A stretch of DNA of 64,000 nt from Methylobacillus flagellatus (GTDB lineage Bacteria > Pseudomonadota > Gammaproteobacteria > Burkholderiales > Methylophilaceae). The notes below the pieces were generated by a model, which saw nothing but the letters and a program-made list of their open reading frames with translations, was not told the origin of the DNA and searched no databases. The stretch spans positions 372,001 to 436,000 of the forward strand of contig NZ_SCOU01000001.1 in NCBI RefSeq assembly GCF_005502435.1, read 5' to 3'. How positions within the stretch are numbered: position 1 is the first letter of the stretch; each line of letters starts with the position of its first letter. Positions 1 through 64,000 of the stretch are shown here, one piece after another. The translations under genes were made by a program, and so were the position numbers.

Positions 1-264
1 AAGGACATTGCCGTATCCTCCGGTTCGGCCTGTACCTCGGCCAGCCTGGAACCTTCCTATGTGCTGCGCGCACTGGGCCGCTCCGACGAACTGGCGCACA
101 GCTCGATCCGCTTCTCCATCGGCCGCTTCACCACCGAAGAAGATGTGGACTACACCATAGACCTGATGAAGAGCAAGATCGGCAAGCTGCGCGAACTGTC
201 GCCGCTGTGGGAAATGTATCAGGACGGCATAGACTTGAATTCCGTCCAATGGGCAGCACACTAA
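1..264 (+). CDS. iscS: Cysteine desulfurase IscS, C-terminal part (5' truncated by window edge)
   Basis: This is the last 87 codons of the PLP-dependent cysteine desulfurase that takes sulfur from L-cysteine and passes it as a persulfide to the scaffold IscU. The reading frame is open from base 1 and ends at TAA 262-264. The first residues contain the mobile catalytic loop SSGSACTSA, whose Cys carries the persulfide, followed by the typical IscS tail that ends in QWAAH. It is the first gene of an isc operon in the classic order. iscR, if present, lies outside the window. The identification is firm; only the N-terminus is missing. Confidence 0.97.
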
Positions 265-274
265 TTAAAATGCC

Positions 275-350
275 GTGAAAAATGAAAAGTGAAAAGTGAA
301 AGGCGAAACCCATGCGGTTTACATTTCACGTTTCACATTTCACATTTCAC
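275..350. repeat. Imperfect inverted repeat built of GTGAAA-type heptamers between iscS and iscU
   Basis: The left arm (275-308) is a run of GTGAAAA/GTGAAAG units. The right arm (321-350) is a run of TTTCAC(A/G) units, so the two can fold into a long A/U-rich hairpin within the iscS-iscU spacer. It could be a processing or attenuation site that sets the ratio of IscS to the downstream genes, or simply a slippage-made repeat. Function is inferred only. Confidence 0.6.
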
Positions 351-374
351 CGCGACTGAATAAGGAGCATCAAA

Positions 375-809
375 ATGGCATATTCCGACAAAGTACTGGA
401 TCATTACGAGAACCCACGTAACGTGGGCTCCCTGGACAAGAACGACCCGCATGTGGGTACCGGCATGGTGGGCGCACCGGCTTGCGGCGACGTGATGAAG
501 CTGCAGATCAAGGTCAACGACGCTGGCATCATCGAAGATGCCAAGTTCAAGACCTATGGCTGCGGCTCGGCTATCGCATCCAGCTCGCTGGTGACTGAAT
601 GGCTGAAGGGCAAGTCTCTGGATCAGGCAGCCGAGATCAAGAATTCCGCCATCGCGGAAGAGCTGGCCTTGCCGCCGGTGAAGATCCACTGCTCCGTGCT
701 GGCAGAAGATGCCATCAAGGCAGCCGTTGCTGACCTCAAGTCCAAGCAACCTGGTTCGACTCAAGCCAGAAATCAAGCTGGTAATCAAGCCACCAAGGAA
801 GCTGTATAA
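375..809 (+). CDS. iscU: Iron-sulfur cluster scaffold IscU with a repeat-derived C-terminal extension
   Basis: IscU is the cytoplasmic scaffold on which [2Fe-2S] clusters are assembled. It receives sulfur from IscS and hands the cluster on with HscA/HscB. The 144-residue product has the three cluster cysteines Cys37, Cys63 and Cys106, Asp39, and the HscA recognition motif LPPVK just before Cys106. Typical IscU proteins are about 128 residues. The extra tail after KSKQ is encoded by a 12-bp tandem repeat (761-796) and reads as repeated QARN/QAGN/QATK. ATG 375 is preceded by an AAGGAG ribosome site (361-366). The gene lies between iscS and iscA in the operon. Confidence 0.97.
   Translation: MAYSDKVLDHYENPRNVGSLDKNDPHVGTGMVGAPACGDVMKLQIKVNDAGIIEDAKFKTYGCGSAIASSSLVTEWLKGKSLDQAAEIKNSAIAEELALPPVKIHCSVLAEDAIKAAVADLKSKQPGSTQARNQAGNQATKEAV
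761..796 (+). repeat. 12-bp tandem repeat, three copies, in the 3' end of iscU
   Basis: The units TCAAGCCAGAAA, TCAAGCTGGTAA and TCAAGCCACCAA follow each other directly and in frame. They add a Gln/Ala-rich tail to IscU beyond the end of the conserved family sequence. Confidence 0.85.
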
Positions 810-812
810 GCA

Positions 813-1136
813 ATGGCCATCACGCTGACTGAAACTGCTGCCAGCCGCGTACGCAAGTTCCTCGACAACCGGGGCAAAGGCGTAGGCCTGCGTCTGGGCG
901 TCAAGACCACCGGTTGTTCGGGCATGGCCTACACGCTGGAGTTCGTGGACGAACTGCATGAGGAAGACCTCGCGTTCGAAAGCCATGGCGTCAAGGTCAT
1001 CATCGACCCCAAGAGCCTGGTCTATATCGACGGTACTGAGCTGGACTTCACCAAGGAAGGCCTTAACGAAGGCTTCAAGTTCAACAACCCGAACGTGAAG
1101 GGTGAATGTGGTTGCGGTGAAAGTTTCACCGTCTAG
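813..1136 (+). CDS. iscA: A-type iron-sulfur carrier IscA
   Basis: IscA is an A-type carrier that binds iron or an Fe-S cluster and delivers it to target apoproteins, mainly for [4Fe-4S] maturation. The 107-residue length is the family norm. The three conserved ligands are visible: Cys35 in TTGCSGMAY, and Cys99 and Cys101 in the C-terminal GECGCGESF motif. ATG 813 lies 3 bases after the iscU stop, so translation is probably coupled. The gene sits in the standard isc operon position before hscB. Confidence 0.97.
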
Positions 1137-1162
1137 CACGGTGTGCCCTGCCCGCGTCGCCT

Positions 1163-1696
1163 ATGTCACCACGTCCTGCCCAAAACCACTTTGCGCTGTT
1201 TGACCTGCCTGCGCGCTTCGCCATCGATCTGGATGCGCTGAACCAGCGCTACCGTCTGATCCAGGGGGAAGTGCACCCGGACCGCTTCGCCTCCAGCCCG
1301 CCTGCCGAGCGCCTGCGTTCCATGCAACTGGCCACGCAGGCCAACACCGCCTACCAGACGCTGAAACAGCCGACTGCGCGTGCGCGCTACCTGTTGCAGC
1401 TGCATGACATCGATACCGAAGAAGAGCGCAACACCGCCATGCCGGCGGATTTTCTGATGCAGCAGCTGGAATGGCGTGAAGCCATAGAAGATGCCAATGA
1501 AGATGCGGATATAGCAGCGCTGGACAGCCTGCTAAACGAGATCAAAACCACGGGCAAGCAATGGCAGCAAGACTTGCAGCATGCCCTGGACGTAGCGCAG
1601 GATTGGCCAGCCGCCGCTGCCATCGTGCGCAAACTGAGTTTTACCGACAAGCTGCAGGACGAGATCCTGCACGCCATCTCCAGACACGAAGACTGA
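1163..1696 (+). CDS. hscB: Fe-S protein assembly co-chaperone HscB (J-domain)
   Basis: HscB is the J-domain co-chaperone that brings IscU to HscA and stimulates HscA ATPase activity. The 177-residue protein has an N-terminal J domain with the essential HPD tripeptide at residues 38-40, followed by the C-terminal helical IscU-binding domain. The start at 1163 gives the expected N-terminus ending in NHFALFDLP. The gene is followed 6 bp later by hscA. Family and context agree. Confidence 0.96.
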   Translation: MSPRPAQNHFALFDLPARFAIDLDALNQRYRLIQGEVHPDRFASSPPAERLRSMQLATQANTAYQTLKQPTARARYLLQLHDIDTEEERNTAMPADFLMQQLEWREAIEDANEDADIAALDSLLNEIKTTGKQWQQDLQHALDVAQDWPAAAAIVRKLSFTDKLQDEILHAISRHED

Positions 1697-1702
1697 ACCC
1701 TC

Positions 1703-3571
1703 ATGGCCCTGTTACAAATCGCCGAACCCGGCATGAGCGCCGCCCCGCACCAGCACCGACTTGCCGTAGGCATCGATCTGGGCACCACCAATTCGCTGGT
1801 CGCCACCGTGCGCAGTGGCATGAGCACCGTGCTGCACGACGAACAGGGCCACGCCCTGCTGCCTTCGGTCGTGCATTACCGCCCGGATGGCGAGGTCAGC
1901 GTGGGCTATCCGGCACAGGCGCAACAAAGCCTGGACCCCAACAACACCATCGTCTCCGCCAAACGTTTCATGGGGCGCGGCCTCAAGGACATCGGCGTCA
2001 CCACTCATCTGCCCTACCGCTTTGTGGATGCGCCCGGCATGGTGCAACTGGAAACCCGCGCTGGCATCAAGAGCCCGGTGGAGATCTCGGCCGAGATCCT
2101 GCGCACCCTGAAAGCCCGCGCCGAAAAAGCCCTGGGTGGCGAGCTGACCGGGGCGGTGATCACAGTACCTGCCTACTTCGACGATGCACAACGCCAGGCC
2201 ACCAAGGACGCGGCGCGCTTGGCTGGCCTGACCGTCTTGCGCCTGCTCAATGAACCCACGGCGGCAGCTGTCGCCTACGGCCTCGACAATGCATCCGAAG
2301 GCGTCTATGTCATCTATGACCTGGGCGGCGGCACGTTCGATATTTCCATTCTGCGCCTGTCGCGTGGCGTGTTCGAAGTGCTGGCCACCAATGGCGATTC
2401 TGCCCTGGGCGGCGATGACTTCGATCAGCGCATCTATTGCTGGATCCTAGAACAGGCCAAGCTCGCGCCGTTGAGCGCAGCTGACACGCGTTTGCTGCTG
2501 ACCAAGGCACGCGAAGCCAAGGAATGGCTCACCGATCATGCCGAAGCCCGCATCACCAGCCTGCTTAGCAGCGGCGATGTGATCGACCTGACGCTGGACA
2601 GTACCACCCTGAGCGAGCTGACGCGCCAACTGATAGCCAAGACTCTCAGCCCCACCCGCAAGGCACTGCGCGATGCCGGCCTGGAAGTCAGTGACATCAA
2701 GGGCGTGGTGATGGTGGGTGGTGCCACGCGCATGCCGCAAGTGCGTCAGGCGGTGGCGGAGTTCTTCGGCCAGGCGCCTCTTACCAATCTCGACCCGGAC
2801 AAGGTGGTGGCACTGGGCGCTGCCATCCAAGCCAATATGCTGGCCGGCAACCGCAGTGACGATGACCTGCTGTTGCTGGACGTGATCCCGCTGTCGCTAG
2901 GCCTGGAGACCATGGGTGGCCTGGCTGAGCGCATCATTCCGCGCAACTCCACCATCCCGGTGGCGCGCGCGCAGGATTTCACCACTTACAAAGACGGCCA
3001 GACCGCCATGAGCATCCACGTGGTGCAAGGCGAGCGCGAACTGGTGTCGGACTGCCGCTCACTGGCGCGCTTCGAGTTGCGTGGCATTCCGCCGATGGCC
3101 GCCGGTGCGGCACGCATACGCGTCACCTTCCAGGTCGATGCCGATGGCTTGCTGTCGGTGACGGCACGCGAACAAGGCAGCGGCGTGGAGGCCAATATCG
3201 TGGTCAAACCGTCTTATGGTCTGGATGAAGACCAGATCACCGAGATGCTGCGCGCTTCCTTCGGCTCCGCCGAACAGGACAAGCAGGCGCGTGCCTTGCG
3301 TGAAGTGCAAGTGGATGCGCAGCGCCTCATCGAAGCCATCAGCGCCGCGCTGCAGAAAGATGGCGCCACACTGCTCACGCCACAACAACAACACCAGATC
3401 GAAACCGCCGTGGCCACGCTGCATAGCCTGAGCCAGGGCGAAGATGCCGATGCCATCAAAGCCGCCAGTGACGCGCTCAACCATGCGACCGAAGCCTTCG
3501 CTGCGCTGCGCATGGACGCTTCGGTGAAACAGGCGCTGGCCGGCCAACACCTCAACACATTGGAACTCTAG
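1703..3571 (+). CDS. hscA: Fe-S cluster assembly chaperone HscA (Hsp70 family)
   Basis: HscA is the specialised Hsp70 that binds the LPPVK motif of IscU and drives cluster release in an ATP-dependent way. The 622-residue protein starts [10 protein letters not shown], as other HscA proteins do, which supports ATG 1703. The ATPase domain has the phosphate-1 motif GIDLGTTNS, phosphate-2 DLGGGTFD, and the [10 protein letters not shown] segment. A substrate-binding domain and helical lid follow from about residue 385. The gene is tightly coupled to fdx. Confidence 0.97.
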
Positions 3572-3573
3572 TC

Positions 3574-3915
3574 ATGCCGCAAATTATCGTGTTGCCTCAC
3601 GTCGAACTCTGTCCGGACGGCGCGGCCTTTGAAGCCACCGCCGGTTTATCCATCTGCGAGAACCTGCTGGAGCAGGACATCGACATCGACCACGCCTGTG
3701 ACCGGGTGTGTGCCTGCACCACCTGCCATGTCATCGTGCGCGAAGGCTACACCAGCCTGCCAGCAGCGGAAGATCAGGAAGAAGACCTGCTCGACAAGGC
3801 CTGGGGCCTGGAGCCCAACTCGCGCCTCTCCTGCCAGGCCATCGTGCAGCAGGCTGATCTGGTCGTGGAGATCCCCCGCTACTCCATCAACATGGCCAAA
3901 GAAGGTAAAGGCTAA
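3574..3915 (+). CDS. fdx: ISC-type [2Fe-2S] ferredoxin
   Basis: This is the adrenodoxin-type ferredoxin that supplies electrons during Fe-S cluster assembly. The 113-residue protein has ligands Cys42, Cys48, Cys51 and Cys87 in the patterns HACDRVCACTTC and RLSCQA, matching the E. coli ISC ferredoxin spacing. ATG 3574 follows the hscA stop by 2 bases. No iscX follows. A terminator lies about 40 bp downstream, so fdx ends the operon here. Confidence 0.97.
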   Translation: MPQIIVLPHVELCPDGAAFEATAGLSICENLLEQDIDIDHACDRVCACTTCHVIVREGYTSLPAAEDQEEDLLDKAWGLEPNSRLSCQAIVQQADLVVEIPRYSINMAKEGKG

Positions 3916-3954
3916 GCCAGCCAGGGGCGACGAGCCCAACAACCAGCATAAACA

Positions 3955-3994
3955 AAAAGCCAGCGTGGTCTCTTGTGGAGGCCAGCTGGCTTTT
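3955..3994. terminator. Bidirectional rho-independent terminator between fdx and leuB
   Basis: AAAAGCCAGC (3955-3964) pairs with GCTGGCTTTT (3985-3994) across a 20-nt loop region. The stem is flanked by A and T runs so that it can act on both strands, fitting its place between the convergent isc and leu operons. Confidence 0.8.
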
Positions 3995-4010
3995 CTTCGC
4001 CTTGGATGAA

Positions 4011-4070
4011 AGCGGTAAAGGTAATTACAAAGCGGGAACGCGATTACAAGGCGTCAAACGCGATCACATA
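4011..4070. repeat. 20-bp tandem repeat, three diverged copies, over the leuB stop
   Basis: The three units (4011-4030, 4031-4050, 4051-4070) share the pattern AGCG-N-ACGCGATTACA. The last copy covers the leuB stop codon at 4064-4066, so the repeat grew from the 3' end of the gene outward. Confidence 0.7.
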
Positions 4071-5128
4071 GCAGCGACGACTTGGTCGCCCATTTCGGAA
4101 CAGGACACACGCGTCATGCCAGGCTCAAAGATGTCGCCGGTGCGGTAACCAGCGGCCAGTACCTTCTTGACCGCATTCTCGATACGCACAGCGGCGGCTT
4201 CGTTGTTAAAGGTGTAACGCATCATCATCGCGGCGGACAAGATGGTGGCCAGCGGGTTGGCCAGGTTCTTGCCGGCGATGTCTGGTGCGGAACCATGCGA
4301 AGGCTCGTACAAGCCCTTCTTGGATTCGTTCAGCGAGGCAGAGGCCAGCATGCCGATGGAGCCGGTCAGCATGGACGCTTCGTCGGACAGGATGTCACCG
4401 AAGATGTTACCGGTGACCATCACGTCAAACTGCTTGGGGTTACGGATCAGCTGCATGGCGGCGTTATCGACGTACATGTGGCTGAGTTCCACTTCCGGGT
4501 ATTCCTTGGCCACGTCGATGACGATCTCTTTCCAGAACTCGGTGGTTTCCAGCACATTGGCCTTGTCCACAGAACACAGTTTCTTCTGGCGCTTCATGGC
4601 GATGCCGAACGCCACGTGGGCGATGCGACGCACTTCGGCTTCGGTGTAGACCATGGTGTTAAAGCCTTCGCGCTCGCCGTTTTCGTTGACGCGCATGCCG
4701 CGTGGCTGACCGAAGTACACGTCACCGGTCAGTTCACGCACGATCATGATGTCAAGGCCCGCCACCACTTCCGGCTTCAGCGTGGACGCATTGGCCAGCT
4801 CCGGGAACAGCACGGCAGGACGCAGGTTGGCGAACAGGCCCAGATCCTTGCGGATGGCCAGCAGGCCACGCTCGGGACGCAGCGGACGGTCCAGCGTGTC
4901 GTATTGCGGGCCGCCAACGGCACCCAGCAGTACGGCATCGGCTTCGCGGCAGATCTTCTGCGTGAATTCCGGATACGGATGGCCGTAGGCGTCATAGCCC
5001 GCGCCGCCCAGTGGCGCTTCCACGAACTCCATGTCCAGGCCTTCTGCGCGCAACACATCCAGCACGCGGATCGCCTGCGTCATGATCTCAGGGCCGATGC
5101 CATCACCTGGCAGAACTGCAATCTTCAT
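4064..5128 (-). CDS. leuB: 3-isopropylmalate dehydrogenase LeuB
   Basis: LeuB oxidises and decarboxylates 3-isopropylmalate with NAD+ to 2-oxoisocaproate, the third leucine-specific step. It can also act on the methylmalate analogue in isoleucine synthesis from citramalate. The ATG at 5128 gives [15 protein letters not shown], the family start, and has an AAGGA ribosome site upstream; an upstream TTG at 5143 is less likely. The protein is 354 residues with substrate residues around [10 protein letters not shown] and the GSAPDIAGK nucleotide loop. It is last in the minus-strand order leuC-leuD-leuB. Confidence 0.97.
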
Positions 5129-5151
5129 TTTCAATTCCTTCAATTATCGAA

Positions 5152-5790
5152 TTATGCGAACAGCCAGGGCTGCGTGGCTTTATGCTTGTTCTCGAACGCC
5201 TTGATCGCATCGGCATGCTGCAAGGTCAGGCCGATCTCGTCCAGCCCGTTCAGCAGGCAGTGCTTGCGGTGCGGCGTGATGTCGAACTTGAACGAGGCGC
5301 CGGACGGCAAGGTCACGGTCTGCGACTCCAGATCGACATTGAGTTTGTAGCCTTCGTTGGCGAAGCATTCGGCGAACAGCTGATCCACCATCTCTGCCGA
5401 AGCGACGATAGGCAGGATGCCGTTCTTGTAGCAGTTGCCAAAGAAGATGTCGGCGAACGAAGGCGCGATCACCACACGGAAGCCGTAATCATCAATCGCC
5501 CAGGGCGCGTGTTCGCGGCTGGAGCCGCAACCGAAGTTGTCGCGTGCCAGCAGCACTTGCGCACCCTGATAGCGTGGCTGGTTCAGCACGAAATCCTTGT
5601 TGAGCGGACGTGTACTGCAATCCATGCCGGGCTCGCCGTAGTTGGTGTAACGCCATTCATCGAACAGGTAAGGGCCGAAGCCGGTGCGCTTGATCGACTT
5701 CAGGAACTGCTTGGGGATGATCGCGTCGGTGTCGATGTTGGCGCGGTCTACCGGGCAAACCAGCCCATGTACTTGCGTAAATGCTTTCAT
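5152..5790 (-). CDS. leuD: 3-isopropylmalate dehydratase small subunit LeuD
   Basis: LeuD is the small subunit of isopropylmalate isomerase and pairs with LeuC to convert 2-isopropylmalate to 3-isopropylmalate. The 212-residue protein begins MKAFTQVHG at 5790 with AAGGAA upstream. The open frame extends further upstream but without family similarity, so that part is not coding. The swivelling-domain motif around [15 protein letters not shown] is visible. The 28-bp gap after leuC and the 23-bp gap before leuB indicate one transcript. Confidence 0.96.
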
Positions 5791-5818
5791 GTCGGTTCCT
5801 TTCTTATACCTGCTTATC

Positions 5819-7228
5819 TTATGCCTGGCTGCGGATATCGACGAAGTGACCGGCGATCGCGGCAGCCGCTGCCATTTCCGGGCTAACCAAGTGAGTACGC
5901 CCACCTGGGCCCTGACGGCCTTCAAAGTTGCGGTTGGAGGTGGAGGCACAGCGCTCGCCTGGTGCCAGACGGTCGGCGTTCATGGCCAGACACATGGAGC
6001 AACCGGGTTCACGCCACTCAAAACCGGCTTCCGTGAAGATCTTGTCCAGACCTTCTTCTTCGGCCTGACGCTTGACCTGACCAGAGCCTGGCACCACCAG
6101 TGCCAGCGCGATGCTGCTGGCAACCTTGCGGCCCTTGATCACACCAGCGGCGGCACGCAAGTCCTCGATACGCGAGTTGGTGCAGGAGCCGATGAAGATC
6201 TTGTCCAGCTTGATGTCGCTGATCGGCATGTTGGCAGTGAGGCCCATGTACTTGAGCGCATTCTCGATGCTGGTGCGCTTGGTCGGGTCGGTTTCCTTGC
6301 TCGGGTCCGGCACAGTGGCGCCTATGGGCAGCACTTGCTCGGGCGAGGTACCCCAGGTCACTTGTGGCTGGATCTCGGCGCCATTGATCTCGACCACGGC
6401 GTCGAACACGGCATCTGCATCGGAATGCAGCGTCTTCCAGTACTCGACAGCGGCGTCCCAGTTGGCACCCTTGGGTGCATGGGTACGGCCCTTGAGATAG
6501 GCGGCGGTCTTGTCGTCTGCCGCCACCATGCCAGAACGTGCACCGGCCTCGATAGCCAGATTACACACCGTCATGCGGCCTTCCATGGACAGACCGCGGA
6601 TCACCGAACCTGCATACTCGATGGCATAGCCGGTACCGCCTGCGGTGCCGATACGGCCAATCACGGCCAGCGCCACGTCCTTGGCGGTCACGCCAGCACC
6701 CAGCACACCGTCGATCTTGACCAGCATGCTCTTGGCCTTTTTGGCAATCAGCGTCTGCGTGGCCAGCACGTGTTCCACTTCCGAGGTGCCGATGCCATGC
6801 GCAAGCGCACCGAACGCGCCATGCGTGGAGGTATGGCTGTCACCACACACCACGGTCATGCCGGGCAAGGTGGTCCCGTTCTCGGGGCCGATCACGTGGA
6901 TGATGCCTTGATTCACGTTTTTGAACGGGAAGTACACCAGCGCGCCGAATTCCTTGATATTGCTGTCCAGGGTTTCCACCTGCAGACGCGATACTGGGTC
7001 TTCGATGCCCTTGTCCCAGTCCTTGGTCGGCGTGTTGTGGTCGGGGTTGGCCACCACCGAACTGTCGCGCCACAGTTTGCGGCCCGCCAGACGCATGCCT
7101 TCAAAGGCCTGCGGGCTGGTCACTTCGTGCACCAGATGACGGTCGATGTACAGCAGACAGGTGCCATCCGATTCTTCGCGCACCACATGGGAATCCCACA
7201 ATTTGTCGTAAAGCGTTTTACCAGCCAT
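5819..7228 (-). CDS. leuC: 3-isopropylmalate dehydratase large subunit LeuC
   Basis: LeuC is the [4Fe-4S] aconitase-family subunit of isopropylmalate isomerase. Start ATG 7228 gives [12 protein letters not shown], as in homologues, with AGAGGAG upstream; the longer frame to 7261 adds an unlikely N-terminus. The protein has 469 residues. Cluster cysteines are seen in the [11 protein letters not shown] and GCSMCLAMN motifs. It is the first gene of leuCDB, transcribed away from the regulator at 7381, with a 152-bp divergent promoter region between them. Confidence 0.97.
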
Positions 7229-7380
7229 GACAACTCCTCTTAAAAACAGATACTTGAACACACTCTCTACAGCAAAACATCTGCTATAGCAGCATCACAG
7301 GCGCACAGCATAACCAAGTATGAATACCCTTACAATAATAGCGTTTATACTAGTACTGGAATTAACACCCTGAGAGCATC
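7229..7380. promoter_or_regulatory. Divergent leuC / regulator intergenic region with a 12-bp palindrome
   Basis: Both leuC and the XRE-family gene start from this 152-bp AT-rich stretch. It contains the perfect palindrome CTGCTATAGCAG at 7281-7292, a possible operator. No leader peptide with a leucine run was found. Promoter boxes were not assigned with confidence. Confidence 0.4.
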
Positions 7381-8187
7381 ATGGATACCAGACGCAAAGA
7401 ACTTGGCGACTTCCTGCAGGTACTGCGGCAACGCTGTGCGCCGCAGGATTTCGGCTTTCCGGCAGGCAGCCGACGCCGCACGCAAGGCCTGCGCCGCGAG
7501 GAAGTGGCGCAACTGGCCAGCATCAGCCCCACCTGGTACACCTGGATAGAACAAGGACGCGAGGTCAACGTGTCTGCCGAGGTGCTGGACCGCCTGGCAC
7601 AAGTGCTGAAACTCACGCGCTCGGAACGCGATTACCTGTTCGAGATGGCGGACAGGCGAGATCCGGCCGGTAGCAGCCATGACGAGCTGGATGAAGCGCC
7701 GCAGATCCTGGTGGCCATGCTGGCGGACATGCAGATCCCGGCTTACCTGATGGGTCGCACCTGGGACCTGCTGGCCTGGAACACCCATGCAGCTGAATTG
7801 TTCACGGGTTGGCTGGATGTGGTGGACCAGCAAAACCCGCAACGCCCCAACCTGCTGCGCTTCGTCTTTCTGCTACCCGAAGCGCGGGTACTGGTGGACC
7901 AATGGGAGGTGCGTGCCAAGCGCATCGTGGCGGAATTCCGCGCGGATTGCCGCAGCCGCCTGGAAGAACCGGCCCTGCAACGCCTGGTGAATGAGTTGAC
8001 CCAGAGCAGCCCGGAATTCGCGCTGTTCTGGCAACAGCACGATGTGCTGGAACGCCAGGGTGGCGAACGTGGCTTCCATCACCCGCAGCTAGGCGACATC
8101 ACCTTCCAGCAGTTCACCTTGCACCCGGTGGATCAGGAGCAACTGAAGCTGGTATTGCTGAAGCCCGTGGACCGCAACCAGGATTGA
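7381..8187 (+). CDS. XRE-family transcriptional regulator with MmyB-like ligand-binding domain
   Basis: This is a 268-residue DNA-binding regulator. Residues about 1-90 hold the helix-turn-helix, with the family hallmarks RRTQGLRREEVAQLA and SPTWYTWIEQGR. The remainder (about 105-260) matches the MmyB-like ligand-binding domain of this family, a PAS-like fold reported to bind fatty-acid-type ligands in some members. It is divergent from leuC and convergent with cimA. Targets are unknown. In this family the regulated gene is often a divergently placed dehydrogenase, so control of leuC is only a positional guess. Confidence 0.85.
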   Translation: MDTRRKELGDFLQVLRQRCAPQDFGFPAGSRRRTQGLRREEVAQLASISPTWYTWIEQGREVNVSAEVLDRLAQVLKLTRSERDYLFEMADRRDPAGSSHDELDEAPQILVAMLADMQIPAYLMGRTWDLLAWNTHAAELFTGWLDVVDQQNPQRPNLLRFVFLLPEARVLVDQWEVRAKRIVAEFRADCRSRLEEPALQRLVNELTQSSPEFALFWQQHDVLERQGGERGFHHPQLGDITFQQFTLHPVDQEQLKLVLLKPVDRNQD

Positions 8188-8214
8188 CGTAGCTGGCCGA
8201 CAACCGGTGCAGGC

Positions 8215-9819
8215 TCAGGCCGTAAGCGCCAGTCGCTCCTGATCACGCACCAGCTTGTATTCGATGGAGTCGATCAGCGCCCGCCAGGAAGCATCGATGA
8301 TATCCGTGGATACGCCTATGGTGGTCCAGCCTTCGAACTGGTCACGCGATTCGATCAGCACGCGCACCTTGGCGGCAGAAGCCTGATCGGAATCCAGCAC
8401 GCGCACCTTGTAATCGGTGAGCTTGATGTCCTTGATGGCAGGATAGAAACGCTCCAGCGCACGCCGCACGGCTTTGTCCAGCGCATTGACCGGGCCGTCG
8501 CCTTCGGCCGCCGTGATCTCCTGCTGGCCATCCACGGAGATCTTGATGGTGACCGAGGAGTTCATGCGGTTGAGCGCGGGCTCGTGGATATTGACCTTGT
8601 ATTCATGCAGATCGAAGAACGGTTGATGCTTGCCCAGCAGCTTGCGCACCAGCAACTGGAACGAGCTTTCTGCGGTTTCGAACTGATAGCCTTCATGTTC
8701 CAGCTCTTTGAGTTTTTCCAGCACCAGTTTGGTCTCGTCCGAATCCTTGCCCAGCGTAGGGTCTACACGGTGCATGCGCGCCAGCAAGGCGCTGCGGCCC
8801 GCCACTTCCGACACCAGGATATGGCGCGCATTGCCCACCAGTTCCGGGTTGATGTGCTCGTAGGAGATGGGGTTCTTGGTGACCGCATCGATGTGCATGC
8901 CGCCCTTGTGCGCAAAGGCATCATTGCCTACATAGGCGGCCTTTTCGTTGAAGGTGGCGTTGGCGATCTCGCTGACGTAGCGCGCGGTCGAGGTCAGCGT
9001 GGCCATGCTCTCAGGCGGGATGCAGGCCAGCCCAAGCTTGAGTTGTACATTGGGGATGATGGCGCACAGATTGGCGTTGCCACAGCGCTCGCCTATGCCG
9101 TTGATGGTGCCCTGTACCTGACGCGCACCGGCTTGCACCGCCGCCACCGAGTTGGCCACGGCCATCTCGGAATCGTTGTGGCAGTGGATACCGATCTGCA
9201 CCTTGGGGAAACGCGCCACCACTGCCGCAGTGATGGCGTGGATCTCGCTGGAAAAAGTGCCGCCGTTGGTATCACACAGGCATAGCGCATCAGCGCCCGC
9301 CCCGGCTGCCGCCTGCAGGCTCTGCATGGCGTAATCGGCATTGGCTTTGTAGCCATCGAAAAAGTGTTCGGCATCGAACACCACTTCCTTGCCATGCCCT
9401 TTCAGGAACGCGATGGTGTCCGCGATCATGGCCAGGTTCTCTTCCAGCGTGGTGCGCAGGATGTCGGTGACCTGATAATCCCAGCTCTTGCCGAAGATGG
9501 CCACAGCAGGCGTGTTGGCAGCCAGCAGGGAGCGCAGGTTGTTGTCGGACTCCACCGCTGCTTTGACCTTGCGCGTGCTGCCGAAGGCGATGATCTTGGC
9601 GTGCTTGAGTTTGAGCTCGCCTATGCGCTGGAAGAACTCCATGTCCTTGGGGTTGGAGCCTGGGTTGCCAGCCTCGATATAACTGATGCCAAGTTGGTCC
9701 AGACGCTGGACGATCTTCAACTTGTCTTCGACCGAGAAGGAGATGCCCTGCGCTTGCGCACCATCACGCAGCGTGGAATCGTAGGCAAACATTTGAGGCA
9801 TAAAAGGCGAATCAGACAT
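8215..9819 (-). CDS. cimA: (R)-citramalate synthase CimA
   Basis: CimA condenses pyruvate with acetyl-CoA to (R)-citramalate, opening the threonine-independent route to 2-oxobutyrate and isoleucine. The 534-residue protein has the DRE-TIM metallolyase barrel with DSTLRDGAQAQG at the N-terminus and the metal-binding HCHND segment. The C-terminal half holds the LeuA-type allosteric domain from about residue 390. The length and the GDGPVNALDKAVRRAL motif separate it from 2-isopropylmalate synthases. It lies close to leuCDB, whose products also process citramalate, so the two units together can supply both leucine and isoleucine. Confidence 0.94.
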   Translation of the reverse strand: MSDSPFMPQMFAYDSTLRDGAQAQGISFSVEDKLKIVQRLDQLGISYIEAGNPGSNPKDMEFFQRIGELKLKHAKIIAFGSTRKVKAAVESDNNLRSLLAANTPAVAIFGKSWDYQVTDILRTTLEENLAMIADTIAFLKGHGKEVVFDAEHFFDGYKANADYAMQSLQAAAGAGADALCLCDTNGGTFSSEIHAITAAVVARFPKVQIGIHCHNDSEMAVANSVAAVQAGARQVQGTINGIGERCGNANLCAIIPNVQLKLGLACIPPESMATLTSTARYVSEIANATFNEKAAYVGNDAFAHKGGMHIDAVTKNPISYEHINPELVGNARHILVSEVAGRSALLARMHRVDPTLGKDSDETKLVLEKLKELEHEGYQFETAESSFQLLVRKLLGKHQPFFDLHEYKVNIHEPALNRMNSSVTIKISVDGQQEITAAEGDGPVNALDKAVRRALERFYPAIKDIKLTDYKVRVLDSDQASAAKVRVLIESRDQFEGWTTIGVSTDIIDASWRALIDSIEYKLVRDQERLALTA

Positions 9820-9937
9820 GGCACATCAACAATATTGAGCTTAATCAGCCATTTTACCTCAGCCGGGCGGCACACGCGAACCAGCCCAGGCTGTTACCAG
9901 AGCGGCCAGGCACTGGCCAGAGCAAAACCCAGAGCCC

Positions 9938-9974
9938 AGAGCTAGGCCCGGAACTTAAGCATAGAGCTAGGCCC
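9938..9974. repeat. Direct repeat AGAGCTAGGCCC, 25-bp period, over an oxidoreductase stop codon
   Basis: The 12-mer AGAGCTAGGCCC occurs at 9938-9949 and 9963-9974. The second copy spans the stop codon of the minus-strand gene ending at 9967. Less exact AGAGC copies lie just before it. Confidence 0.65.
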
Positions 9975-10989
9975 AGCCAGCCAATACCAGCTTGCCTATG
10001 GTCTGACCGGCCTCCAGCTGGGCGTGCGCGGCACGCAGGTTCGCAGCATTGATGGGCCGCATCACCTGATTCAGCGTGCTTTTCAACGTGCCGGCATCGA
10101 TCAGAGCAGCCAGTTCCTGCAGGATCGCGTGCTGCTGTTGCATGTCCTCGGTGCGGTACATGGCACGTGTGAACATGAATTCCCAGACGAAGCTGGCGCT
10201 CTTGCTCTTCAGCAGATCCAGATCGACCGGCTGTGCCGTTTCCACGATGGAACACAGATGCCCCTGCGGCTTGATGAGCTCGGCCATGACCGGGAAATAA
10301 GCATCGGTGTCATTGTTGCAGAGGATGTAATCCACCCAGGGAAACCCCAAGCCGGCCAGCTGATCGGCCAGCGCTGCACGGTGATCCACCACATGCTGGG
10401 CACCCAGTTCGCGCACCCACTGAGCGGACTCAGGCCGCGAGGCGGTGGCGATCACCGTCAGCCCGGCTACCTGGCGGGCAAGCTGGATGGCGATGGACCC
10501 CACCCCACCGGCGGCGCCTATGATCAGGATGGTCTTGCCCGCATTGGCCGCCGGATCGCGCGCGATGGGCAGGCGATCGAACAAGGCCTCCCAGGCGGTG
10601 ATCGCCGTCAAAGGCAAAGCCGCCGCCTGTTCGACGGATAAGGTGGATGGACGATGGCCCACCAGGCGTTCGTCCATGAGTTGATATTCGGCATTGCAGC
10701 CCGGACGCGTGATGTCGCCCGCGTAATAGACTGCATCACCCACCTCGAACAAATGGCATTCCGGGCCGGTCGCCACCACCACCCCGGCTGCATCCCAACC
10801 CAGCACACGCGGCGTGGATTCCACCTTGTCCTTGGGCTTGCGCACTTTGGTATCCACCGGGTTGACCGCGATGGCCTGCACTTGCACCAGCAGGTCGCGA
10901 CCGCTGGCAACCGGCTTGGGCAGCTCGATATCGAGCAAAGCATCGGGATCGGTGATGGGCAGGTAACGCTTTAGACCAACTGCTTTCAT
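9967..10989 (-). CDS. Zinc-type alcohol dehydrogenase-like / quinone oxidoreductase family protein
   Basis: This 340-residue protein belongs to the medium-chain dehydrogenase/reductase superfamily. It has an N-terminal GroES-like domain and a Rossmann fold with the dinucleotide motif IGAAGGVGS near residue 155. The catalytic zinc ligands of true alcohol dehydrogenases are not apparent, so it is more likely an NADPH-dependent quinone or enone reductase of the YogA/QorB-like group. The natural substrate cannot be read from the sequence. It is transcribed alone, with a strong inverted repeat just upstream (11012-11054). Confidence 0.85.
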   Translation of the reverse strand: MKAVGLKRYLPITDPDALLDIELPKPVASGRDLLVQVQAIAVNPVDTKVRKPKDKVESTPRVLGWDAAGVVVATGPECHLFEVGDAVYYAGDITRPGCNAEYQLMDERLVGHRPSTLSVEQAAALPLTAITAWEALFDRLPIARDPAANAGKTILIIGAAGGVGSIAIQLARQVAGLTVIATASRPESAQWVRELGAQHVVDHRAALADQLAGLGFPWVDYILCNNDTDAYFPVMAELIKPQGHLCSIVETAQPVDLDLLKSKSASFVWEFMFTRAMYRTEDMQQQHAILQELAALIDAGTLKSTLNQVMRPINAANLRAAHAQLEAGQTIGKLVLAGWA

Positions 10990-11011
10990 GTATAGAACTC
11001 CAGAAGAGATA

Positions 11012-11054
11012 CGGACGCACTGCGTGAAAGGGGGAGGAACTCACAGTGCGTCCG
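11012..11054. promoter_or_regulatory. 11-bp perfect inverted repeat upstream of the oxidoreductase gene
   Basis: CGGACGCACTG (11012-11022) and CAGTGCGTCCG (11044-11054) are exact reverse complements separated by 21 nt. Pairing continues inward through GTGA/TCAC with a small bulge. It lies 23 bp before the start of the minus-strand gene at 10989. It may be a 5' leader hairpin or an operator for a dimeric regulator. It has no T run, so it is not a standard terminator. Confidence 0.6.
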
Positions 11055-11138
11055 CAGATCAGGGCCCATGGCAAGCACCCTGATCAAAACCGTGAATGAA
11101 CCATGCCTGGCGCGTGACAGCGTATCGCCAGCTAGGCC

Positions 11139-11187
11139 AAGCAGTCCATATAAGCTAAGCAGTCCATATTAAGCAGTGCATATATAG
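11139..11187. repeat. Tandem array of AAGCAGTCCATAT units, three copies
   Basis: Copies start at 11139, 11157 and 11171, with spacings of 18 and 14 bp. The last carries one change, GTGCATAT. They lie in non-coding DNA. Confidence 0.75.
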
Positions 11188-11401
11188 ACAGCCCATGTTC
11201 GGTACCCGGCAAGCCGGACACCGAGCATGCTTCATTCACAAGGATAGGCAAGCGCTGCAGCAAAAAAGTTTCCCGGCTGGGCTGGTGCTGCAACACCGGA
11301 GCCGCTGCACCAGGGTTGGTATCCCGCCTTAAACCCGGCGATTTCACCCTTGGCCATCTCATACAGAACAAAATGTTACAGCTTATAGATCAGCAATCAC
11401 A

Positions 11402-12553
11402 TCAAGCTGCCGCCAGCAACACTTCACGGCTCTTGTCTAGGCTGACGTTCTGGTGCTCACCCAGCATCACCATGCCATGCGCTTCCAGCTGAGCCAGAAT
11501 GGAAGGGATGGCTTCCTGCCCGATCTGGTAGTCAGACAAGCGTGTTTTAGCACCCAGTTTTTCGAAGAATTCACGCGTGCGCTGGATGGCGGCATCGATG
11601 CGCGCCTCCTCACTGCCTTCGGTCAACTGCCAGACGCGTGCAGCATACTGCAACAACTTGGCGCGCTTGTCTGCGCGGCGCACGCTCAGCATGGCTGGCA
11701 AAACGATAGCCAGCGTCTGCGCATGGTCCAGGCCGTGCAAGGCGGTGATCTCGTGACCTATCATGTGGGTCGCCCAGTCCTGCGGCACCCCTGCCCCGAT
11801 CAGGCCGTTCAGGGCCAGCGTCGCCACCCACATGAAATTGGCCTGGGTGTCGTAATCGTGCGGGGCTTCCACTACCTTGGGGCCGATCTCGATCAGGGTC
11901 TGTAGCAGACCTTCCGCAAAGCGGTCCTGCACGCGTGCCTCCACCGGGTAAGTCAGGTACTGCTCCATGATGTGGGTATAAGCATCCACCACGCCATTCG
12001 CCAACTGTCTGGGCGGCAAGCTGTAACTGCGTGTCGGGTCCAGCACGGAAAACAAGGGGAACACCTGTTCACTGGTAAAGAACAGCTTGTCCGAACCACG
12101 ACTGATCACAGAACCGTTATTCATCTCGGAACCGGTCGCCGGCAGGGTCAGCACACTACCGAAGGGCATGGCGGCTTCTACATTAGCGCCGTGCTTGAGC
12201 AGGATGTTCCAGGGCTCGTCGTTTGCGTACACCGCAGCCGCGATGAATTTGGTGCCGTCGATCACCGAACCGCCACCCACTGCCAGCAGGAAATCCAGCT
12301 TATTGGCCTTGATCTGCGCGACGGCACGCATCAGCGTGTCATATTGCGGGTTAGGCTCGATACCAGAGAATTCTTCGACATAACGCGCGCCCAGCGCCGC
12401 ACGCACTTCGGCCAACGTGCCGTTGCTGCATGCGCTATTACCGCCCAGCAGCACCAGCACGCGCGCGTTGGCAGGCACCAAGTTGGCCAGTTCGGCGACC
12501 TTGCCCTGACCAAAGGCGATGCGGGTGGGGTTGTAATAATCAAAATTCAACAT
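11402..12553 (-). CDS. Iron-containing alcohol dehydrogenase, YqhD-like NADPH-dependent aldehyde reductase
   Basis: This 383-residue protein is a group III metal-dependent alcohol dehydrogenase. Its start MLNFDYYNPTRIAFG and the motifs GGGSVIDGTKFIAAA and LTLPATGSEMN are those of E. coli YqhD, a broad NADPH-dependent aldehyde reductase acting on reactive aldehydes. Metal ligands are expected in the GLDHAQTLAIVLP region and nearby histidines (MIGHEITALHGLDHA). A TetR-type operator lies about 90 bp upstream and a TetR gene follows on the same strand, pointing to induction by an aldehyde or other electrophile. That inducer is inferred. Confidence 0.9.
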   Translation of the reverse strand: MLNFDYYNPTRIAFGQGKVAELANLVPANARVLVLLGGNSACSNGTLAEVRAALGARYVEEFSGIEPNPQYDTLMRAVAQIKANKLDFLLAVGGGSVIDGTKFIAAAVYANDEPWNILLKHGANVEAAMPFGSVLTLPATGSEMNNGSVISRGSDKLFFTSEQVFPLFSVLDPTRSYSLPPRQLANGVVDAYTHIMEQYLTYPVEARVQDRFAEGLLQTLIEIGPKVVEAPHDYDTQANFMWVATLALNGLIGAGVPQDWATHMIGHEITALHGLDHAQTLAIVLPAMLSVRRADKRAKLLQYAARVWQLTEGSEEARIDAAIQRTREFFEKLGAKTRLSDYQIGQEAIPSILAQLEAHGMVMLGEHQNVSLDKSREVLLAAA

Positions 12554-12642
12554 TCAAAGCTCCATTGGTAAAATAAAAATAGGATGTTCATTAACGTTAA
12601 AACGGTTCAATCTTGGTTTGATGCGGCGATCAGCATGATTTA

Positions 12643-12662
12643 TTAGACCAGTCGGCTAGTAA
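12643..12662. promoter_or_regulatory. Probable TetR operator upstream of the YqhD-like gene
   Basis: TTAGACCAGTCGGCTAGTAA lies 90 bp upstream of the dehydrogenase start. It shares TAGACCAGTCG-CTAGTAA with the more symmetrical site at 13372-13390 in front of the tetR gene. This pairing is the usual signature of a TetR repressor controlling itself and its neighbour. Confidence 0.7.
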
Positions 12663-12736
12663 ATCAGCCAAAAAAAAACGGCGGCCTCAGCGTATCCAGC
12701 ATGACATCCGCCAAGCAACACAATCAGACAACACGA

Positions 12737-13351
12737 TCAGGCCTCCACGGGCTGGATCTGCAGGCGCGTCACGGTAGCCGCCATCGCGCATTCCAGCGCA
12801 GCGCGTGTACGCTCGACCTTGGTCAGCAAGGTGGCGCCTATCCACATGTAATAAAGCTCGCGGGCCGATTGCTGCGCGTCCAGCACCGCAGCGAACTCCC
12901 CTGCCGCCATACCGGCCTGCAAACACTCGGCAAGACGGCTGATCACACGCTGCGTGCCTTCCTGCAGGGTGATGCGCATGGCCTCGGAGAGATCGGTCAC
13001 TTCCGCACTCAGCTTGACCACCAGGCATTTGTCTTCGGTGATGTCGCTGCACTGGCTGTCCAGCCAGTTCTGGAAGTAGGCATGCAAGCTGGCGGCGGCG
13101 CCCCGCTCCGGGCTTAGGGTTTTATCCAGGCGCTCCAGATAGGTTTCAAAATAATCGGCCAGCAAGGCCACGCCAAACTGTTCCTTGGATTTGAAATAAT
13201 GGTAGAACGAGCCCTTGGGCACGCCAGCACGGGTGAGCAACTCGTTGAGACCAACCGCAGTGAAGCCTTTGCCCAGGATCACGGATTTGCCAGTCACAAG
13301 GATGTGCTGACGGGTGTCGAGGTGCTTGGAAGTTGGCTCTGGGGAATTCAT
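12737..13351 (-). CDS. TetR/AcrR-family transcriptional repressor
   Basis: The 204-residue regulator (start ATG 13351, giving MNSPEPTSK) has an N-terminal helix-turn-helix with GFTAVGLNELLTRAGVPKGSFYHYFKSKEQF, quoted here only to position it at about residues 25-60. The C-terminal ligand domain contains Cys residues (SQCSD and KCLVV) that could sense electrophiles, as in the NemR/AcuR-like group. The perfect operator at 13372-13390 lies 21 bp before its start, implying autorepression. A TTG at 13372 would put the operator inside the gene and is rejected. Confidence 0.88.
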   Translation of the reverse strand: MNSPEPTSKHLDTRQHILVTGKSVILGKGFTAVGLNELLTRAGVPKGSFYHYFKSKEQFGVALLADYFETYLERLDKTLSPERGAAASLHAYFQNWLDSQCSDITEDKCLVVKLSAEVTDLSEAMRITLQEGTQRVISRLAECLQAGMAAGEFAAVLDAQQSARELYYMWIGATLLTKVERTRAALECAMAATVTRLQIQPVEA

Positions 13352-13371
13352 GTTCAACAGTATTCCACACA

Positions 13372-13390
13372 ACTAGACCAGTCGTCTAGT
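13372..13390. promoter_or_regulatory. Palindromic TetR operator in front of the tetR gene
   Basis: ACTAGAC-CAGTC-GTCTAGT has 7-bp perfect arms around a 5-bp centre. The same core recurs at 12643-12662 upstream of the YqhD-like gene. Confidence 0.8.
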
Positions 13391-13429
13391 AATAAATTAA
13401 AAAGTGATGTATTGAAAATAATGACGTAA

Positions 13430-13456
13430 AAAAACCAGGGCCAAGCCCTGGCTTTT
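13430..13456 (-). terminator. Rho-independent terminator after amtB
   Basis: CCAGGGC (13435-13441) and GCCCTGG (13445-13451) form a 7-bp stem with a CAA loop. On the minus strand the stem is followed by a run of seven T residues, 42 bp or so beyond the amtB stop. Confidence 0.85.
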
Positions 13457-13497
13457 GATCAAGCGGCTGGCGGCACGGCAAGCAGCTAGGCTAGGCA

Positions 13498-14706
13498 TCA
13501 ATCCTCGCTACCACCTGCCGAAGTTGGTGTTGCCGCGATCTTATGAATGGCCAGATCAGCACCCAGGTATTCATCTTCTGCGTCCATGCGGATACCGACG
13601 ATGATTTTCAGCGCGCCGTACACGATAAAGCCGCCTGCCACCGCCACCACGATGCCGAGGCCGGTACCGATCAGTTGCGCGGTCAGGCTCACACCGCCCA
13701 TGCCACCCAGTGTGGTGGCACCGAAGATACCCGCGGCGATGCCGCCCCAGGCACCACACAGGCCGTGCAAAGGCCACACCCCCAGCACATCATCGATCTT
13801 CCAGCGGTTCTGTGTGAGCGTGAACGCCCAGACGAACAAGGCACCCGCCACCAGGCCGGTAGCCAGCGCACCCAGTGGATGCATCACATCCGAACCGGCA
13901 CACACGGCCACCAGGCCGGCCAATGGGCCATTGTGCACAAAGCCGGGGTCGTTCTTGCCGAACAGCAAGGCGGCCAGCGTACCGCCTACCAGCGCCATCA
14001 GCGAGTTCATGGCGACCAGGCCGGTGATGCCGGTGATGGATTGTGCAGACATCACATTGAAGCCGAACCAGCCCACGGTCAGGATCCAGGCGCCCAGCGC
14101 CAGGAACGGGATATTGGATGGCGGGAAGGCATGCAGACGGCCGTCCTTGCCATAGCGGCCAGCACGCGCACCGAGCAGCACCACCGCCGCCAGCGCGATC
14201 CAGCCACCCATGGCATGCACCACCACCGAACCGGCAAAGTCATGGAAACTCGCACCGTAGGTGGCTTTGAGCCAGTCCTGCAAACCGAGCTGACCGTTCC
14301 AGACGATGCCTTCAAAGAAGGGATAGACAAAGCCGACCAGCAGAAAGGTGGCGGCGAGTTGCGGGTTGAACTTGGCGCGTTCTGCGATGCCACCCGAGAC
14401 GATGGCCGGAATGGCCGCTGCAAAGGTCAGCAGAAAGAAGAACTTGACCAGGTCATAGCCGTTCTTGGCAGAAAGCGCTTCCGCCCCCTGCAGAAACCCG
14501 ATGCCATAGGCGATGCTGTAACCGATGAAAAAATAGGCGATGGTGGAGATGGAAAAATCCACCATGATCTTGACCAGCGCATTGACCTGATTCTTGCGCC
14601 TGACGGTACCGACTTCCAGAAAAGCAAACCCTGCGTGCATGGCAAGCACCATAATGGCGCCCAACAGCACAAAAAGGACATCTCCCCCCGATTGCAATGC
14701 TTCCAT
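13498..14706 (-). CDS. amtB: Ammonium transporter AmtB
   Basis: AmtB is an inner-membrane trimeric ammonium channel used when ammonium is scarce. The 402-residue protein has about 11 hydrophobic segments and the family motifs DFAGSVVVHAMGG and the conserved pore histidines in FHDFAGSVVVHAMGG and PLHGLCGAWGG. The start ATG 14706 has a strong GGAGGAG site 6 nt upstream. No glnK precedes it in the window. A sigma-54 promoter and two NtrC-type sites lie upstream, so expression should rise under nitrogen limitation. Confidence 0.96.
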   Translation of the reverse strand: MEALQSGGDVLFVLLGAIMVLAMHAGFAFLEVGTVRRKNQVNALVKIMVDFSISTIAYFFIGYSIAYGIGFLQGAEALSAKNGYDLVKFFFLLTFAAAIPAIVSGGIAERAKFNPQLAATFLLVGFVYPFFEGIVWNGQLGLQDWLKATYGASFHDFAGSVVVHAMGGWIALAAVVLLGARAGRYGKDGRLHAFPPSNIPFLALGAWILTVGWFGFNVMSAQSITGITGLVAMNSLMALVGGTLAALLFGKNDPGFVHNGPLAGLVAVCAGSDVMHPLGALATGLVAGALFVWAFTLTQNRWKIDDVLGVWPLHGLCGAWGGIAAGIFGATTLGGMGGVSLTAQLIGTGLGIVVAVAGGFIVYGALKIIVGIRMDAEDEYLGADLAIHKIAATPTSAGGSED

Positions 14707-14785
14707 GTTGACTCCTCCAAAGCGTGATTTGATATTTTTATGGTGTTCTGTTTATCACAAAGTGAACAAAAAGTGGCATTACGCC

Positions 14786-14801
14786 TGCAAAAAGCAGGCC
14801 A
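14786..14801 (-). promoter_or_regulatory. Sigma-54 (-24/-12) promoter of amtB
   Basis: Read on the minus strand, the site is TGGCCTGCTTTTTGCA. It matches TGGCAC-N5-TTGCA with GG and GC at exactly the required distance. It lies 80 bp before the amtB start and downstream of two NtrC-type sites, which strengthens the call. Confidence 0.8.
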
Positions 14802-14852
14802 GCCTTCACTTTGTTGATTCAAAAAGCCTTTTTTAACACCGGCTCTCAATGC

Positions 14853-14869
14853 TGCACATCTATTGTGCG
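14853..14869. promoter_or_regulatory. NtrC-type enhancer site (promoter-proximal)
   Basis: TGCACATCTATTGTGCG carries the GCAC-N7-GTGC half-site arrangement of the NtrC consensus. It is centred about 65 bp upstream of the sigma-54 elements. Confidence 0.7.
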
Positions 14870-14882
14870 CTACATAGTGCGG

Positions 14883-14899
14883 CGCACTTTCATGGTGCA
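14883..14899. promoter_or_regulatory. NtrC-type enhancer site (promoter-distal)
   Basis: CGCACTTTCATGGTGCA carries GCAC-N7-GTGC. Its centre is 30 bp (about three helical turns) from the proximal site, the same face of the helix, as in NtrC enhancer pairs. Confidence 0.7.
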
Positions 14900-14960
14900 C
14901 TTTGCAAGTATTGCATGAACCGCTTTGCATGCCATGCCTGACCGGCATCCGCCTCAGTGT

Positions 14961-15902
14961 TCAGGATGGCTCCGGCGCCTTTCTCGCCACCGTATACCCT
15001 GCCGCTGCCCAGGCGTCGATCCCGCCCGCCAATGGCCGCACCTTGTAATAGCCGTTGTTCATGAACGCTTTGGCGACCTTGGCGGCGGTGACTTCATTGG
15101 GACAGGAGCAATACAGGATGATGTGCTGCTCGGGGTCGATATCATCGCCCAGCTGATCCAGTTGATCGACGCCGATGAAGCGCGCGCCGGGGATCCAGCC
15201 TTCCTCGGCCTGCAAAGCAGAACGCGTGTCGATGATGACCGGATTCATGCCCCCTTCTATCATTTCGTTCAAGGCGCTCACGCTGATGCGTGCCATGCGC
15301 AGCTCTTTAAGGAAGTGGTAACGCTCCCACCATTTCTTGGCGATGAACACGGCCAAGGCCAAGCCCAACAGCATCGCTCCCCATTTGCCCATGGCCACCA
15401 GCATGTCCAGCAGCTCGTTGATGGCTGTGTCGAACAAGGAACCCAGCAGGATGGCAGAACCCGCCCAGATGGCCGCCCCCAGGGCATCAAACAGGATGAA
15501 CACCCACAGCCGGGTGCCTAAAGCGCCCGCCAGCGCCCCGGCGATGGAAGCAAAGCCGGGCACGAACTTGCAGAACAACAGTGAAGATGGGCCAACCTTG
15601 AGGTACAGGGATTCGGTCTGCCGCACGCAGGAATCCGGCGACAAGGATATGCGGCACAGCTTGCCCAACACTCTGCGGCCGATGCGACGGCCAGCGAAGA
15701 ACCAGAACATATCCGCCAGCAATGCGCCCAGTATGGCCGTGCACAACAGCCCTGCAGCGGAGAAGTCAGCCGTGCTGGCCATGGCGCCGGTGACCAGCAG
15801 CATGGGGTATGCCGGGATGGGCAGGCCGATCTGCTCCAGGAACACATTGAGAAAGACGATGATGAGTCCAAATTGCTCGAGCAACTGCAGGAATTCGTTC
15901 AT
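14961..15902 (-). CDS. DedA-family membrane protein fused to a rhodanese domain
   Basis: The 313-residue protein (start MNEFLQLLEQFG at 15902) joins two domains. Residues about 1-200 are a DedA/SNARE-associated integral membrane domain, with the conserved FCKFVPGF segment and several transmembrane helices; DedA proteins are linked to lipid scrambling and membrane homeostasis. Residues about 210-305 are a rhodanese-like domain with the active-site loop starting YCSCPNE and its Cys. Thus the protein may couple sulfur or persulfide chemistry at the cytoplasmic face to the membrane, but no substrate is known. The open frame upstream of 15902 lacks similarity and contains repeats. Confidence 0.9.
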   Translation of the reverse strand: MNEFLQLLEQFGLIIVFLNVFLEQIGLPIPAYPMLLVTGAMASTADFSAAGLLCTAILGALLADMFWFFAGRRIGRRVLGKLCRISLSPDSCVRQTESLYLKVGPSSLLFCKFVPGFASIAGALAGALGTRLWVFILFDALGAAIWAGSAILLGSLFDTAINELLDMLVAMGKWGAMLLGLALAVFIAKKWWERYHFLKELRMARISVSALNEMIEGGMNPVIIDTRSALQAEEGWIPGARFIGVDQLDQLGDDIDPEQHIILYCSCPNEVTAAKVAKAFMNNGYYKVRPLAGGIDAWAAAGYTVARKAPEPS

Positions 15903-15990
15903 TGCGCATTCTTGATGTGGGAGGCAGGTAGCTAAGGTCTCAATAATCCTGGCTAACGTCAATAGTAGGCATAGCGTCGCAGGCAGCGCG

Positions 15991-16035
15991 CCTGTAGCCG
16001 CTAAACCTGTAGCCGCTAAACCTGTAACCGCTAGA
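15991..16035. repeat. 15-bp tandem repeat, three copies
   Basis: CCTGTAGCCGCTAAA occurs twice exactly (15991-16005, 16006-16020), followed by a third copy with two changes (16021-16035). It lies upstream of the DedA-rhodanese gene in non-coding DNA. Confidence 0.9.
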
Positions 16036-16177
16036 CAAGAAGCGAACCAGACAGCATGAAAACAGCAAGGCCCGCCTGCAGACTTGAATTTGGACCATAT
16101 CGCCGCAAGTTGTGGCAAAGCCCCACAATCTTTATGATGTGGCTCCCACTCAGCCTTGCAGCAGAACAGCCCCAGCC

Positions 16178-16489
16178 ATGGAAATCTACCTGATCATCGC
16201 CTTAGCCCTGACCGCCTTGTACTGGATGGATAGCATCGCCAGCCGCGACAATGCCGTGATACTGGGTAAGGAGCTGGCGGCACGCTACAGCCTGCAGCTT
16301 CTGGACGAAACCGTGGCCTGTAACAAACTGCGCCTGGGCCGCAACAGCCGTGGCCATGTACAGCTGCAACGCACCTATCAATTCGAGCTCAGCGCCAACG
16401 GCACGGATCGCATGGCTTGCGAACTGACGCTGCTGGGCCGCCAGCTGCACAGCTGGCACATCCCGCCCTATCTGGAGCAGGTCCACTGA
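16178..16489 (+). CDS. DUF3301 membrane-anchored protein
   Basis: The 103-residue protein starts MEIYLIIALALTALYWMD. It has one N-terminal transmembrane helix and a small soluble domain typical of DUF3301, a family of unknown function in gamma- and betaproteobacteria. ATG 16178 is preferred over the upstream frame, which has no membrane start. Its stop is directly followed by the gluQ start, so the two genes are probably translated from one message. Confidence 0.8.
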   Translation: MEIYLIIALALTALYWMDSIASRDNAVILGKELAARYSLQLLDETVACNKLRLGRNSRGHVQLQRTYQFELSANGTDRMACELTLLGRQLHSWHIPPYLEQVH

Positions 16490-17416
16490 ATGTATCGCGG
16501 CCGCTTTGCACCCTCGCCTAGCGGGCCACTGCATTTCGGCTCGCTGGTGGCCGCCACTGCAAGCTACCTGGAAGCGCGCACGCAGGGCGGCGAGTGGCTG
16601 GTACGCATGGAAGACCTGGACACGCCGCGCGTGGTCAGTGGCGCAGCCGATGAAATCCTGCGCACGCTGGAAGCCTACGGTTTCAGCTGGGATGGTCCTG
16701 TCATGTACCAGAGTCAGCGCAACCACGCCTATCAGGCCGCGCTGGCTGCCTTGCAGGCGCAAGGCCTGGCGTATCCATGCGGCTGTAGCCGTAAAGAGAT
16801 CGCCGACTCCGTCACACTGCATTCAGCGCTTCAAGGTAATTCAGCACTGCAGGGTATAGAAGGTCTGGTCTATCCGGGTACCTGCCGTCACGGCTTGCCT
16901 GCGGGCAAGCAGGCGCGTGCCTGGCGCGTGCTGACCGATAGCCGCGCTATCCAGTTCGTGGACGCAGTTCAGGGCCTGCAGTCGCAGCGACTGGACACGG
17001 CCATCGGCGATTTTGTGCTGAAGCGTGCCGATGGCTTGTATGCCTATCAGCTGGCAGTGGTGGTGGACGACGCAGAACAGCAGATCAGCCATGTGCTGCG
17101 CGGTGCGGACCTGCTGGACTCCACGGCACGCCAGCGTTACCTGCAACAGCTGCTGGGCTTAAGCCAGGTGCACTATGCGCATGTCCCTGTCGCCAGCAAT
17201 GCAGCGGGCGAAAAACTCAGCAAACAGACCCTGGCAAAGCCACTGGACAGCACAAATGCCGGAACCAATCTGTGGCACTGTCTGCGCTTTCTTGGCCAAC
17301 TGGTCCCGCAAGCGCTGCAACGCGCGCCCAGCATGGAATTGTGGCAATGGGCATTGGCACACTGGAAGCTGGAACAAGTGCCTCAGCAACGCAGTATCCG
17401 GGTGGATGCACACTAA
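16490..17416 (+). CDS. gluQ: Glutamyl-Q tRNA(Asp) synthetase
   Basis: GluQ (YadB) activates glutamate and attaches it to queuosine-34 of tRNA-Asp. The 308-residue protein is a truncated glutamyl-tRNA synthetase: catalytic Rossmann domain without an anticodon-binding domain. Visible features are the HIGH-like motif in FAPSPSGPLHFGS, a zinc site with YPCGCSR and the later Cys in GTCRHG, and the KMSKS-like segment EKLSKQ. An 18-bp in-frame duplication (16822-16857) adds a SALQGN repeat between the two zinc motifs. Confidence 0.93.
   Translation: MYRGRFAPSPSGPLHFGSLVAATASYLEARTQGGEWLVRMEDLDTPRVVSGAADEILRTLEAYGFSWDGPVMYQSQRNHAYQAALAALQAQGLAYPCGCSRKEIADSVTLHSALQGNSALQGIEGLVYPGTCRHGLPAGKQARAWRVLTDSRAIQFVDAVQGLQSQRLDTAIGDFVLKRADGLYAYQLAVVVDDAEQQISHVLRGADLLDSTARQRYLQQLLGLSQVHYAHVPVASNAAGEKLSKQTLAKPLDSTNAGTNLWHCLRFLGQLVPQALQRAPSMELWQWALAHWKLEQVPQQRSIRVDAH
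16822..16857 (+). repeat. 18-bp in-frame tandem duplication in gluQ
   Basis: TTCAGCGCTTCAAGGTAA is followed directly by the similar TTCAGCACTGCAGGGTAT. The product carries the doubled peptide SALQGNSALQGI in the zinc-binding insertion. Confidence 0.75.
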
Positions 17417-17451
17417 ATCAGCAGTCAAATGGTTGGCGCGCAATAATCTAG

Positions 17452-17474
17452 TTGAAAACTATTCGTATTTTCAA
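17452..17474. promoter_or_regulatory. Possible Fur-type operator before the siderophore receptor
   Basis: TTGAAAA and TTTTCAA form an inverted repeat around CTATTCGTA, in an AT-rich segment 34 bp before the receptor start. The core AAAACTATTCGTATTTTC resembles Fur boxes. The fit is only moderate. Confidence 0.45.
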
Positions 17475-17507
17475 TAAGATTTACATTTCTTTACACTGAC
17501 AAGAGAT

Positions 17508-19745
17508 GTGATCGTGCCTAGGCCACCATTCAAACTACTTCCTGTTGCCGCTCTGATGAGCGGCATGTTCATTTATAGCCCCTTACTCAGTGCGGAAGAG
17601 AAGCCTGCAGCCGAGACCAAAGCGGGGACGGCCAGAACGGACACGGACAGCAAGGCAGCGGCCAAAGCAGCAGCGCCGCTGACCCTGCCCCAGGTGGACG
17701 TGGTCGGCGATCAGTACAAGATCACCGATGGTTACGCCACGCGCTCCAGCAGCACCGCCACCAAAACCGATACCCCGCTCATCGACACCCCGCAATCCAT
17801 CAGCGTGATCACCCAGGATGTCATCAAGGACCAGTCCATACAGAGCGTCAGCGAAGCAGTACGCTATGTGCCCGGAGTGACGGCAGCGCAGGGCGAAGGC
17901 AATCGTGATGCACTGATCTTGCGCGGCAACGCCACCACCGGCGACCTGTTCGTGGACGGCATACGCGATGACGTGCAGACCTACCGCGACTTTTACAACA
18001 CCGAGCGCATCGAAGTGCTGAAAGGCCCGAACGGCATGATCTTTGGTCGTGGTGGCGCGGGTGGCGTGATCAACCGCGTGACCAAAGAAGCAGGCTGGGA
18101 CCCGATACGCGAGCTGTCGGTGAGCTATGGCGCCTACAACCAGAAGCGTACCAGCATCGATTTCAACGAAGCCATCAGCGACGATGTGGCTTTCCGTATC
18201 AACGGCGTGTATGAAAACTCGGACAGTTACCGGGACGGCGTCAATCTGGAGCGCTATGGCATCAACCCTACCCTGACCATCAAGGCCACGGAGCGCACCA
18301 AGATCGTCATCGGTGCCGAATACTTCAAGGACGACCGCGTGGCTGACCGCGGCGTGCCGTCCGTGAACGGTGCTGGCAACAATGCACAGGGCAACCGTCC
18401 GTTCCGCATCGGCGACACCGACACCTTCTATGGCAACGCCAGACTGAGCCCGACCGAGACCGAGACCAACGCATTCAATGCCATGATCGAGCACGTGTTC
18501 GACAACGGCACCATCCTGCGTAACCGCACGCGCTATGCCGACTACGACAAGTTCTACCAGAACGTATTCGCCCGCAGCGCCATCAACAACGCAGGTCAAG
18601 TGCAATTCGGCGCCTACCGCGACGAGACCGAACGCGAGAACCTGATCAACCAGACCGACCTGATCTTCTCTGCACACACCGGCAAGATCGAACACAAGCT
18701 GCTGGTGGGCATGGAACTGGGCCGTCAGGACACCGATAACCGCCGCTTCTCGCCGAATGCCGCCAATGACAATCTGCCGGGTTCGTTCACCTCGCCTACC
18801 TTCAGTGGCCCGATCAGTCTCAACAATCTGCGCATCAACCGCAGCAGCCAGGCGGACATCCTGGGCCTGTATGTGCAGGACCAGATCATTCTGTCACCCA
18901 AATGGCAGGCCATCGTCGGCCTGCGCTATGACCAGTTCGATGTGAAACACACCGACCTGACCAAAGCCAACGGTGACCCGACCCGCAAGTTCGACAGCAA
19001 TGACGACCTGATCTCGCCACGCGCCGGCCTGATCTTCAAGCCCATGCAGAACACCTCGGTGTATGCCAACTACAGCCAGTCTTACGTACCACGCTCTGGC
19101 GACCAGTTAAGCGGCCTGACCTTTGCCAACAGCACGTTCGACCCGGAAAAGTTCATCAACCAGGAAGTGGGCGTGAAGTGGGACATACGCCCTGACCTGT
19201 CGCTGACAGCCGCCCTGTTCAAGCTGGATCGTGAAAAGATCGCCGCGGCTGACCCCAACAATCCGGGCCAGACCATCCTGCTGGACGGCCAGCAGACCAA
19301 GGGCCTGGAACTGGGCCTGGCTGGCCGCGTGACCAGCAAATGGAGCGTGTTCGGTGGCATCACCCTGCAGGACGGCGAGATCACCAAGCAACAAGGCACA
19401 GGCGCCGGGGCCATCCTCAAGGGCGCCGAGCTGCAACTGACCCCAGACCGCATGTTCTCGCTATGGAACCGCTACGATTTCAACGAGACCTGGGGCGCCG
19501 CCATCGGTGTGATCAGCACTTCAGACCGTTTCGCCGCGACGCCGACCGCCAGCCAGAGCACCGTGCTGCCAGGCTACACGCGCTACGATGCGGCGATCTT
19601 CGCCAAGATCAATCCCAGGATGCGCTTGCAGCTCAACATCGAGAACCTGACCAACAAGGAATACGCGCTGTATTCCCACAATAACAACAACATCACCCCA
19701 GGCTCACCGATCACGGCGCGCGCCACCCTGATCGTCAACTTCTGA
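17508..19745 (+). CDS. TonB-dependent siderophore receptor (catecholate-type, Fiu-like)
   Basis: The 745-residue outer-membrane receptor imports a ferric chelate using TonB energy. It starts at GTG 17508, has a signal peptide ending near LLSAEE, a plug domain (about residues 85-200, with DTPQSISVITQDVIKDQ and GGAGGVINRVTKE), and a 22-strand barrel ending with LIVNF, whose terminal Phe is the usual barrel signal. There is no N-terminal signalling domain, so control is more likely by iron and Fur than by a sigma/anti-sigma pair. The siderophore cannot be determined; overall similarity is to Fiu-like catecholate receptors. Confidence 0.92.
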   Translation: MIVPRPPFKLLPVAALMSGMFIYSPLLSAEEKPAAETKAGTARTDTDSKAAAKAAAPLTLPQVDVVGDQYKITDGYATRSSSTATKTDTPLIDTPQSISVITQDVIKDQSIQSVSEAVRYVPGVTAAQGEGNRDALILRGNATTGDLFVDGIRDDVQTYRDFYNTERIEVLKGPNGMIFGRGGAGGVINRVTKEAGWDPIRELSVSYGAYNQKRTSIDFNEAISDDVAFRINGVYENSDSYRDGVNLERYGINPTLTIKATERTKIVIGAEYFKDDRVADRGVPSVNGAGNNAQGNRPFRIGDTDTFYGNARLSPTETETNAFNAMIEHVFDNGTILRNRTRYADYDKFYQNVFARSAINNAGQVQFGAYRDETERENLINQTDLIFSAHTGKIEHKLLVGMELGRQDTDNRRFSPNAANDNLPGSFTSPTFSGPISLNNLRINRSSQADILGLYVQDQIILSPKWQAIVGLRYDQFDVKHTDLTKANGDPTRKFDSNDDLISPRAGLIFKPMQNTSVYANYSQSYVPRSGDQLSGLTFANSTFDPEKFINQEVGVKWDIRPDLSLTAALFKLDREKIAAADPNNPGQTILLDGQQTKGLELGLAGRVTSKWSVFGGITLQDGEITKQQGTGAGAILKGAELQLTPDRMFSLWNRYDFNETWGAAIGVISTSDRFAATPTASQSTVLPGYTRYDAAIFAKINPRMRLQLNIENLTNKEYALYSHNNNNITPGSPITARATLIVNF

Positions 19746-19769
19746 TCGTCACGCTCAGATCGTCACATT
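19728..19769. repeat. 14-bp tandem repeat over the receptor stop codon
   Basis: Three units of the form CTGATCGTCA-N4 run from 19728 to 19769. The first encodes the last barrel strand and the next contains the stop, so the gene end has been duplicated outward. Confidence 0.75.
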
Positions 19770-19811
19770 AGATCGCTCGCCGCGCTGAAACTCGCAGTGA
19801 TGCATCCCGGC

Positions 19812-19842
19812 AAAAGCACAGCCTAGCGGCTGTGCTTTTTTT
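19812..19842 (+). terminator. Rho-independent terminator after the siderophore receptor
   Basis: AAAAGCACAGCC (19812-19823) pairs with GGCTGTGCTTTT (19828-19839) around a TAGC loop, followed by further T residues. Confidence 0.9.
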
Positions 19843-19958
19843 ATGTCCATCTTTCCTTGCGTGTCCATACTTTCGACGTTCATCTTGCATCCCCGTCACT
19901 TTTGGCCGTGCTGTGCGGCTGGCGATGCTATGATTTCGTTTTTTCCTCGCCCCGCCTC

Positions 19959-20837
19959 ATGAACCGCATCGACCAACTGCAACGCTTTGTGTTTGAACAT
20001 ACCCCGATCCGGGGCAACCTGGTGCATCTGGACCAGACGATACAACATGCACTGCAACACCATGAATACCCTGCCGTGTTAAGAAGAACCATCAGCGAAC
20101 TGATGGCCGCTGGCGCCCTGCTGGCCGCCACACTCAAGATGCAAGGTGCTTTGGTGCTGCAGATCCAGGGCAGTGGGCCGTTGAAGCTGCTGGTGGTGGA
20201 GTGCAATGCAGACCTCAGCATGCGCGCCACGGCAAAATGGACAGAAGCCCTGCCTGACGACGCGGATTTTCGCAGCCTGATCGGCAATGGGCATTTCGTG
20301 ATCACGCTGGACCCCAAGGATGGCAGCCAGAGTTATCAAGGCATCGTGCCGCTGGAAGGTGACAGCGTGAGCACCATGCTGGAACACTACATGCAGCGCT
20401 CCGAACAGATCGATACGCGCATCTGGCTGACCGCAGACACCCATAGCGCCGCCGGCATGCTGCTGCAAAAGCTGCCGGATCAGCCGGAACAGGATCTGGA
20501 CGCCTGGCAGCGCATCACCGTGCTGGCCGACAGTGCCACCGCCACCGAGTTGCTGACCCTGCCCGCCACCACCCTGCTGCATCGTCTGTTCCATCAGGAA
20601 ACCGTGCGCTTGTTCGATACGCAAGCCGTCAGCTTCCAGTGCAGCTGCTCGCGTGACAGCGTAGGCGACATGCTGCGCATGCTGGGTCAGGACGAGATCG
20701 CCTCCATCCTCAGCGAGCAGGAGCGCATCGAGATCCATTGTGATTTCTGCAATGCGCGTTATGAGTTCGATGCGGTCGATGCCGGGCAACTATTCGTGCC
20801 CAAAGGCGTCATAGCTTCCAGTAGCGGGCTGCACTGA
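19959..20837 (+). CDS. hslO: Redox-regulated chaperonin Hsp33
   Basis: Hsp33 is a cytoplasmic holdase switched on by oxidation, when it loses zinc and forms disulfides. The 292-residue product starts MNRIDQLQRFVFE at 19959. The C-terminal zinc centre is visible as QCSCSRDSVGDML followed by HCDFCNARYEF, giving the CXC and CXXC pairs. The open frame upstream of 19959 lies over the promoter region and is not supported. It is followed at once by a DUF2062 gene. Confidence 0.96.
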   Translation: MNRIDQLQRFVFEHTPIRGNLVHLDQTIQHALQHHEYPAVLRRTISELMAAGALLAATLKMQGALVLQIQGSGPLKLLVVECNADLSMRATAKWTEALPDDADFRSLIGNGHFVITLDPKDGSQSYQGIVPLEGDSVSTMLEHYMQRSEQIDTRIWLTADTHSAAGMLLQKLPDQPEQDLDAWQRITVLADSATATELLTLPATTLLHRLFHQETVRLFDTQAVSFQCSCSRDSVGDMLRMLGQDEIASILSEQERIEIHCDFCNARYEFDAVDAGQLFVPKGVIASSSGLH

Positions 20838-20871
20838 ACGCCCAGGCCACGCACCAGTCCAGATACCCATT

Positions 20872-20931
20872 TTGAAATCGCCCAACTTCAAATCACCCGT
20901 GTTTAAATCACCCATCTTCAAATCAATAGCG
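20872..20931 (+). repeat. 15-bp tandem repeat, four copies, at the 5' end of the DUF2062 gene
   Basis: The units TTGAAATCGCCCAAC, TTCAAATCACCCGTG, TTTAAATCACCCATC and TTCAAATCAATAGCG follow directly and in frame. Confidence 0.88.
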
Positions 20932-21504
20932 CGCTGGCTGCCCAAGCGCAGCGAGATCCTTGAATCGCGCTGGCTCAAATCGCACCGCCACCTGCTGCAG
21001 GACAGGCGTTTGTGGCGCTTCGAGCGCCACTCGGTGGCCAAAGCCGCTGCGATCGGGGTGTTCATCGGCTTCATGATCCCGATCGCGCAGTTCATCGCTG
21101 CGGCGGCCACCGCGGTAGCCATGCGCGCCAATATCAGCATCGCCATGGCGGGCACGCTAGTCACCAACCCGCTGACCTTTCCGCCTGTTTACTGGCTGGC
21201 CTATAAAGTCGGTCTTTGGGTGCATGGCGGAAAACCACAGGTGGCAGAACCGGATGTGCTGTCACACACCCTGGATGAGGCGCTGGTCGAAACCACCGGC
21301 AAAATGATATCCAGCATGGAGTGGCTGCATCAAGCCATGGACTGGCTACAAGGGGCCGGCTTGCCGCTGGTGACCGGACTGGCCATCTTCGCCGTGGTGG
21401 GTGCCATCAGTGCCTATGTGCTGGTGCAACTCGGCTGGCATCTACGTATGCAGCTGCGCGGCATGGCACGCAGGAACCGCGTACAGAACCGAACGCCACC
21501 ATGA
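20872..21504 (+). CDS. DUF2062 membrane protein with a repeat-derived N-terminus
   Basis: The protein belongs to DUF2062, small inner-membrane proteins of unknown function. The conserved part begins around SVAKAAAIGVFIGFMIPIAQF and TNPLTFPPVYWLAYKVG, with a C-terminal transmembrane helix. The N-terminus is unusual: four in-frame 15-bp units (20872-20931) encode KSPNFKSPVFKSPIFKS. The start is therefore uncertain. TTG 20872 opens the frame and GTG 20899 is an alternative inside the repeat. No better ATG exists upstream. Confidence 0.8.
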   Translation: MKSPNFKSPVFKSPIFKSIARWLPKRSEILESRWLKSHRHLLQDRRLWRFERHSVAKAAAIGVFIGFMIPIAQFIAAAATAVAMRANISIAMAGTLVTNPLTFPPVYWLAYKVGLWVHGGKPQVAEPDVLSHTLDEALVETTGKMISSMEWLHQAMDWLQGAGLPLVTGLAIFAVVGAISAYVLVQLGWHLRMQLRGMARRNRVQNRTPP

Positions 21505-21553
21505 TGTCCCGCAAGCCTGGCCTGGCGCTGTAAGCCAGCGCGTTGGTATCGGC

Positions 21554-22324
21554 TTAACTCGCTTGCTGCCGCACACGCTCGAACAGACAGATCGCCGTCG
21601 CTGCCGCTGCATTGAGAGACTCGATGCGACCCGGCATGGGGATGCTCACCCTGACACTGGCACAAGCCATCAAGGCAGGGCTCAGGCCTTTGCCCTCGTT
21701 ACCAACCAGAAAAGCACTCGGCTGCCTCAAGTCCAGCGTGTATAGCGCAGCCCCATGCGGACTGGTGGCCAGCACCTGGCCGTTGAACGCTGTCGCCAGT
21801 GCGCACAAGTCTGCACGCTCCAGCAGGGGCAGCAGAAAATGCGCGCCTTGCCCGCCACGCAGCACTTTGGCCGACCACACATCGGCACAGGCGGCCGACA
21901 GGTAAACGGCGTCCACGCCCGCTGCAGCGGCCGAGCGTAGAATGGCACCCAGATTACCCGGGTCTTGTATGTCTTCCAGCAACAGTGCGAACACGGGTTC
22001 AGCTGGCACCGGCAGACGCGGTGTGACCGCCAGCGCGAGGATACCGGTCGGCGTGGCCACCGGTGACAGCTCGGCGAACAAACCGGGCGGCAAATGCAGC
22101 TGCTCGACAGCCGGATTGGCGTTCAGGGTATGTTGCGCATCCTCACTGCAGGCACCATCCGCGACGATGAGCAACTCTGGAACACCCCCCTCGGCGACAT
22201 AGGCATCGATGAGGTGGGCGCCATCCAGCAGGATACGGTCCTGCTCACGCCGGGCACGCGGCTGCTCCACCATCTTTTTCAGCTGCTTGAACTGCGGATT
22301 GTCGCGCGAAGTGATCTGTTTCAT
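21554..22324 (-). CDS. TrmH-family (SpoU) RNA 2'-O-methyltransferase
   Basis: The 256-residue protein is a SPOUT-class methyltransferase. The N-terminal substrate-binding domain (about residues 1-95) has the DGAHLIDAY segment. The three SpoU motifs follow: LEDIQDPGNLGAILRSA, FLVGNEGKGL and IPMPGRIESLNAAAA. It probably methylates a ribose in rRNA or tRNA, but the site cannot be assigned from sequence. Its minus-strand orientation makes it convergent with the DUF2062 gene and divergent from the gene at 22528. Confidence 0.9.
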   Translation of the reverse strand: MKQITSRDNPQFKQLKKMVEQPRARREQDRILLDGAHLIDAYVAEGGVPELLIVADGACSEDAQHTLNANPAVEQLHLPPGLFAELSPVATPTGILALAVTPRLPVPAEPVFALLLEDIQDPGNLGAILRSAAAAGVDAVYLSAACADVWSAKVLRGGQGAHFLLPLLERADLCALATAFNGQVLATSPHGAALYTLDLRQPSAFLVGNEGKGLSPALMACASVRVSIPMPGRIESLNAAAATAICLFERVRQQAS

Positions 22325-22527
22325 GGCGTCATATTGTCTGGCAGATAGCCCTACAGTTTAGCCCAAGCGTACTACGCTCACCAAACCCGGTGTATGCCTG
22401 ACGTGCACTGCTGCCCAAGCATGATAAATTCAGGTGATATGGCTGGAATTTGGCTAGAATTTGACTTGCTGGCAAGCGGTTGCCTGCCTGAGCTCATTGA
22501 TAAATTGCGATCGATATAAGGATACCC

Positions 22528-22923
22528 ATGTTCCTCACCCTGTTGCTGGTCACCTTGCTGGTTGCCGCCGGTATCTCCTATCTGGTGGTGCGCCTGTTCG
22601 GTGCCTCCTGGGGCAGCATCCTCAGCCGCATCATAGACGACGCCATCAGCGATGCCTGGCTCAAGTACCTGAAATTCGCCGTCATCATCATCGGCATCTC
22701 CTCCGGGGTGCGTATCCATGAGCTGGAGAAGTACATCACGCCAGCGCGCTGGGACAAGAACGCCGAACTGATCAAGCTGACCAGCGAGCGCTGGATCATC
22801 GAGGTCTATCGTACCGTGATCGACACCCTGCAAGGCATCGCCTGGCTGCTGCTGGTGTTCTTCGTTTTTGCATTGATCGCCTATGTGATCGTGCGTTTCA
22901 CCGAACAACGCCGCGCACCTTGA
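22528..22923 (+). CDS. Conserved hypothetical membrane protein
   Basis: I do not recognise this family. The 131-residue protein has an N-terminal transmembrane helix (about 3-24), a second hydrophobic stretch (about 48-60), and a third helix (about 101-122), with a basic C-terminal tail. The middle part is charged and includes the segment HELEKYITPARWDKN. A GATATAAGGATACCC leader with AAGGA precedes ATG 22528. It lies upstream of the dioxygenase and pseudouridine synthase genes, possibly in one transcript. Confidence 0.75.
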   Translation: MFLTLLLVTLLVAAGISYLVVRLFGASWGSILSRIIDDAISDAWLKYLKFAVIIIGISSGVRIHELEKYITPARWDKNAELIKLTSERWIIEVYRTVIDTLQGIAWLLLVFFVFALIAYVIVRFTEQRRAP

Positions 22924-22953
22924 CGCTGTTCGTTCCTTACATTGCAGGCCCGC

Positions 22954-23715
22954 ATGGGCATGGACACCTTTTTGACTGATACACCCGCACTACCACCCAA
23001 CCCGCATGCAGATTCACTGCAGGCGCTCAACCAGCATATCCTCGATACCGGCTTTGCATTCGTGCCCGGCTGGCAGATGCGTGACTGGCTGGCGCCGGAG
23101 CAACTGACCGACTGGCCACAGTTCTCGGCCAGCTGGGACGACATGCCGCATGACACCTACATGGCCGATGGTGGCCGCTACCGGCGACGGCGGCATGCCA
23201 CGCTGAGCGCCACGGCGCATGGCATCCAGCTCGAGCCCCATCAGCCGCATTACCAGAGCCTGGACTACAACCCGCTCAACGGCGGTGTGGCACGCCATTT
23301 CGCAGCCGTGCCCACGGAAGTCGCCAGCGGCAACACCATGCAGCAGGTGCTGACCTTCTGCCATCAGTTGTTCAGCCAGCTGGGCCAGCATACGGACTGG
23401 CATATCGAGGTGCATCAGTTCCGCATCGAGCCACGCCCGCAGGAGCTGGGCAAGCCCACACCCGAAGGCATACACCGCGATGGCGTGGATTATGTGCTGG
23501 TGATGATGGTGCAGCGTCGCAACGTCTCCAGCGGCACCACCACCATGCATGACATGCAGCTGCGCGAACTGGACAGTTTCACCCTCACCTCACCACTGGA
23601 TTGTGCCATCGTCGATGACACGCGCTGTCTGCATGGTGTCACCCCGGTTGAAGTCACCGACCCCGCACAGCCCGCTTACCGCGACGTGCTGGTAGTGACC
23701 TTCCGCAAGCGCTGA
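22954..23715 (+). CDS. 2-oxoglutarate/Fe(II)-dependent dioxygenase family protein
   Basis: The 253-residue protein fits the 2OG-Fe dioxygenase family that includes isoleucine and other free-amino-acid hydroxylases of the IDO/BsmA type. The iron triad can be placed at His174 and Asp176 (GIHRDGVDY) and His227 (TRCLHGV). A downstream Arg in the last strand (YRDVLVVTFRKR) probably binds 2-oxoglutarate. Start ATG 22954 or 22960 is likely. The substrate is unknown; a hydrophobic amino acid is a family-based guess. Confidence 0.8.
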   Translation: MGMDTFLTDTPALPPNPHADSLQALNQHILDTGFAFVPGWQMRDWLAPEQLTDWPQFSASWDDMPHDTYMADGGRYRRRRHATLSATAHGIQLEPHQPHYQSLDYNPLNGGVARHFAAVPTEVASGNTMQQVLTFCHQLFSQLGQHTDWHIEVHQFRIEPRPQELGKPTPEGIHRDGVDYVLVMMVQRRNVSSGTTTMHDMQLRELDSFTLTSPLDCAIVDDTRCLHGVTPVEVTDPAQPAYRDVLVVTFRKR

Positions 23716-23723
23716 GGCTCGCC

Positions 23724-24455
23724 ATGGCAAAACCACTCACCCTGGAAAAGATGCTGCACGTGCAGGGCTTTGGCGCGCGCAAGCTGTGCCGCATTCTCAT
23801 CCATCAAGGCGAGGTCAGCGTCAACGGCCAGATCTGCGACGACCCGGATGCGGTGTTCGACCTTAAGGATCTGCATTTCACCGTCGCGGGGGCAGACTGG
23901 CAATACCGCGAAAAAAGTTATTTGATGCTCAACAAGCCAGCCAACTACGAATGCTCGCACAAGCCGCAACACCACCCCAGCGTGTACAGCCTGCTGCCGC
24001 ACCCGCTGGTCGCACGCGATGTGCAATGCATAGGCCGACTGGATGAAGACACCACCGGCCTGATCCTGCTGTCCGATGACGGCCAGTTCATCCACCGCAT
24101 GAGCTCGCCCAAATGGAAGGTGCCCAAAGTGTATGCAGTCACCACCAAACATGCGGTCGATGACCATCAGATCAATGCCTTGCTGCAAGGTGTGAAACTG
24201 CTGGATGAAGAAGAGACCATCGCGGCTATGGCCTGCGAGCGCATCACCGAGCGCCTGATCCACCTCACGCTGGGCGAAGGCAAATACCATCAGGTGAAGC
24301 GCATGCTGGCCGCCGTGAGCAACCGCGTGGAAGCCCTGCATCGCATCAGGATAGGCCAGCTGGCATTGCCGGACGACCTGAAGCTGGGGGAATGGCGCTG
24401 GCTAGATGCGAACATGCTGGCCCAGCTCGCACCTGCCGATAAGCCCGCTGTTTAA
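23724..24455 (+). CDS. Pseudouridine synthase, RsuA family
   Basis: This 243-residue enzyme isomerises a uridine in rRNA to pseudouridine. It has an N-terminal S4 RNA-binding domain (LEKMLHVQGFGARKLCR) and the RsuA/RluB catalytic motif GRLDEDTTG with the catalytic Asp107. Its length and single S4 domain fit RsuA (16S rRNA U516), but RluE/RluF-type members cannot be excluded. It starts 8 bp after the dioxygenase gene, suggesting co-transcription. It is convergent with the caspase operon. Confidence 0.88.
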   Translation: MAKPLTLEKMLHVQGFGARKLCRILIHQGEVSVNGQICDDPDAVFDLKDLHFTVAGADWQYREKSYLMLNKPANYECSHKPQHHPSVYSLLPHPLVARDVQCIGRLDEDTTGLILLSDDGQFIHRMSSPKWKVPKVYAVTTKHAVDDHQINALLQGVKLLDEEETIAAMACERITERLIHLTLGEGKYHQVKRMLAAVSNRVEALHRIRIGQLALPDDLKLGEWRWLDANMLAQLAPADKPAV

Positions 24456-24473
24456 GAGCGGTTTATCAGCGCT

Positions 24474-24599
24474 TCAGGACAGGTAGATACTGATCAGCAG
24501 CAAGGCCAGCACCACCAACTGGGCCATCGCGATGTAATACAAGGCCCGATAAAACCATAGCCGGTGCTCGGGCTTTTTCAACCAGTCATCAATCCGCAT
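24474..24599 (-). CDS. 41-residue single-span membrane protein
   Basis: A short open frame runs from ATG 24599 to TGA 24474. The product starts MRIDDWLKKPEHRLWFYRA and then has one hydrophobic helix of about 20 residues (ALYYIAMAQLVVLALLLIS) before a short end. The charged start followed by a single helix is typical of real small membrane proteins, not of a chance frame. It lies 45 bp after the caspase gene on the same strand and could be the last gene of that operon. No function is known. Confidence 0.65.
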   Translation of the reverse strand: MRIDDWLKKPEHRLWFYRALYYIAMAQLVVLALLLISIYLS

Positions 24600-24644
24600 G
24601 ACGCAAATATCCCCAGAAAATACCCCAAGGCTAGCAAACCCGTT

Positions 24645-27600
24645 TTACGGCAAGGTGCCTTGCGGCATGTTCTGCTGCAGTTCGAACAAGCGGATGTCCT
24701 TGCCATAACTCATCATCAGCGGCTCCTGCCGGTGTCGCAGCAGCTTGGCTATCCTCGCGGTCTCGGCACGTGCATAAGCGCCCCACTCGGTCACGCTGAG
24801 CTGGCGGTCCTGATCCTGATCGGCTGATCCACCTTCCATGGCTTTGAGTAAGGTGTGCGTGAACAGGCCGTTGTTGCGATAGCCATCCAGCGCCTCCTGG
24901 GTGGCGCTGGCCGAAGCGAACAGGTGCAAGCCCATATTGCGCGCCAGCACGCTGAACCGTGCATCGTACAGGCCGCGCACCAGTCCCTGCACACCGCCAG
25001 CATGGCAGGTATCCAGGATCACCAGCTGCCGGAACGCCTTGATACGCCGCGTGGCGTCCAGGATACGGTCCGCAGAAAACAGACTGGAAGCATCAGCGCG
25101 TCCGTCCCAGTCATGCAGCACCAGCCCGTACTGGGAGGCGGCATCCAGTGTGCCGTGGCTGGCCAGGAACCAGACGAACACGTCCTGTGGTTTGGCTTGC
25201 TGCTGTATGGTCGCCAGCGCCTGCTCCACAGCACGGCGGTCTGCATGTTCATTGAGCAGCAGCACGCCTGCCAGCCTGCCCGCAAAGCCAGCGCCCAGCT
25301 GTCGCTGGATGTACTGCGAGAAATCCTGCGCATCCTTGGCGGCATACTGCAAGGCGGAGGCATGCTCACTGTGTTTGAAATGATCCACCCCCACCGCAAG
25401 CAGCCACAGCCTGGGCGCGGGCGCCTGGCCTTCTGCCTGCACACTCACCGACTGCGGCCGACTGCTGAGATCGCCAGCCGCGTTACTTGCGATCACCGTG
25501 AACTGGTTATCACCGGGGACCAACTCCACTTGCACACGGTAATGCGCCCGCCGGTACGGGCTGCGTGGCAAAACTGGCGCCTGCGCCTTACTGATCTCGG
25601 TAACGCGCTGCAGCGTGCGTGTGAGGGCGGCATCGTCCACGCTAGACAAGCCTGATGTAGTGCTGCCTGGCTGTTGTGCAATGACATGGGCGGGCTGGGT
25701 CTTGTTGAGCACCTCGACCAGCTTGCCGTTGTGCAGCACGCGCAGCTCACCCAGACCGCCGCCCTGATCATGTGCCGAGATGGCCAAGATGACTGACTGA
25801 GTGGTCGACGGAGTAGTCGATTGTGTGCCAGTCCGTGCTGACGGCGGCTTCGATAGCAGTAGCTGCAACTGCACTGCAGGCGCCGGTCTTTGCAGGGCGT
25901 CCTGCAGGGTGACGGTGATCAGGTCATCGATCGTCTGCCTGTTCAACTGGCGCTGCACCAGATCAGGCCGGTAGAACACATCGTAGAACTGCGAGATACG
26001 GTAGACCTTGCCCTTGATGCGCACATTCAGCCAGCGATCGCCATCGGCAGAGGCAGCGAAATAGCCCTGCGGCAGGATGGAGATCCATTCCGCATCGTCG
26101 AACTGGATCATGCGCACCACTTCGCTGCCATCCTGGGCTTCCAGCAGGCGTATCGCGCCGTCGTCGCTGGCCAGCGCCAGCCGTTTGTCCTGTTGTAGCC
26201 AGCTCAGCAGCCGGGGAGCCGGTTGCATCACCCCCAGGTCACGCAAGCGCGTCAGGCTGTCAACGCTCCAGTGCAGCGTCGCCAGCTGACCAGCCGTGGT
26301 GGCCACGGCAAGCTGCCCGCCGCTGCGACTCAAGGCCATGGCCCGGACAGGCCGGTCGGCGGCATCGAAGGCCTTCATGTAAGCGGGTTCTGCACTGCCT
26401 AAGCGCCATAGCGTCACATCCGGATGACCACTGGTCACGGCGCTATCCCCAGTGGCATGCACCAGCACACTGGCGGCCGTGATGCCCCTGGGCAAGGTCC
26501 AGCGCTGCAGCGATCGTCCGCTGCTGTGATCGAACACCTCCAGCACGCCTACATGTGCATCCTGATAGGGCAAACCCTGCAAGGTACTGGACACCCACAC
26601 GCGATCGCCAGCAGGCGACAACGCTACTGCCAGCGCCTGCCCGGCGAGCGGCAACTGATGATCCAGCTGCCAGCGAGCTTGCATCTGTTTGCTCTGCGCC
26701 TCTACATCCTGCACCTCTGTACCTTGCGCCTGCCTGGACAGCAGCGAGATGGCATGCACAGCGGGCTGCTGTTGGGTGCCCGTGCTGGAAGACGCCACCA
26801 CCATACGCTGGCCGTCCTCGGTCAGCGCCGTGGCGCTGACCACGCGTGCCGGGCCCGCTGATATTTCTTCGCTCAGCACTTGATTGGGGTCGCCCTGCTC
26901 CTGTTCATAACTCAGGTGCACGTACGCTGTCTCGTCCTGTGCATTGAGCGTGGCATGACGGATCAAACGTGGCTTGAGCGGTGCCACCGTGATGGTGTCC
27001 GGGAACAGCGCTGCGATGGAGCTGAACTCGCCTGCCGTGTTCACGCCCAGCGAGGTGGTCGGCCCTAGCTGCCAGTTACTCGATGCCGCCAGACGGCCGG
27101 ATAGCAGGTCCCAGACACGCACATGCTGGGCATGGCGCCGGAAACCACGCTCCGAATACAACACACGGATGCGTTCTGCCTGCGCGTCCAGGAGCGGCTG
27201 ACCAGAGGTGATCTCGGCGAACACTTGCTGGGCGGTCAGGTAGCTGCTGGTCTGAGTACGCACACGCCCCTCGGACACGGCCAGCCGGTTCTGCGCCTCG
27301 CTGGCCACCATCTGTCTGGCCGCCACGCCGCGACCTTCCAGCACATGCTGTTGCGCCCAGCTCGTAGCGCTTTTTTGGTAGACACGCACCGCCTCGTCCC
27401 ACAAAGCCAGTGCCAACTGCTCGCCGCTGCGATCAAAACGGAGCTGCCCTTTAAGGAAAGGCGTACCCTGCGCACCGCGCGTGTTGTAAAAAACCTGAGG
27501 CGGCGCATGATCCGTCAGCTTCCAGATACGCACCGCCTCATGCCGCTGTGTGGCCTTGAGACCCTGATCCAGCAACACCTGCAGATCCATCTGCGCAGCG

Positions 27601-28427
27601 CTCGCCAGGGTCTGGCCATCCGGCGAGAACGCCAGCGCGGCGACATTGCCCTCATGGCCTTCCAGACGGCGGATCAACTGCCCGTCACGGGCATCGATGA
27701 TCCACACTGCATGTTCATTGCCACCAGCCAGACTGCCCGTCGAGAACGCCAGTTGTCGGCCATCCGGGCTGATCTGCAGGCTGGACAGTGGGCCGCTGGC
27801 CTGATGCAGGAGCTGCACTTGCTGGCTGGCGAGGTCCACCCGCAGCACATGCCCGCTACGCGTCCCCACCCAGGCCACACGCTGTTGTGCATCCATCGCC
27901 AGCGTGGTGGCCGCGCCATATTGCGCGGCTGGCAGTGCGATCTTCATCAGCGGCTCACTGCTGACACCAGACCAGCGCCACAAGCCGTCCTGCTCGCCCA
28001 GCGACCAGACCCCTGCCGCGCCCAGCGCTGTTTTCAATGCCACGATCAGCCCGGCATGCCCCTGCCAAGTGCGGATCTTCTGGCCATCGTCATAACGGCT
28101 CAACACGATATCCTGTCCGCTGCTGGCCCCGCCGGCAGAATAGACATAGCCGCCGTCCGCACTGAAATCCACCCCCAGGCACAGGCCGGTGTGAGACTGC
28201 AGCGTGCGGTATTGCAGGCCACTCTGCACATCCCAGGCGATCACCGTACCGCCACCATCACAGCTGACCAGGCGCCTGCCATCCGGCGAAAAGGCGACTG
28301 CCGTGCCGGACATGGCATGACCGGTCTGCACAAACACCTCGTGTGTTTCTTTCGCCTCTGCAGGGGCTGGGCTGGCCGCCATCGACAGCCCGGGAATTAA
28401 CAGAAGCAGCGCAATGTGCAGGTGCAT
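24645..28427 (-). CDS. WD40-repeat protein with C-terminal caspase (peptidase C14) domain
   Basis: This 1260-residue protein has a signal peptide, then many WD40-type beta-propeller units (for example AFSPDGRRLVSCDGGGTVIAWD near the start), probably two propellers up to about residue 780. A linker with Ig-like character follows, and a caspase/metacaspase domain spans about 1004-1200. The catalytic dyad is intact: His1091 in WFLASHGT and Cys1141 in LDTCHAGG. A DQDQDRQLSVTE loop at 1203-1214 fits an EF-hand calcium loop, as seen in some metacaspases. The signal peptide suggests action in the periplasm. It overlaps no neighbour and lies 3 bp after the permease gene in the operon. Target and trigger are unknown. 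Confidence 0.9.
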   Translation of the reverse strand: MHLHIALLLLIPGLSMAASPAPAEAKETHEVFVQTGHAMSGTAVAFSPDGRRLVSCDGGGTVIAWDVQSGLQYRTLQSHTGLCLGVDFSADGGYVYSAGGASSGQDIVLSRYDDGQKIRTWQGHAGLIVALKTALGAAGVWSLGEQDGLWRWSGVSSEPLMKIALPAAQYGAATTLAMDAQQRVAWVGTRSGHVLRVDLASQQVQLLHQASGPLSSLQISPDGRQLAFSTGSLAGGNEHAVWIIDARDGQLIRRLEGHEGNVAALAFSPDGQTLASAAQMDLQVLLDQGLKATQRHEAVRIWKLTDHAPPQVFYNTRGAQGTPFLKGQLRFDRSGEQLALALWDEAVRVYQKSATSWAQQHVLEGRGVAARQMVASEAQNRLAVSEGRVRTQTSSYLTAQQVFAEITSGQPLLDAQAERIRVLYSERGFRRHAQHVRVWDLLSGRLAASSNWQLGPTTSLGVNTAGEFSSIAALFPDTITVAPLKPRLIRHATLNAQDETAYVHLSYEQEQGDPNQVLSEEISAGPARVVSATALTEDGQRMVVASSSTGTQQQPAVHAISLLSRQAQGTEVQDVEAQSKQMQARWQLDHQLPLAGQALAVALSPAGDRVWVSSTLQGLPYQDAHVGVLEVFDHSSGRSLQRWTLPRGITAASVLVHATGDSAVTSGHPDVTLWRLGSAEPAYMKAFDAADRPVRAMALSRSGGQLAVATTAGQLATLHWSVDSLTRLRDLGVMQPAPRLLSWLQQDKRLALASDDGAIRLLEAQDGSEVVRMIQFDDAEWISILPQGYFAASADGDRWLNVRIKGKVYRISQFYDVFYRPDLVQRQLNRQTIDDLITVTLQDALQRPAPAVQLQLLLSKPPSARTGTQSTTPSTTQSVILAISAHDQGGGLGELRVLHNGKLVEVLNKTQPAHVIAQQPGSTTSGLSSVDDAALTRTLQRVTEISKAQAPVLPRSPYRRAHYRVQVELVPGDNQFTVIASNAAGDLSSRPQSVSVQAEGQAPAPRLWLLAVGVDHFKHSEHASALQYAAKDAQDFSQYIQRQLGAGFAGRLAGVLLLNEHADRRAVEQALATIQQQAKPQDVFVWFLASHGTLDAASQYGLVLHDWDGRADASSLFSADRILDATRRIKAFRQLVILDTCHAGGVQGLVRGLYDARFSVLARNMGLHLFASASATQEALDGYRNNGLFTHTLLKAMEGGSADQDQDRQLSVTEWGAYARAETARIAKLLRHRQEPLMMSYGKDIRLFELQQNMPQGTLP

Positions 28428-28430
28428 GAT

Positions 28431-29156
28431 TCAGATCCCGATCGCATACAGCAAAAAGGCAAGCCCTGCCCAGGCGAGCACACTGCCCAGCATGGCCCAG
28501 CGTATCGCGCCCGTCGCCAGGTACTGCACCGACTCGCGCTCGCTGTGCCTGAGGCGCCCCGGCCAGGCATACAGGCAAACCGGCAGCATGCCGCCCATGA
28601 CCAGCACCCAGGCTTTGATGGAGCAAAGCAGATAGGCCCACGGATTCAAGGCCAGCAGCACGGCACCCAGCAGCCCGGAATACGCCGTCTGATCTTGCAA
28701 GGTGGTGACCAGCATGGCAGTGAGCAGCACCGTCACCGAACCCAGCGCCGCCATGGCGAACGCCACCGCCGCATGCGCATACAAGCTGGGGATGGCCGGG
28801 AATGCCGCCGGGCCATAGCCGGCCAGTCTCAAGCCCTCGAAACCACCGTCACGTTGACGCTGATGCAGGTCGCTCGCCAGCAAGGGCGCGGCATGCAGCA
28901 ACACCACCAGCGCCACCATCAGCGGGGCGATATGCAGCACCCAGCTTTGCCATAGCGTGGTGAGCGCCGTCAGGTGAGCGCTACCCAGTACGGATGCCAG
29001 GCTGTGGAACAGCACTACCGCGAAGATGGCCGCGCCCAGCAACACATACGGCAAGGCATGGCGATGGGCCTGGGCGTAGACCTGCCAAAAATAGGCACGC
29101 GGCAAAGGCAGCCTGCAGGCAGCGCGTGCATGCCAGAGCAGTTTCAGTGTGCCCAC
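28431..29156 (-). CDS. MlaE-like ABC transporter permease
   Basis: The protein resembles MlaE, the permease of MCE-type lipid transporters. It has about five hydrophobic segments, and the stretch VLHIAPLMVALVVLLHAAPLLAS followed by DLHQRQRDGGFEGLRLAGYGP aligns in order with the MlaE signature region, though diverged. The GTG at 29156 has a perfect AGGAGG 10 nt upstream and overlaps the preceding stop (29144-29146), so translation is coupled; the upstream in-frame ATG at 29204 is less likely. The MCE and ATPase partners are in the same operon but not adjacent. Confidence 0.75.
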   Translation of the reverse strand: MGTLKLLWHARAACRLPLPRAYFWQVYAQAHRHALPYVLLGAAIFAVVLFHSLASVLGSAHLTALTTLWQSWVLHIAPLMVALVVLLHAAPLLASDLHQRQRDGGFEGLRLAGYGPAAFPAIPSLYAHAAVAFAMAALGSVTVLLTAMLVTTLQDQTAYSGLLGAVLLALNPWAYLLCSIKAWVLVMGGMLPVCLYAWPGRLRHSERESVQYLATGAIRWAMLGSVLAWAGLAFLLYAIGI

Positions 29157-29974
29157 AATTGCAGTCCCTCCTGCTCGGGTCGTTGGCTGGCCACTTGCTC
29201 CCATAACTGGCGGGCATCATGGTGGTAACCGGCACGTTCCAGCTCGGCGGCCTGCATGACACGCACGGCCACATCGGCCTCCCCCGTAAAATAAGCGGCG
29301 TAGGTCGGATCGTCCGCTGCGAGCACCTCGAACTCCGCAGTTTTGACCGCGCCAGGCTTGCCCAACTCCTCCAGCACCCAGGTGTAACGGCCCGCTGGCA
29401 GTGCTGTAGCCAGGGTATAACGGGCATCCGTGGTGCTGACATCAAGCAAGGGGATCGCGTCATGAGCGGCCATCAGGCGCACGCGGCAGCGGCCAGTGCC
29501 CTGCCAGCGCAGCGTCACGCGGTATGGCAGCACCTTTTCGTCCACAGGGCCCAGCATGCGCAGCTGATCGTTGCTGCGCATCACCACCGCCCCCAGTGCC
29601 ATGCGTTCCCGATGTGCCGGTTCGATGGCGGCCAGCGCCTGACCTGCGCCCTGGTTCGCGCATAACGCCCGTGCTGGTGCACCGCTGATGCTTTTAGGGG
29701 CACCCGCTGCCAGCATCAGGCGGGCCGGGCCGTCCACCTGCCAGCGCTGCGAACTGCCCAGATACACCAGTTGCAACTGCGCCCCGGCGGCCAGCGTGAT
29801 ATCCGCCTGTGCTGGCAGATAGTCCAGCATGCGCACCGGCTGGCTGGCACGGCCTTTTTGTTCGCTCACGATCTTGCCTTTGGCATCCACCACCACGGCC
29901 AGATCCTGTGCCCAGGCCAGCACGGGCAGCATCAAGGCCAATAGCAAAACCGTTCTATTCAGTTGATCGCGCAT
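29144..29974 (-). CDS. FecR-like periplasmic protein
   Basis: The 276-residue protein (ATG 29974, AAGGAG upstream) has a clear signal peptide ending near LAWAQ. Residues about 20-90 form a beta-rich region reminiscent of the FecR domain (a polar stretch with QPVRMLDYLPAQADITLAAGAQLQLVYLG, given only to locate it). The rest looks like an Ig-like or sandwich fold (ALPAGRYTWVLEELG) and a short helical end. FecR-type domains accompany CHASE2 proteins in many proteobacteria, which fits its place just after the CHASE2 gene. The exact role is unknown. Confidence 0.6.
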   Translation of the reverse strand: MRDQLNRTVLLLALMLPVLAWAQDLAVVVDAKGKIVSEQKGRASQPVRMLDYLPAQADITLAAGAQLQLVYLGSSQRWQVDGPARLMLAAGAPKSISGAPARALCANQGAGQALAAIEPAHRERMALGAVVMRSNDQLRMLGPVDEKVLPYRVTLRWQGTGRCRVRLMAAHDAIPLLDVSTTDARYTLATALPAGRYTWVLEELGKPGAVKTAEFEVLAADDPTYAAYFTGEADVAVRVMQAAELERAGYHHDARQLWEQVASQRPEQEGLQLWAH

Positions 29975-29984
29975 GATGCTCTCC

Positions 29985-31769
29985 TTAATCCCATACCAAC
30001 TCGTCGTAGCTGGCCGCCGTACCGGTCTGGCGTATGCCCTTGAATGCCACGGCCTCACTGATGGCGCGGCTGACACGTACCGTCATGTCGCGGCCTTCGG
30101 GTGGCGCAGCAGCCAGCTGTTCGGCCTGCTCGATCGCCTGCCCCATCACCACGAAGGGATAAGCGCCACGTATGCTCACCTGCCCACTCAGCAAGGGGCC
30201 GGCCGCCAAACCCATGGAGACCTTGATGTTCAGACCTGCGGTGGTGATCGGGCGGCTCCATACCGCAAACGAGCGCTGTAGCTGCAGCGCCGCTTCTAGC
30301 GCAGCCTGTTCAGGCGCAGGCAATGGCACCGGGATACCGAACCAGGCCGACACCTCCTGACCGTGCAAGCGGTCCAGCATGCCACCGGCGTGCTCCACCG
30401 TGTCTTTCACGGCATCGTAGAACACCGCCAGCGCATCCAGCCGAGGTGCCTGACCAGACAGCGTACCGGCATCCTCCAGATGCAGACGGATCACCAGCAC
30501 GGCCCCGGCCGTCTGACGCGGCACCAGCTCGACACTGGGGGCGCTGGAACGGGAATGCAGGATGTTGTTGAGCATGGCCGGGCTGACATGGCCCGCGAAC
30601 GCCTGGGTCAGGCGCTTGCGGTGATGGGACAGACGACGGCTCTCCAGCGCCTGACGCGACACATAGGCGGTCTTGGCTGCCAGGATCATGCCGGCCGGCA
30701 TCAGCACATGGCCCAGCCACAGCACATACAGGCAAGCGATGGGGATCAGCAGGAACAAGGACCAGTAAACGATGTTCTTCTTGAGCCCATAACCGAACCA
30801 GCAGAGGCAACAGGCCACGATCAGCAGCCATTCCAGTGGCTGCGGCACCTGCTTGAGCAAGCCCTGGTTCAACAACGCGCGTAGTAGCTGGGCATGCACC
30901 ATCACACCGGGGATGCGGCTGTTATCGGGCTCTTGCGCAAACAGCGGGGCGGGCACTTTCAATCGGTCTTCCAGCGGCAGCACCAGCCCCACCAGCACCG
31001 GCTTGCCCTGGAACCAGTCACGCAGGCCATCCACATCACCACCCTCAAACCTTGCCAGCACCTCGTGCATGGGGATGTAGTGCATGGCCGCGCCGCGCCG
31101 GAAGTCAATAAGCCCATGACCACGCTCGGGCACCTGCAGGCGCTGTGCCATACGCGCCGCCAGCCCCTGATTGCTGCCCTGCGCCGAGCATAGCGAAGAC
31201 TGCTGACGCCGCACCACACCGTCCTCGTCCCAGCACAGCAAGGCAGACGCCAGCTGCCAAGGCTGCATCAGCGCGGTATAGCCAGCAAAGATAGGACGCG
31301 GACGCAGTTGCTCGTCCAGCGTCTGCGCGAACACCAGCGGCATGCGGTCACGTGCCTCCAGGATGGGCAGCATCAGAGTGCGATCTATGCCGGGCACCAC
31401 AGATTCATAGGACTTGGCTGGCAGGACCACATCGACCCCCACCACACTGGGCTGCGCCTGCAGCAGCGCTTGCAGCAAACGCCCCAGGTGCGGGTGCCAC
31501 AAGGCGAACGGTTCCGGAAACTGCCGGAACGTGGCCTCGTCGATGCCGATGACCACCACCTCGTTGGCCAGCGGCGGCGTGGACATGCGCCGCAGGGTAC
31601 GCACCCCGGCATCGTACAAGCGCCATTCCGCACTCTGGAAACTGGCGATGGATTGCACGCTCAAGGCAAAGGTACACAAGGCCAGAAAGACCAGGCCATG
31701 CACCCACAAGCCGCCTTTTAGCAGCCACAGCTCGAGTTTTTCGTATAAGGATGTGAATCGGGAAGGCAT
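29985..31769 (-). CDS. CHASE2-domain protein with a catalytically dead adenylate/guanylate cyclase domain
   Basis: The 594-residue protein has a first membrane helix (about 21-42), an extracytoplasmic CHASE2 sensor (about 45-305), two or three more helices (312-368), and a class III cyclase fold (420-575). The cyclase landmarks can be aligned, but every key residue is changed. The first metal Asp is Arg428 (LVIRLH). The second metal Asp of the GD motif is Gln471 (HGQEVSAWFG). The base-binding Asp, transition-state Asn and Arg are Gln544, Glu547 and Gln551 (MGQAIEQAEQL). It cannot be an ordinary cAMP synthase and is more likely a binding or signalling scaffold. Confidence 0.85.
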   Translation of the reverse strand: MPSRFTSLYEKLELWLLKGGLWVHGLVFLALCTFALSVQSIASFQSAEWRLYDAGVRTLRRMSTPPLANEVVVIGIDEATFRQFPEPFALWHPHLGRLLQALLQAQPSVVGVDVVLPAKSYESVVPGIDRTLMLPILEARDRMPLVFAQTLDEQLRPRPIFAGYTALMQPWQLASALLCWDEDGVVRRQQSSLCSAQGSNQGLAARMAQRLQVPERGHGLIDFRRGAAMHYIPMHEVLARFEGGDVDGLRDWFQGKPVLVGLVLPLEDRLKVPAPLFAQEPDNSRIPGVMVHAQLLRALLNQGLLKQVPQPLEWLLIVACCLCWFGYGLKKNIVYWSLFLLIPIACLYVLWLGHVLMPAGMILAAKTAYVSRQALESRRLSHHRKRLTQAFAGHVSPAMLNNILHSRSSAPSVELVPRQTAGAVLVIRLHLEDAGTLSGQAPRLDALAVFYDAVKDTVEHAGGMLDRLHGQEVSAWFGIPVPLPAPEQAALEAALQLQRSFAVWSRPITTAGLNIKVSMGLAAGPLLSGQVSIRGAYPFVVMGQAIEQAEQLAAAPPEGRDMTVRVSRAISEAVAFKGIRQTGTAASYDELVWD

Positions 31770-31801
31770 ATCGGGTACGCGGTTCGCTTGATCCTAGCTG
31801 T

Positions 31802-32611
31802 TCAACGCAACTTGTCTGACGCGGCACGTGCCCGTTCTGCGGCCTGACGGTATTCAGCGGACCTGGCTGCATCGCCTGCGGCGGCATGCGCCTCGGCAAG
31901 CAATTGCAGATCCAGTGCGATACGCGGCGGCAGACCGAGCCGCTGGTCGATCACCAATGCCTGCTGCGCTGCCAGGATGGCAGCCTGCGCCTGCTGCAGC
32001 TTAAGCTCGGCCTGCGCCAGCACACGCAAGGCATTGGCCTGCTCGCGCGGGTTGTCTGCCGCCAGCAGACCGGCCTGACTGGCTTTATCCCGGCCCTCGA
32101 CCCAGGCGCCGCGTGCAAGGGCGATGCGGGCTTGCAGCACGGTCAATGCGGCATGGTCGGGGCAGCGGCTTTGGCATTCTGTCTGCGCCTGCAGCGCGGC
32201 AGTAGCGGCGGCTTCGCTATCCCCTTGCGCCAGCCACAACGATGCTTTGCGCCCCAGCAACTGCGACCTGTCGGCAGCGCTTAATGCCAGATCCGTCGTC
32301 AGGGCCTGCTGCACGCATTGCATGGCCTCCTCGACCCGGCCAGACTCCGACAATGCACGACTCAGCCCCAGCACCGCCTGGGTACGCTGCGGCAAGGCAT
32401 ACAAACCGTCATATAGCACCATGGCCTGCTGGAACTGCTGCACGGCGCGTTCCGGCTGCCCCAGTGCCAGCGCACTGCTGGCGGCATTGAAGCGCTGGTC
32501 TGCCTGCTGGTGCGTGGCACTGACAGGCACGCCCTTGCTGGCACAAGCGGCAGCCAGCCACATCACCATCAGTAGCACAGCTAGCAAGGTTGGCTTGACT
32601 CGGTGACTCAT
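31802..32611 (-). CDS. Putative lipoprotein with TPR-like helical repeats
   Basis: The 269-residue product starts at ATG 32611. Its signal sequence ends in LAAACAS, a possible lipobox with Cys about residue 23, so it may be lipid-anchored. The rest is Ala/Gln-rich and helical, with repeat units such as ALALGQPERAVQQFQQAM that look like tetratricopeptide repeats. It lies 8 bp after the MCE gene. TPR lipoproteins usually hold partner proteins together, and it may link the MCE, CHASE2 and caspase proteins, which is inference. Confidence 0.7.
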   Translation of the reverse strand: MSHRVKPTLLAVLLMVMWLAAACASKGVPVSATHQQADQRFNAASSALALGQPERAVQQFQQAMVLYDGLYALPQRTQAVLGLSRALSESGRVEEAMQCVQQALTTDLALSAADRSQLLGRKASLWLAQGDSEAAATAALQAQTECQSRCPDHAALTVLQARIALARGAWVEGRDKASQAGLLAADNPREQANALRVLAQAELKLQQAQAAILAAQQALVIDQRLGLPPRIALDLQLLAEAHAAAGDAARSAEYRQAAERARAASDKLR

Positions 32612-32625
32612 GGCTGACTCATGGC
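32604..32625. repeat. 11-bp direct repeat over the lipoprotein start
   Basis: GACTCATGGCT (32604-32614) and GACTCATGGCG (32615-32625) are adjacent. The first contains the start codon of the minus-strand lipoprotein gene. Confidence 0.7.
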
Positions 32626-33563
32626 GGACTCGCCTCGAAACTGTCCAGCCGCGGCGGCGCATCGACCTGGACTTGCAGGATAGTGCTGAACGGCCAGCTA
32701 TGCCGCAGCCCGTCCGACATGACAGCCGCGTCTTCCGCCACATTGCGGCCTGCACGTATGGCGGGCGGGATGTTCTGATTGAGTTCGCTCAACAGCAGGT
32801 TCACCTGCACACTGCTCTGCCTGGCCTGCCCCAACACTTCTTGCAGATCACCCAGCAGTTGGCCACGCTGCGCCGCGATGTCTTCGATCAGTGCGTTGGC
32901 ATGGGCACTGCTCTGCCTGACGTTGGCGGTGGTGCTCTCCACGTTGCGCGCCACCTGCTGCGCCTGCTGGCGCAAGCCCGGCATGGCTTGCACAGCTTGC
33001 TGGGTGATGGCGCCGACATCGGTCAGGATGGGGTCTATCTTGCTGAGCGTGCTGTTGATCTGATCCAGCGTTTTTTTGGCGGTGAGCAGCATGTCCTCCA
33101 GCTCTTGGCCAGACTCCAGCACCAAGGTCTTGCCCGCCGACAAGCGGGTCTTTTCCTTGAGGTTGGGATAGAGGTCGATATGCTTGTTGGCGACCGGTGT
33201 ATCGCGCCCCACTTTGGCGACGGTATCGCTGCTCAACAGATTGAGACGCGCGGTCTCGATACGCAGCCTGGCGCGCACCGTCAGGTCGCTCTGCAACTCG
33301 ACGGCGTCCACCTCGCCGACCTGAAAGCCGCGCAGGCGCACCGGCGTGCCCGGGTTCACGCCTGCAGCCGCCTGCAGTTCGATATACACATGGCTACTGG
33401 GTGTGAACACACCTTGCCGGTATGCGCTCAAAGCCATGAGCAGCAGCAGCGCCAGGCAAGCGATGATCCAGCCGGACTGGCTACGCCATGTCGGGCTGGG
33501 TAATGTGGGGCTGGGCTCTAAACCTGAAGTTGGCTGCACCGGGATATGCACTGGCGTGGTCAA
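32619..33563 (-). CDS. MCE-family (MlaD-like) lipid-transport protein
   Basis: The protein has one N-terminal membrane helix (near GWIIACLALLLLMALSAY) and an MCE domain that begins VYIELQAAAGVNPGTPVRLRG, then a long helical tail like MlaD/PqiB-type tethers. MCE proteins form hexameric channels that move phospholipid or other lipids between membranes. The start is set at TTG 33563: GGAGG lies 7 nt upstream and TTGA overlaps the preceding stop, so translation is coupled. The frame further upstream overlaps the ATPase-like gene. It forms a transporter set with the MlaE-like permease of this operon. Confidence 0.85.
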   Translation of the reverse strand: MTTPVHIPVQPTSGLEPSPTLPSPTWRSQSGWIIACLALLLLMALSAYRQGVFTPSSHVYIELQAAAGVNPGTPVRLRGFQVGEVDAVELQSDLTVRARLRIETARLNLLSSDTVAKVGRDTPVANKHIDLYPNLKEKTRLSAGKTLVLESGQELEDMLLTAKKTLDQINSTLSKIDPILTDVGAITQQAVQAMPGLRQQAQQVARNVESTTANVRQSSAHANALIEDIAAQRGQLLGDLQEVLGQARQSSVQVNLLLSELNQNIPPAIRAGRNVAEDAAVMSDGLRHSWPFSTILQVQVDAPPRLDSFEASPP

Positions 33564-34021
33564 GGGATAACCTCCGCCGGGGCATGCGCTTCCAGCCATA
33601 CGAGCTGACGCCACGGGAATTGCTGGGCATAAGCCTGCTGGAATTGCTCCGCCTGCAAGCTGCCGACCGGCCAGTCACTGCGCTGCAACTGCAACACCCT
33701 GGGGTTGCACAGCAGCGCCCGCGAGATCCAGATCTTGGCGCGCTCGGTCGCTGACACCTGTTCCGGGAAGCTGTGTGCCAGTGAGGGCCAAGCTATAGGC
33801 GCGCCACAGCGCATGAACAGCTGGTCCAGCTGCTGCAGCGCGACCGGATTGGGAGGCGTATGCCCTAAATGCGTGGCGATGAAAAGATTGTCCAGCAAGG
33901 ACAGGTCGAACATCAGGCCGGGGCGCGCCAGGATGGTGTGCGCGGTCACAGGCAGCCCAGCGAGCAAGGAGAATGTTGCGGCGTCAGGGCGTGGTGGGTG
34001 CTGCAGGAACGCACCTGGCAA
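33560..34021 (-). CDS. Degenerate ABC-transporter ATPase-like protein (lacks Walker A and B)
   Basis: The 153-residue frame resembles the C-terminal two thirds of an MlaF-type ATPase. PGLMFDLSLLDNLFIATHL matches the Q-loop to helical-domain region, and FPEQVSATERAKIWISRALLCNPRVLQL matches the signature-to-Walker-B region, quoted to locate it. The LSGG motif is replaced by VSATE, and the Walker B DE pair by QR. Walker A is absent from this frame; the TTG start at 34021 follows a stop. Possible remnants of the N-terminal part lie in another frame upstream (LLLYPASRGART), so this may be a frameshifted pseudogene or a non-catalytic subunit. Confidence 0.5.
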   Translation of the reverse strand: MPGAFLQHPPRPDAATFSLLAGLPVTAHTILARPGLMFDLSLLDNLFIATHLGHTPPNPVALQQLDQLFMRCGAPIAWPSLAHSFPEQVSATERAKIWISRALLCNPRVLQLQRSDWPVGSLQAEQFQQAYAQQFPWRQLVWLEAHAPAEVIP

Positions 34022-34505
34022 TCAGCAGGCCCATAAGCAGGCCCATAAGCAGGCCAACAAGTAGAGCGTGGCTGGATGGGCACGCAGGTGCGCGCTCCCC
34101 GGCTGGCTGGATACAGTAACAAGCAACCCTTCATTTCCAGCTCCCCCACTGAAAAGAAAGCATCTTTACGCGATATCAGGGGCGTATGCCGCCTGCTCGC
34201 CATGCTGTTGTGCTACACCAACAATCTTATTGTTATCCGGCAAAGCCGGGCGTCCCGGTTTGCCTGTCCCCATGCTGGCCTGGCGATCACTGCCGCCTTG
34301 AGATGGCAACATCAGGAGGATGACAAACCCGATAGTAACCCTGTTTTCTGCCAGCTTCCAGCGATGCGTGCAGGCGGCATACACCACCGCCGCACGTACT
34401 TGGTTTGTTTGCAGGAACAGCGTCATCCCAGAAACATGCGCGGTACACTAGAATGCCGTTTGGATTTTGCCTCTCAACACCTCAATGCAACGAAAGTGAG
34501 TTTTT
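34022..34505. other. Divergent intergenic stretch upstream of the MCE-caspase operon
   Basis: No clear gene is seen in 484 bp. A minus-strand frame (34203-33946) contains a piece that could be the decayed N-terminus of the ATPase-like gene. A 12-bp tandem repeat lies at 34025-34058. Promoters for the operon and for the DUF808 gene must be here but were not pinned down. Confidence 0.6.
34025..34058. repeat. 12-bp tandem repeat GCAGGCCCATAA, nearly three copies
   Basis: Two exact units (34025-34036, 34037-34048) and a partial third (34049-34058) lie just upstream of the ATPase-like gene start. Confidence 0.85.
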
Positions 34506-35393
34506 ATGGCCGTTGGTATCCTCGCCATCCTCGATGACATCGCCACCATCCTGGACGATGTCGCCACACAAGCCGCTGCACCACTAAAAAAGACCGCAGG
34601 CATCATAGGCGACGATCTCGCCGTGAATGCCAACACCGTCAATGGCATCGCCTCCGAGCGTGAATGGCCGGTGGTGCTGTCCATCTTCCTGGGCTCGCTG
34701 GCCAACAAGATCGTGCTGGCGCCGCTGATCGTGCTCATGAGCGTCTACCTGCCCTGGCTGATCACCCCCTTGCTGATACTGGGCGGCATCTACCTTTGCT
34801 ACGAAGGCGGTGAAAAGCTGTTCCACCGCAAGAGCAAAGAAGATATCAACCATGAGGCGGACCTGAAAGTGGCGTTCCAGCTATCGGCGGATGACATGCT
34901 GAAGGTGGAACGCAGCCGCATCCGCAGTGCCATCATGACCGACATCATCCTCAGCTTCGAGATCCTGATGATCATGCTGTCTGCATTGGGCGACATGGAC
35001 GCGATGACTAAATTCTTCTACCTGCTGGGATTGGGCGTGCTGGTCACCGTGCTGATCTATGGCTTTGTGTATGGCCTGCTGCGCATGGACGACCTGGGGG
35101 CAAAGCTGGTGCAGGCAGCGGGCTGCATCCGTCAACGCATAGGCGGCTGGCTATTGAAAGCCATGCCCTGGACGATGCGCTTGCTGGGCATCGTCGGTGC
35201 TGCTGCCATGTTCGCGGTGGGGGGCGGGCTGATCAGCCATAACATCGAAATCGTTCACGAGCTTCTAGCAAAAGCGCATGCCTGGAACATCCCTGCCATG
35301 CTGACAGAAGCGCTGTTCGGGGTGATGGTGGGTGGAGTGCTGGTGGGGCTGATGAAATTCAGAGGGGTACTGCCATATTGGCGGAAGCGGTGA
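34506..35393 (+). CDS. DUF808 (YedI-like) inner-membrane protein
   Basis: The 295-residue protein matches the DUF808/YedI family: it starts MAVGILAILDDIATILDDVA, has a conserved KTAGIIGDDLAVNA motif, and four or more hydrophobic segments. The function of the family is unknown. The last 15 bases overlap the 3' end of the convergent tRNA-Ser gene, so the C-terminal residues are also tRNA sequence. It is transcribed away from the MCE-caspase operon. Confidence 0.9.
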   Translation: MAVGILAILDDIATILDDVATQAAAPLKKTAGIIGDDLAVNANTVNGIASEREWPVVLSIFLGSLANKIVLAPLIVLMSVYLPWLITPLLILGGIYLCYEGGEKLFHRKSKEDINHEADLKVAFQLSADDMLKVERSRIRSAIMTDIILSFEILMIMLSALGDMDAMTKFFYLLGLGVLVTVLIYGFVYGLLRMDDLGAKLVQAAGCIRQRIGGWLLKAMPWTMRLLGIVGAAAMFAVGGGLISHNIEIVHELLAKAHAWNIPAMLTEALFGVMVGGVLVGLMKFRGVLPYWRKR

Positions 35394-35468
35394 GATTCGA
35401 ACTCACGGTGGGCGCAAACCCACGACGGTTTTCAAGACCGCTGCCTTAAACCACTCAGCCACGCTTCC
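35379..35468 (-). tRNA. tRNA-Ser (UGA anticodon)
   Basis: The minus strand folds as a class II tRNA of 90 nt. The 5' arm GGAAGCG pairs with CGCTTCC. The anticodon loop reads TCTTGAAAA with anticodon TGA. There is a long variable arm, a normal GTTCGAA T-loop, and an encoded CCA. Its 3' end overlaps the end of the DUF808 gene. Confidence 0.95.
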
Positions 35469-35566
35469 AACTAAATCAACATTTCAACGACGGTTTTGGC
35501 TACGGCTAACGTTCGCCGTGCTCACATTACCCTGCGCCGCAAGAGGCTGGCTGACGCCGCCTCTTG

Positions 35567-35595
35567 TCAAGACCGCTGCCTTAAACCACTCAGCC
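35567..35595 (-). repeat. Partial duplicate of the tRNA-Ser 5' half
   Basis: 29 bp identical to 35432-35460 (D arm to anticodon arm of tRNA-Ser) recur here. Weaker similarity runs on for about 35 bp of flank (TCAACAT and AACGA motifs). The 3' half is missing, so this is not a functional tRNA. It is a segmental duplication or the scar of an element that used the tRNA as target. Confidence 0.85.
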
Positions 35596-35706
35596 TTGCT
35601 TCTTACTGAATCAACATCTTAACGATGTTATTTTGTGCCGCCGACTGGCAATCTCTCGACGTCGTCAAAACGACGCGCATTCTATCATTTGCGCGTCAAC
35701 ATCGCA

Positions 35707-36240
35707 TCAATCGTCCTCGACGACCATGCCCGGGAACAGCACATCGGTGAAACCGAAGCGACTGAGATCCCGGATGCGCATCGGGTACAGGATGCCATCC
35801 AGGTGATCGCATTCGTGTTGCACCACGCGCGCATGAAAACCACTCACCAGCCGGTCGATGGGCTTGCCGTACTGGTCGAAGCCGGTGTAATGCAGGCGGG
35901 TGTAGCGCGGCACCACGCCGCGCATGCCAGGCACGGATAAGCAGCCTTCCCAGCCCTCCTCCATGGCCTCACCCACCGGGTTCAGCACCGGGTTGATCAG
36001 CACGGTGTAGGGCACTTGTTCGGCATCCGGGTAGCGCGGGTTGGAGCCCACGCCAAAGATCACCACGCGCAGGCTGATGCCGATCTGCGGGGCGGCGATG
36101 CCTGCCCCGTTCATGTGCGCCATGGTGTCCTGCATGTCCTGGATCAGCGCGTGCAACTCCGGCGTGTCGTACTTGGCCACCGGAGCGGCTTTCTGCAGCA
36201 GCACCGGATCGCCCATGCGTAATACCTCTTTAATCGCCAT
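35707..36240 (-). CDS. def: Peptide deformylase
   Basis: Def removes the formyl group from the N-terminal methionine of new proteins. The 177-residue protein has all three family motifs: [13 protein letters not shown] and QHECDH (with the catalytic Glu and the metal-binding His pair and Cys). Its start overlaps the end of the upstream phosphorylase gene by 11 bp, so the two are probably co-translated. A second def elsewhere in the genome is possible, because this one is not next to fmt. Confidence 0.95.
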
Positions 36241-36976
36241 GCATGGTCACCACGTGTTCGATCAATGTGCGTACGCGTTGCATGGTGCCTTCCAGCACCA
36301 CGCCCACGTCTTCGTAGCGGATGCCATGCTGGCTGCTGCCGCGGCCAGCGGCATGGTTGGCCACCGGACACAGGGCGGCATAGCTGATCTCCAGCTCACG
36401 CGCCAGCGCGGCTTCCGGCATGCCGGTCATGCCCACCATGGTGGCTCCATCACGTTCCAGCCGGTTGATCTCGGCAGCAGTTTCCAGTCGCGGTCCCTGC
36501 ACGCAGGCATAAGTGCCGCCCATCACCACCGGCTCGCCGAGCTTGCGCGCGGCCAACTGCACCAGACGCCGCATGTTGGGGCAGTAAGGTTCGGTGAAAT
36601 CGATGTGGCGCACCGGCAACTCCACGCCATCGTGGAAACTGGTCTTGCGGCTGTGTGTGTAGTCGATGATCTGGTCTGGCACCGCGATGCTGCCGGGTGC
36701 CAGGTCTGCGTGTATACCCCCTACCGTGGCGATCGCCACGATGTTGCACACGCCTTCACTATGCAGCGCCCACAGGTTGGCGCGGTAGTTCACGGCATGC
36801 GGCGGGATGGTATGGCCGCTACCATGACGTGCCAGGAACACCACCGGGCGACCACCCACCTCGCCAAAGGTCAGCGGTGCGGAGGGCTCGCCATACGGGG
36901 TGCGTATGATCTGCCTGCGTGTCACCACCAAGTTAGCCAATTGCGTGAGTCCGGTACCACCTATGATGCCCAGCAT
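36230..36976 (-). CDS. S-methyl-5'-thioinosine phosphorylase (MTAP/PNP family)
   Basis: The 248-residue protein is a purine nucleoside phosphorylase of the MTAP branch. It has the phosphate loop [10 protein letters not shown], the [11 protein letters not shown] and [10 protein letters not shown] segments, and the [13 protein letters not shown] substrate segment. The whole pattern matches the methylthioinosine-specific Pseudomonas enzyme, which splits MTI to methylthioribose 1-phosphate and hypoxanthine. The product feeds MtnA, encoded at 56739-57863. Activity on methylthioadenosine itself cannot be excluded. Confidence 0.85.
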
Positions 36977-37215
36977 GAATCTTCCTTGAAAATACGCATG
37001 TTGATGTTAGCGAAACTCCAGCCCTGCGCCTGTTGAATGCCAGCGCACTGTGAGTAGGACGAGAGTGTAGCGCGAGCGCCTGCCTGTGCCCAGTGCAGCA
37101 CTGCACGGTGTGGCATTTTCACCATCACCAGCCAGGCCCCAAAAACGGCCACCATCGCCTGCAGCAGGCGTCCGGCGGGCTTTATGACCGCGATTTATGG
37201 CATACTGCAAGCCTC

Positions 37216-38085
37216 ATGGAAGACCATCACACCCCCCAGCAGCAAAGCTTCACCCAGGCCATCAGTGCGCGCCTTGCACGCAATCATTACGAGAATTTCC
37301 CGGTGGCTTCCTTGTTGTTGCCACGCCGTTTGCGCGAACCGATCCAGCTGATCTACAGCTTTGCACGTCAGGCGGATGACTTTGCCGACGAAGGCGATCT
37401 CAGCAACGAAGAGCGCCTGCAATTGCTGGATGGCTACCGCAACGAACTGGACCGCATCAAGGCAGGCCGCGAACCACATACTGCCCTGTTCGTGGCGCTG
37501 GGCGAGACGATAGAACAGCATCAACTGCCCTTGCAGCCTTTCTATGATCTGTTATCCGCCTTCAGTCAGGATGTCACCAAGCAGCGTTATGCTGATTTTG
37601 GTGAACTCATGTCGTATTGTCGCTGGTCTGCCAACCCGGTGGGGCGCTTGTTGCTGCACCTGTATGGCGAGGCCACACCGCGCAATATCGGCATGGCCGA
37701 TGCCGTCTGTTCTTCCTTGCAAATCATCAACTTCCTGCAGGATGTGAATGTCGATTACAAGAAAGGCCGCATCTACCTGCCGCAGGATGAACTGAAGAAA
37801 TATGGTATCCAGGAACAGCAGTTCGCCGATGGCACGGTCACGCCACAGTGGCGCATGCTGATGGAGTTCCAGATCCTGCGTGCCACCCGTCTTCTGCAGT
37901 CCGGCGCCCCGCTGGGCGTGGCTCTGCCCGGCCGTATCGGCCTGGAGATGCGCACCATCATCGCGGGTGGTGAACGCATCCTGCACAAGCTGCACAAGAC
38001 GCGTGGCGACATCTTCGCTGAGCGCCCGGTCCTGCAAACGCGCGACTGGGGTTATATGCTGTACCGCGCTATCCGCCGTAAATAA
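37216..38085 (+). CDS. hpnC: Squalene synthase HpnC
   Basis: HpnC turns presqualene diphosphate into hydroxysqualene in the three-enzyme bacterial route. The 289-residue protein is a trans-prenyltransferase-fold enzyme with the first Asp-rich motif ARQADDFADE and the second LQDVNVDYKKGR. Start ATG 37216 (MEDHHTPQ) fits homologues. It is followed 1 bp later by hpnD and then hpnE. Squalene here probably serves hopanoid synthesis, although no shc gene lies in the window. Confidence 0.92.
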   Translation: MEDHHTPQQQSFTQAISARLARNHYENFPVASLLLPRRLREPIQLIYSFARQADDFADEGDLSNEERLQLLDGYRNELDRIKAGREPHTALFVALGETIEQHQLPLQPFYDLLSAFSQDVTKQRYADFGELMSYCRWSANPVGRLLLHLYGEATPRNIGMADAVCSSLQIINFLQDVNVDYKKGRIYLPQDELKKYGIQEQQFADGTVTPQWRMLMEFQILRATRLLQSGAPLGVALPGRIGLEMRTIIAGGERILHKLHKTRGDIFAERPVLQTRDWGYMLYRAIRRK

Positions 38086-38086
38086 C

Positions 38087-38923
38087 ATGACACCACAAGC
38101 CTATTGCCAGGAAAAAGCCGCTGCCAGCGGCTCCAGTTTCTATTACAGTTTTTTGTTCCTGCCCAAACCCAGGCGCGAAGCCATCACGGCACTGTATGCC
38201 TTCTGCCGCGAGGTGGATGACATCGCCGATGAGTGCAGCGACGCTGCTATCGCCGCCAACAAGCTGGCTTGGTGGCGCAGCGAGATCGCCAACCTGTATG
38301 CAGGCAAGCCACAACACCCGGTCAGCAAAGCCTTGCAGCCTGCCATTGCCAGCTATGGTCTGGCCGAGGAGCATTTTCAGGAGATCATCGACGGCATGGG
38401 CATGGATCTGCAGCAGAACCGTTATGCCGATTTCAAATCATTGCAGCTGTACTGCTACCGCGTGGCCAGTGTGGTGGGCCTGCTGTCGGTCGCCATCTTC
38501 GGTTACAGCAACCGCCAGACCCTGAAATATGCGCATGACCTGGGCATGGCCTTCCAGCTGACCAATATCATCCGCGATGTGGGGGAAGATGCCCGTCGTG
38601 ACCGCATCTACCTGCCGCAGGACGAGCTGGCGCGTTTCGGTGTCAGCGAAGCGGATATCCTGCATGGCCGCCGCTCGGACGCGGTACGCGCGCTGCTTGA
38701 GTTCCAGATCGAGCGCGCCGAGGACTATTACGACCGTGCCCTGCGCAACCTGCCAGCCGAGGACCAGCGTGCGCAGCGCACCGGCCTCATCATGACCGCC
38801 ATCTACCGCACGCTGCTGCGCGAAATACGCAAGGACGGGGCAGAACAGGTGCTGAACGCCCGCATCTCGCTGACCCCGTTGCGTAAGCTGTGGCTGGCCT
38901 GGACCACCTGGCTGCGCTACTGA
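38087..38923 (+). CDS. hpnD: Presqualene diphosphate synthase HpnD
   Basis: HpnD joins two farnesyl diphosphates to presqualene diphosphate. The 278-residue protein has the motifs REVDDIADE and IRDVGEDARRDRIYLP of the squalene/phytoene synthase family. ATG 38087 follows the hpnC stop by one base, so translation is coupled. It works with HpnC and HpnE. Confidence 0.93.
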   Translation: MTPQAYCQEKAAASGSSFYYSFLFLPKPRREAITALYAFCREVDDIADECSDAAIAANKLAWWRSEIANLYAGKPQHPVSKALQPAIASYGLAEEHFQEIIDGMGMDLQQNRYADFKSLQLYCYRVASVVGLLSVAIFGYSNRQTLKYAHDLGMAFQLTNIIRDVGEDARRDRIYLPQDELARFGVSEADILHGRRSDAVRALLEFQIERAEDYYDRALRNLPAEDQRAQRTGLIMTAIYRTLLREIRKDGAEQVLNARISLTPLRKLWLAWTTWLRY

Positions 38924-38977
38924 TCAGCATATTGCCGTGCCCGTCACCATGCTGATCACCATGAACACAACCCCTGC

Positions 38978-40312
38978 ATGAGCAAGCACCAGGACAGCAT
39001 CGCCATCATAGGCGGCGGCTGTGCCGGGCTGACGGCGGCTTATCAGCTGGCGCAGCAAGGCGTGCGGGTCACCGTCTACGAAGCAGCCGCCCAGCTGGGT
39101 GGTCGTGCGCGCACGGTGCATTGGCAAGGCCTGGCGCTGGATAACGGTCAGCACATCCTGAGCGGGGCCTACACCCACACCCTGCGCTTGCTCGCTGCCT
39201 TGCATGTCGATACCGACAGCGCGCTGCTGCGTCAGCCGCTGCAACTCAGCATCGCCGACCTGTCATTGCGCTGCCCTTCCTGGCTGCCTGCGCCATTCAA
39301 CTTGTTATATGGTGTGCTGACTGCACGCGGGCTGAGCTGGGCGTCGCGGTTCGCGATGCTCAGGCTGATGCGCCACCTGCAGCAACAGGGCTTCAAGCTG
39401 GAGACAGACCAGCCCCTGCTAGGCTGGCTGCAAGCGCAACATCAGCCCGCACAGTTGATCAACAAGCTATGGGAGCCCTTGTGTCTGGCCATCATGAACA
39501 CGCCGATCAGCGTTGCCAGCGCCCAGGTGTTCGTGCATGTGCTGCGCGACTGTTTCAGCACATCCCCCCACGCCAGCGACTTGCTGTTGCCACGTGTCGA
39601 TCTGACAACTTTATTGGCAGACCCGCTGGCGCATGCCATTGAAGCCGCTGGGGGCAAGGTGCATCGTGCCCGCAAGGTGCTCCGCTTGCAGCGCGATCAC
39701 GCTGGCCACTATGTGATCGGCACCGCACTGGGCGAGCAGCAGCATGCGCAGGTCATTATCGCAGTCGCGCCCTTCCATGTGCCGGAACTGCTTGCCAGCC
39801 TCCCGGCGCTATCCGCCTGGTCCGGCCTGTGCGCGCAATTCGACTATCAGCCCATCTATACGGTGTATCTGCAATACCCGGACAGCACCGTGCTTGCCGA
39901 ACCCATGCAGGGGCTGCTGGATGGCGATGGTCAGTGGGTGTTCGACCGTGGCCAGCTTTACGGTCAGGCCGGCTTGTTGGCGGTGGTGATCAGTGCCAGC
40001 GGGCCACATCAACGCCTGAGTCAGCCTGATCTGGCGCTGGCGGTACACCAGCAATTGCAGGAATTGCAGCCCGACCTGGCCGAGCCGCTGTGGAGCAAGG
40101 TAATCGCCGAGAAACGTGCCACCTACAGCTGCGTGCCCGGGCTGCAACGTCCAGAGCCGCTGCCCGCGCAGCACGGAGTGTTTCTTGCTGGGGATTATTG
40201 CGAGCCCGACTACCCTGCCACCATCGAAGCGGCGGTGCGTAGCGGCATGCGTACTGCACACCAGTTGATGGCAGAGCGCGCGCACCGTCAACATAATGGA
40301 GAACCGCCATGA
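38978..40312 (+). CDS. hpnE: Hydroxysqualene dehydroxylase HpnE
   Basis: HpnE is the FAD-dependent enzyme that reduces hydroxysqualene to squalene, the last step of the HpnCDE route. The 444-residue protein starts with a GxGxxG dinucleotide fold (IIGGGCAGLTAAYQLA) and has the amine-oxidase/desaturase type C-terminus with GDYCEPDYPATIEAAVRSG. Its stop overlaps the next gene by ATGA. The gene order hpnC-D-E is the classic one. Confidence 0.92.
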   Translation: MSKHQDSIAIIGGGCAGLTAAYQLAQQGVRVTVYEAAAQLGGRARTVHWQGLALDNGQHILSGAYTHTLRLLAALHVDTDSALLRQPLQLSIADLSLRCPSWLPAPFNLLYGVLTARGLSWASRFAMLRLMRHLQQQGFKLETDQPLLGWLQAQHQPAQLINKLWEPLCLAIMNTPISVASAQVFVHVLRDCFSTSPHASDLLLPRVDLTTLLADPLAHAIEAAGGKVHRARKVLRLQRDHAGHYVIGTALGEQQHAQVIIAVAPFHVPELLASLPALSAWSGLCAQFDYQPIYTVYLQYPDSTVLAEPMQGLLDGDGQWVFDRGQLYGQAGLLAVVISASGPHQRLSQPDLALAVHQQLQELQPDLAEPLWSKVIAEKRATYSCVPGLQRPEPLPAQHGVFLAGDYCEPDYPATIEAAVRSGMRTAHQLMAERAHRQHNGEPP

Positions 40313-40704
40313 GTGCGTCCGTGATGGATTTCTTGCTGCACTGGGGCATCATGAGCTTCAGCCTGTGGGTCGCCAGCCGACTGTTCAAGGGGCTGACCTT
40401 TGACAGCGGCCCGGCCCTGCTGGTATCCGCCCTGCTGCTGGGTTTTGTGAACGCGGTGCTGCGCCCGCTATTGCTGTTGCTGACCTTTCCGCTCACCTTG
40501 TTGAGCTTTGGCCTGTTCGCACTGGTGATCAACGCGCTGATGCTGATGCTGGTGGCTGCGCTGGTCAGTGGCTGCCGCGTGTCCGGCTTCTGGACCGCCT
40601 TCTTCGTCAGCATCTTCATCGCCGTGTTCAGCTTTGTCATCGAACTGCTGCTGCCTAGTCAGGGGGTGGCCATCATCCCCGCCGCCAACACCATCATGAT
40701 ATAA
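40309..40704 (+). CDS. Phage-holin-IV-like small membrane protein
   Basis: The 131-residue protein has four hydrophobic segments and the typical FVNAVLRPLLLLLTFPL segment of the mycobacterial-holin superfamily IV (PF04020). Despite the name, this family is chromosomal in most bacteria and its function is unknown. It overlaps hpnE by 4 bp (ATGA), so it is expressed with the squalene genes. There are no phage genes nearby. Confidence 0.85.
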   Translation: MSASVMDFLLHWGIMSFSLWVASRLFKGLTFDSGPALLVSALLLGFVNAVLRPLLLLLTFPLTLLSFGLFALVINALMLMLVAALVSGCRVSGFWTAFFVSIFIAVFSFVIELLLPSQGVAIIPAANTIMI

Positions 40705-40737
40705 AAAAAGCCGGAGACCCTGAGGCCTCCGGCTTTT
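40705..40737. terminator. Bidirectional terminator between the hpn operon and fabB
   Basis: AGCCGGAG and CCTCCGGCT form a strong stem, flanked by A7 on the left and T4 on the right. It can stop transcription from both convergent units. Confidence 0.88.
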
Positions 40738-40770
40738 CTGTTCTACGCTGAAGCTCAGCGCCGCATCCGG

Positions 40771-41991
40771 TTACAAACCGCGACGCGAGAAAGTCAACGT
40801 GGCGTTGGTGCCGCCGAAACCGAAGCTGTTGGACAGCGCGGTCTGGATATTGGCGTTGTCGATGCGGCTACGCACGATGTTGAGACCTTCCGCTACCGGG
40901 TCCAGCGTGTCGATATTGGCAGAGGCGGCAATGAAGCCCGCTTCCATCATGATCAGCGTATAGATCGCCTCATTCACGCCAGCCGCACCCAGCGCATGAC
41001 CGGACAGGGACTTGGTCGAAGCGATGGCGGTCCTACTGTCACCGAACACTTCGCGGATCGCTTCCAGCTCTTTGGTGTCGCCCACTGGCGTGCTGGTGCC
41101 GTGCGTGTTGATGTAATCCACCTCGCCGCTGATGCCTTCCAGCGCCAGACGCATGCAGCGCACCGCACCTTCGCCGCTGGGGGCCACCATGTCGTAGCCA
41201 TCCGAGGTGGCGCCATAACCGACCACTTCGGCGTAGATCCTGGCGCCCCGCGCCTTGGCGTGTTCGTATTCTTCCAGCACCAGAATGCCGCCACCGCCGG
41301 AGATGACGAAGCCATCGCGGTTGGCGTCATAGGTACGCGACGCTTTTTCCGGGGTGTCGTTGTATTTGCTGGACATGGCGCCCATGGCGTCGAACAGGTA
41401 GGACAAGCTCCAGTGCTCTTCCTCACCGCCGCCAGCGAACACGATGTCCTGCTTGCCGAGCTGGATCTGCTCCACGCCAGCGCCGATACAGTGTGCACTG
41501 GTGGAACAGGCGGAGCTGATGCCGTAATTGACACCCTTGATCTTGGCACCGGTCGCCAGCGTGGCCACGATACCGCTGCACATCGCTTTGGTGACCATAT
41601 AAGGCCCGACCCGGCGTATGCCTTTCTCGGCCAGCACCTGATTGCTTTCCTCTATGCTTTCGGTGGAAGGGCCACCGCCACCGACGATGATGCCGGTACG
41701 CACGTTGGAGACCAGCGACTCCGGCAATGCCGCATCGGCGATGGCCTGCTGCAAAGCCAGCCAGGCATAGGCATGGCCTTTGGCCATGAAGCGCATCAGC
41801 TTGCGGTCTATCAGCTCGCCAAGGTCCAGGTTCTTGATGGAACCCGCCACCTGCGAACGCATGCCTCGGTCAGCGTATTCCTGCTGGAAGGTGATGCCGG
41901 AACGGCCATGGTACAGGCTGTCCTGCACCTCTTGTTTGTTGTTGCCCAGGCTGGAGATGATCCCCATCCCGGTCACGACGACGCGACGCAT
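40771..41991 (-). CDS. fabB: 3-oxoacyl-[ACP] synthase I FabB
   Basis: FabB elongates acyl-ACP and is needed for unsaturated fatty acids. The 406-residue protein matches E. coli FabB throughout: the active-site Cys in [10 protein letters not shown], the two His in [11 protein letters not shown] and [11 protein letters not shown], and the end motif [12 protein letters not shown]. It lies 53 bp downstream of fabA, the usual pairing for the anaerobic unsaturated fatty acid route. Confidence 0.96.
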
Positions 41992-42044
41992 TATCGTGCA
42001 CTCCCCTCAATCAATCGTTGCAGTAAGCAGGCTTGCTGCATTTC

Positions 42045-42560
42045 TTAAAAGTTATCCGTACGCGTGAACAAGCCCACACGCAGGTCCTGCGCCACATAGA
42101 TCTCGCGGCCATCCAGCTCCATGCGTGCATCGGCGATCCCCATCACCAGCTTGCGCATGATCACACGCTTCAGGTCGATCTGGTAGCGCACCAGCTTACC
42201 GGTGGGCAACACCTGACCGGTGAACTTGACATCGCCAGCCCCCAGCGCACGACCACGACCGGGCCCGCCCATCCAGCCCAGATAGAAACCGACCAGCTGC
42301 CACATGGCATCCAGCCCCAGACAACCCGGCATCACCGGATCACCTTCGAAATGACAGCCGAAGAACCACAGGTCAGGCTTCACGTCCAGCTCGGCCACGA
42401 TCTGACCCTGACCATAGCGGCCGCCATCTTCCGTGATGCTCACGATGCGATCGAACATCAGCATCGGGGGCAAGGGCAACTGGGCATTGCCTGGGCCGAA
42501 CATTTCACCGCGCCCGCAGGCCAGCAATTCCTCGTAACTGTAACTATTCTGTTTTGCCAT
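42045..42560 (-). CDS. fabA: 3-hydroxydecanoyl-ACP dehydratase/isomerase FabA
   Basis: FabA dehydrates beta-hydroxydecanoyl-ACP and isomerises the trans-2 to the cis-3 double bond, the branch point to unsaturated fatty acids. The 171-residue protein has the catalytic pair His70 ([15 protein letters not shown]) and Asp84 (GLDAMWQ). It is first in the fabA-fabB unit, transcribed away from the mxa cluster. The 212-bp spacer before mxaR must hold both promoters. Confidence 0.97.
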
Positions 42561-42772
42561 GAATTGACGCTTTTGCGAACCTGATGTGATAAGAGGTGGT
42601 ATTTTCGCCGGAAACGGACTTTAGCGAAAGCCCTGCTAAATCAATGCCTAAAAATTGGCACTGTTTTGTGCACCAAGTTTGTGTATACAGATCTGTTTAC
42701 ACCACCCATGAATGACGTTAATATCCAGCCAAGAGTTACATTTTATTTACAATTTCATCACAGGACTACTCC

Positions 42773-43789
42773 ATGAGTGATCTTCAACTGGCCGACTGGC
42801 GTGCTCACGCGCTGAAACTGGAAACAGAAATCAATAAGGTGGTGGTGGGGCAACAAACCCCGATCCGTTTGATCACCACCGCCATTTTCGCACGTGGCCA
42901 CGTACTGCTGGAAGGCGATGTAGGCGTGGGCAAGACCACGCTGCTGCGTGCGTTCACGCGCGGCATCGGCGGTGGCTACCAGCGTATCGAAGGCACCATC
43001 GACCTGATGCCTAACGATCTGGTCTATCACACCTACCTGGGTGAAGACGGCAAACCGCATGTGAGTCCTGGCCCGCTGCTGATGTCGGGAGAAAATCTCT
43101 CCGTATTCTTCTTCAACGAGATCAACCGTGCCCGTCCGCAAGTGCACTCGCTGCTGCTGCGCGTGATGGCAGAACGCACACTCACCGCCTTCAATAAAGA
43201 GCACCATTTCCCGCACATGCTGGTGTTCGCTGACCGCAATCAGGTGGAAAAGGAAGAGACGTTCGAGATCCCGTCTGCGGCACGCGACCGCTTCATGATG
43301 GAGATCCCCATCGTGGTGCCCAATGATGACAGCATCATGGAAGCCCTGATGTTCGACACGCGTTTCCACAACGTCGATGCTCTGGTGGATACCGTCCCGC
43401 ATGACATCCTGAAATACGATGATCTGAATGCGTTCTCCAGCGTGATCCAGGCCAGCGTCAGTGCCAGCGAAACGCTGCGCCGCTACGCACTGCAACTGTG
43501 GCTGGCGACCCGCAAACCCACCGATTACGGCGTCAAGGTCAGCGGCGTGGACATGAACCGCCTGGTGCTGGCCGGTGCCAGCCCGCGTGGCATGAGCATG
43601 ATGTTGCGTGCTGCGCGCGTGAACGCCTGGCTCAATGACCGCACGGCCGTCACCCCGGAAGACATCCATGCCGTGTTCCACGCCACCGTGGCGCACCGTG
43701 TGGTGTTCAGCCCGGTCTATGAGATCCGTCGCACCGAGATCGCACGCGACATGCTGAACGGTATCCTGCAAAACGTGGCAGCGCCCTAA
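42773..43789 (+). CDS. mxaR: MoxR-family AAA+ ATPase of the methanol oxidation cluster
   Basis: MxaR (MoxR) is an AAA+ ATPase thought to act as a chaperone for assembly or activation of methanol dehydrogenase. The 338-residue protein has Walker A GDVGVGKTT, Walker B FFFNEINRA, and the MoxR lid domain after about residue 240. It heads the order mxaR-S-A-C-K-L, with all spacings below 12 bp or overlapping. The structural genes mxaF, J, G, I, which usually precede mxaR, are not next to it here. Confidence 0.93.
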   Translation: MSDLQLADWRAHALKLETEINKVVVGQQTPIRLITTAIFARGHVLLEGDVGVGKTTLLRAFTRGIGGGYQRIEGTIDLMPNDLVYHTYLGEDGKPHVSPGPLLMSGENLSVFFFNEINRARPQVHSLLLRVMAERTLTAFNKEHHFPHMLVFADRNQVEKEETFEIPSAARDRFMMEIPIVVPNDDSIMEALMFDTRFHNVDALVDTVPHDILKYDDLNAFSSVIQASVSASETLRRYALQLWLATRKPTDYGVKVSGVDMNRLVLAGASPRGMSMMLRAARVNAWLNDRTAVTPEDIHAVFHATVAHRVVFSPVYEIRRTEIARDMLNGILQNVAAP

Positions 43790-43798
43790 GCCTTCACG

Positions 43799-44665
43799 AT
43801 GGCCGATCACTTCAACATCAAGGAATTCAGCTACCACGTGGGCTGGCGCTCGCGTGGACGCCACCCCGGCCAGCATGCCAGCACGCTGCGCGGCATGGGC
43901 ATGGAATTCCGTGGTCACAGCACCCTGCTCGCCTACCCGGACCCGCGTCGTATCGACATACGCCAGACCATACGCGACCCGATGGAACAGGTGTATGTGC
44001 GCATCTACAACCAGAAGAGCGCCATCCCGGTGTATGTGGTGTGCGACCTGTCCGGCTCGATGAATTTCGGTCATGGCCGCCGCAAATTACAGCTGGCCGC
44101 CGAGATCGCCGAATCCATCGCACAATCGGCCACCCACTCGTCCGACCCGTTCGGCTTCATCGGTTTCGACGATCAGGTACGCGAAGACTGGATCAGTATC
44201 GCCTCGGTGAAACCGCAGCGCGCCTTCGAGCTCACCGAGCGCCTCAAGGACTACCATCCGCCTCAGCTAGCCGGCAACGGCCTGCTGGATGTGTACCGTT
44301 ACCTGCCGCGCGAACGTGCGCTGATCTTCCTGATCTCGGACTTCCACATGCCTCTCAGCGACCTGCAGGAATCCTTGTCCATGCTGCTGAGGCACCACAT
44401 CGTGCCCATGGTGCTGTGGGATCGCAGCGAGTACCTGAACATGCCGGAGTTCGGCATCACCAGTGTGGCGGATAGCGAGACCGGGGCCTTACGTACCCTG
44501 TTCATGCGGCGTGCACTCAAGCAGCGCATTATCGAGGGCTTCGAGCAACGCCGCGCCGACATCGATGCCATGTTCATGCGTTTCGACATGCCGCCGTTCT
44601 ACGTGGAAAACCAGTTCGACGCCGATGCACTGACGGAATACTTCTATCAATTCGTTGCTCCCTGA
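43799..44665 (+). CDS. mxaS: MxaS, DUF58/vWA-like methanol oxidation protein
   Basis: The 288-residue protein is a DUF58-type protein with a von Willebrand A-like fold; the metal-site sequence VVCDLSGSMNF (DxSxS) is intact. MoxR ATPases typically work with such a partner. It starts 9 bp after mxaR and precedes mxaA. In Methylobacterium it is needed for active methanol dehydrogenase, but its exact task is unknown. Confidence 0.9.
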   Translation: MADHFNIKEFSYHVGWRSRGRHPGQHASTLRGMGMEFRGHSTLLAYPDPRRIDIRQTIRDPMEQVYVRIYNQKSAIPVYVVCDLSGSMNFGHGRRKLQLAAEIAESIAQSATHSSDPFGFIGFDDQVREDWISIASVKPQRAFELTERLKDYHPPQLAGNGLLDVYRYLPRERALIFLISDFHMPLSDLQESLSMLLRHHIVPMVLWDRSEYLNMPEFGITSVADSETGALRTLFMRRALKQRIIEGFEQRRADIDAMFMRFDMPPFYVENQFDADALTEYFYQFVAP

Positions 44666-44674
44666 TTGACTGAC

Positions 44675-45694
44675 ATGACTAAACTGATTTCTACCCTGTT
44701 CTGGCTGGCCTTGATGGCAGCTTCCGGCATGCTGCATGCCGAAGATGAGGAGATCACGCCCAATGTGGAAGATGGCGTGGTCAGCATCCGCATCACCGAA
44801 CCTGCACGCAAGGTGGGCTACACCGTGGGTGATATCCTGGAGCGTGACATCACGCTGGAGATCAAGCATCCGTACAAGCTGATCGAGACCTCCTTGCCTA
44901 TCGTCGGCTATGAGAAGCGCTATCAGGGGCAAAAGATCGGCATCGACCTGAGCAGCATCCACCACGTCAAGCAGGAACACGACGCCAGCACCACGCACCA
45001 CATCAAGCTGGCTTATCAGGTGTTCACCAACAATGTGGTGGCCAAACACGCGGCGCTACCACAGGAGTACGTCAAACTGATCAAGGACGGCAAGGTGGTG
45101 AAATACCGCATCCCGAGCTGGGATTTTGCCATCTCGCCACTGTCCATCTTCGGCGCCGTGAAGATCGAATATGACATGAGCCCGTTCCGCGGCCCGCTGA
45201 TACTGCATTCCGCAAAAGAACAACAACGCTTGTATGCCTTTGCGGCGGTGCTGGCTGTCAGCCTGCTCGGCCTGCTCTACATCCTGGGCACACGCAGCTG
45301 GCTGCCGCGCATGGGACGTCCGTTCGCACGTGCTTACCGCGATCTGCGCAAGTTAGCCAAGGCTCCAGCCCCAACAGCGCAGACCCTGCAACTGGCCGTG
45401 TCACGCCTGCACAAGGCTTTCAACACCACCGCCGGGCAAGGTGTGTTCGCTGACAACATCGACATGCTGATCGCCATGAAGCCCGGCTTCGCCATCCTGC
45501 ATGACGATATCGCCGTGTTCTTCCAGCTGTCACGCCAGGTGTTCTTTGAACCAGGCGCAAGCCACCAGGCCGGCAACGACCCGATGCAATGGCTATTGCA
45601 GTTCTGCCGTCGTTGCCGCGATTGTGAGCGTGGCCTGAAACCGGATACCCGCAAGCTTGCTAACGACCTTGCTCACAACAAGGTGCAGGCATGA
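44675..45694 (+). CDS. mxaA: MxaA, membrane-anchored periplasmic methanol oxidation protein
   Basis: The 339-residue product starts at ATG 44675 with a signal peptide ending near MLHAEDEE. A periplasmic beta-rich domain follows, then one transmembrane helix (AAVLAVSLLGLLYILG) and a cytoplasmic tail. MxaA proteins are linked to calcium insertion into methanol dehydrogenase. An in-frame TTG at 44666 is a less likely start. Its stop overlaps mxaC by ATGA. Confidence 0.88.
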   Translation: MTKLISTLFWLALMAASGMLHAEDEEITPNVEDGVVSIRITEPARKVGYTVGDILERDITLEIKHPYKLIETSLPIVGYEKRYQGQKIGIDLSSIHHVKQEHDASTTHHIKLAYQVFTNNVVAKHAALPQEYVKLIKDGKVVKYRIPSWDFAISPLSIFGAVKIEYDMSPFRGPLILHSAKEQQRLYAFAAVLAVSLLGLLYILGTRSWLPRMGRPFARAYRDLRKLAKAPAPTAQTLQLAVSRLHKAFNTTAGQGVFADNIDMLIAMKPGFAILHDDIAVFFQLSRQVFFEPGASHQAGNDPMQWLLQFCRRCRDCERGLKPDTRKLANDLAHNKVQA

Positions 45695-46668
45695 GTTTCA
45701 CCACGCCCTGGGTACTGTGGCTGTTGCCACTGTCCATCCTGCCGCTGATCCTGCAACGCGCCCACACGCGCACCTATTCCTGGCTGCAGATGCTGCCTGC
45801 AGACCGTCTGTCAGACCTGACCGGCCTGTTGTTGAAAGCGATGGCGGTGCTGGGCCTGCTGGCGATCCTGCTGGGACTGGCAGGACCACACACCGAAGCC
45901 CAGTATGTGGAACGCTTGGGAGTGGGCGCACAGATCGGCCTGGTGCTGGATCGCAGCGCCAGCATGGACGACCCGTTCTCGGGTGGCAGCAACGGTACCG
46001 TTGGTGAAACCAAATCCGCTGCAGCGGCACGTTTGATCACGCAGTTCGTCAAGTCACGCCAGAACGACATGTTCGGCATGATCTCCTTCAGCAACTCGGC
46101 CATGTACGTGCTGCCGCTCAGCGAGAACCGCGATGCCATCGTGGCTGCCGTGCAAGCCACGGCGGGCAACGCCCTGTTCCAGACCAATATCGGCAGTGGC
46201 CTTACCAGCGTGGCTGGCCTGTATGACAAAGTACCGGACAATGGCTCGCGCGCAGTCATCCTGCTGTCGGATGGCGCTGGCCGCATCGATGCCGCCACGC
46301 AGCAGAAGATCCGCGACTGGTTCGACCGCCTCAAGATCAATCTGTATTGGATCGTGCTGCGCCAGCCAGGCGGCATCAGTATCTTTGATGAGAACTTCAA
46401 ACCGGAAGAAGACAAGGCACTGCCGCCACAGATCGAGTTACGCGACTTCTTCAACACCCTGAAAACGCAGTTCCGCGCTTATGAAGCGGAAGACCCGAAA
46501 TCGCTGGAGCTTGCTGTCAATGACATCAACCAGCGCGAGAAAAAACCGATCAAATACATGGAACAGATCCCGGGCAAGGATTATGCGGATGCCTGTTTCC
46601 TGCTGGCAGCGCTGATGATAGGCCTGCTGCTGGGTGTGAAATTTATGGAGATCAAGACATGGCGCTGA
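45691..46668 (+). CDS. mxaC: MxaC, vWA-domain methanol oxidation protein
   Basis: The 325-residue membrane protein has N-terminal helices, a von Willebrand A domain with MIDAS sequence VLDRSASMDD (DxSxS), and a C-terminal helix (LLAALMIGLLLGVKF). It resembles batA-type proteins that pair with MoxR. It overlaps mxaA by 4 bp and mxaK by 10 bp. It is needed with MxaK and MxaL for calcium loading of methanol dehydrogenase in model methylotrophs. Confidence 0.88.
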   Translation: MSFTTPWVLWLLPLSILPLILQRAHTRTYSWLQMLPADRLSDLTGLLLKAMAVLGLLAILLGLAGPHTEAQYVERLGVGAQIGLVLDRSASMDDPFSGGSNGTVGETKSAAAARLITQFVKSRQNDMFGMISFSNSAMYVLPLSENRDAIVAAVQATAGNALFQTNIGSGLTSVAGLYDKVPDNGSRAVILLSDGAGRIDAATQQKIRDWFDRLKINLYWIVLRQPGGISIFDENFKPEEDKALPPQIELRDFFNTLKTQFRAYEAEDPKSLELAVNDINQREKKPIKYMEQIPGKDYADACFLLAALMIGLLLGVKFMEIKTWR

Positions 46669-47207
46669 AATGGATGCCAAGCACCACCAAACTGACCCTG
46701 GCCCTGACCGTGATCGCGGTACTGAGTGGCTTGGGCATGGCGTATGAACTGCAACGTATCGGCCAGGTGCAAGCCTTCAACAACGCCATCCGTGCGGGCA
46801 AGACGCCAGACACCGACAAACAGAGCTTCGAAGCCAAGTTTGCCGTCGCTTACTGGCTGGCCAAGAATGAGCGCTACAAGGAAGCCACCCTGCTGTTCAA
46901 CCAACTGCTGGGCAAGGCTGACGCCAAACAGCGCGCCATCATCCAGCACAATCTGGGCAATATCTTCTTCTTGCGCGGGCTGGCCATCAACGGTTCTAAC
47001 ATGACCGTGCGTGATGAAGCCGAATACCTGCTCAATCAGGCCAAGAATGCCTACGTGCTGGCATTGAAGACCGACAACAGCCACTGGGGCACACGCCACA
47101 ATCTGGACCGCGTGCTGATCATGTTACCCGGTACACCGACGCCAGGCGTGGGCGAATCGGACACGCCTGGCCTGATCATGGGCGGCATTCCTGTAGGGTT
47201 GCCATAA
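46659..47207 (+). CDS. mxaK: MxaK, methanol oxidation protein
   Basis: The 182-residue protein has one N-terminal membrane helix (LTLALTVIAVLSGLGMAYEL) and a helical, TPR-like periplasmic part with AVAYWLAKNERYKEATLLFNQLLG, quoted to locate it. It sits between mxaC and mxaL, overlapping the former and 3 bp before the latter. Assignment rests mainly on gene order, which is well conserved. Confidence 0.85.
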   Translation: MALKWMPSTTKLTLALTVIAVLSGLGMAYELQRIGQVQAFNNAIRAGKTPDTDKQSFEAKFAVAYWLAKNERYKEATLLFNQLLGKADAKQRAIIQHNLGNIFFLRGLAINGSNMTVRDEAEYLLNQAKNAYVLALKTDNSHWGTRHNLDRVLIMLPGTPTPGVGESDTPGLIMGGIPVGLP

Positions 47208-47210
47208 ACC

Positions 47211-48209
47211 ATGCGCCTGACCCGACGGTTATTAAACTACTTGCGTCATCGCCTGGATGTGGCACTGCTCGCACTGGCGCTGATCTTGCTCATTGCGGCC
47301 CTGCTCAAGCCCACGGTGCCGGTCAAGCGTGACATCTATAGCTATATGCTGGTGGCCGATATCTCACAGAGTATGAACGCACCGGACATGCGCCTGGGCG
47401 GCAAAGACGTCAGTCGACTGGTGTACATGAAGGACATGATGCGCCGCGTGGTGGCGTCCATGCCGTGCGGCACCAGTGTGAGTATCTCGGTATTCGCGGG
47501 CGTGACCATCGCCGCCATGTACCAGCCGCTGGAAGTGTGCGCCAATTATGCCAATATCCAGGACACCATCAGCAATATGGACTGGCGCATGGCCTGGTCT
47601 GGCAATAGCCGCATCCGTAGCACATTGCCTTCCATCGCACGTACCATACGCTCCTTCCCTGCGCCTGCGCAGGTGGTGCTGTTCACGGATGGCGAAGAAG
47701 CACCGCGGCTGCATGCCTTCAACACCGAGAATCTGGAAAGCTTCCAAGGTGGCGCTGGCTGGCTGATCGTCGGCATAGGCAGTGACAAAGGCACGCCCAT
47801 CCCCAAGCTGGATGAACAGAATCAGCTGATCGGCTTCTGGTCGAACGAAAGTTTCGCCTTGCAACCCGGCATTGCGCAGATCTCCGAATCCAATATCGGC
47901 ACGCGTGACGACAACGTCGCGGTGAGTGAAACTGACCGCTATCAATCCAGGCTGGACGAAGAGTATCTAAAAACATTGAGTGCCGAAGTGGAAGCTAATT
48001 ACGTACGTGGCGATAATCTGCAATCGGTACTGGCGGCGATGAAAGCTCAAAAACCGGCGCGTCGTGAAACGGCTGGCTTCGAGCTGCGCTGGATACTGGC
48101 GGCACTGGCCGCACTGACCTTTGTGACCGCGTTTCTGCCACGCCACCCTGTACAGACCCTGCGCGCAGCGTTGGCCAGCCGCTTGCGCAAGCGTGTGGTT
48201 ACCAGCTGA
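47211..48209 (+). CDS. mxaL: MxaL, vWA-domain methanol oxidation protein
   Basis: The 332-residue protein has an N-terminal membrane helix (LDVALLALALILLIAALLK), a vWA domain with MIDAS motif VADISQSMN, and a C-terminal helix (WILAALAALTFVTAFLP). It closes the mxaRSACKL set. mxaD and the mxaEHB genes found after it in other methylotrophs are absent; the next gene is ygfX on the other strand. Confidence 0.88.
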   Translation: MRLTRRLLNYLRHRLDVALLALALILLIAALLKPTVPVKRDIYSYMLVADISQSMNAPDMRLGGKDVSRLVYMKDMMRRVVASMPCGTSVSISVFAGVTIAAMYQPLEVCANYANIQDTISNMDWRMAWSGNSRIRSTLPSIARTIRSFPAPAQVVLFTDGEEAPRLHAFNTENLESFQGGAGWLIVGIGSDKGTPIPKLDEQNQLIGFWSNESFALQPGIAQISESNIGTRDDNVAVSETDRYQSRLDEEYLKTLSAEVEANYVRGDNLQSVLAAMKAQKPARRETAGFELRWILAALAALTFVTAFLPRHPVQTLRAALASRLRKRVVTS

Positions 48210-48233
48210 CGGTCTAGCGCCCCATCAACCCCG

Positions 48234-48257
48234 TTGCTGGCAGCCGCCTGCCAGCAA
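48234..48257. terminator. Perfect 10-bp hairpin between mxaL and ygfX
   Basis: TTGCTGGCAG pairs perfectly with CTGCCAGCAA around a CCGC loop. It lies between convergent genes, but there is no T run, so it is either a weak terminator or a 3' end stabiliser. Confidence 0.55.
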
Positions 48258-48258
48258 G

Positions 48259-48768
48259 TCAGTCAGGCGTGCTGAACCGGCGCGAGGCGGGTTTAGCGAA
48301 GCGTACTCCCCAACGCAGGTAGACACGTAATCGCCTGTAGTGATCCGTGCTGACACTGTCTGCACAGATCAGCAAGGTGGAATAAGGCTGCCATGGCCAG
48401 CATTCCGCCATGACCTTGGATGGATCCGCCGCGCCTGCGTCCCGGTAATGCAATAACACGAAGTAACGGCCACTATAGCTGCTGGGCAACAACTGCAAGC
48501 GCACCGCCTGCCCGCCTGCTCTACGCCATAATGCGCCGCGCGCATCCAGCTGCAAGCCATTGCCCGCGGCACAAGCGCAACGCTGCTGCCTGCAAACCCT
48601 GATTGTCGCCAGGCCTATCACCATACTGCCCGCCAGGCTGCACCACAGGCTCCAGTCCAGCGTCCATAACACCATGATGCCCAGCGTTGCGATCAGTAGC
48701 TGAGCACAGGCTAAACGCAGGCTAGGCTTGAAATCCAGCTGCAGCGGCCTCACGTTATACTGTGACAT
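48259..48768 (-). CDS. YgfX (CptA)-like membrane protein
   Basis: The 169-residue protein starts MSQYNVRPLQLDFKPS. It has two transmembrane helices (about 20-58) followed by a small soluble domain, as in YgfX/CptA, the partner of the SdhE flavinylation factor in enterobacteria. It is divergent from ygfZ. No sdhE gene lies beside it. Its role as a toxin-like or flavin-related protein in this species is not shown. Confidence 0.7.
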   Translation of the reverse strand: MSQYNVRPLQLDFKPSLRLACAQLLIATLGIMVLWTLDWSLWCSLAGSMVIGLATIRVCRQQRCACAAGNGLQLDARGALWRRAGGQAVRLQLLPSSYSGRYFVLLHYRDAGAADPSKVMAECWPWQPYSTLLICADSVSTDHYRRLRVYLRWGVRFAKPASRRFSTPD

Positions 48769-48802
48769 TGTTCACATCGCCTCTCTTTTTCTGGATTCCA
48801 TC

Positions 48803-49834
48803 ATGCAAGTCAATTGGCAGGATTTTCTTAGCGCGCAAGGCATACTAGGTGCCGCTGACGATGAGCAACGTAACTTCGGCGACGTCGTGGCAGAGGTACA
48901 GGCCGCGGCCACTGGCAACGCCTTGTATGAACTGTCGCATTTAGGCTTGCTACAGGTAGAAGGCGCAGATGCCACCGCTTTTCTGCAAGGCCAGTTCACC
49001 AACGATATCAAAGCACTGGATGGCAGCAACAGCCAGTTAGCGGGCTATTGCAACCCCAAAGGTCGCATGCTTGCGCTATTCACTGCTTTCGCACATCACG
49101 ACCACCTGCATCTGCAACTGGACGGTCGCCTGCGCGAAGCCATCCTGAAGCGCTTGCGCATGTATGTGATGCGCAGCAAGGTCACCCTCACGGACGTCTC
49201 GGAAAGCGTGCTGCGTATCGCCGTCAGCGGCCCGGACAGCGCAGCAGCGCTGGAAAACCTGTTTGCTCGGTTGCCACAACAGCCAGGACAACTGGTCAGC
49301 CTGGAGCATGGCGCTGTGTTGCGGCTTGCAGGTGACATCCCCGCCTTCCAGATCTTCAGTGATGCCGAGCACATGCCTGCTATCTGGCAGGCGCTGCGCG
49401 CCACGCACCGCCCGGTAGGTCGCAATGCCTGGGAATGGTTGCAGATCCAGGCTGGTATCCCGGACGTGGTGCCGGCTACTCAGGAAGCCTTTGTGCCGCA
49501 GATGCTGAACCTAGACGCTCTGGATGGCATCAGCCTGACCAAAGGCTGCTATACCGGGCAGGAGATCGTGGCACGCACGCATTATCTGGGTAAGGTCAAG
49601 CGGCGCACGCTGCCCGCACATCTGGCCAGTGACAGCCGACCAATAGCGGGAACTGCAGTCCAGGATGCGGCAGGCAATGAAGCGGGCATGGTGGTACGCA
49701 GCGCACAGGCGCCGCAGGGCGGCCATGACGTGCTGGTCGAGGTGCGACTGGAAGCAGTGGATGGCGGACTTAGCCTGCAACAGCAAGTGCTCAGTCTGGG
49801 CACCCTGCCCTATGCTTTACCCAGCCGTGACTGA
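48803..49834 (+). CDS. ygfZ: YgfZ, folate-binding protein for Fe-S cluster maintenance
   Basis: YgfZ is a tetrahydrofolate-binding protein of the GcvT fold that helps maintain or repair Fe-S enzymes, including the radical-SAM MiaB. The 343-residue product has the family motif KGCYTGQE with its conserved Cys. Start ATG 48803 (MQVNWQDFL) is favoured over the upstream frame, which overlaps the divergent ygfX start. Confidence 0.92.
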   Translation: MQVNWQDFLSAQGILGAADDEQRNFGDVVAEVQAAATGNALYELSHLGLLQVEGADATAFLQGQFTNDIKALDGSNSQLAGYCNPKGRMLALFTAFAHHDHLHLQLDGRLREAILKRLRMYVMRSKVTLTDVSESVLRIAVSGPDSAAALENLFARLPQQPGQLVSLEHGAVLRLAGDIPAFQIFSDAEHMPAIWQALRATHRPVGRNAWEWLQIQAGIPDVVPATQEAFVPQMLNLDALDGISLTKGCYTGQEIVARTHYLGKVKRRTLPAHLASDSRPIAGTAVQDAAGNEAGMVVRSAQAPQGGHDVLVEVRLEAVDGGLSLQQQVLSLGTLPYALPSRD

Positions 49835-49891
49835 TCGCTGAGCGATAAACCCGGCAGTTCACCGCCCTGCACCTGGGCGGCGCAGGTTGAT

Positions 49892-49933
49892 GGTCTGGCT
49901 ATAGCGGTGTGGCTATAGTGTTCTGACTATGGT
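49892..49933. repeat. 14-bp tandem repeat, three copies
   Basis: GGTCTGGCTATAGC, GGTGTGGCTATAGT and GTTCTGACTATGGT follow directly in the spacer between ygfZ and the convergent outer-membrane protein gene. Confidence 0.8.
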
Positions 49934-49940
49934 CTTGTCT

Positions 49941-50624
49941 CTATGGCGTGTAGCGCAGGCCGAATGACAGCCAGGCATCATCGCGTACGCCATCCACGCG
50001 CTGCCCCACCGTGCTATCCAGCTGCAACAGTTGCGGGATCACGCTGTAACGCAAGCCGGTCTGGTAGAACCTGCCACCTCTATCATCGCCATACATCTCT
50101 GCCACGCCGCTCAGACGTGGGGTTAATGCCAGTTCCGCGCCGCTGCCCCAGGTGGTGCTATGCCTGTCCGTCTCGCGGTCACGCAACACGCCAAGATTGA
50201 GATGGATCACCAGTACGTCATCCATGAACGATGCCGAATACGGGATGTACAGATAGCGATTACCAAGCTGGTTAGGCCCAGGCGAAGCCTCCGGGTGCGA
50301 GATCACACCGGCGGCGATGCCGATGCCCCAGCCATTCGGTTGCAGCTCCCTGAACAAGGTCTTCAGCTGCAACACATAATCTGCTGTGGTGCCAGCACCG
50401 TGTTGCCTGGACAAGCCCGTCCCGAAGGTCACTTCCAGATTCCCCCCAGGATTGCAGGCCGGCAGTGCCCACAGTTCGGTACTGTTCGAATACAGCCGCG
50501 TCCAAGTTTCAAGCTGGCAGCCACCAGCTCGGGTCAGGCGGGCATCGTCCGTGACAAATGGACGCGCCGCATGCGCAGACACACTCAGCAGCAAGAAAAT
50601 GGAGAAAAACAAGGCACGCAGCAT
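49941..50624 (-). CDS. Putative outer-membrane beta-barrel protein
   Basis: The 227-residue protein has a signal peptide (cleavage likely after SAHA) and mature sequence starting RPFVTDDARL. It is then rich in alternating hydrophobic/aromatic strands (for example LNLGVLRDRE, FYQTGLRYSVIP) that fit a small beta barrel of 8-10 strands. It ends SFGLRYTP, without the usual C-terminal Phe. I do not recognise a named family. It is transcribed alone, next to the ftsB operon. Confidence 0.65.
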   Translation of the reverse strand: MLRALFFSIFLLLSVSAHAARPFVTDDARLTRAGGCQLETWTRLYSNSTELWALPACNPGGNLEVTFGTGLSRQHGAGTTADYVLQLKTLFRELQPNGWGIGIAAGVISHPEASPGPNQLGNRYLYIPYSASFMDDVLVIHLNLGVLRDRETDRHSTTWGSGAELALTPRLSGVAEMYGDDRGGRFYQTGLRYSVIPQLLQLDSTVGQRVDGVRDDAWLSFGLRYTP

Positions 50625-50736
50625 GGGCAGGATTTAGCCGCAGTCAGATGACAGTTTCATGAAGCTGACATTATTACCCTGGCCAGCAGCACTTAAACCA
50701 GCAGATTTAGCGCAACGATCGCCGTGGCAACCATGA

Positions 50737-51084
50737 CTAAGGTTTGCTTGTGGATGTTTTGGGAGCAGGCGTGGCTGCTAGCGGTTTGGCAGGCTGGTCC
50801 AGCACATACGATTCCGGCTGGGACAGCTGATAGAACACTTCGTCTTCCTTGACCATACCCAGCTCGCTGCGCGCGCGCTCTTCAATGGCGGTATAGCCCT
50901 GCTTGAGGTCGCGCACCTCGGCATCCAGTGCCTCGTTGCGCGCCTTCAGCTTGTCATTCTTCTGCTGCTGTTCGGCGATCTGCTGATCCAGATCCCACAC
51001 GCGGAGCCAGCCGCCTTTGCCCAGCCACAGTGGATACTGCAGCAGGGCGATCAGCAGCACAAAGATCAGCGACAGCGTACGCAA
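50737..51084 (-). CDS. ftsB: Cell division protein FtsB
   Basis: FtsB is a bitopic inner-membrane protein that joins FtsL and FtsQ in the divisome. The 115-residue product has a short cytoplasmic start, one transmembrane helix ([16 protein letters not shown]), the typical [16 protein letters not shown] segment and a periplasmic coiled coil. A Pro/Lys/Thr-rich tail of about 25 residues exceeds the usual length. The start is a TTG (51084) without a clear ribosome site; no in-frame ATG or GTG fits. It follows eno, the classic neighbour. Confidence 0.9.
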
Positions 51085-51140
51085 AACAATGCACGGTCAG
51101 GTTGAGCGTTTGATGCCATCTGCAAATATCAAGCCTAGTA

Positions 51141-52457
<1,317 letters not shown>

Positions 52458-52480
52458 TTAAAATAAATCGCTTGAAAGAA

Positions 52481-53319
52481 TTACAACGTCCGCTCAATAA
52501 AACCCGCACGCTTGACCAGGCGGTCAAGGTCGATCAGTACTTCCAGCAAGGCCTGCATCTTGGGTAAGGGCCAGGCATTGGGGCCATCCGACAATGCCTT
52601 GCTCGGGTCAGGATGGGTCTCCATGAAAATGCCAGCGATACCACTGGCCACCGCTGCGCGTGCCAGCACCGGCACGAACTCGCGCTGACCACCACTCTTG
52701 TCGCCCTGACCGCCCGGCTGCTGCACCGAATGCGTCGCATCGAACACGACAGGGCAATGGGTCTCGCGCATGATGGCCAGGCCACGCATATCGGACACCA
52801 GCGTGTTGTAACCGAAAGAAGCACCGCGCTCGCACACCATGATGGTGTCGGCACCGCCATTGGCTTCCTTGGCTTTCTGCACCACGTTGCGCATGTCACC
52901 TGGGGCCAGGAACTGGCCCTTCTTGATGTTCACCGGCTTGCCAGATTGCGCACAGGCAGTGATGAAATCGGTCTGACGGCACAGGAATGCCGGCGTCTGC
53001 AACACATCGACCACGGACGCCACTTCCGGCACCTGTTCTTCGGTATGCACATCGGTCAGGATGGGCACGCCGATCTGACGACGCACTTCATCCAGGATCT
53101 TCAGGCCTTCGCTCACTCCAAACCCGCGGAAGGTCTTGTTGGAGCTGCGGTTGGCCTTGTCATACGAGGACTTATAGATGAAATTGATGCCCAGCTTGCT
53201 GGTCATCTCTTTCAATTGGCCCGCCGTGTCGATCGCCATCTGCTGTGACTCGATCACACAGGGGCCAGCAATCAGAAACAATGGCTGTTCCAGACCGACT
53301 TCAAAACCACATAGCTGCA

Positions 53320-53320
<1 letters not shown>
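52481..53320 (-). CDS. kdsA: 3-deoxy-D-manno-octulosonate 8-phosphate synthase KdsA
   Basis: KdsA condenses phosphoenolpyruvate with arabinose 5-phosphate for the Kdo core of lipopolysaccharide. Start ATG 53320 gives [21 protein letters not shown]; it overlaps the pyrG stop by one base. The 279-residue protein has the motifs AGPCVIES and [12 protein letters not shown], the latter typical of the family. The longer frame upstream lies within pyrG and is not used. Confidence 0.96.
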
Positions 53321-55926
<2,606 letters not shown>

Positions 55927-55967
55927 CGATGCGCTTGCTCGCCAAATCAGCTTGAGTCAGGCAGGCA

Positions 55968-56624
55968 TCAGGGAGACTTCCAGCTGCCGTAGCCCTGAAA
56001 CTGCACATGCACTGCCTGCATCTCTATAGCACTGAGCAGATGCGGCTCACCGACCTGCAAGGCACGCCAATACTGCTCGCACAAGTTTTCGACCTCCACC
56101 GCCAGCGCCAATGCCTGTTGCAGGCTGGCACCGACCGCGATCATGCCGTGGTTGGCCAGCAGGCAGGCACGTCGCTCGCTCAACGCTGACAGCGCCGCAT
56201 CGGAAAGCGCCTGGGAACCGAACAATGCGTAAGGCGCACAGCGGATGTCATCACCGCCAGCCACCGCGATCATGTAATGAAACGCAGGCACGTCAAGGCG
56301 CAGGCAGGCCAGCGTGGTCGCAAAACTGGAATGGGTATGCACCACGGCATGCACTTCCGGACGTGCCTGCAGGATGTCACGATGGAAGCGCCACTCGCTG
56401 GTGGGCTTGGCTTCGTCACTGCCATTGGATTTACTGCTCACATTGCCCTGCATGTCCATCCACACCATGTCATGCGGCGTCATCAGCTCCACCGCCATGC
56501 CGCTGGGCGTGACCAGCATACCATGACCATCGCGCACGCTGACGTTGCCTGAGGTGCCGCGATTGAGCCCGAGCTCGCTCAAGGCGCGCGTGACTTGCAA
56601 TAATTGTTCGCGCAATTGACTCAT
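55968..56624 (-). CDS. Class II aldolase, probable 5-methylthioribulose-1-phosphate aldolase
   Basis: The 218-residue protein is a class II aldolase/adducin-fold enzyme with the metal ligands Glu77 (PTSEWRFH), His96 and His98 (VVHTHSS), and His159 (LLANHGM). It follows mtnA on the same strand. In the DHAP shunt of methylthioadenosine salvage, MtnA makes methylthioribulose 1-phosphate and this aldolase type splits it to dihydroxyacetone phosphate and methylthioacetaldehyde. MtnB dehydratase is the alternative, but the FHYMIAVAGGDDIRCAPYA segment is more aldolase-like. Start ATG 56624 has AGGGG upstream. Confidence 0.75.
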   Translation of the reverse strand: MSQLREQLLQVTRALSELGLNRGTSGNVSVRDGHGMLVTPSGMAVELMTPHDMVWMDMQGNVSSKSNGSDEAKPTSEWRFHRDILQARPEVHAVVHTHSSFATTLACLRLDVPAFHYMIAVAGGDDIRCAPYALFGSQALSDAALSALSERRACLLANHGMIAVGASLQQALALAVEVENLCEQYWRALQVGEPHLLSAIEMQAVHVQFQGYGSWKSP

Positions 56625-56738
56625 GTCACCCCTCACATCCGTAGTCTTGATGGTTTGTAAATGGCTAGCCCGTGACTGGGCTGGCTAGCGGTGGTGCGCA
56701 TCATCATCTTGCGATTTTCAGAACAGCCGTTCAATCCA

Positions 56739-57863
<1,125 letters not shown>

Positions 57864-58188
57864 TATTAATAGCTTCAGTAATTTATGAATAGCCGCTTTT
57901 GAAAGACAAATCTAACTTGCCAATAGAGCTTATACCGCAAATCTTAACAGCCTGTAGCGCACTCAGCGTGATGCCACCAAGTAAACGTCATGCCTTCAAG
58001 TAACCCAGCCGTTGTGAGCCATCGCCATCCGCGTGAACGTTTGTTCAACATGCCATCAACCCCGAGATAACGCTTAGATACTTTTTAGTTACAAGCCATT
58101 CCAGTTCTAACCGCTATCGGCAATAGCGACCTGTGATTCGATGACCAAACCGGCTTGAGCCATGTCAATTCTCCACATCCACATTATC

Positions 58189-58197
58189 TGTGGATAA
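58189..58197 (-). other. Perfect DnaA box with two near-matches beside it
   Basis: TGTGGATAA at 58189-58197 is the complement of TTATCCACA. TTCTCCACA (58169-58177) and ACATCCACA (58176-58184) lie within 30 bp in the opposite sense. Without dnaA, dnaN or rpmH nearby this is more likely a titration or regulatory site than oriC. Confidence 0.5.
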
Positions 58198-58495
58198 CTT
58201 TGTGAATGCTTGTGACTTAAAACGGTAACTATTGCTTTCAAAAGCATTTTTTACCATCGCTTAAATTTTAGGCTTTAATTTTTAAGTGCTTATAAACAAT
58301 AACTTGCGATTTAATGATTTTTATTGTCATTTAGAGGCGTAACTTAAAGTAACGCTTAAGCTTGTGTGCACAAGTCTTGAATTTCCAGCGTGCCGAATCG
58401 GCTGAAAGCCGCTCGCCACCTGCTCTTCAAGCGAAAAGATGGCTACAGCTAGCCACCTGTCTGAAAAATAAGTCGTATTTTTTACGTTAAGCGAT

Positions 58496-58523
58496 GTCCC
58501 TTTTTCAGGTCTCGATTGACATA
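58496..58523 (+). promoter_or_regulatory. Conserved promoter-like element, copy 1 (upstream of exbB)
   Basis: GTCCCTTTTT, six variable bases, then TCGATTGACATA. The same arrangement recurs at 60908 and 63072. This copy is 187 bp before the exbB start, implying a long leader. It is probably read by the FecI-type sigma factor encoded at 61562. Confidence 0.65.
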
Positions 58524-58710
58524 GTAATCAGATGCAGAAAATTGGGATCCACTCAATGTGCATCATGCAGCCAAGTAATTTTTTGCCAGCACATCAGGAA
58601 AACCGGGCCGTCATTCGTCATAGCTAATGACAGGCAGGAATTAAGCTGATTTTGGCACTGGGCCTGGGTGCACGATTTTTCAACATCAAACCAACTTTGG
58701 ATGAACAACT

Positions 58711-59355
58711 ATGGATGCAGTGCCGGATATCGTAGATGCAGTGCTTTATTTTCTCGGGTTTCTTTCCATACTGATCTGGACGGTGGGCATCGCCAAGGCG
58801 ATCGTCTTTTACCGTGGCGCAGGGGATGACAGGCACTTCATGCAGGGCTTTACGGTTGCAATGGATGTGCGTGATCTGCAAAGCCTGATGTCATCGGCAC
58901 AAGGCCGTCTGGCGCGCATCTGCCGGGCTGGCATTCAGGAACTGGCTGCACTGCATCGCATGACCGCCATCGTCGATGGGGACGACAAACGCGAATTGCT
59001 GCTGCATGCGCTGAAACAACAGGCTCATGAGGAGCAGGCGCGCATGGAGAATGGCTTGGGCATTCTTGCCAGCGTGGGCTCCACCGCACCTTTCATCGGT
59101 TTGTTCGGCACGGTATGGGGCATCATGAATGCGCTGACCAGCATTTCCGAAGCAGGCTCTGCCGGCCTGGATGTCGTCGCCGGGCCCATAGGGGAAGCAC
59201 TGATCGCCACCGCAATCGGCATCGCCACGGCCATTCCTGCTGTGCTGGCTTATAACTACTTTGTGCGCAAGGTGCGTTTGACCGTAGCCGGCATGGACAA
59301 CTTCTCTTCTTCCTTCCATCTGCTTGCCGTCAAGTCCGGTTTCAAACATGACTAA
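58711..59355 (+). CDS. exbB: ExbB-like MotA/TolQ/ExbB proton channel protein
   Basis: ExbB forms the inner-membrane proton channel that energises TonB. The 214-residue protein has three transmembrane helices: residues about 8-30, and two after residue 110 around GSTAPFIGLFGTVWGIMNAL and ATAIGIATAIPAVLAYNYF, the family-defining segments. It is first in exbB-exbD-tonB. Its upstream element is shared with a receptor gene downstream, so the energy system is probably made together with its own receptor. Confidence 0.92.
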   Translation: MDAVPDIVDAVLYFLGFLSILIWTVGIAKAIVFYRGAGDDRHFMQGFTVAMDVRDLQSLMSSAQGRLARICRAGIQELAALHRMTAIVDGDDKRELLLHALKQQAHEEQARMENGLGILASVGSTAPFIGLFGTVWGIMNALTSISEAGSAGLDVVAGPIGEALIATAIGIATAIPAVLAYNYFVRKVRLTVAGMDNFSSSFHLLAVKSGFKHD

Positions 59356-59398
59356 GCAGTCCTCACACTATCCATTACCCGGCGTGAAGGAATAGACC

Positions 59399-59809
59399 AT
59401 GGCAATGACCCCAGGCAGCGATGACAGCATGATGAGCGAGATTAATGTGACCCCACTGGTGGACGTCATGCTGGTACTGCTAACGGTGTTTATCGTCACT
59501 GCACCGTTGCTGATGAATGCCGTCCCCGTGACACTGCCCAAAGCGACCACCGATGCATCAATCCCCCAGTTGAAGTCGGTTCGCATCAGTGTCACCGGGG
59601 ATGGCACCCTGTATTTCAACGATACCGCGCTATCTGCCGATGCCTTGAACGTGCGCTTGAAACAAGCGGCACAAAACAAGGATATCTCGGTGGAGATCTT
59701 CGCAGATGAACGCGTGGAATATGGCATCGTTGCCAAGGTGATGGCAGCCACCCAGCGCGCAGGCATCAGCAAATTCACCTTTGTCATGCTGCCTGACGCC
59801 AGCAAATAA
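59399..59809 (+). CDS. exbD: ExbD biopolymer transport protein
   Basis: ExbD pairs with ExbB; its single helix carries the proton-coupling Asp, seen here in INVTPLVDVMLVLLTVF. The 136-residue protein has the usual short N-terminus and periplasmic domain. ATG 59399 has AAGGAA upstream. The tonB start follows the exbD stop by one base. Confidence 0.93.
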   Translation: MAMTPGSDDSMMSEINVTPLVDVMLVLLTVFIVTAPLLMNAVPVTLPKATTDASIPQLKSVRISVTGDGTLYFNDTALSADALNVRLKQAAQNKDISVEIFADERVEYGIVAKVMAATQRAGISKFTFVMLPDASK

Positions 59810-59810
59810 T

Positions 59811-60599
59811 ATGGTCATGATGCGAGAGATGGATGAGGCCGAGTGCATGCCCCAGCACGACCTGCAGCAGGCCAACAGTCGCATGGGGGTGGCGCTGCTG
59901 CTCGCACTGGGCATACATGGCTTGATGTTCGTTCTGCTGACGTTCACGAAAAGCGAGCCGCTGCTACTGCCCATGCGCGCTGAAGTGCAGCTGGCACAGT
60001 TGCAGGAGAAGGTCAGCGAGACGCCGCCGGTAGAGCCGGTCAAACCGGAGCCCGTCACCCCTACACCCGTTCAGCAAAAACCAGTGCCACGCAAGCAACC
60101 GTTACTGACGACCAACGCACCCAGCCCGGTTGCGGTAGAAGCGCAAGCCGCGCCCACCCCGGAGGTGACCGAGCCCATCACTGAAACCGTGACAGAAGCG
60201 CCCGCTCCTGTTGCCGAACAGCAAACGCAGACTGCCACAGCGCCCGTACGCGAAGCGACGCCTCCGCAGCCCTTGCAGGCCAGTTCGGAAGAAGCCAGCA
60301 ACAACGAAGCCTGGGATGGTTACGGCAAACTACTGCAAGACATGGTGGAAAAGCATAAAACCTACCCGCAGATCGCCATCCGCCGTCATCTGGAAGGCAA
60401 AGCCATGGTCAGCGCGCGTTTTGTCAAAGGCAAGCTGATCGAGATCGTACTGCTGGAACCGAAAAGCGGGCATGGCGTACTGGACAATGCCGCGCTTGAA
60501 ACACTCAAAAAAGCCATCAGCGCACTGCCCGTACAAGGTGACCTCGCCAGAAAGTCGTTCACCGTGATCGTGCCAGTGGATTTTCAGCTCGAAAGCTGA
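59811..60599 (+). CDS. tonB: TonB energy transducer
   Basis: TonB spans from the inner membrane to outer-membrane receptors. The 262-residue protein has an N-terminal helix with LLLALGIHGLMFVLLTF (including the conserved His), a Pro/Glu/Lys-rich periplasmic linker (VEPVKPEPVTPTPVQ), and the C-terminal domain with KTYPQIAIRRHLEGKAMV, where YP is the family hallmark. ATG 59811 is chosen, directly after exbD; several ATG codons follow within seven codons. It probably serves the receptor at 63134. Confidence 0.9.
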   Translation: MVMMREMDEAECMPQHDLQQANSRMGVALLLALGIHGLMFVLLTFTKSEPLLLPMRAEVQLAQLQEKVSETPPVEPVKPEPVTPTPVQQKPVPRKQPLLTTNAPSPVAVEAQAAPTPEVTEPITETVTEAPAPVAEQQTQTATAPVREATPPQPLQASSEEASNNEAWDGYGKLLQDMVEKHKTYPQIAIRRHLEGKAMVSARFVKGKLIEIVLLEPKSGHGVLDNAALETLKKAISALPVQGDLARKSFTVIVPVDFQLES

Positions 60600-60798
60600 G
60601 CACGCGTTTTAAATATCAAAGGCCCGCATAGGCACTGCTTGGCAGTTGATGATGTTGTGTGGACTGCGTGGCTCACTGTAGTTCCGCAAGCGCCACAGAC
60701 CTGTGGCAGGGGATTCATAAGCACAACGCATTGCACTGGAATTTGGAAAATCGGGAAGCGCATCAAAGTACGGCCCCCGATAAGACAACCTGACCCGG

Positions 60799-60818
60799 AT
60801 TCCGGCCTGCGCCGGAAT
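60799..60818. repeat. REP-like palindrome ATTCCGGC-CTGC-GCCGGAAT
   Basis: Eight-base perfect arms around CTGC, in the context GGATTCCGGCCTGCGCCGGA followed by ATGAC. This is the common dispersed repetitive palindrome of many proteobacteria and may be one of many copies in the genome. Confidence 0.8.
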
Positions 60819-60907
60819 GACAGGCACATGGGTGCTTACGGTTAAAGGGTAGAACAATCCCCGTTCCCCCCCCAAGGGGAGAAAATCCCGAATTTTTCTG
60901 CAGACTT

Positions 60908-60935
60908 GTCCCTTTTTATCGCTTCGATTGACATA
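60908..60935 (+). promoter_or_regulatory. Conserved promoter-like element, copy 2 (upstream of the unknown gene)
   Basis: GTCCCTTTTT-N6-TCGATTGACATA, followed by ACAGGTATGAA. It ends 32 bp before ATG 60968. The element and the bases after it match copy 3 almost exactly. Confidence 0.75.
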
Positions 60936-60967
60936 ACAGGTATGAAGGCAAACATGAGGCAACGCAC

Positions 60968-61363
60968 ATGCATATCCTGAAATTCAGACCGCACGAAGAA
61001 GAGATGGAAGCCCCCTTGCTGGAGTGGCGCCTTGGCGAGGCTGCGTCCAACCATGACCTGCCGCCCATTGAACATTTTCATGGCTTAGCCAAAAGTACTC
61101 GTTACACGGCAGGCGTGATCAAGCCTGACCATGTGGCGGCTACAGAACCGCTGCTGACGCAAGTGACGCCAGATTACCTCTGCTATGTGATGCAGCGCGT
61201 GATGGAGGAAGGCTTTCACGTTGAGCGCCTCAGCCGGTTCTGCTATTACAAGGGTCAACAGGAAGAACTGATCGCCGATCTGGAGTATTGGGTGAGCGTT
61301 TCCAGCCTGAAGATCAGTTTTAACCTGCAACTGGGCATCTGTTTGTTCGAACAAAGATTCTGA
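60968..61363 (+). CDS. Unknown 131-residue protein of the TonB cluster
   Basis: I do not recognise this family. The protein starts MHILKFRPHEEEMEAP, has no signal peptide or membrane helix, and is mildly acidic with scattered His and aromatic residues (IEHFHG, RFCYYKGQQEEL). It looks like a compact soluble cytoplasmic protein. It has its own copy of the promoter element shared with exbB and the receptor, and a terminator after it, so it is expected to be made under the same signal as the uptake system. Confidence 0.7.
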   Translation: MHILKFRPHEEEMEAPLLEWRLGEAASNHDLPPIEHFHGLAKSTRYTAGVIKPDHVAATEPLLTQVTPDYLCYVMQRVMEEGFHVERLSRFCYYKGQQEELIADLEYWVSVSSLKISFNLQLGICLFEQRF

Positions 61364-61371
61364 ACCGCCTG

Positions 61372-61398
61372 CACCCCACGTTAGGGGTGGTGGTTTTT
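61372..61398 (+). terminator. Rho-independent terminator after the unknown gene
   Basis: CACCCC (61372-61377) and GGGGTG (61384-61389) form a stem with an ACGTTA loop; T6 follows at 61393-61398. Confidence 0.75.
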
Positions 61399-61561
61399 TA
61401 AATGCATCATATTCTCAACAAGTGGTGGTTGATAACAACCACACCACTTCAGCCAAATAACATGATTTAATTTATTTTTTATACATATCAATAGTTTAAA
61501 CAGTTAAACAATGTGAGCATGGATATTGCTGCTGTCGTTACAGTTACTTTGGACGACGATC

Positions 61562-62077
61562 ATGACCACATACAACACTCTGCAGCATGCTGAATTTCAT
61601 GATTTCTACCAACTGCACAATAACTGGCTGTATTCCTGGCTGAGCAGAAAGCTGGGCTCCAGGTTCGACGCAGCAGACCTTGCCCAAGACACGTTCACCA
61701 GCATCTGGTCCTCTACCACGCGCTTTTCGATCAGCGATATCCGCGAACCACGTGCTTACCTCACCACCGTCGCGCAGCGCATCCTGATCAATTTCCAAAA
61801 GCACCAGTCACTGGAACGTGCTTATCTCGAAGCGCTGAGCCACCTGCCCGAAGCGGCCACACTAAGTACGGAAGAGCGCGCCATCCTGCTGGAGACACTG
61901 CAGCAGATCGACACCATGCTGGATGGTCTTGATGCCAAGGTAAGGCAGGCTTTTCTGTTGTCCCAAATGGAAGGCCTGGGCTATGCGGAGATCGCGGTGC
62001 AGCTCAAGGTCAGTGAACGCACCATCAAACGCTACATGGCAGAAGCGCTGACCCAGTGCCTGCTGTGCATGGACTGA
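61562..62077 (+). CDS. FecI-type extracytoplasmic-function sigma factor
   Basis: The 171-residue protein is an ECF sigma factor of the iron-uptake (FecI) class. The region 2 motif DLAQDTFTSIW and the region 4 helix-turn-helix GLGYAEIAVQLKVSERTIKRY are clear. Start ATG 61562 (MTTYNTLQHAEFHDFY) fits the family; the frame from 61526 adds an unlikely leader. It is followed 3 bp later by its anti-sigma/FecR gene. It is the best candidate to read the three promoter elements in this cluster. Confidence 0.92.
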   Translation: MTTYNTLQHAEFHDFYQLHNNWLYSWLSRKLGSRFDAADLAQDTFTSIWSSTTRFSISDIREPRAYLTTVAQRILINFQKHQSLERAYLEALSHLPEAATLSTEERAILLETLQQIDTMLDGLDAKVRQAFLLSQMEGLGYAEIAVQLKVSERTIKRYMAEALTQCLLCMD

Positions 62078-62080
62078 GCC

Positions 62081-63046
62081 GTGCAGCTATCACCGACACG
62101 CAACTCCGCGACGGCCGCAATCAGGGAGGCGGCCGAATGGCTGCTGCGCATGCGCGAAAAACCGCTCAACGCAAACGAGCTGGACGATTTCGAGCATTGG
62201 CGCACGCAAAGCCAGGAACATGTGCAGGCCTGGCGCAAAGCAGAATCACTGAGCCACAAGCTGCAAAGCATCCCCTCACGGCTGGGCATGGCGGTGCTGG
62301 ATAGGCCGCAATCCACGGATCGCCGCGAGTTCATCAAACTGCTCAGTGTGCTCATGGTGGCGGTCCCCACCGGGACACTGGCCTATAAACAACTGCCATG
62401 GGGAAGTTGGGTGGCGGATCATCAGACCGCCATCGGCGAGCAGCGCACCTTGACGCTGGCCGATGGTAGCAAGCTGCACATCAACACGGACAGCGCGGTG
62501 GATGTGGATTTCAATCCACATCAGCGCTTGGTCACCTTGCATCGCGGCGAAATCTACCTTGAATCCGGCCATGACGCGCTGGCTCGCCCTTTATGGGTAC
62601 AAACCTCACACGGGCGGCTGGTGGCACTGGGCACCAAGTTCATCGTACGTACTGAAAAGAACCGCAGCTATCTGGGCGTGACCGAGGGTGCTGTCGATGC
62701 CATCCCCAAAGAGAACATCCATCAAAACCTCATCGTGCATGCTGGCCATGAAGTCACCTTCAACGCCTACCAGATGTCCGATGCCGCGGCATTGAACGAC
62801 AACGCGTCAGCCTGGGTGGAAGGCGCCATTTATGCCGACCACATGCCGATAGAGCAGTTCATCGAAGAGATCGGACGCTATCGCAAAGGCGTATTGAAAT
62901 GCGACCCCTCGGTTGCTGGCATCAAAGTATCCGGTGCGTTCCAGCTGAATGACCCGGACCGCATCCTGGATGCCCTACAAAAAACTCGCCCCGTGCGGGT
63001 GGTGTGGCGCACTCGCTACTGGGGTGTCGTTCATTCCAGCACCTGA
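62081..63046 (+). CDS. FecR-family transmembrane signal transducer
   Basis: The 321-residue protein has a cytoplasmic N-terminus with the family pattern REAAEWLLRMREKPLNANELDDFEHW (given to locate it), one membrane helix (IKLLSVLMVAVPTGTLAY), and the periplasmic FecR domain with GEQRTLTLADGSKLHINTDS. It carries the signal from the receptor's N-terminal domain to the sigma factor. GTG 62081 starts it; there is no strong ribosome site, which fits coupling to the sigma gene. Confidence 0.9.
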   Translation: MQLSPTRNSATAAIREAAEWLLRMREKPLNANELDDFEHWRTQSQEHVQAWRKAESLSHKLQSIPSRLGMAVLDRPQSTDRREFIKLLSVLMVAVPTGTLAYKQLPWGSWVADHQTAIGEQRTLTLADGSKLHINTDSAVDVDFNPHQRLVTLHRGEIYLESGHDALARPLWVQTSHGRLVALGTKFIVRTEKNRSYLGVTEGAVDAIPKENIHQNLIVHAGHEVTFNAYQMSDAAALNDNASAWVEGAIYADHMPIEQFIEEIGRYRKGVLKCDPSVAGIKVSGAFQLNDPDRILDALQKTRPVRVVWRTRYWGVVHSST

Positions 63047-63071
63047 CAAAAAAAATAATTGCGATTTTTTT

Positions 63072-63099
63072 GTCCCCTTTTTAGCACTCGATTGACATA
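63072..63099 (+). promoter_or_regulatory. Conserved promoter-like element, copy 3 (upstream of the TonB receptor)
   Basis: GTCCCCTTTT-N6-TCGATTGACATA, followed by ACAAGTATGAA, ends 34 bp before ATG 63134. It lies between the fecR-like gene and the receptor, where a FecI-type sigma factor is expected to act. Confidence 0.78.
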
Positions 63100-63133
63100 A
63101 CAAGTATGAACTTTCAATCGGGGAGCGGTAGCG

Positions 63134-64000
63134 ATGTTCAACTACAAGAAAAAACGAATTGGTGTGGCGGTATTGTTCGCCCTTTCCAGCATGCAAAATT
63201 TGCCGCTAGCTGTCGCAGAGACTGACTCAGCTAAAACAAATACCAAGTATTACAACATTCCGGCCAGCCCGCTGGGCAATGCCCTTTCTCGCCTGGCAGG
63301 GCAAAGCGGCATCACCCTCTCGTTCGACCCCAAGCTCACTGACGGCAAAGACAGTAAAGGCCTGACCGGCACCTACAGCCTCAGCGAAGGCTTCAGGAAA
63401 CTGCTTGAAGACAGCGGACTGGAAGTGGTCAATGACCAGCATGGTGGTTACTTTCTGGACAAAGCAGCACCCGTAGTTAAACCCAAAGACAAGGTCCCGG
63501 AACTGGGCGCCGATATCAAAACACTACAGCTTGATGCCGTCAATGTGCGCGCCAAGCGCTTCTACGAGATCGGACCCCTCCCCGGGCTGGGCCTCACCAA
63601 GGAAGAGATCCCGGGCAACGTGCAGTCCATCAGCGCCGAAGAGATCAAAGCAGCAAACTCCATCAGCCTCGCCGACCTGTTCAACCGCAAGCTGCAATCC
63701 GTCAACGTGAACGACTATCAGGGCAACCCGTTCCAGATGGACATCACCTACCGTGGCTTCACCGCAGGCCCGCAGATCGGCACGCCGCAGGGCCTGTCTG
63801 TGTTCTTCGATGGCATTCGTGTCAATGAGCCGTTTGGCGATGTGGTCAACTGGGACATGATCCCCATGAATGCACTGGCCTCTGTGGATGTGTTCCCAGG
63901 CTCCAACCCCATCTTTGGCTTGAACACGCTAGGCGGTGCCTTCACCGTCAAGACCAAGGACGGCTTCAACCATGAAGGTTTCGATGCCAATGTGCTGACC
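63134..64000 (+). CDS. TonB-dependent receptor with N-terminal signalling (STN) domain, 3' truncated by window edge
   Basis: An open frame runs from ATG 63134 to the last base (289 codons). It has a signal peptide (VLFALSSMQNLPLAVAE), then a secretin/TonB short N-terminal domain at about residues 35-110 (YNIPASPLGNALSRLAGQSG), which in this class contacts FecR. A plug domain begins near residue 135, with QSISAEEIKAANSISLADLF and GLNTLGGAFTVKTKDGF. A GGGGAGCGG leader with GGAG lies upstream of the ATG. The ligand is unknown; a ferric siderophore is the default, other metal complexes are possible. Confidence 0.9.
   Translation, partial: MFNYKKKRIGVAVLFALSSMQNLPLAVAETDSAKTNTKYYNIPASPLGNALSRLAGQSGITLSFDPKLTDGKDSKGLTGTYSLSEGFRKLLEDSGLEVVNDQHGGYFLDKAAPVVKPKDKVPELGADIKTLQLDAVNVRAKRFYEIGPLPGLGLTKEEIPGNVQSISAEEIKAANSISLADLFNRKLQSVNVNDYQGNPFQMDITYRGFTAGPQIGTPQGLSVFFDGIRVNEPFGDVVNWDMIPMNALASVDVFPGSNPIFGLNTLGGAFTVKTKDGFNHEGFDANVLT

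Follow-up and report, generated by a model that had tools for sequence, protein, structure and literature searches.

An MCE-type lipid-transport core (MlaE-like permease, degenerate MlaF-like ATPase, MCE protein and TPR lipoprotein) is encoded together with a CHASE2 cyclase-type receptor and, in some genomes, with caspases (C14). The joint module, complete or partial, is found again in three or more related bacterial families and points to an undescribed envelope-sensing system. It was analyzed in a 64,000-nucleotide stretch of Methylobacillus flagellatus DNA (the window), where it occupies eight minus-strand genes (24474-34021). A literature search returned no paper describing the combined MCE, CHASE2 and caspase system, in line with the sequence-only reading that no described system mixes both halves.

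In diderm bacteria, MCE systems carry lipids between the inner and outer membranes. An MCE branch in which all examined ATPase ORFs are dead lends itself to testing whether lipids can move without ATP. Its recurrent joining with CHASE2 receptors, and with caspases in two families, would place exported bacterial caspases, and the orphan pair of MtxA and CHASE2, in a concrete setting open to experiment. We judge it a little short of an even chance that the operon encodes an MCE lipid bridge working without ATP, which either acts as an envelope sensor or is monitored by one (CHASE2 and an MtxA-like protein), with an exported caspase as output in some lineages.

Operon layout and lipid-transport genes

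The proposed run of eight tightly spaced or overlapping frames was confirmed at every junction in the open reading frames of the window, with neighbors overlapping or separated by 45 bp or less. The TGA that ends the ATPase gene shares bases with the TTG start of the MCE gene (33563), upstream of which stands GGAGG. Gaps of 7 nt (MCE to TPR), 32 nt (TPR to CHASE2) and 10 nt (CHASE2 to "FecR-like") follow. The FecR-like and permease frames overlap by 61 nt, the permease and caspase genes are 3 nt apart, and the last gap, of 45 nt, leads to a 41-aa ORF with one hydrophobic stretch (24474..24599, minus strand). Pseudomethylobacillus aquaticus keeps all eight genes, with protein identities of 90-98% for the seven long ones and the small ORF intact (42 aa). 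The spacing and this conservation support a single operon, as had been suggested. Terminator-like sites numbered 8 (5.6 ± 2.5 in shuffles) and promoter-like sites 1 (1.9 ± 1.4 in shuffles); of the minus-strand terminator-like matches, one lies inside the permease frame and one inside the ATPase frame.

Foreign origin by composition was rejected, since the GC3 of the operon genes (0.72-0.78) resembles that of six neighbors (0.70-0.83). Overall GC of the operon is somewhat above that of the window (0.64 versus 0.51-0.62). A recent insertion at an empty site was also rejected: the flanking genes are far apart in relatives having both on one contig, and no empty site was definable. A search of the operon proteins against NCBIfam gave no specific family over cut-off.

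The first gene had been read as a degenerate ATPase. The degeneracy holds; the frame of 153 codons (33560..34021, minus strand, open from TTG) is the C-terminal part of a gene that has 184 codons in P. aquaticus. The N-terminal remnant (34022..34126, minus strand) is open in that species and in the window carries an in-frame TGA and one extra 12-bp repeat just before the TTG at 34021. The protein is a MlaF-type pseudo-NBD without Walker A or LSGGQ and with the acidic residues of Walker B lost (motif names are presumptive). It reaches ABC_tran in Pfam only at 0.19. Walker A was absent from the window and P. aquaticus proteins and from all 70 degenerate ATPase (psATP) ORFs beside an MCE gene (49 distinct); GK[ST] by itself was present in 5 ORFs of this set, but elsewhere in the sequence. 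The canonical MlaF of the same genus carries GGSGSGKT. In the structural model (pLDDT 69.6, first 41 residues mostly <50) the NBD fold is predicted to be kept, with TM-scores to NBDs of 0.38-0.49, and P-loop-less NBDs might still bind nucleotide. A candidate MCE-ATPase fusion at locus L190 (471-aa ORF) was discarded; the ATPase profile gives no score over its N-terminus, and the ATPase has a frame of its own there.

The MCE protein (32619..33563, minus strand) has one MlaD-like MCE domain (PF02470, 2.8e-13) and a long helical part; its PDB matches are LetB, PqiB, Mce1 and MlaD. The next protein (31802..32611, minus strand) matches Pfam TPR models, with a BamD match below cut-off. By eye, its leader and Cys are lipoprotein-like, and it would presumably be sorted to the outer membrane. 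For these two genes the likelier starts are 33563 and 32611, the first-listed starts being over-long. The permease (28431..29204, minus strand; likelier start GTG 29156, preceded by GGAGG) is MlaE-like (5.8e-8 in Pfam) and highly diverged, scoring 33 bits against PF02405 (cut-off 22.5) compared with 258 bits for the canonical one. A permease profile built from 8 relatives matches MlaE structures at 2.1e-18. Each of 10 genomes tested has a canonical Mla permease gene at another place; in the operon's own genome an intact ATPase and an MCE gene go with it, so the operon copy was free to specialize.

As has been proposed for Mpc and PqiABC, the permease and an MCE hexamer would together make up a base in the inner membrane and a needle in the periplasm, meeting the outer membrane via the TPR lipoprotein. 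Because the NBD lacks the ATP-binding loop, such a complex would be no pump; it may be a passive conduit, like the ATPase-free Pqi and Let systems, or a gauge of lipid or envelope state.

Over the operon genes dN/dS was 0.06-0.37. The ATPase gene, damaged in the window, is under the weakest constraint (0.37); the other genes lie at 0.06-0.24, with the permease (0.056) and CHASE2 (0.082) genes lowest among the long ones. The ATPase and the CHASE2 pseudo-cyclase are catalytically dead by sequence, yet both are under purifying selection. These values speak against a decaying relic, an operon drifting after loss of its ATPase and cyclase, as does the retention of every frame in a second species. 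The in-frame TGA and repeat expansion, the diverged permease and the very long branches in both gene trees (below) would fit such drift, which we regard as very improbable.

CHASE2, MtxA-like and caspase genes

The CHASE2 receptor (29985..31769, minus strand) has a CHASE2 domain (PF05226, 6.6e-30) and a pseudo-adenylate-cyclase domain, in which both metal Asp and the Asn and Arg positions of class III cyclases are replaced. The catalytic Asp, Asn and Arg are kept at loci L091-L093, L095 and L097 and are partly lost at L094 and in the rows of genus g48.

The adjoining gene (29144..29974, minus strand) was found where the sequence-only reading placed a FecR-like protein, and the FecR identity did not stand: the product resembles MtxA. 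The window protein has no Pfam match at all, and Pfam FecR matched neither it nor its relatives at L143, L144, L145 and L190. It has a beta domain, an Ig/FN3-like domain and a helical C-terminus. The best Foldseek match of its model (pLDDT 81.7) was MtxA (E 2.6e-4). Residues 136-276 align with 4Z29 (MtxA) over 132 positions, spanning both domains (Z 8.4, rmsd 3.6); taken by itself, the Ig part fits many FN3 domains just as well. The model thus predicts the MtxA-type two-domain arrangement of Ig-like and TPR domains.

The caspase gene (24645..28427, minus strand) encodes 1260 aa with Peptidase_C14 (9.2e-12) and WD40 (2.4e-17) matches in Pfam. The His-Cys dyad is intact (ASHG, DTCHAGG), and a protease function is predicted. 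The protein is apparently exported, its leader, like that of the MtxA-like protein, having been judged by eye. A C14 scan of its own genome (G000) found one gene, that of the operon; scan counts are lower bounds, since the scan missed the WD40-caspase of genome G167, and "only" here means the only one found.

We infer the complex, the sensing and the output steps as follows. The CHASE2 and MtxA-like proteins would read lipid or envelope state. Where the cyclase is alive, a cytoplasmic cyclic nucleotide is a possible output. In Pseudomethylobacillus, with a dead cyclase, the signal would stay outside the cytoplasm and gate the WD40-caspase, which would cleave an envelope protein. Envelope sensing, and a caspase driven by lipid state, are likewise inferred. 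In its most specific form, an ABC lipid transporter would have been turned into a sensor by ATPase loss, the CHASE2 pseudo-cyclase and MtxA-like protein relaying lipid or membrane state outside the cytoplasm to a periplasmic WD40-caspase. This form is tentative and rather doubtful; if true, envelope lipid state would control a bacterial caspase, a categorically new envelope signaling device.

Recurrence in related genomes

The core occurs in several families of an order that we take to be Burkholderiales (GTDB). It is linked to a CHASE2 cyclase in genomes of Gallionellaceae, of Rhodocyclaceae type and of Pseudomethylobacillus, so that MCE and CHASE2 genes co-occur beyond this genome. Among the 28 strong CHASE2 loci of family f25, 25 have CHASE2 directly downstream of TPR and in the same orientation; at Rhodocyclaceae-type loci it lies beside the core in another gene order, with FecR-like genes. 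In a sample not selected by CHASE2 (24 examined of 31 strong loci of the order), 20 cores were without CHASE2; the set of 50 distinct MCE loci is enriched for it. Most CHASE2-linked loci come from genus g48, where no FecR-like gene was found beside the core. There the core holds one chromosomal place, upstream of thrS, at 20 of 24 loci; contig ends truncate the remaining four (thrS and dnaB are presumed gene names). On the question of a single origin, the MCE-CHASE2 union takes 4 changes on the MCE tree and 3 on the CHASE2 tree, at least 2 of the latter forced by starred branches. Both trees are quick ones with very long branches; the count takes rows L188 and L191 as linked on the strength of the permease alone, and L172 as unlinked though its contig ends.

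Most CHASE2-linked loci are without a caspase. Core and CHASE2 are also joined to caspase genes in Pseudomethylobacillus and in four genomes of g69, a Gallionellaceae genus, one of the four having a WD40-caspase, so that the mixture claimed for the window recurs, and caspase linkage is seen in two families. The MtxA-like gene is present in most caspase-joined loci. Gallionella STB_67 (G167) carries on one strand a C14 ORF, a WD40-caspase (3e-25 to that of the window), two ORFs, and MtxA-like, psATP, MCE and TPR genes, with CHASE2 and permease 7.8 kb further on. In G188 all 3 C14 and 2 CHAT genes found sit in one 10.4 kb same-strand cluster leading into psATP-MCE-TPR-CHASE2; caspase and CHAT genes cluster in G170 as well. 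The FecR-like and permease genes of G183 are on another small contig. A caspase is not essential to the core, since 5 of 7 g48 genomes tested gave no C14 gene (counts being lower bounds). The same lower-bound scan found no C14 match in the genomes of L190 (MCE-CHASE2-FecR-like) and L198 (MCE-CHASE2), both of unstated completeness, and a strict link between FecR-like gene and caspase is not upheld by the former. A supposed caspase next to g48 locus L089 proved to be of the FGE-sulfatase type, with no C14 domain in the L193 copy.

These clusters bear on a periplasmic cell-death or defence device, in which membrane damage (e.g. by phage or antibiotic) would activate the caspase to kill the cell. 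The window caspase also matches the PADLOC caspase model (2.4e-10), and the cyclase region gives weak matches to Pycsar cyclase models (best 2.8e-5). However, the cyclase is dead in the window, no defence effector of known type was seen, the g48 core holds its fixed chromosomal place and the caspase seems exported. We consider such a device improbable.

An ordinary Mpc- or Mla-type transporter, in which a second ATPase partners or replaces the degenerate NBD and the CHASE2, FecR-like and caspase genes are only co-regulated neighbors, would suit the 20 of 24 cores without CHASE2. It would also suit the P-loop kept in 2 of 8 readable ATPases among weaker gammaproteobacterial relatives (the L210 ATPase possibly being read out of frame at its start). 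The placing of CHASE2 directly after TPR in 25 of the 28 f25 loci, its adjacency to the core, in a different gene order, at Rhodocyclaceae-type loci and the caspase linkage in two families tell against mere neighborhood, and we think this explanation unlikely. Separate halves in related genomes, named in the sequence-only reading as a refutation, were found in part, with cores lacking CHASE2 and with CHASE2-FecR-like-caspase/CHAT sets without MCE elsewhere; what stands is their recurrent linkage, and the association is recurrent and modular, not one indivisible device.

Comparison with known systems

Among bacterial caspase homologs WD40 is the commonest extra domain (10.9%), and a CHASE2-caspase fusion is reported in a cyanobacterium; the available part of that survey describes no MCE or FecR-like partner (PMC3501461). 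The BiofilmReg operon of Burkholderia pairs a CHASE2 receptor with a FecR-type periplasmic protein; as far as the accessible text goes, it has a CHASE2 histidine kinase, a response regulator and LysM, and no MCE, cyclase or caspase (PMC5192318). MtxA of magnetotactic bacteria has a signal peptide and Ig-like and TPR domains, is encoded next to a CHASE2-adenylate cyclase gene and gave no phenotype in standard culture when deleted; the sections available mention no MCE genes in its neighborhood (PMC4439547).

The operon shares homology to MlaE, MlaD and MlaF with MlaFEDB, but its ATPase is P-loop-less and the canonical set lies elsewhere in the genome. No Pfam match to MlaB (STAS), MlaC or MlaA was found among the eight operon proteins (for the caspase protein, among its best 25 of 36 families). 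PqiABC and LetAB are described, in the part of the source available, as MCE systems with no ATPase domain in the membrane protein (PMC12436622); the operon permease is MlaE-like instead. Another close system is Mpc (Mla-Pqi chimeric) of Hyphomicrobiales, for which the same partial source gives a MlaE-type permease, a MlaF-type subunit, an MCE protein with a long needle (MpcD, 331 aa) and a lipoprotein (PMC12436622). Both place a permease, an NBD, a long MCE protein and a lipoprotein in a single operon. In Mpc, as presented there, the ATPase is well conserved, the permease bears an N-terminal STAS domain and the lipoprotein is of PqiC type, whereas the operon has a dead NBD, no STAS match and a TPR-type lipoprotein, and adds the CHASE2, MtxA-like and caspase genes.

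Layout and constraint of the operon

The eight frames of the operon lie on the minus strand at 24474-34021 of the window (G000:C1:372001-436000; the genome G000 comprises 2.38 Mb in 7 contigs). The tight run claimed by the sequence-only reading was recovered, with neighbouring frames overlapping by up to 61 nt or separated by at most 45 nt, and GGAGG-like sequence ahead of several starts. Pfam supported MCE, TPR, CHASE2, MlaE, WD40 and C14 (caspase family) domains among the proteins. The operon was also present in Pseudomethylobacillus aquaticus H-5, the sole other genome of the window's genus in the set. Against P. aquaticus, dN/dS was 0.37 for the ATPase, 0.13 for MCE, 0.21 for TPR, 0.08 for CHASE2, 0.24 for the FecR-like gene, 0.056 for the permease, 0.18 for the caspase and 0.06 for the small ORF (40 codons, dS 1.5); five neighbour genes gave 0.03-0.18. 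GC content was ∼0.64 across the operon stretch at 26001-34000, compared with 0.51-0.62 in the remaining window (2-kb bins).

Alignment of the window's cyclase revealed that both metal Asp residues, the Asn and the Arg are all replaced. The cyclases of loci L091-L093, L095 and L097 retained all four catalytic residues, that of L094 was partly degenerate, and five aligned rows from genus g48 lacked the Asn and Arg, with Asp also gone in some. The window's caspase retains ASHG and DTCHAGG; judged by its residues, this apparently exported protein is the operon's one enzyme whose catalytic residues are intact.

The FecR-like protein gave no match in a Pfam search. Its model (pLDDT 81.7, built from 8 sequences) comprised two domains, one beta and one Ig/FN3, plus a helical end. 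The top Foldseek match was MtxA (4Z29), and the MtxA alignment was the longest among 50 VIA-align rows (132 residues versus 71-88 in the others), with a Z of 8.4 that many FN3 domains equalled.

Linkage of the MCE core to CHASE2

The CHASE2 protein of G083 was searched against 158 genomes of Gallionellaceae (f25), and all 28 loci with matches above 500 bits were fetched. MCE and TPR genes preceded CHASE2 on the same strand in 25 of the 28; in Gallionella STB_67 (G167) the MCE gene was located 7.8 kb upstream of CHASE2 on the shared strand, and in 2/28 the contig stopped before MCE could appear. When 84,980 named genomes were scanned for the pattern, 32 loci were returned, some of them new. Among the new loci, gene order was CHASE2-permease-ATPase-MCE-TPR-FecR-like in L190 (Rhodocyclaceae), FecR-like-CHASE2-permease-ATPase-MCE-TPR in L195 (Sulfuritalea) and ATPase-MCE-TPR-CHASE2-permease in L198 (Betaproteobacteria); in L188 and L191 the contig end preceded MCE. 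The proposed co-occurrence extends beyond the window's genome but is not general: the fetched stretches of CHASE2 loci L034-L038, L095-L097 and L186 contained no MCE gene. Of the 58 other genomes in the window's family, G027 alone had a CHASE2 match of at least 150 bits, at a CHASE2-FecR-like-caspase locus without MCE. Linked rows grouped in the MCE and CHASE2 trees (4 and 3 changes versus 15.4 and 8.9 shuffled), but the window's rows had very long branches in both. A 451-aa protein-kinase-like ORF (by eye) was observed ahead of CHASE2 and the FecR-like gene in L095 and L096, from two Gallionellaceae-type genomes.

In 399 genomes from the order, an MCE profile found 34 matches, 31 scoring at least 166 bits and the next 77. 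Neighbourhoods of 24 of the 31 strong loci were inspected. The sequence-only reading had treated the MCE and CHASE2 genes as one system; they were joined in four loci (G000, G083, G224, G254), and CHASE2 was absent within 14-15 kb of the other 20, which came from families f5, f15, f22, f25, f33 and f51. The order permease-ATPase-MCE-TPR was found in 17/20; the permease was at the end in L156 and undetected in L161, and the ATPase was undetected in L165. This four-gene core was taken as the parental module.

Caspase genes beside the locus

C14 counts from genome scans are lower bounds, because the scan missed the G167 WD40-caspase. One C14 gene, the operon's own, was found in G000 and two in P. 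aquaticus, one within the operon. In Ferrigenium straubiae (G188) all C14 (3/3) and CHAT (2/2) genes found were at C4:148.0-158.4 kb, in the same-strand order cyclase, FecR-like, permease, C14-FGE, DUF4384, CHAT, CHAT, C14, C14, ATPase, MCE, TPR, CHASE2. At the fetched locus (L144:2717-15602) the cyclase, FecR-like, permease, caspase, two CHAT protease and DUF4384 genes form one same-strand cluster ahead of the MCE genes. The G170 region holds 5/8 C14 and 1/2 CHAT genes, with FecR-like and permease genes upstream and a C14 gene directly after CHASE2. In G183 the contig with MCE and CHASE2 bears 2/3 C14 genes, of which one is encoded on the opposite strand; the FecR-like and permease genes sit on a separate contig. 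The one-strand order in G167 is C14 ORF, WD40-C14, two ORFs, FecR-like, ATPase, MCE, TPR. Its WD40-C14 protein (992 aa, C14 1.7e-11) retains AGHG and DTCYSG and aligned with that of the window at 24% over 483 columns (3e-25), covering the caspase end and linker. A protein with DUF4384 and peptidoglycan-binding domains is encoded immediately past the G167 TPR gene (L174:2989-4659).

Caspase genes accompany MCE-CHASE2 in G000, P. aquaticus, G188, G170, G183 and G167. C14 or CHAT genes also lie near CHASE2 and FecR-like genes without MCE in G027 (∼1 kb), G062 (opposite strand), L172 and two loci of G081, in one of which the FecR-like assignment was made by eye and Pfam gave no match. Speaking against the caspase link, no C14 match was obtained in 5/7 g48 genomes, and none lay near the locus in any of the seven. 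Among eight further genomes, two (L190, L198) had no match; in the other six C14 was counted irrespective of locus position, save L174, which is G167.

The degenerate ATPase and a proposed wiring

The operon's first gene encodes a member of a protein family in which most sequences measure 180-215 aa. ABC proteins made up all of the best 60 of 272 PDB matches to the family profile, spanning profile positions 43-147 of 180. With the P. aquaticus model, ABC ATPases accounted for 50/50 Foldseek matches listed (TM 0.38-0.49), and VIA-align gave ABC ATPases including MlaF (Z 8.7-9.7 over 141-167 residues). Neither G....GK[ST] nor G.GK[ST] occurred in 70 ATPase ORFs adjoining an MCE gene (49 distinct); on sequence grounds, each family ORF examined beside an MCE gene encodes a dead ATPase. 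Eleven family matches did not adjoin such a gene: six carried the motif (canonical MlaF from the two Pseudomethylobacillus genomes, plus four others), four were cut by a locus edge, and the last, L188, belongs to the system but lies at a contig end. Nine weaker relatives (79-116 bits) among 369 genomes of the class retained all or most of the set permease, ATPase, MCE and TPR. The P-loop was intact in 2/8 ATPases seen in these gammaproteobacterial loci (L202-L210), which suggests that it was lost, apparently more than once, from a line that started as a true transporter. These permease-ATPase-MCE-TPR loci display different stages of P-loop loss. The window's ATPase gene carries further damage: at 34021-34056 a 12-bp repeat (GGCCTGCTTATG) is expanded and an in-frame TGA is present relative to P. 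aquaticus, reflecting either strain damage or an assembly error. Sideroxydans LH_M3 (L193:1302-5931) carries another MCE operon, whose ATPase has its P-loop intact, together with an FGE-sulfatase-type gene; both lie upstream of the operon with the dead ATPase, at a distance of a few kb.

Among 5.39 million open papers, none had CHASE2 together with 'MCE protein', in keeping with the earlier remark that no described system of this mix was known; other searches gave nothing relevant except Mpc among the matches listed. CHASE2 occurs alongside FecR in 3 papers and alongside caspase in 7, with PMC5192318, PMC3501461 and PMC8195603 among them. We infer a wiring from the core through CHASE2 and the MtxA-like (FecR-like) protein, its natural readers, to the caspase. 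A live cyclase could give a cytoplasmic output; with a dead one such as the window's, the apparently exported caspase would be the output. In magnetotactic bacteria a CHASE2-cyclase gene comes after mtxA, and deleting mtxA is reported to have produced no phenotype (PMC4439547). Mpc co-purifies and has been put forward as a bridge between the two membranes (PMC12436622); by comparison the core is predicted to form a lipid conduit across the envelope. Its NBD being dead, such a conduit would either work passively, as Pqi and Let do, or act as a gauge.
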